DNA of 13,410 nt from Candidatus Poribacteria bacterium (GTDB lineage: Bacteria > Poribacteria > DTPJ01 > WJIO01): assembly GCA_014730235.1 (NCBI GenBank), contig WJIO01000418.1, positions 1 through 13,410 on the forward strand, written 5' to 3'. Of the stretch, positions 1-13,410 are shown piece by piece. The position numbers were made by a program, and so were the translations under genes. Each line of letters opens with the position of its first letter. Within the stretch, counting starts at the first letter, position 1. Below the pieces are notes generated by a model. It did not search any database and had not been told where the DNA came from. It saw only the letters and a program-made list of their open reading frames with translations.

Positions 1-533
1 GCTATGGCTACAGATAACGCGCCGTATTCTTTTGTTCCCGGAGATGCGGCTATCCTTTCACCTACCTCTTTTTGAACCATTACCAGCATTTCTTTTATAG
101 GCAAACTGAATGATTCATCCAGTATTTTCATCAAGATAGGTGTTGTAATGTAATACGGTAGGTTTCCGACAACTTTTATGGGATTTTGATGGGATATTGA
201 ATTTAACTCAACAATATCAGAAAGGTTTATGGTAAGTATATCATCTTTTATCAGATTCACATTGTCTTTATCAGCAAATCTGGAAATCAGAATCTCAAAC
301 AAGCCTTCATCTATTTCTATGGCGATAACATTTGCAGGGGATTCGCTCAATTCATATGTAAGAATTCCGGTACCTGCACCTATCTCAATGACAGTATCCT
401 GAGGTTGGGGATTTATTGATTTAGCAATATAATCCAGAATATTCCGGTCTATAAGGAAATTCTGACCAAAACGCTTTCTTGGCCTGCATCCGGATTCATT
501 GAGTATTTTTTTTACCTGGGTGTAGAGTGACAC
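1..533 (-). CDS. rsmA: 16S rRNA dimethyladenosine transferase RsmA/KsgA (C-terminus beyond window)
   Basis: This enzyme dimethylates two adjacent adenines near the 3' end of 16S rRNA using S-adenosylmethionine. About 177 codons are present and the gene runs off the left edge. The reverse-strand translation shows the family N-terminus KRFGQNFLID, the SAM-binding loop EIGAGTGILT, an acidic strand end IAIEIDEG, and the catalytic motif GNLPYYITTPIL. It continues into KEYGALSVAI at the edge. An in-frame TGA lies upstream (about codon -13) and no ATG follows it, so the GTG at 531-533 (MSLYTQVKKIL...) is the best start; I see no clear Shine-Dalgarno in front of it. It follows coaBC by 28 bases and is probably the last visible gene of the yicC operon. 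The identity is secure, the start less so. Confidence 0.93.
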   Translation of the reverse strand, partial: MSLYTQVKKILNESGCRPRKRFGQNFLIDRNILDYIAKSINPQPQDTVIEIGAGTGILTYELSESPANVIAIEIDEGLFEILISRFADKDNVNLIKDDILTINLSDIVELNSISHQNPIKVVGNLPYYITTPILMKILDESFSLPIKEMLVMVQKEVGERIAASPGTKEYGALSVAI

Positions 534-561
534 ATCAAATAGGGGGGAATTCGTTTTAATT

Positions 562-1773
562 TTAGAAAGAATTATTCATTAAAATCTTAATCTCATCCAG
601 TATGGCATCAGCTACATCGGACTTTGACATTAAAGGTAATTTCTTTTGTTCACCGGTTTTGCTTAATATCCATACTATATTTGTATCTGTTCCAAAGCCT
701 GCTCCTGATTGTGTAACATCATTGGCTATCATAAGATCGGTATTTTTGTTTCTCATTTTTTGGACTGCGTTTTCCAGGAGATTCTCTGTTTCCATAGAAA
801 AGCCAACCAGTATTTGATCGTGTTTTTTGTTATGGCCAATTTCCATTAGAATATCCGGATTGCGTTCCAGAGTTATGGAAAGATCGCTACTTTGTTTTTT
901 AATCTTATGATGGCTGTAATTTTTGGGTCGATAATCCGATACAGCAGCAGTCATTATTATCGCATGGGCTTTTCGGGAATTTTCCTTTACTGCTTTATAC
1001 ATTTCAAGGGCAGATTCTACGCTTAAAAGCTTTACATTAGCCGGTTTTGTCAAAGCCGTAGGACCGCTTATTAAGATAACCTCAGCCCCTCGCATGATCG
1101 CTGCTTCAGCAAAGGCATAACCCATCTTTCCACTTGAACGGTTTGTTATAAACCTGACAGGATCCAAAGGTTCCCTGGTGGGTCCTGCTGTAACGAGAAT
1201 GGTTTTACCGGAAAAATCCTGTTTTTTTGCGAAAACTTTCTGGATCTCTTTGACTATATTCTCCGGTTCAGCCAACCTTCCTTTTCCCTCATATCCACAG
1301 GCTAAAAGACCGTAATCAGGCTCTATAAAAATAAGGCCATAACCTTTCAGTATATTCATATTTTCCTGAAATATGGGATTATTATACATATGGCAGTTCA
1401 TGGCCGGAGCAATTAATACAGGGCATCTTACAGCTAACACCACAGTGGAAAGCATATCATCAGCGATTCCATGAGCAAGTTTGGCTATAATATTGGCAGT
1501 GGCAGGAGCTATTATAAGGAGATCGGCCTTGTCGGCAAGGGATATGTGCTCAGGTTGCCATTCTATGTTTTCTTCAAACATGTCAACGGCAACCCGATTC
1601 CTGGAGATATATCGAAATGTGGCAGGAGTTACCAGTTTAGTGGCGTTCCGGGTCATTACGACGTTGACAGACACCCCTGACTTTATCAGTCGGCTTGTCA
1701 GGTCAACAGCTTTATAAGCAGCGATGCTGCCGGTTACACCCAGAATTATGTTTTTCCCTTCTAAGATTGCCAC
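562..1773 (-). CDS. coaBC: Bifunctional phosphopantothenoylcysteine decarboxylase / phosphopantothenate-cysteine ligase
   Basis: This protein catalyses two consecutive steps of coenzyme A synthesis: ligation of cysteine to 4'-phosphopantothenate, then FMN-dependent decarboxylation to 4'-phosphopantetheine. At 403 residues it is full length. The CoaC half (about 1-185) has the flavin-binding GSIAAYKA near residue 15, the active-site His at about 76 (PEHISLADKAD), the PAMN motif at 123-126, and the substrate flap ACGYEGKGRL with Cys159. The CoaB half (about 188-403) has TAGPTREPLDPVRFITN (187 onward), NRSSGKMG at 211-218, AAVSDYRP at 276-283 and the lysine cluster KIKK at 290-293. The start is a GTG; an AGGA about 12 bases upstream overlaps the rpoZ stop codon. 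It lies 14 bases after rpoZ, a gene order common in many bacteria. Confidence 0.97.
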   Translation of the reverse strand: MAILEGKNIILGVTGSIAAYKAVDLTSRLIKSGVSVNVVMTRNATKLVTPATFRYISRNRVAVDMFEENIEWQPEHISLADKADLLIIAPATANIIAKLAHGIADDMLSTVVLAVRCPVLIAPAMNCHMYNNPIFQENMNILKGYGLIFIEPDYGLLACGYEGKGRLAEPENIVKEIQKVFAKKQDFSGKTILVTAGPTREPLDPVRFITNRSSGKMGYAFAEAAIMRGAEVILISGPTALTKPANVKLLSVESALEMYKAVKENSRKAHAIIMTAAVSDYRPKNYSHHKIKKQSSDLSITLERNPDILMEIGHNKKHDQILVGFSMETENLLENAVQKMRNKNTDLMIANDVTQSGAGFGTDTNIVWILSKTGEQKKLPLMSKSDVADAILDEIKILMNNSF

Positions 1774-1787
1774 TGCTTCAGTTTTTC

Positions 1788-2084
1788 CTATTCATCATTT
1801 TCTTCGTCTTCTTCGTTATCTTCGGAATTTTCCGAAGTTATCATAAGTTCTTCTTTCTGTTCCGGTTGTTTCAATTTCGGTTTTTCCGGCATAGGCGTAA
1901 TTATACCCGAAGCGATCTCTTCTAAAGCCATAGTGGTTGGCTTTTTTGCGCCGGTCTTAACCGCTGATGATAGCCCTTCGTTTATGTCCCTTGCTCTTTT
2001 TGATGCAACTATAACAGCGAGGTATTTATTTGGGATTTTTTCAAGCACTTCGTTAATCAAAGTTGTATCATTTTTGATATTCAT
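1788..2084 (-). CDS. rpoZ: RNA polymerase omega subunit
   Basis: This small subunit helps fold and assemble the beta' subunit of RNA polymerase. The protein is 98 residues. It carries the family core: NKYLAVIVASKRARDIN at about 19-35 and KKPTTMALEEIASGII at about 47-62. The tail is long and strongly acidic (SENSEDNEEDEENDE), which is usual for omega proteins although its length varies. The ATG at 2084 is preceded by GGAG eight bases upstream. It sits between gmk (33-base gap) and coaBC (14-base gap), the classic gmk-rpoZ-coaBC order, which supports the call. Confidence 0.95.
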   Translation of the reverse strand: MNIKNDTTLINEVLEKIPNKYLAVIVASKRARDINEGLSSAVKTGAKKPTTMALEEIASGIITPMPEKPKLKQPEQKEELMITSENSEDNEEDEENDE

Positions 2085-2117
2085 ATCATCATCTCCATTC
2101 GTTGGATGGTGATACTG

Positions 2118-2672
2118 TTATTGTTTTTTGGGCTTCTGTTCTTTTATTATTGATTCCAGTTCCTTAACAGTTTGGTTGATTTTATTGTTTATTAATTTAT
2201 AGTCGAAATCATCGGCTTGTTTTAGTTCTATTAAAGCTTCATTAAGTCGTTTTTTTATCTCTTCCGGGTCATCAGTTCCCCGGCTTCGAAGTTGATTCTC
2301 CAAAGCAGATTCGGATTTGGGCATAAGAAACACAAACAAACCTTTTGGATACCTGTCCTTTAGCTTTTTTGCCCCCTGAACGTCAATACCAACTATCACA
2401 TATCCGGAATCCGTCGTTCCCTCCAAGTCTTTTTTCAATCTACCATAATACCTGCCATAGACTTTAGACCACTCAGCAAAATCGTCTCTTTCTATCAATT
2501 TAAGGAAATCTTCCTCAGAGACAAAATAGTAATCAATCCCGTTTATCTCCCGGGATCTTGGCGATCTTGTGGTCAGGGAAACTGAATATTTAAACTCAGG
2601 ATTCCGTTTTAAAAATCTCTTTATTATTGTTGTTTTTCCTACTCCTGAAGGCCCTGTAATAACTACCAGCAT
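2118..2672 (-). CDS. gmk: Guanylate kinase
   Basis: Guanylate kinase phosphorylates GMP to GDP with ATP in the cytoplasm. The 184-residue product is slightly shorter than the usual 200 or so. The P-loop is GPSGVGKTT (7-15). The GMP-binding segment TTRSPRSREINGIDYYF (34-50) keeps the conserved Arg36, Arg39, Glu42 and Tyr48-Tyr49. Glu67 lies in FAEWSKVYG and Asp97 in GIDVQGA; the lid has SRGTDDPEEIKKRL (130-143). One oddity: the usual NYYGT of the GMP site reads RYYGR at 74-78, replacing the small hydroxyl residue with arginine. The start is ATG, 14 bases after the yicC stop, with only a weak GGA upstream, so translation may be coupled to yicC. Confidence 0.96.
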   Translation of the reverse strand: MLVVITGPSGVGKTTIIKRFLKRNPEFKYSVSLTTRSPRSREINGIDYYFVSEEDFLKLIERDDFAEWSKVYGRYYGRLKKDLEGTTDSGYVIVGIDVQGAKKLKDRYPKGLFVFLMPKSESALENQLRSRGTDDPEEIKKRLNEALIELKQADDFDYKLINNKINQTVKELESIIKEQKPKKQ

Positions 2673-2686
2673 ATACTGAAATCCAA

Positions 2687-3574
2687 TTACTCTATGTTCT
2701 GTGCCTGCTCTCTCATTTTTTCGTTGACATCCTTAAAATCTATACATGCGGATGAAATTCGGGAGTCGTTGGATTTGGATGCAATAGTATTCACTTCCCG
2801 ATTTATTTCCTGAAGGACAAAATCCAGTCTTCGCCCAATGGGTTCTTCGGAATTATTAAGTATATCAAATATTTGCTGGATATGACTTCTAAGTCTCGTT
2901 ATTTCTTCAGTTATATCACTTTTTTCGGCCATTATGGCAACTTCTGTAGCTATTCTTGTATCATCAAGCTCTAAATGCCCCTGAATCAGTTCTATAATTC
3001 TCTTTTTGAGTTTATCCTGATATGTTTTTAAAACCTCAGGTGCATAAGCGTCTATCTGGTCGGTAAGCTGATTCATAATTTCCAGACGTTCCAGCATGTC
3101 TTTTCTGATCACAGAACCCTCTATTGTTCGTGTTTCTATCAATCCATCCAGAGCCATTTCAAGGACTTGCTTTGCAGATGGCCACATTTTTTCTGCATCT
3201 TCCAACGGTTCCTGCACTTCCACAACACCCATTAGGGAAGTTATAAGGCTCAATGTAATAGAACTACCAAGAGATAGATTTTCATTAAGTTTTTGAAGTT
3301 GCTCATAGTAATCTTTTGCCAGTTCCTGATCTACCACAACCCTTTTACTTGTGGTCAAACCTTCCCTATCTATAGCAATAGAGACTATTACCTGACCTCT
3401 GCTTATCCTGCTTTTTACATAGTTTAACACCTGAGTTTCTAAAGAAGACAGGCTGTCGGGTATCTTAGTAATTATATTACATGATTTGCTGTTTACAGAT
3501 TTGACTTCAACAGTAAAATGACCGAAAGCCGTAACAAGTTCCCCCCTGCCAAAGCCCGTCATACTCTTTATCAT
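2687..3574 (-). CDS. yicC: YicC-family endoribonuclease
   Basis: The YicC (YloC) family is a widespread group of stress-associated proteins, and the E. coli member has been shown to be an endoribonuclease. At 295 residues this copy is full length (E. coli about 287). The diagnostic N-terminus MIKSMTGFGRGE is present. So is the C-terminal domain, with LDFVLQEINREVNTIASKSND followed by an acidic stretch and the ending EKMREQAQNIE. The ATG at 3574 has an AGGA eight bases upstream. It is the first gene of the yicC-gmk-rpoZ-coaBC-rsmA unit, a gene order shared with Firmicutes and several other phyla. A strong promoter lies about 190 bases upstream. Confidence 0.95.
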   Translation of the reverse strand: MIKSMTGFGRGELVTAFGHFTVEVKSVNSKSCNIITKIPDSLSSLETQVLNYVKSRISRGQVIVSIAIDREGLTTSKRVVVDQELAKDYYEQLQKLNENLSLGSSITLSLITSLMGVVEVQEPLEDAEKMWPSAKQVLEMALDGLIETRTIEGSVIRKDMLERLEIMNQLTDQIDAYAPEVLKTYQDKLKKRIIELIQGHLELDDTRIATEVAIMAEKSDITEEITRLRSHIQQIFDILNNSEEPIGRRLDFVLQEINREVNTIASKSNDSRISSACIDFKDVNEKMREQAQNIE

Positions 3575-3763
3575 ATTAAATATCCTGATTCATGTTTAGA
3601 TAGACATATTTACAAATAAATATATTTTATTTTTTTGATTTATTTTATATTCTACTAAATGGTAAAAATTTAAAACGCGGGATTTAAGAATATTATGGAA
3701 AGTAACTCATCTCTGGAGTTATTGAAGAAAAATCCGAGTTTTGTAACCCTAAATCACATTATC
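3575..3763 (-). other. Long AT-rich 5' leader of the yicC operon
   Basis: About 190 untranslated bases lie between the predicted transcription start and the yicC ATG. The first half contains a short stem (arms 3703-3708 and 3716-3721, 7-base loop). The second half is almost pure A/T and ends in the yicC ribosome site AGGA. I recognise no riboswitch, T-box or protein autoregulatory element in it, and see no leader peptide with a good ribosome site. Confidence 0.35.
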
Positions 3764-3769
3764 AGATCA

Positions 3770-3798
3770 ATTATACATGATATTGTGTTGATTGTCAA
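3770..3798 (-). promoter_or_regulatory. Sigma70-type promoter of the yicC-gmk-rpoZ-coaBC-rsmA operon
   Basis: On the minus strand there is a perfect -35 hexamer TTGACA (3793-3798), a 17-base spacer and a perfect -10 hexamer TATAAT (3770-3775). Transcription would start near 3763, giving a leader of about 190 bases before the yicC ATG. It begins only about 32 bases past the stop of the C25 peptidase gene, so the housekeeping operon has its own promoter right behind the export operon. Prediction from sequence only. Confidence 0.8.
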
Positions 3799-3830
3799 CG
3801 ACTAATTTTCCAGAAAATCCTGCACTATAT

Positions 3831-6800
3831 TTATCTGAGTACAGCCATTTTTCCTATCTTCTGGATTCTTTTTCTATATCCCCTGGCCACAAGCTTATAA
3901 AAATAAACACCGTTTGCTATCAGCCTTCCCTTTTCATCCCTCAGATTCCAGTTTATTTCATTATATCCAGCGGAAGCAGGGGCATATAGCTCTTTAATCT
4001 TTCTGCCTGATGCTGTGTATATCCTTATATACATCTCATCAGCCGGTTGGGTCAATACATAGGTAAAGAGAGTTTCTCTGGAACAGGGGTTAGGTCTATT
4101 GGCTATATTCTGTATCATGAAATCCGTTACTACAAATACATCCAGACGCTTTGAGGATGAAAGGCCGTTGGTATCTGTAACTAAAATCTCAACAGTATGA
4201 TTACCATCATTTAGTTTGGGATTATATTCAACAGGTAAAACCTTTTCACCAAATGAAATAGATTGGAATATATATTCGTCAGAAGCCTGGGCGTTATCAA
4301 GATTTATCACAATGGATTTTATGCCATTATCATCTTGGGCCAGTATGGAGAATTGCGGTTCAGCAGAAACCATATCTCCCATTGCAAAACCCTGATTTTT
4401 CACAGATAGATTTACCACCGGCGGGATAGTATCGTTATTAAACATAAGAGCATAAACACCAGCAGTTTTTACATTGGCAGTGATTTTTGAATTATCATTT
4501 GCATAATCATCGCAGATAATCCATATATCAGTATTTTCCAGCCTTTTGTATATGGCTGGATACGGTTCTTCACCATCATATTGAAAATCTATCGCAAAAG
4601 TTCCCTGTAAATTATCATTATTTGTTGATAAGTTTAACCTATAGGCTTGGTCAATAGCTGGTTCTATATCAGGTTGATTAACGTTGTTAATTGCCACAGG
4701 TTCAATATTAGCATAGGTCGGGAAGGTTACAATATGCTGTGGCATGGAAAAGCTGAAGGTATAATCGGAACTCTCAATCCATCCATTAGAACCATTTTCT
4801 GGGGTTATTAATATTTCTTCCTGATTTACCATTGCCCGGATTATGTTGTTTGTTTCATCAATTTCCATTATTTCATTAAGTGGATCCACCCATGCGTATA
4901 TGCCTTCTCCCGAATTTTCCAGGGATATGCTGAAATTGAGATTGACTTTTCCATCCTTTGGTATTGAATTTATGATGTAAGAATACAGTTCGGTTTTATG
5001 GATAAATGGGTCGTTTTTATAGATTTTAAAGCTAACGTTGTTGACATTCGATAAACCGTAATTACTTATAGATGCTGAAATATTACAACCATCTTCCTGA
5101 TTTAATTTTAAAGATGATATTTGAAGATCAGGCAGTCGTTGATCTGTAGAACTTTTAGGAAGCACCAGTCTTGTGGCCGGATCACCTATAAGGACATATG
5201 TGGCAGACAGATCGATATAATCATCCCGGCCTGAGAATCTGGTCATAAAAGATGCCTTAGTTTCTGCAACTATGCGTCCTAATATCCTTTCGTTCTTTTG
5301 AAATATGGTTTTATATATTTCCTCCTCCATCTGTAAATCAGCGTAAAGCAGACCTAAACCGGTAGCACCAAACAAGGCCACAGCGCCGCCATTTTTCAGG
5401 AACAGCAGTTCCTCAGCCAGACATCTGGTATATGGGTTATCGAACCATGCAGTAAAGCACGTCCAGCTTGTAACAAAGGGCAGCTTATCGATATTTTGTA
5501 ATAGTGATACATCTTCAAGGCTGAAAAGGTCGTCATCTGACCATACGCTACCGCCGCCGTGTCCAGCAAAGCGAATCAGGCTGCAACCCTGGTTAAAGTA
5601 TGTCAGCAAATCTTCGGTATCGCCATGATAAGGTGAACCGGGGGCAGTCTGTATTCTGGATATCCTGTAGCTATCGTTTACATAACCGCGGACAAATTCA
5701 TCTGCCTTTTGCTGAAAGATAAGCTGAGGCTCTTCCGGTTGTCGTCCAGATATAAATAAAAGATGGTTCTGCCATGAATCATTCAGGGAATTTGTCTCAT
5801 AGCTGATTATCTTATTAACAGCGATCTGCGCCTCTTCCTTTGTGCTGGCAGGTATGCGTCCCACGTATATGTCCGGCACAGGATCATCACCGGCCACAGT
5901 GACATAATAATCATCGCTGGCTGAAGGCCCCCATTCGCTTCCCGGATCGCCTATTCTGGTGTTGTATGTATACGAAGGTACAAAACTTGTATCTCTTTTA
6001 TACCACCAACTGGAATCTCCCAGCAGGACAAGATAACGGGGTACAGGTTTTGGCCAGTTATGATATGCGTATTTTACAAATTTCCGGATAGCCCGGGGAT
6101 CAAAGATGCCATAACTGAAATTATTATATATATCTTCTATATCCACAACCATAGTTCTTAGCCCCAGGGATGATCGAAATTCAGATAACTTGAGGGCACT
6201 TTCGTAAAAGTCTTGGTGGGTAATTATAATATAATCCGCTCCTGTTTGTGTATTACGCAGATCAGAAATTACCACTTTCTCTAATTTTGATACTTCTTTT
6301 ATGTTATTCCTGGCCAGGGCAATGTAACGGGTATTCGGCGTAATTTCATCCTGAAATATCAGGTTATAATTCCGGGTCGTGTTTTCTATATGAAAATCCG
6401 TCAGTCTGCTGACAATCTTATTGCCCGACATTTTAAAAAGTTCTATATCGGGCACTGAGAATCCTTCCACTTCAAACTGGTAAAATCCCAAATCCTGTGG
6501 GCTGTTAAAATCCAGGTAATCCCCTGATGCCCGGTATTCTTTATAGTATTCCACTTCTATCCAGTCTAGCAGAACCTGTTGTGGCTTTGCATGGGAAACC
6601 TGGGAGGAATAATAAAAACCAATTGTATTCGCGCCGTTGTTAAAGACATAATTGGGAACTTCCGTATTTTCCAGGATAACTAAACCTTTCCCTGAAACTT
6701 CCCCTAGCTTATAACCCGCGTTAAGGTAAACTTCCATACTGTGATTATAAGTGGAATAATCATGAATTCCTATCTTCACAGAACCAATTGAAGCTGATTC

Positions 6801-7373
6801 AAATACCTTTTCAAGTTCAAAATTCATCTGGGAAAGGCCCGGTGTATTTAAACGCATCCAGTACCATACCGTTTCATCGTTCCGGGTATAGTGCTGAAAG
6901 CGTCCATTGTCAATCTGGAATTTCACCCGTTTTTTGAAGCCCCGCTCCGGAAGCTTATAATCGTTTTCCAGCAAGCTGGCTTTTTCCTCAACGATCCGGG
7001 ATTGATAAGAACCATCCCATGACAACCAGTATACGTTTATAAACGTATACTGGTTGTCCTTTTTACCCTGTCCATAGAAAAGAATATAATCCCCTTCATC
7101 AAATCTACCGTCCTGGTCTCCTGCTATGTATATGGGCACATCAACGCCGGTGCAGATCATGCCGAACTTTGCAGGATTCAGATTGTCCACTTCCAGCCCA
7201 ACTTTTTCCAGATGCTGAGTGGTGATGGAATAGAAACCATCTTCTTTTACTATGATCTTAATCTTTTCCGGGATATCTGCTTGTATTTCCAGACACAGCA
7301 AGATTATAGATAATACGCATATCAGAAGGCTCAGCGGGAGCTTCGCCCTCCCGGATCTATAATATAAAAGCAT
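3831..7373 (-). CDS. Exported gingipain-like (C25) cysteine peptidase with CARDB-like and FlgD-like C-terminal domains
   Basis: Probable secreted or surface cysteine peptidase of 1180 residues. The reading frame is open back to 7439, but the ATG at 7373, one base after the upstream stop codon, gives a textbook signal peptide (LLYYRSGRAK, a hydrophobic run, then EIQA before DIPEK), so I prefer it. The N-terminal beta-rich region (about 33-375) resembles the prodomain-like part of PorU and gingipains (EDGFYSIT; GDYILFYGQG). The C25 catalytic domain (about 378-740) holds the His-Cys dyad: His605 in RFAGHGGG and Cys639 in TSWTCFTAWF, 34 apart as in gingipains. Next come a CARDB-like domain (about 748-850), further beta-sandwich modules, and a FlgD-like C-terminal domain (about 1083-1180: RPNPCS, IYTASGRKIKEL, NGVYFYKL, ending KMAVLR). 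It is the last gene of the export operon. The substrate is unknown; a PorU-like sorting peptidase is possible but unproven. Confidence 0.88.
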   Translation of the reverse strand: MLLYYRSGRAKLPLSLLICVLSIILLCLEIQADIPEKIKIIVKEDGFYSITTQHLEKVGLEVDNLNPAKFGMICTGVDVPIYIAGDQDGRFDEGDYILFYGQGKKDNQYTFINVYWLSWDGSYQSRIVEEKASLLENDYKLPERGFKKRVKFQIDNGRFQHYTRNDETVWYWMRLNTPGLSQMNFELEKVFESASIGSVKIGIHDYSTYNHSMEVYLNAGYKLGEVSGKGLVILENTEVPNYVFNNGANTIGFYYSSQVSHAKPQQVLLDWIEVEYYKEYRASGDYLDFNSPQDLGFYQFEVEGFSVPDIELFKMSGNKIVSRLTDFHIENTTRNYNLIFQDEITPNTRYIALARNNIKEVSKLEKVVISDLRNTQTGADYIIITHQDFYESALKLSEFRSSLGLRTMVVDIEDIYNNFSYGIFDPRAIRKFVKYAYHNWPKPVPRYLVLLGDSSWWYKRDTSFVPSYTYNTRIGDPGSEWGPSASDDYYVTVAGDDPVPDIYVGRIPASTKEEAQIAVNKIISYETNSLNDSWQNHLLFISGRQPEEPQLIFQQKADEFVRGYVNDSYRISRIQTAPGSPYHGDTEDLLTYFNQGCSLIRFAGHGGGSVWSDDDLFSLEDVSLLQNIDKLPFVTSWTCFTAWFDNPYTRCLAEELLFLKNGGAVALFGATGLGLLYADLQMEEEIYKTIFQKNERILGRIVAETKASFMTRFSGRDDYIDLSATYVLIGDPATRLVLPKSSTDQRLPDLQISSLKLNQEDGCNISASISNYGLSNVNNVSFKIYKNDPFIHKTELYSYIINSIPKDGKVNLNFSISLENSGEGIYAWVDPLNEIMEIDETNNIIRAMVNQEEILITPENGSNGWIESSDYTFSFSMPQHIVTFPTYANIEPVAINNVNQPDIEPAIDQAYRLNLSTNNDNLQGTFAIDFQYDGEEPYPAIYKRLENTDIWIICDDYANDNSKITANVKTAGVYALMFNNDTIPPVVNLSVKNQGFAMGDMVSAEPQFSILAQDDNGIKSIVINLDNAQASDEYIFQSISFGEKVLPVEYNPKLNDGNHTVEILVTDTNGLSSSKRLDVFVVTDFMIQNIANRPNPCSRETLFTYVLTQPADEMYIRIYTASGRKIKELYAPASAGYNEINWNLRDEKGRLIANGVYFYKLVARGYRKRIQKIGKMAVLR
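7021..7058. repeat. Perfect 38-base palindrome inside the C25 peptidase gene
   Basis: Bases 7021-7039 are the exact reverse complement of 7040-7058, with no spacer and no mismatch; pairing stops at 7020/7059. It encodes residues 106-118 of the peptidase (DNQYTFINVYWLS) without disturbing the frame. In DNA it could extrude a cruciform and in mRNA it would form a very stable hairpin about 340 bases into the gene. Confidence 0.95.
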
Positions 7374-7374
7374 T

Positions 7375-8070
7375 TTAATTACCCAAAGATTGCACAGAAA
7401 AATGACCCCATCGGGACTGAGAGCCTGCTGATTTACCACCGGAACAGGTTACATTCCATCGATAATTACCATCATCCTGTGGCTCTTCCAATGCAAGATA
7501 ATCATCGTTGAAAACTCTCTTTAACTGCTGGTATGGGTAGGTCATGCTGCTTTGCCAGATTTCCCACCAACCGTCTTCACGAGATTTGTAAACATGGATT
7601 TGGTAAGAAGAAGCTCCGGAAACAGGCATCCACTCAAAGACAATATGGTCTGGAGGGATTACAGCATTTTCAATTGGTCGCAACAGGATTGGTTTTCTTA
7701 ATAAAGTGTAATATACAATATCTGACGGTTCGCTTTCTATGCTATTATAATTCAAGGCCGTAACCCGATAGTAGTATTTTTCTCCGAGGGATATTTCTGT
7801 GTCTTCGTATTGATCATCGGCGTTAGGCACTTCAGCAATGAGTCTAAAATCTTCCTCCCCGGCTAACTGGCTTCTATAGATTTTGTATGAATCAATATCG
7901 GATTCGGTATTTGCTTCCCATTGGATTAATATGGAATCCCGATCTGGTGTGGAATTTGCCCATAATATCTGAGGTTTTTGTAGTTGGTCTTGATTGGTGT
8001 TTTGTTCTGAGCAGCTAGAGACAAAGATTATAAGGATGGAAAAGGTAATCTTTAAAGCATCATTGGCCAT
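7375..8070 (-). CDS. Predicted lipoprotein with fibronectin type III domains
   Basis: This 231-residue protein starts with a lipoprotein signal (MANDALKITFSILIIFVSSC). The lipobox VSSC would make Cys20 the lipid-modified N-terminus, tethering the protein to a membrane. A clear FN3 domain spans about 32-123: QKPQILWANS, IQWEANTESDIDSYKIYRS, KYYYRVTALNYNSIESEPSD. A second FN3-like sandwich spans about 126-228 (ILLRPIENAV, VFEWMPVSGASSYQIHVY, GNYRWNVTCSG). No catalytic motif is visible, so a structural or binding role is likely. The ATG overlaps the end of the upstream dockerin gene by 11 bases and no good Shine-Dalgarno is seen, which suggests translational coupling. The next ATG (C25 peptidase) begins one base after its stop codon. 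Confidence 0.85.
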   Translation of the reverse strand: MANDALKITFSILIIFVSSCSEQNTNQDQLQKPQILWANSTPDRDSILIQWEANTESDIDSYKIYRSQLAGEEDFRLIAEVPNADDQYEDTEISLGEKYYYRVTALNYNSIESEPSDIVYYTLLRKPILLRPIENAVIPPDHIVFEWMPVSGASSYQIHVYKSREDGWWEIWQSSMTYPYQQLKRVFNDDYLALEEPQDDGNYRWNVTCSGGKSAGSQSRWGHFSVQSLGN

Positions 8071-9055
8071 AATTGCGCCCGAGTATCAGAAGGTCGGTGA
8101 GATTTATAAGCCCATCGGAGTTGTAGTCCGAGCGGAAGTCATAACCGGAACTGCCGGCAGTAGTATTGTAGGATTTACCCAGCCGCAGCAGATCAGAAAT
8201 GCCGGTGCTTCCATCACCGTCGCTGTCTCCAGGTTTCTGGCCTGATAGGGATGAGGATTGATACCAGCCTGTTGACCTGATGAAATCCATAACTACAAAG
8301 CTGGTCAGCAGGTTATTTCCCTGAAAGTATCTGATTTCCAGGGGTTGAGGGGAATTAGCAGGTGTTGCGTTTTTTATGTCCGCAGACCAGTAGCTGCCGT
8401 TTATTTCCGCCTGAAAATCATTACCAGCGATATTAACAACAACCTGATTCGCCTGAGACAACATTCTCCCGGATATTTCAGCCTTTTCCAGTTGCTTGCT
8501 GAACATATCGTTGTAGTAATTAACTGTAACTGTAGTAGAAGATGGGCCTCCTGAATACTGATATGAAGAGGCATCAGTAATATCAAACTGCGGGTAAGTG
8601 TTGCTGTTTTTCCGGAAAGTGGCTTTTATGAGGGAATCGGCTTCTGAATGGTTTACCGCCGGTGCGGTAAAAACGGTTATTTCCGGCGAAAGGCCAAAAT
8701 CTCCATCAGAATATTGGGTCGTCCAATCTGGCGCAATTCCCGAAACGCGGCTGGAATCCGGTGTTGTTTGGGGGAAAAATCCTGTAATAGAAAGAGATGA
8801 CGGACTTGCATCGGTGGGATTTACGAACTCTGCAGAATTTGCGGGTGTCCATGAAAGCCTGAAGGCCATCATGGTGACACCCGGAGCGTCAGCCTCTGCG
8901 AGTATTTCCACATTGAAAGTCTGACCGGTGCTTAAACTGACGAAGTAATCAGGAGTAGGAGCGCAGATATATAAACTTACATCAGCCTGCGCTATATTAA
9001 TTATTAAAGCCGAAAATATAATCAAAAATACTGCACAGGTTAAAGATAATTTCAA
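8060..9055 (-). CDS. Exported protein with cohesin-like domain and C-terminal dockerin
   Basis: A 331-residue secreted protein. The signal peptide (MKLSLTCAVFLIIFSALIIN...) is cleaved after about AQA24. Residues about 25-182 form a cohesin-like beta-sandwich (GQTFNVEILAEADAPGVTMMAFRLSWTP). Residues about 190-265 look like an Ig-like module. The C-terminus (276-331) is a type-I-like dockerin with two complete calcium loops: D277, D279, D281, D288 followed by LLRLGKSYN, and D310, N312, D314, D321 followed by LLILGRNYG. Dockerins bind cohesins, and this protein carries both modules, as does its operon. The start codon is TTG with AGGAG (9063-9067) seven bases upstream, overlapping the stop codon of the preceding gene. 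Partner and ligand are not shown by sequence. Confidence 0.87.
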   Translation of the reverse strand: MKLSLTCAVFLIIFSALIINIAQADVSLYICAPTPDYFVSLSTGQTFNVEILAEADAPGVTMMAFRLSWTPANSAEFVNPTDASPSSLSITGFFPQTTPDSSRVSGIAPDWTTQYSDGDFGLSPEITVFTAPAVNHSEADSLIKATFRKNSNTYPQFDITDASSYQYSGGPSSTTVTVNYYNDMFSKQLEKAEISGRMLSQANQVVVNIAGNDFQAEINGSYWSADIKNATPANSPQPLEIRYFQGNNLLTSFVVMDFIRSTGWYQSSSLSGQKPGDSDGDGSTGISDLLRLGKSYNTTAGSSGYDFRSDYNSDGLINLTDLLILGRNYGQ

Positions 9056-9062
9056 TTATGGT

Positions 9063-9067
9063 CTCCT
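9063..9067 (-). promoter_or_regulatory. Ribosome binding site deciding the TTG start of the dockerin gene
   Basis: AGGAG on the minus strand lies seven bases before the TTG at 9055. It overlaps the TAG stop of the upstream gene, so translation may be coupled. There is no in-frame ATG near this position. Confidence 0.75.
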
Positions 9068-10178
9068 ACTTCAACATAACGAGCTTCTTTATAGCAAAAA
9101 AGCTGTTTTCAATCTTCATGGTATAAAAATAGACAACACTGGGTACATCTTCGCCGGATGAGGTTCTACCGTCCCAATATGCGGAATTGCTTCTGGATAT
9201 ATATCTACCGGGAGATTTGTGTCCTAAATCCAGTCTTCTTATCAACTGACCGGCGGCGTTGTATATATCCACCATTACATTACCCTCTGTTGAGACAACG
9301 TAAGGTATCCACGTTTCTGGGTTGCATGGATTGGGGTAATTTTGACCCAGTTCGTTCTTTGATGGCGGATCAAGGGCATCTTCCGTAATTTCCACGCTTA
9401 TAATCCTGCTGAGATTTTTATCTCCTGAAAAATCAATATTTTCCAGCCTATAGTAGTAGGTCTGGCCGGGGTTTACATCTGTGTCGTTAAAGCTGTAATT
9501 ATGCACTTCCGGAGAAGTTCCGTGACCGGGGATAAGCTCTTTGTTTATTTTGCTGTAACCTTCATTGATGGAATTACTGCGGAGCACATTAAAGCCCATA
9601 TTATCTATTTCGTGGGTAGTCTGCCAGAGAACTTCTACACCGCTTTCAGTGACAACCACCGAAAGGGAGGATAAGTCCACCGGCAGGGAAATATCAATGC
9701 TAGGAGTCCATGATACAGGTGTTACATTCTGCTCATCCATATTCAGAGCTGATATACCCGAAAAACCAAACCTTACAGTACCTTCACCGGATTTTTTTGT
9801 AAAAGTAAGGGTTACTAATACTCCCGATTCGGAATCATTTGCCCCACTAGTGGTAGCAACGGCGATTTTATAACTTCCAGGTGTATTGGTGTTGCTATCT
9901 ATAACAATTGCACCAGGTAGGAATGAACCGGAAGAAACAGAAACATATTCAACATTTTCACTTGGTGTCCATGTTACGTCAAATTCAACTGCGGCGATAG
10001 TGCCAACCGGTGCTGTAGCAATTACGTTGATGGTGAAATTTCCATCCACAGGCACAACATCATCTGTTAAAGGCACAGGGGGATTTGTATCGGAAAACGA
10101 AAGATCTAATCCCGCACTTGCGATGAAAATGGGTGTGAATATAAGGAGTAATATACAGAAAAATATTTTAATTCGCAA
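9066..10178 (-). CDS. Exported cohesin-like / FN3-like protein with FlgD-like C-terminal domain
   Basis: First gene of the export operon, about 370 residues. The frame is open to a GTG at 10187, but AAGGTGGT sits just before the TTG at 10178 and that GTG lies inside this ribosome site, so I prefer TTG. The signal peptide (RIKIFFCILLLIFTPIFIASA) is cleaved before GLDLS. Residues about 25-165 form a cohesin-like domain (GNFTINVIATAPVGTIAAVEFDVTWTP). Residues about 167-265 form an FN3-like region (LPVDLSSLSVVVTESGVEVLW, DNMGFNVLRS, YYYRLENIDFSG). Residues 275-370 are a FlgD-like domain: QNYPNPCNPETWIPYVV, VDIYNAAGQLIRRLDLG, SAYWDGR, ending KKLVMLK. The NPETWIPY phrasing resembles Candidatus Poribacteria proteins. 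The usual GVYFY reads VVYFY here. It could display a cohesin on the cell surface; that is inference. Confidence 0.87.
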   Translation of the reverse strand: MRIKIFFCILLLIFTPIFIASAGLDLSFSDTNPPVPLTDDVVPVDGNFTINVIATAPVGTIAAVEFDVTWTPSENVEYVSVSSGSFLPGAIVIDSNTNTPGSYKIAVATTSGANDSESGVLVTLTFTKKSGEGTVRFGFSGISALNMDEQNVTPVSWTPSIDISLPVDLSSLSVVVTESGVEVLWQTTHEIDNMGFNVLRSNSINEGYSKINKELIPGHGTSPEVHNYSFNDTDVNPGQTYYYRLENIDFSGDKNLSRIISVEITEDALDPPSKNELGQNYPNPCNPETWIPYVVSTEGNVMVDIYNAAGQLIRRLDLGHKSPGRYISRSNSAYWDGRTSSGEDVPSVVYFYTMKIENSFFAIKKLVMLK

Positions 10179-10182
10179 TTTT

Positions 10183-10190
10183 ACCACCTT
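10183..10190 (-). promoter_or_regulatory. Ribosome binding site of the export operon's first gene
   Basis: AAGGTGGT on the minus strand differs from AAGGAGGT at one base and lies four bases before the TTG at 10178. It supports a TTG start over the in-frame GTG at 10187, which has no ribosome site of its own. Confidence 0.65.
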
Positions 10191-10241
10191 ATTTTTGAAG
10201 TCAAAATACAGCCTTTTCCTCTTAGCTTTTATCCATGATGA

Positions 10242-10270
10242 AATATAACAAATTTAATGTTTGATGTCAA
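10242..10270 (-). promoter_or_regulatory. Sigma70-type promoter of the four-gene export operon
   Basis: A perfect -35 TTGACA (10265-10270), a 17-base spacer and -10 TATATT (10242-10247, five of six matches). Transcription would start near 10235, giving a leader of just under 60 bases. The four genes downstream are separated by 10 bases at most or overlap, so one transcript could cover about 6.4 kb. Confidence 0.75.
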
Positions 10271-10375
10271 GCATAAGTAAAATTTTATATTTCATAAATG
10301 GATAGGTTATGGTAGGATAATTAGGAGTGGTTTTATGATTATGATATAGATAGTTAAAAAATAAATATCACTTAA

Positions 10376-10405
10376 TTGTCATTCCTGCAAAAGCAGGAAT
10401 GACAA
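10376..10405. repeat. Perfect 13-base-arm hairpin repeat
   Basis: Arms 10376-10388 and 10393-10405 are exact reverse complements around an AAAA loop. The core TGTCATTCCTGC/GCAGGAATGACA is identical to the outer arms inside the element at the right edge of the window, so this is a solo member of the same palindromic family. On the plus strand it is followed by A/T-rich sequence, but no plus-strand gene leads into it. Confidence 0.9.
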
Positions 10406-10462
10406 ATTTTATAATTATATAATTGACTATAGAAAAAAGCTTATATAGTAAACATATCTGGC

Positions 10463-10620
10463 TCTTCCGGGTTCAGTGTGGTAAAGATAAGAAACTTTTT
10501 TATGCTGCCATTCCTTCGAAAGCAGGAATCCAGTAGATCTGCATAAAGACTGGATTCCTGCTTTCGAAGGAATGACAAGCTGAGAGAATTTTCAACTATA
10601 ACCACACTAAATCCGGAAGA
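10463..10620. mobile_element. 158-base MITE-like element with terminal and internal inverted repeats (copy A)
   Basis: The terminal inverted repeats 10463-10482 and 10601-10620 match at 18 of 20 bases (TCTTCCGG, then TTnAGTGTGGT inward). Inside lies a perfect 26-base inverted repeat (arms 10509-10534 and 10549-10574, 14-base loop) built on CATTCCTTCGAAAGCAGGAATCCAGT. It encodes nothing. A diverged second copy lies at 13261-13410. The arms resemble the GAATGAC/GGAATCCAG palindromic repeats widespread in bacterial genomes. I see no convincing target-site duplication. It starts about 40 bases past the TPR gene's stop and could act as a 3' hairpin for that transcript. Confidence 0.75.
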
Positions 10621-10661
10621 AACACATATATTTCATTTTTTAACGATTATCTTTTTATAAC

Positions 10662-11141
10662 TCAATTTCTAGAATAGATAATCAGAGCAAAAACTACGGC
10701 TATTGATATGGTAATCCCCCCAAGAATTGCACCTTTTTGCCAGCGCTTTAGTCTGGAAGCACCTATCGGTTTATAACGTTCAAATGACATCATAGCTCTA
10801 CGACGATTTATGCTGGCATCAATATAATCGGGATTGAGTTCCAGAGCTTTATCAAATTCAGCTAAAGCTTCTTCAAATTTTAATAGCTGGATATAAGCTT
10901 CTCCCAGCGCGTTATGTGCTTCTGGCCAATCCGGGGCCATTTCTGTTGCCTGTTTAAAAGCTAAAACAGCAAGATCGTATTTATTCTGATCCATATATTT
11001 TTGACCCATAGAGTAATACATTTCATGGGTCGTACCATAGGTTATATAAGGAGACAGAATAAGTAGTAAAATAATTGAAAAATTTAAAAATACAATATGA
11101 AATATTGCTTTGTTTAAATGTTTAATTTTACATGTTATCAT
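10662..11141 (-). CDS. Membrane-anchored TPR-repeat protein
   Basis: A 159-residue protein of unknown specific function. A hydrophobic segment at about 12-35 serves as signal peptide or N-terminal anchor. Two clear TPR units follow (about 38-71, MYYSMGQKYMDQNKYDLAVL; about 72-105, AHNALGEAYIQLLKFEEALA) and a partial third to about 121. A basic linker leads to a second hydrophobic helix at 137-156 close to the C-terminus. TPRs bind other proteins; with both ends possibly in the membrane, the repeats probably sit on the outer face of the inner membrane. The ATG has no evident Shine-Dalgarno and lies 9 bases after the Hfq-like gene's stop, so the two are likely co-transcribed. Confidence 0.85.
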   Translation of the reverse strand: MITCKIKHLNKAIFHIVFLNFSIILLLILSPYITYGTTHEMYYSMGQKYMDQNKYDLAVLAFKQATEMAPDWPEAHNALGEAYIQLLKFEEALAEFDKALELNPDYIDASINRRRAMMSFERYKPIGASRLKRWQKGAILGGITISIAVVFALIIYSRN

Positions 11142-11150
11142 TGAAATCTA

Positions 11151-11414
11151 TTATGCTTTATAATAATAGAGTATAGCCTGTTTCTGAACAACCAGATTAG
11201 GTGCTTCCGGCTCTCTTTCCAGCTTTATAGCGTATTGATCATACCATGTGATATAACCGGTAAGTTCTTCTTCGTTTACCAGTTTTATTACCATCTTAGT
11301 TTTTTCCCGCATCTGTTTTAATAGATAATATTCATAAGCAAAAGTACGTTGAGCCGGTTTTTGCTTTTTTTGCTGTTGGGATTTTGATCTTGACCTTTGC
11401 CCTGTCGCTGACAT
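11151..11414 (-). CDS. Hfq-like Sm-fold RNA-binding protein
   Basis: Probable RNA chaperone of the Hfq/Sm-like superfamily, 87 residues. The N-terminal 23 residues are basic and Gln-rich (RSRSKSQQQKKQKPAQR) and probably disordered. An amphipathic helix follows (YEYYLLKQMREKT). The Sm1 motif spans about 40-66 (KMVIKLVNEEELTGYITWYDQYAIKLE) and the Sm2 motif about 73-85 (NLVVQKQAILYYY). In Sm2 the classical Hfq YKHA reads QKQA, so the proximal-site histidine is missing, and the helix lacks the canonical N-terminal Gln. It therefore looks like a divergent Hfq-related branch. An ATG at 11432 is also in frame, but AAGGAG at 11423-11428, eight bases before the ATG at 11414, decides for the shorter form. 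It is first in a two-gene unit with the TPR gene. Confidence 0.82.
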   Translation of the reverse strand: MSATGQRSRSKSQQQKKQKPAQRTFAYEYYLLKQMREKTKMVIKLVNEEELTGYITWYDQYAIKLEREPEAPNLVVQKQAILYYYKA

Positions 11415-11422
11415 TAATAGCT

Positions 11423-11428
11423 CTCCTT
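11423..11428 (-). promoter_or_regulatory. Ribosome binding site deciding the start of the Hfq-like gene
   Basis: AAGGAG on the minus strand lies eight bases upstream of the ATG at 11414, inside what would otherwise be codons 2-4 of the longer reading from 11432. Confidence 0.8.
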
Positions 11429-11471
11429 CCATAGATGAATTTCAACTATTGAGCGAATTTATATTGATTTT

Positions 11472-11500
11472 ATTCTATCATTTATCTGTAATAATTTCAA
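11472..11500 (-). promoter_or_regulatory. Sigma70-type promoter of the Hfq-like/TPR unit
   Basis: TTGAAA (11495-11500), a 17-base spacer and TAGAAT (11472-11477), each five of six matches. The start would be near 11465, with a leader of about 50 bases. The region lies between the histidine kinase stop and the Hfq-like gene. Confidence 0.6.
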
Positions 11501-11571
11501 TGTTTTTCTAATGACAAACTACTGAAAAGAAGTATAGAGGAAAGATTTAAAGGGAATATTATAAGGTATGG

Positions 11572-13113
11572 CTATATTTTTTCGGTAGAAAAGCTTTTAA
11601 AAACAATGTCTTTTATTTCATCAACACTAAAAGGTTTGGCAATATATGGATTACCTGTCTCCCGGAGAAATTTCTGGGTATCTGGATTAATTATATCACC
11701 GGTGACAAATATTATGCGTTCGGCAAGATCAGGTTTTGTTGATTTAACTATATTATACAGCTTTTCACCACTGAAACCGGGCATCTTCATATCACATATC
11801 ATTAAATCATATTCATTATTATCAAGGTTATCCATCGCTTGGATTGCATTTCTGGCTGTTACGACTTCATAATTCATCATGGTAAGTATATCATTAAAAA
11901 GCTCGAGAATCTTTTGCTCATCATCTACTACCAATATTTTGCCACCAAAAACAGAATCCTGCATCTGCTCTATATTTGCATCATTTATAACATTATCCGG
12001 AATTTCATCTGATGTTACAACAGGCAATACCAGGGTAAAAGTTGATCCTTTACCGATTTCACTTTCCGCATATATATTTCCGTTATGCTCCTCTATTATG
12101 CTGTGGCATATACTCAAACCCAGCCCGGTGCCTTTTCCTGATTCTTTTGTTGTAAAAAACGGATCAAAAATTCTGCTTAGATTATCTTTAACAATACCCG
12201 GCCCAGTATCAATAAATTTGACTACAATTTTATCATCAATTAATTCAGTCTGAATGGTTAGTTTGCCACGACCAGAATGATCTGTCATAGCCTGATGAGC
12301 ATTATTAATCAAATTCACAAAGACCTGCTGTAACTGATGAGGATCGGCCATAGTTTCAGGTATATCACCTGAAAGATGCAGCTCCAACTGGATATTATCT
12401 ACATGTAGCTGGTATCTCTTTAGATTCAGGGTGGCTTCTATCACATCGTTAATCTGCGTGGGTTCTTTTACCTGATCATATTCCCTGGCAAATTGTAGAA
12501 GACCATCCACGATTTTATGACACCTTTCCGCTTCTCTGTATATAATATTCAGCATACGGCGGGTTTCACTGTCACAGTCTACCCCTACAAGCAATTGTGT
12601 ATATCCAATAACTGCGGTCAGAGGATTATTTAATTCATGAGCAACACCGGATACAAGTTGCCCCAAAGCTGACATACGTTCAGAGCGGGAAAGCTGACTT
12701 TCCAGCATTCTTTGTTGAGTTACATCAATTCCATAACTAAGAATTCCTGTAATTTCACCCGATTCATCTTTAATTTGACTGTTACTCCATACGATTAAAA
12801 GTTCATTGCCATCTCTGGAAATAATCTTATTTTCTGTTGTTGATGGTTGCTCGGTATTTTTTACTTCTTTAAATACCTGCTTTATTTCGTTAATTTCATC
12901 TTCTGGAATAAAAAGATCAAACCAGGATTTACCAAAGACCTCTTCTCTTTTGTAACCGGTTGTTTTTTCAGCAAAACTATTAAATAGAATAATATATCCC
13001 TGGGAATCAAGCCCTACAACAAGGCTGTTAGCTATTTCAATAGCATTTTTGTAGTGCAGACATAAAAGTTCACCATATATTTCTTTTTTAGACTTTTCAT
13101 CTGACATAAACAT
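11572..13113 (-). CDS. Hybrid sensor histidine kinase (PAS-HisKA-HATPase-receiver)
   Basis: A 513-residue soluble signalling protein with no membrane segment, so it probably senses a cytoplasmic cue. A PAS domain spans about 22-133 (VVGLDSQGYIILFNSFAEKT; GILSYGIDVTQQR), the usual place for a bound cofactor or ligand. HisKA spans about 141-211, with phospho-acceptor His159 in SGVAHELNNPL. The ATPase domain spans about 255-365: N box VNLINNA (266-272), DTGPGI (302-307), FDPFFTT (316-322), GKGTGLGL (326-333). A C-terminal receiver spans about 391-507, with Asp397-Asp398, phospho-acceptor Asp441 in MICDMKMPG, Thr471 and Lys493. All catalytic residues appear intact. GGGGG lies just before the ATG at 13113; the ATG two codons later is an equally good start. 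No partner regulator or histidine phosphotransferase is in the window. Confidence 0.94.
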   Translation of the reverse strand: MFMSDEKSKKEIYGELLCLHYKNAIEIANSLVVGLDSQGYIILFNSFAEKTTGYKREEVFGKSWFDLFIPEDEINEIKQVFKEVKNTEQPSTTENKIISRDGNELLIVWSNSQIKDESGEITGILSYGIDVTQQRMLESQLSRSERMSALGQLVSGVAHELNNPLTAVIGYTQLLVGVDCDSETRRMLNIIYREAERCHKIVDGLLQFAREYDQVKEPTQINDVIEATLNLKRYQLHVDNIQLELHLSGDIPETMADPHQLQQVFVNLINNAHQAMTDHSGRGKLTIQTELIDDKIVVKFIDTGPGIVKDNLSRIFDPFFTTKESGKGTGLGLSICHSIIEEHNGNIYAESEIGKGSTFTLVLPVVTSDEIPDNVINDANIEQMQDSVFGGKILVVDDEQKILELFNDILTMMNYEVVTARNAIQAMDNLDNNEYDLMICDMKMPGFSGEKLYNIVKSTKPDLAERIIFVTGDIINPDTQKFLRETGNPYIAKPFSVDEIKDIVFKSFSTEKI

Positions 13114-13147
13114 ACTACCCCCAAATTTTATAATAAATTTTACGGTT

Positions 13148-13175
13148 AATATATAAATTCTACATTAAGTGTCAA
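13148..13175 (-). promoter_or_regulatory. Histidine kinase promoter, downstream member of an overlapping pair
   Basis: TTGACA (13170-13175), a 16-base spacer and TATATT (13148-13153). The start would be near 13141, about 28 bases before the ATG. It overlaps the upstream promoter at 13157-13185, so the two cannot be occupied together. Confidence 0.55.
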
Positions 13176-13185
13176 TAATTGTCAA
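13157..13185 (-). promoter_or_regulatory. Histidine kinase promoter, upstream member of an overlapping pair
   Basis: A perfect TTGACA (13180-13185), a 17-base spacer and TAGAAT (13157-13162). The start would be near 13150. Two ATTGACA copies ten bases apart provide the two -35 elements; the repeat could alternatively be a regulator site. Confidence 0.6.
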
Positions 13186-13260
13186 TGAAAACATTTCATC
13201 AAGCATAAAATTTATGTCCCTATGTTATTGCGAAGAACGGGGTAACAAATAAAGTTTGGT

Positions 13261-13410
13261 TCCTTCGGATTCAATGTGTTAAAAATAAGAAACTTCTATA
13301 TGCTGTCATTCCTGCGAAACTCTTATTCCTTTTTGCTCAAGCTTTTTCAAAAAGCTTGAAGCAGGAATGACAAGCTGAGAAAATTTTCAAATTATAACCA
13401 TACTCAAACC
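13261..13410. mobile_element. MITE-like element, copy B, cut by the right edge
   Basis: The first 53 or so bases align without gaps to the left end of the element at 10463, differing at about nine positions (shared ATAAGAAACTT and ATGCTG). The right part shares GAATGACAAGCTGAGA and AATTTTCAA. The centre differs: outer arms TGTCATTCCTGC (13304-13315) and its complement (13361-13372) enclose a separate 23-base palindrome with 11-base arms TCAAGCTTTTT. The right terminal repeat reaches the window edge, so its last few bases are probably missing. The element lies about 75 bases upstream of the histidine kinase promoters. Confidence 0.7.

Follow-up and report, generated by a model that had tools for sequence, protein, structure and literature searches.

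In a compact four-gene operon of Candidatus Poribacteria, a lipoprotein and a C25 peptidase form a deeply conserved pair, while the cohesin and dockerin proteins encoded ahead of them are best read as lineage-specific cargo. We lean, with some reserve, towards regarding the operon as a T9SS-like surface-anchoring unit in which a sortase pair, with PorV encoded elsewhere, is co-transcribed with its own cohesin/dockerin cargo. Each part resembles something known, the combination is new, and the conserved lipoprotein is a more interesting lead than the cohesin/dockerin set. The stretch of DNA analyzed here (13,410 nucleotides, hereafter the window) stems from contig C365 of a 5.53 Mb Candidatus Poribacteria MAG (genome G000). 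Its central block, located between a TPR/hfq block and yicC-gmk-rpoZ-coaBC, comprises the following features:

10270-10242, minus strand: promoter-like site TTGACA-17-TATATT with TG before the -10 element, 11/12 in a consensus scan, a match which alone is no proof of function
9066..10178, minus strand: gene 1 (P0004), signal peptide, cohesin-like module, FN3-like module and T9SS type A-like sorting tail
8060..9055, minus strand: gene 2 (P0003), signal peptide, divergent cohesin-like module (probable), Ig-like region and type I dockerin
7375..8070, minus strand: gene 3 (P0002), lipoprotein with FN3 and a second beta domain
3831..7373, minus strand: gene 4 (C25), PorU-like C25 peptidase of 1180 aa

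A sequence-only reading of this DNA had described four adjacent, compactly arranged genes on one strand, all with exported products, behind a single promoter. The reading frames are indeed found there, spaced from gene 1 to gene 4 by 10 nt, an 11-nt overlap and 1 nt, and a signal peptide or lipobox was read by eye from the sequence of all four products. The postulated promoter is matched, at the level of consensus, by the 11/12 site immediately upstream of gene 1. Within the corresponding open reading frame (9066-10187), the start of gene 1 had been placed at 10178, where a probable TTG start follows AAGGTGG. For the C25 gene, the mechanical call had been a GTG at 7439, while the ATG at 7373, one base after the P0002 stop, opens a signal peptide. 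A second promoter-like site (12/12, again a consensus match only) is located at 3798-3770, downstream of the operon and ahead of yicC. In the opposite flank, the gene of an Hfq-related protein with a basic N-terminal extension (11151-11432) adjoins that of a TPR membrane protein.

Gene 4 provides the enzymatic component. Its catalytic domain scores 310 bits against PF01364, and a PorU-like N-terminal region and a CARDB domain are further parts of the chain. Since the protein (P0001) reaches 396.6 bits against the NCBIfam PorU model NF033707 over residues 60-766, and thereby misses the equivalog cut-off of 420, it is termed PorU-like here and not filed as PorU. The best solved relative is PorU itself (6za2), with an alignment that spans the catalytic His and Cys and resumes in the C-terminal region; His605 and Cys639 are invariant in an alignment of eight relatives. 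Gene 4 also carries a type A-like C-terminal sorting tail of its own (TIGR04183, 28.2 bits, cut-off 23), and Pfam finds FlgD_ig on both gene 1 and gene 4. The processing role suggested earlier for the peptidase can hence be worded more precisely, as its family relations point to a PorU-like sortase relative. Among the four C25 proteins encoded in the genome, another one (contig C261) passes the PorU cut-off with 460.4 bits, so that the role of main sortase need not fall to gene 4. In a tree of C25 proteins, the one from the window has a long branch and groups, with a support of 94, with C25s from a recurrent gene cassette described below, apart from the other C25s of its genome and from an abundant poribacterial type of about 1700 aa. 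This second type, very abundant in Poribacteria (L037, L038, L039, L047), is found downstream of a sensor kinase gene and two small genes (about 95-104 aa), the products of which begin M-D/Y-x-A-K-V-I-G, reminiscent of microcompartment vertex proteins. One contig of an 'Actinomycetota' MAG is probably misbinned, as its C25 is nearly identical to a C25 of Calditrichota (L147 and L141).

The lipoprotein encoded by gene 3 (lipobox ..FVSSC, Cys20) is covered by no family model in Pfam or NCBIfam. With P0002 as lone query, eight relatives were retrieved among 1130 flanking ORFs, each of them two genes downstream of a C25 gene and separated from it by a PorV-family gene. The family aligns over its full length, and both the lipobox Cys and a motif near the C-terminus, YRWRVD...GSES.W..F, are conserved. 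A search of 19 whole genomes with this alignment gave 16 copies in 15 genomes at E 2e-40 or better, followed by a gap down to 1.5e-21, where generic FN3 matches appear; the family is essentially single-copy. These 16 full-length copies come from several phyla, and the order C25-PorV-lipoprotein applies to 14 of them, PorV-lipoprotein to all 16. For the eight copies not known beforehand, PorV is directly ahead in 8/8 and C25 precedes PorV in 6/8; one of the other two lies at a contig end and one has no C25 in view. The cassette was seen in Latescibacterota, Fidelibacterota (Marinimicrobia), KSB1, Calditrichota, Gemmatimonadota and TA06, while in Fibrobacterota a distant relative of the lipoprotein is encoded directly upstream of C25, which is the arrangement of the window.

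The window shares with these cassette loci the lipoprotein family and the C25 clade. It differs from them in that it holds no PorV gene (PorV genes are present elsewhere in the genome), the lipoprotein precedes C25, two cohesin genes lie upstream, and the C25 has 1180 aa compared with about 1600 aa. Gene 3 is probably a partner of the C25 enzyme and, as such, part of an attachment complex. The four-gene set fares differently. The sequence-only reading had proposed a search for the same gene order in relatives and had taken the C25-lipoprotein pair as incidental; it is this pair that is conserved, whereas a cohesin gene within three genes of C25 was found in none of 80 related C25 loci (0/80), and the idea of the four-gene set as an ancient module was rejected on this ground. 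The refuting condition named in that reading, a gene order that relatives do not share, thereby applies to the four genes taken together, though not to the C25-lipoprotein pair. In the poribacterium with the best relatives of both C25 and lipoprotein (G057), the two are even encoded on different contigs, with the lipoprotein in an unrelated setting. Genes for tail-bearing cargo as such are found ahead of C25 in several further phyla (L152, L158, L160, L274-L276).

Regarding the cargo, gene 1 is divided, in a frame of 373 aa, into a cohesin-like module (about 38-161), an FN3-like module (about 165-270) and the tail/FlgD_ig region (274-373). Cohesin, dockerin, FlgD-like domain and C25 had all been recognized previously, while the FN3-like module of gene 1 and the tail of gene 4 had been missed. 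Pfam does not match the gene 1 cohesin at E<1. Against a profile of the Pfam-recognised cohesins of the same genome, it scores 37.8 bits (E 1.5e-12 in a 12-protein set), and hhalign against cohesins gives 94%; by the profile, the module is homologous to cohesins. The tail matches a tail profile from the same genome with E 2.5e-43, a value to be read with the fact that this profile was built from relatives of the same tail, and dozens of proteins in the genome have tails matching that of gene 1 (E 1e-23 to 1e-32). As judged from this type A-like tail, the surface attachment proposed for the first product appears sound.

Gene 2 harbors the predicted dockerin at residues 275-327. It is a type I dockerin both by its score (PF00404, 27 bits, cut-off 22.9) and by two intact calcium-binding loops, DSDGDGSTGISD and DYNSDGLINLTD. 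An Ig-like region separates it from the N-terminal module (residues 25-182), and no sorting tail was found in gene 2. Of the two cohesins claimed, the one in gene 1 stands, while the one in this module gives a weaker signal: it scores 12.9 bits against a cohesin profile that includes gene 1, where the best shuffle reaches 10.9, and BLASTP aligns it with the mature domain of gene 1 at E 6e-6. An alignment-guided AF2 model matches cohesins with Z up to 12.8 (2vo8), although its guide consisted of cohesin rows and the result is circular to that extent; single-sequence AF2 of P0003 yielded a pLDDT of 35.8. With the P0003 N-terminus alone, hhalign against cohesins was negative, and among 58 genomes of the phylum no relatives of this part were found, matches being limited to the Ig-dockerin end. 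Taken together, weak sequence signal and cohesin-guided model suggest that the module is probably a divergent cohesin.

The genome as a whole encodes 15 dockerins, 17 Pfam-recognised cohesins and 51 FlgD_ig matches (about 50 sorting tails), and several of its proteins combine cohesin, dockerin and sorting tail in one chain. Two further loci pair a tail-anchored cohesin with a neighboring dockerin protein: on contig C401, a dockerin-cohesin-tail gene is followed by a 220-aa cohesin-dockerin protein, and on contig C112, a cohesin-tail gene is followed by PorV and then a dockerin protein. Thus, the operon is no isolated invention, as the genome has many other surface cohesin/dockerin genes besides its two. 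For translocation, one collinear SprA homologue is available, a SprA-like protein of 2297 aa matching in four stretches in order (182.3 bits, cut-off 200; E 9e-54), and the SprA search gave matches in 20/20 genomes searched. A LysM domain is located at the N-terminus of this protein (L255 2644-9537, G000:C368). PorV-family shuttles are represented by 13 matches above the NF033709 cut-off. In total, the PorV/PorQ family is expanded to 25 matches (among others on C164, C243, C40, C83 and C112), and some of these genes adjoin sorting-tail genes (C83, C393, C112), as if many cargo proteins had dedicated shuttles. GldM/PorM gave no match in the genome at E 0.01, for which a diverged motor or genome gaps may account; hence, the T9SS of this genome appears incomplete or diverged.

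T9SS is usually described as a system of Bacteroidota or of the FCB group. Its PorV acts as shuttle and its PorU as sortase (PMC5562754), and dedicated shuttles for its cargo have been described (PMC12618676). With the PorU-PorV-PorQ-PorZ attachment complex of P. gingivalis (PMC5562754), the window shares a C25 sortase-like protein with its own C-terminal domain, and its genome shares PorV-type shuttles, a SprA/Sov-like translocon and type A-like cargo tails. In contrast to that complex, the C25 lies below the PorU cut-off, PorV is encoded outside the operon, GldM was not detected, the cargo consists of cohesin/dockerin modules, and nothing in the complex as described corresponds to the FN3 lipoprotein.

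From the observed anatomy, family relations and synteny, we infer a route of transport, a role as sortase, the partners in binding and a mode of assembly. The gene 1 product would be exported by Sec and pass the outer membrane via the SprA-like translocon, guided by its C-terminal tail and one PorV-type shuttle. A C25 sortase, plausibly that of gene 4, would then cleave it and fix it to the surface; the gene 3 lipoprotein would work with this enzyme in the attachment machinery, PorV being supplied from elsewhere in the genome. Lacking a tail, the gene 2 product would depend on its dockerin to stay on the surface, and the partner of this dockerin may be the cohesin of gene 1, another tail-anchored cohesin of the cell or that of a second gene 2 molecule; in the last case, short chains could form. 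Several points count against this preferred explanation, namely that gene 2 has no tail of its own for crossing the outer membrane and, furthermore, the lack of PorV in the operon, the PorU cut-off missed by gene 4 but passed by the C25 on C261, the undetected GldM, the weak cohesin signal of gene 2 with its cohesin-guided model, and the long branch of the C25.

Among the alternatives, chance co-location is improbable. In this reading, two cohesin cargo genes, of which the genome has many, would have landed upstream of a lipoprotein-C25 pair and would share its transcription but not its function. The unconserved four-gene order (no neighboring cohesin gene in the 80 C25 loci) and the scatter of cohesin, dockerin and tail genes across the genome agree with this, whereas the tight spacings of 10, -11 and 1 nt behind one promoter-like site and the tail-bearing cargo ahead of C25 in other phyla do not.

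Rather doubtful is a small, non-cellulosomal degradative complex. On the model proposed for Ca. Stygibacter, the C25 would be a digestive surface protease, and the cohesin/dockerin proteins would bind other enzymes or extracellular protein substrates. True gingipain-type proteases do belong to C25, cohesins and dockerins are numerous in the genome, and for Ca. Stygibacter (Cloacimonadota) a cellulosome-like complex has been proposed in which a tail-anchored cohesin scaffoldin is combined with a C25 that bears a dockerin (PMC8542988). This complex is the nearest published idea to the window operon, as both have a cohesin protein that a C-terminal sorting domain would attach to the surface, and both bring C25 and dockerins together in one system. 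The earlier remark that no characterized system has this gene set holds within the literature searched for the set as such, while the proposal from Cloacimonadota already covers its tail-anchored cohesin in company with a C25. However, in Ca. Stygibacter a single large scaffoldin unites multiple cohesins with CBMs, and the dockerins are carried by enzymes including C25 (PMC8542988), while the window has single cohesins, a dockerin on a non-enzymatic protein and a C25 with a tail in place of a dockerin. Moreover, this C25 is PorU-like in its N- and C-terminal regions and tied to the PorV-cassette lipoprotein, and the operon encodes no dockerin-bearing enzyme. A more far-reaching version of the anchoring idea is likewise rather unlikely, in which the FN3 lipoprotein would be an unrecognised sortase/attachment subunit of T9SS-like systems outside Bacteroidota, and the complex would, in this lineage, be dedicated to anchoring a cohesin that seeds cohesin-dockerin chains on the surface, i.e. 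a sortase-primed, self-docking protein coat. A cellulosome was rejected, given the single cohesins and the lack of a dockerin-bearing enzyme in the operon.

A further comparison is offered by Archaeoglobus fulgidus, where the genes of two cohesin/dockerin proteins are presumably adjacent. It likewise has a protein with cohesin and dockerin as well as a second cohesin protein (2xdh; cited in PMC9012536 and PMC9705933), with no link to cellulose degradation, and differs in being archaeal and in lacking sorting tail, C25 and lipoprotein. In the literature, of which our search covered a part, we found no paper linking Poribacteria with cohesin and dockerin or with gingipain, and no description of an FN3 lipoprotein beside PorU/PorV. 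Of wider interest is that a poribacterium has proteins resembling SprA, PorV and PorU together with about fifty sorting tails, and that the C25-PorV-lipoprotein cassette recurs over several candidate phyla with a lipoprotein outside every curated model. If this lipoprotein belongs to the attachment machinery, a missing part would have been named, and the cohesin/dockerin cargo suggests a route by which uncultured bacteria might arrive at surface assemblies unrelated to cellulose digestion.

The window also contains repetitive sequences. REP/MITE-like repeats TTGTCATTCCTGC...GCAGGAATGACAA are located at 10376-10652 and 13257-13390 and recur on further contigs of this genome (L200, L201, L203, L043). 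Within the C25 coding sequence, a perfect 38-bp palindrome (19/19, no loop) is found at 7021-7058; its left arm looks like a templated copy, since it is the right arm in which the invariant motif NVYWLSW is encoded. The genome is rich in perfect palindromes whose arms measure 13-25 bp, several of them centered on GTATAC.
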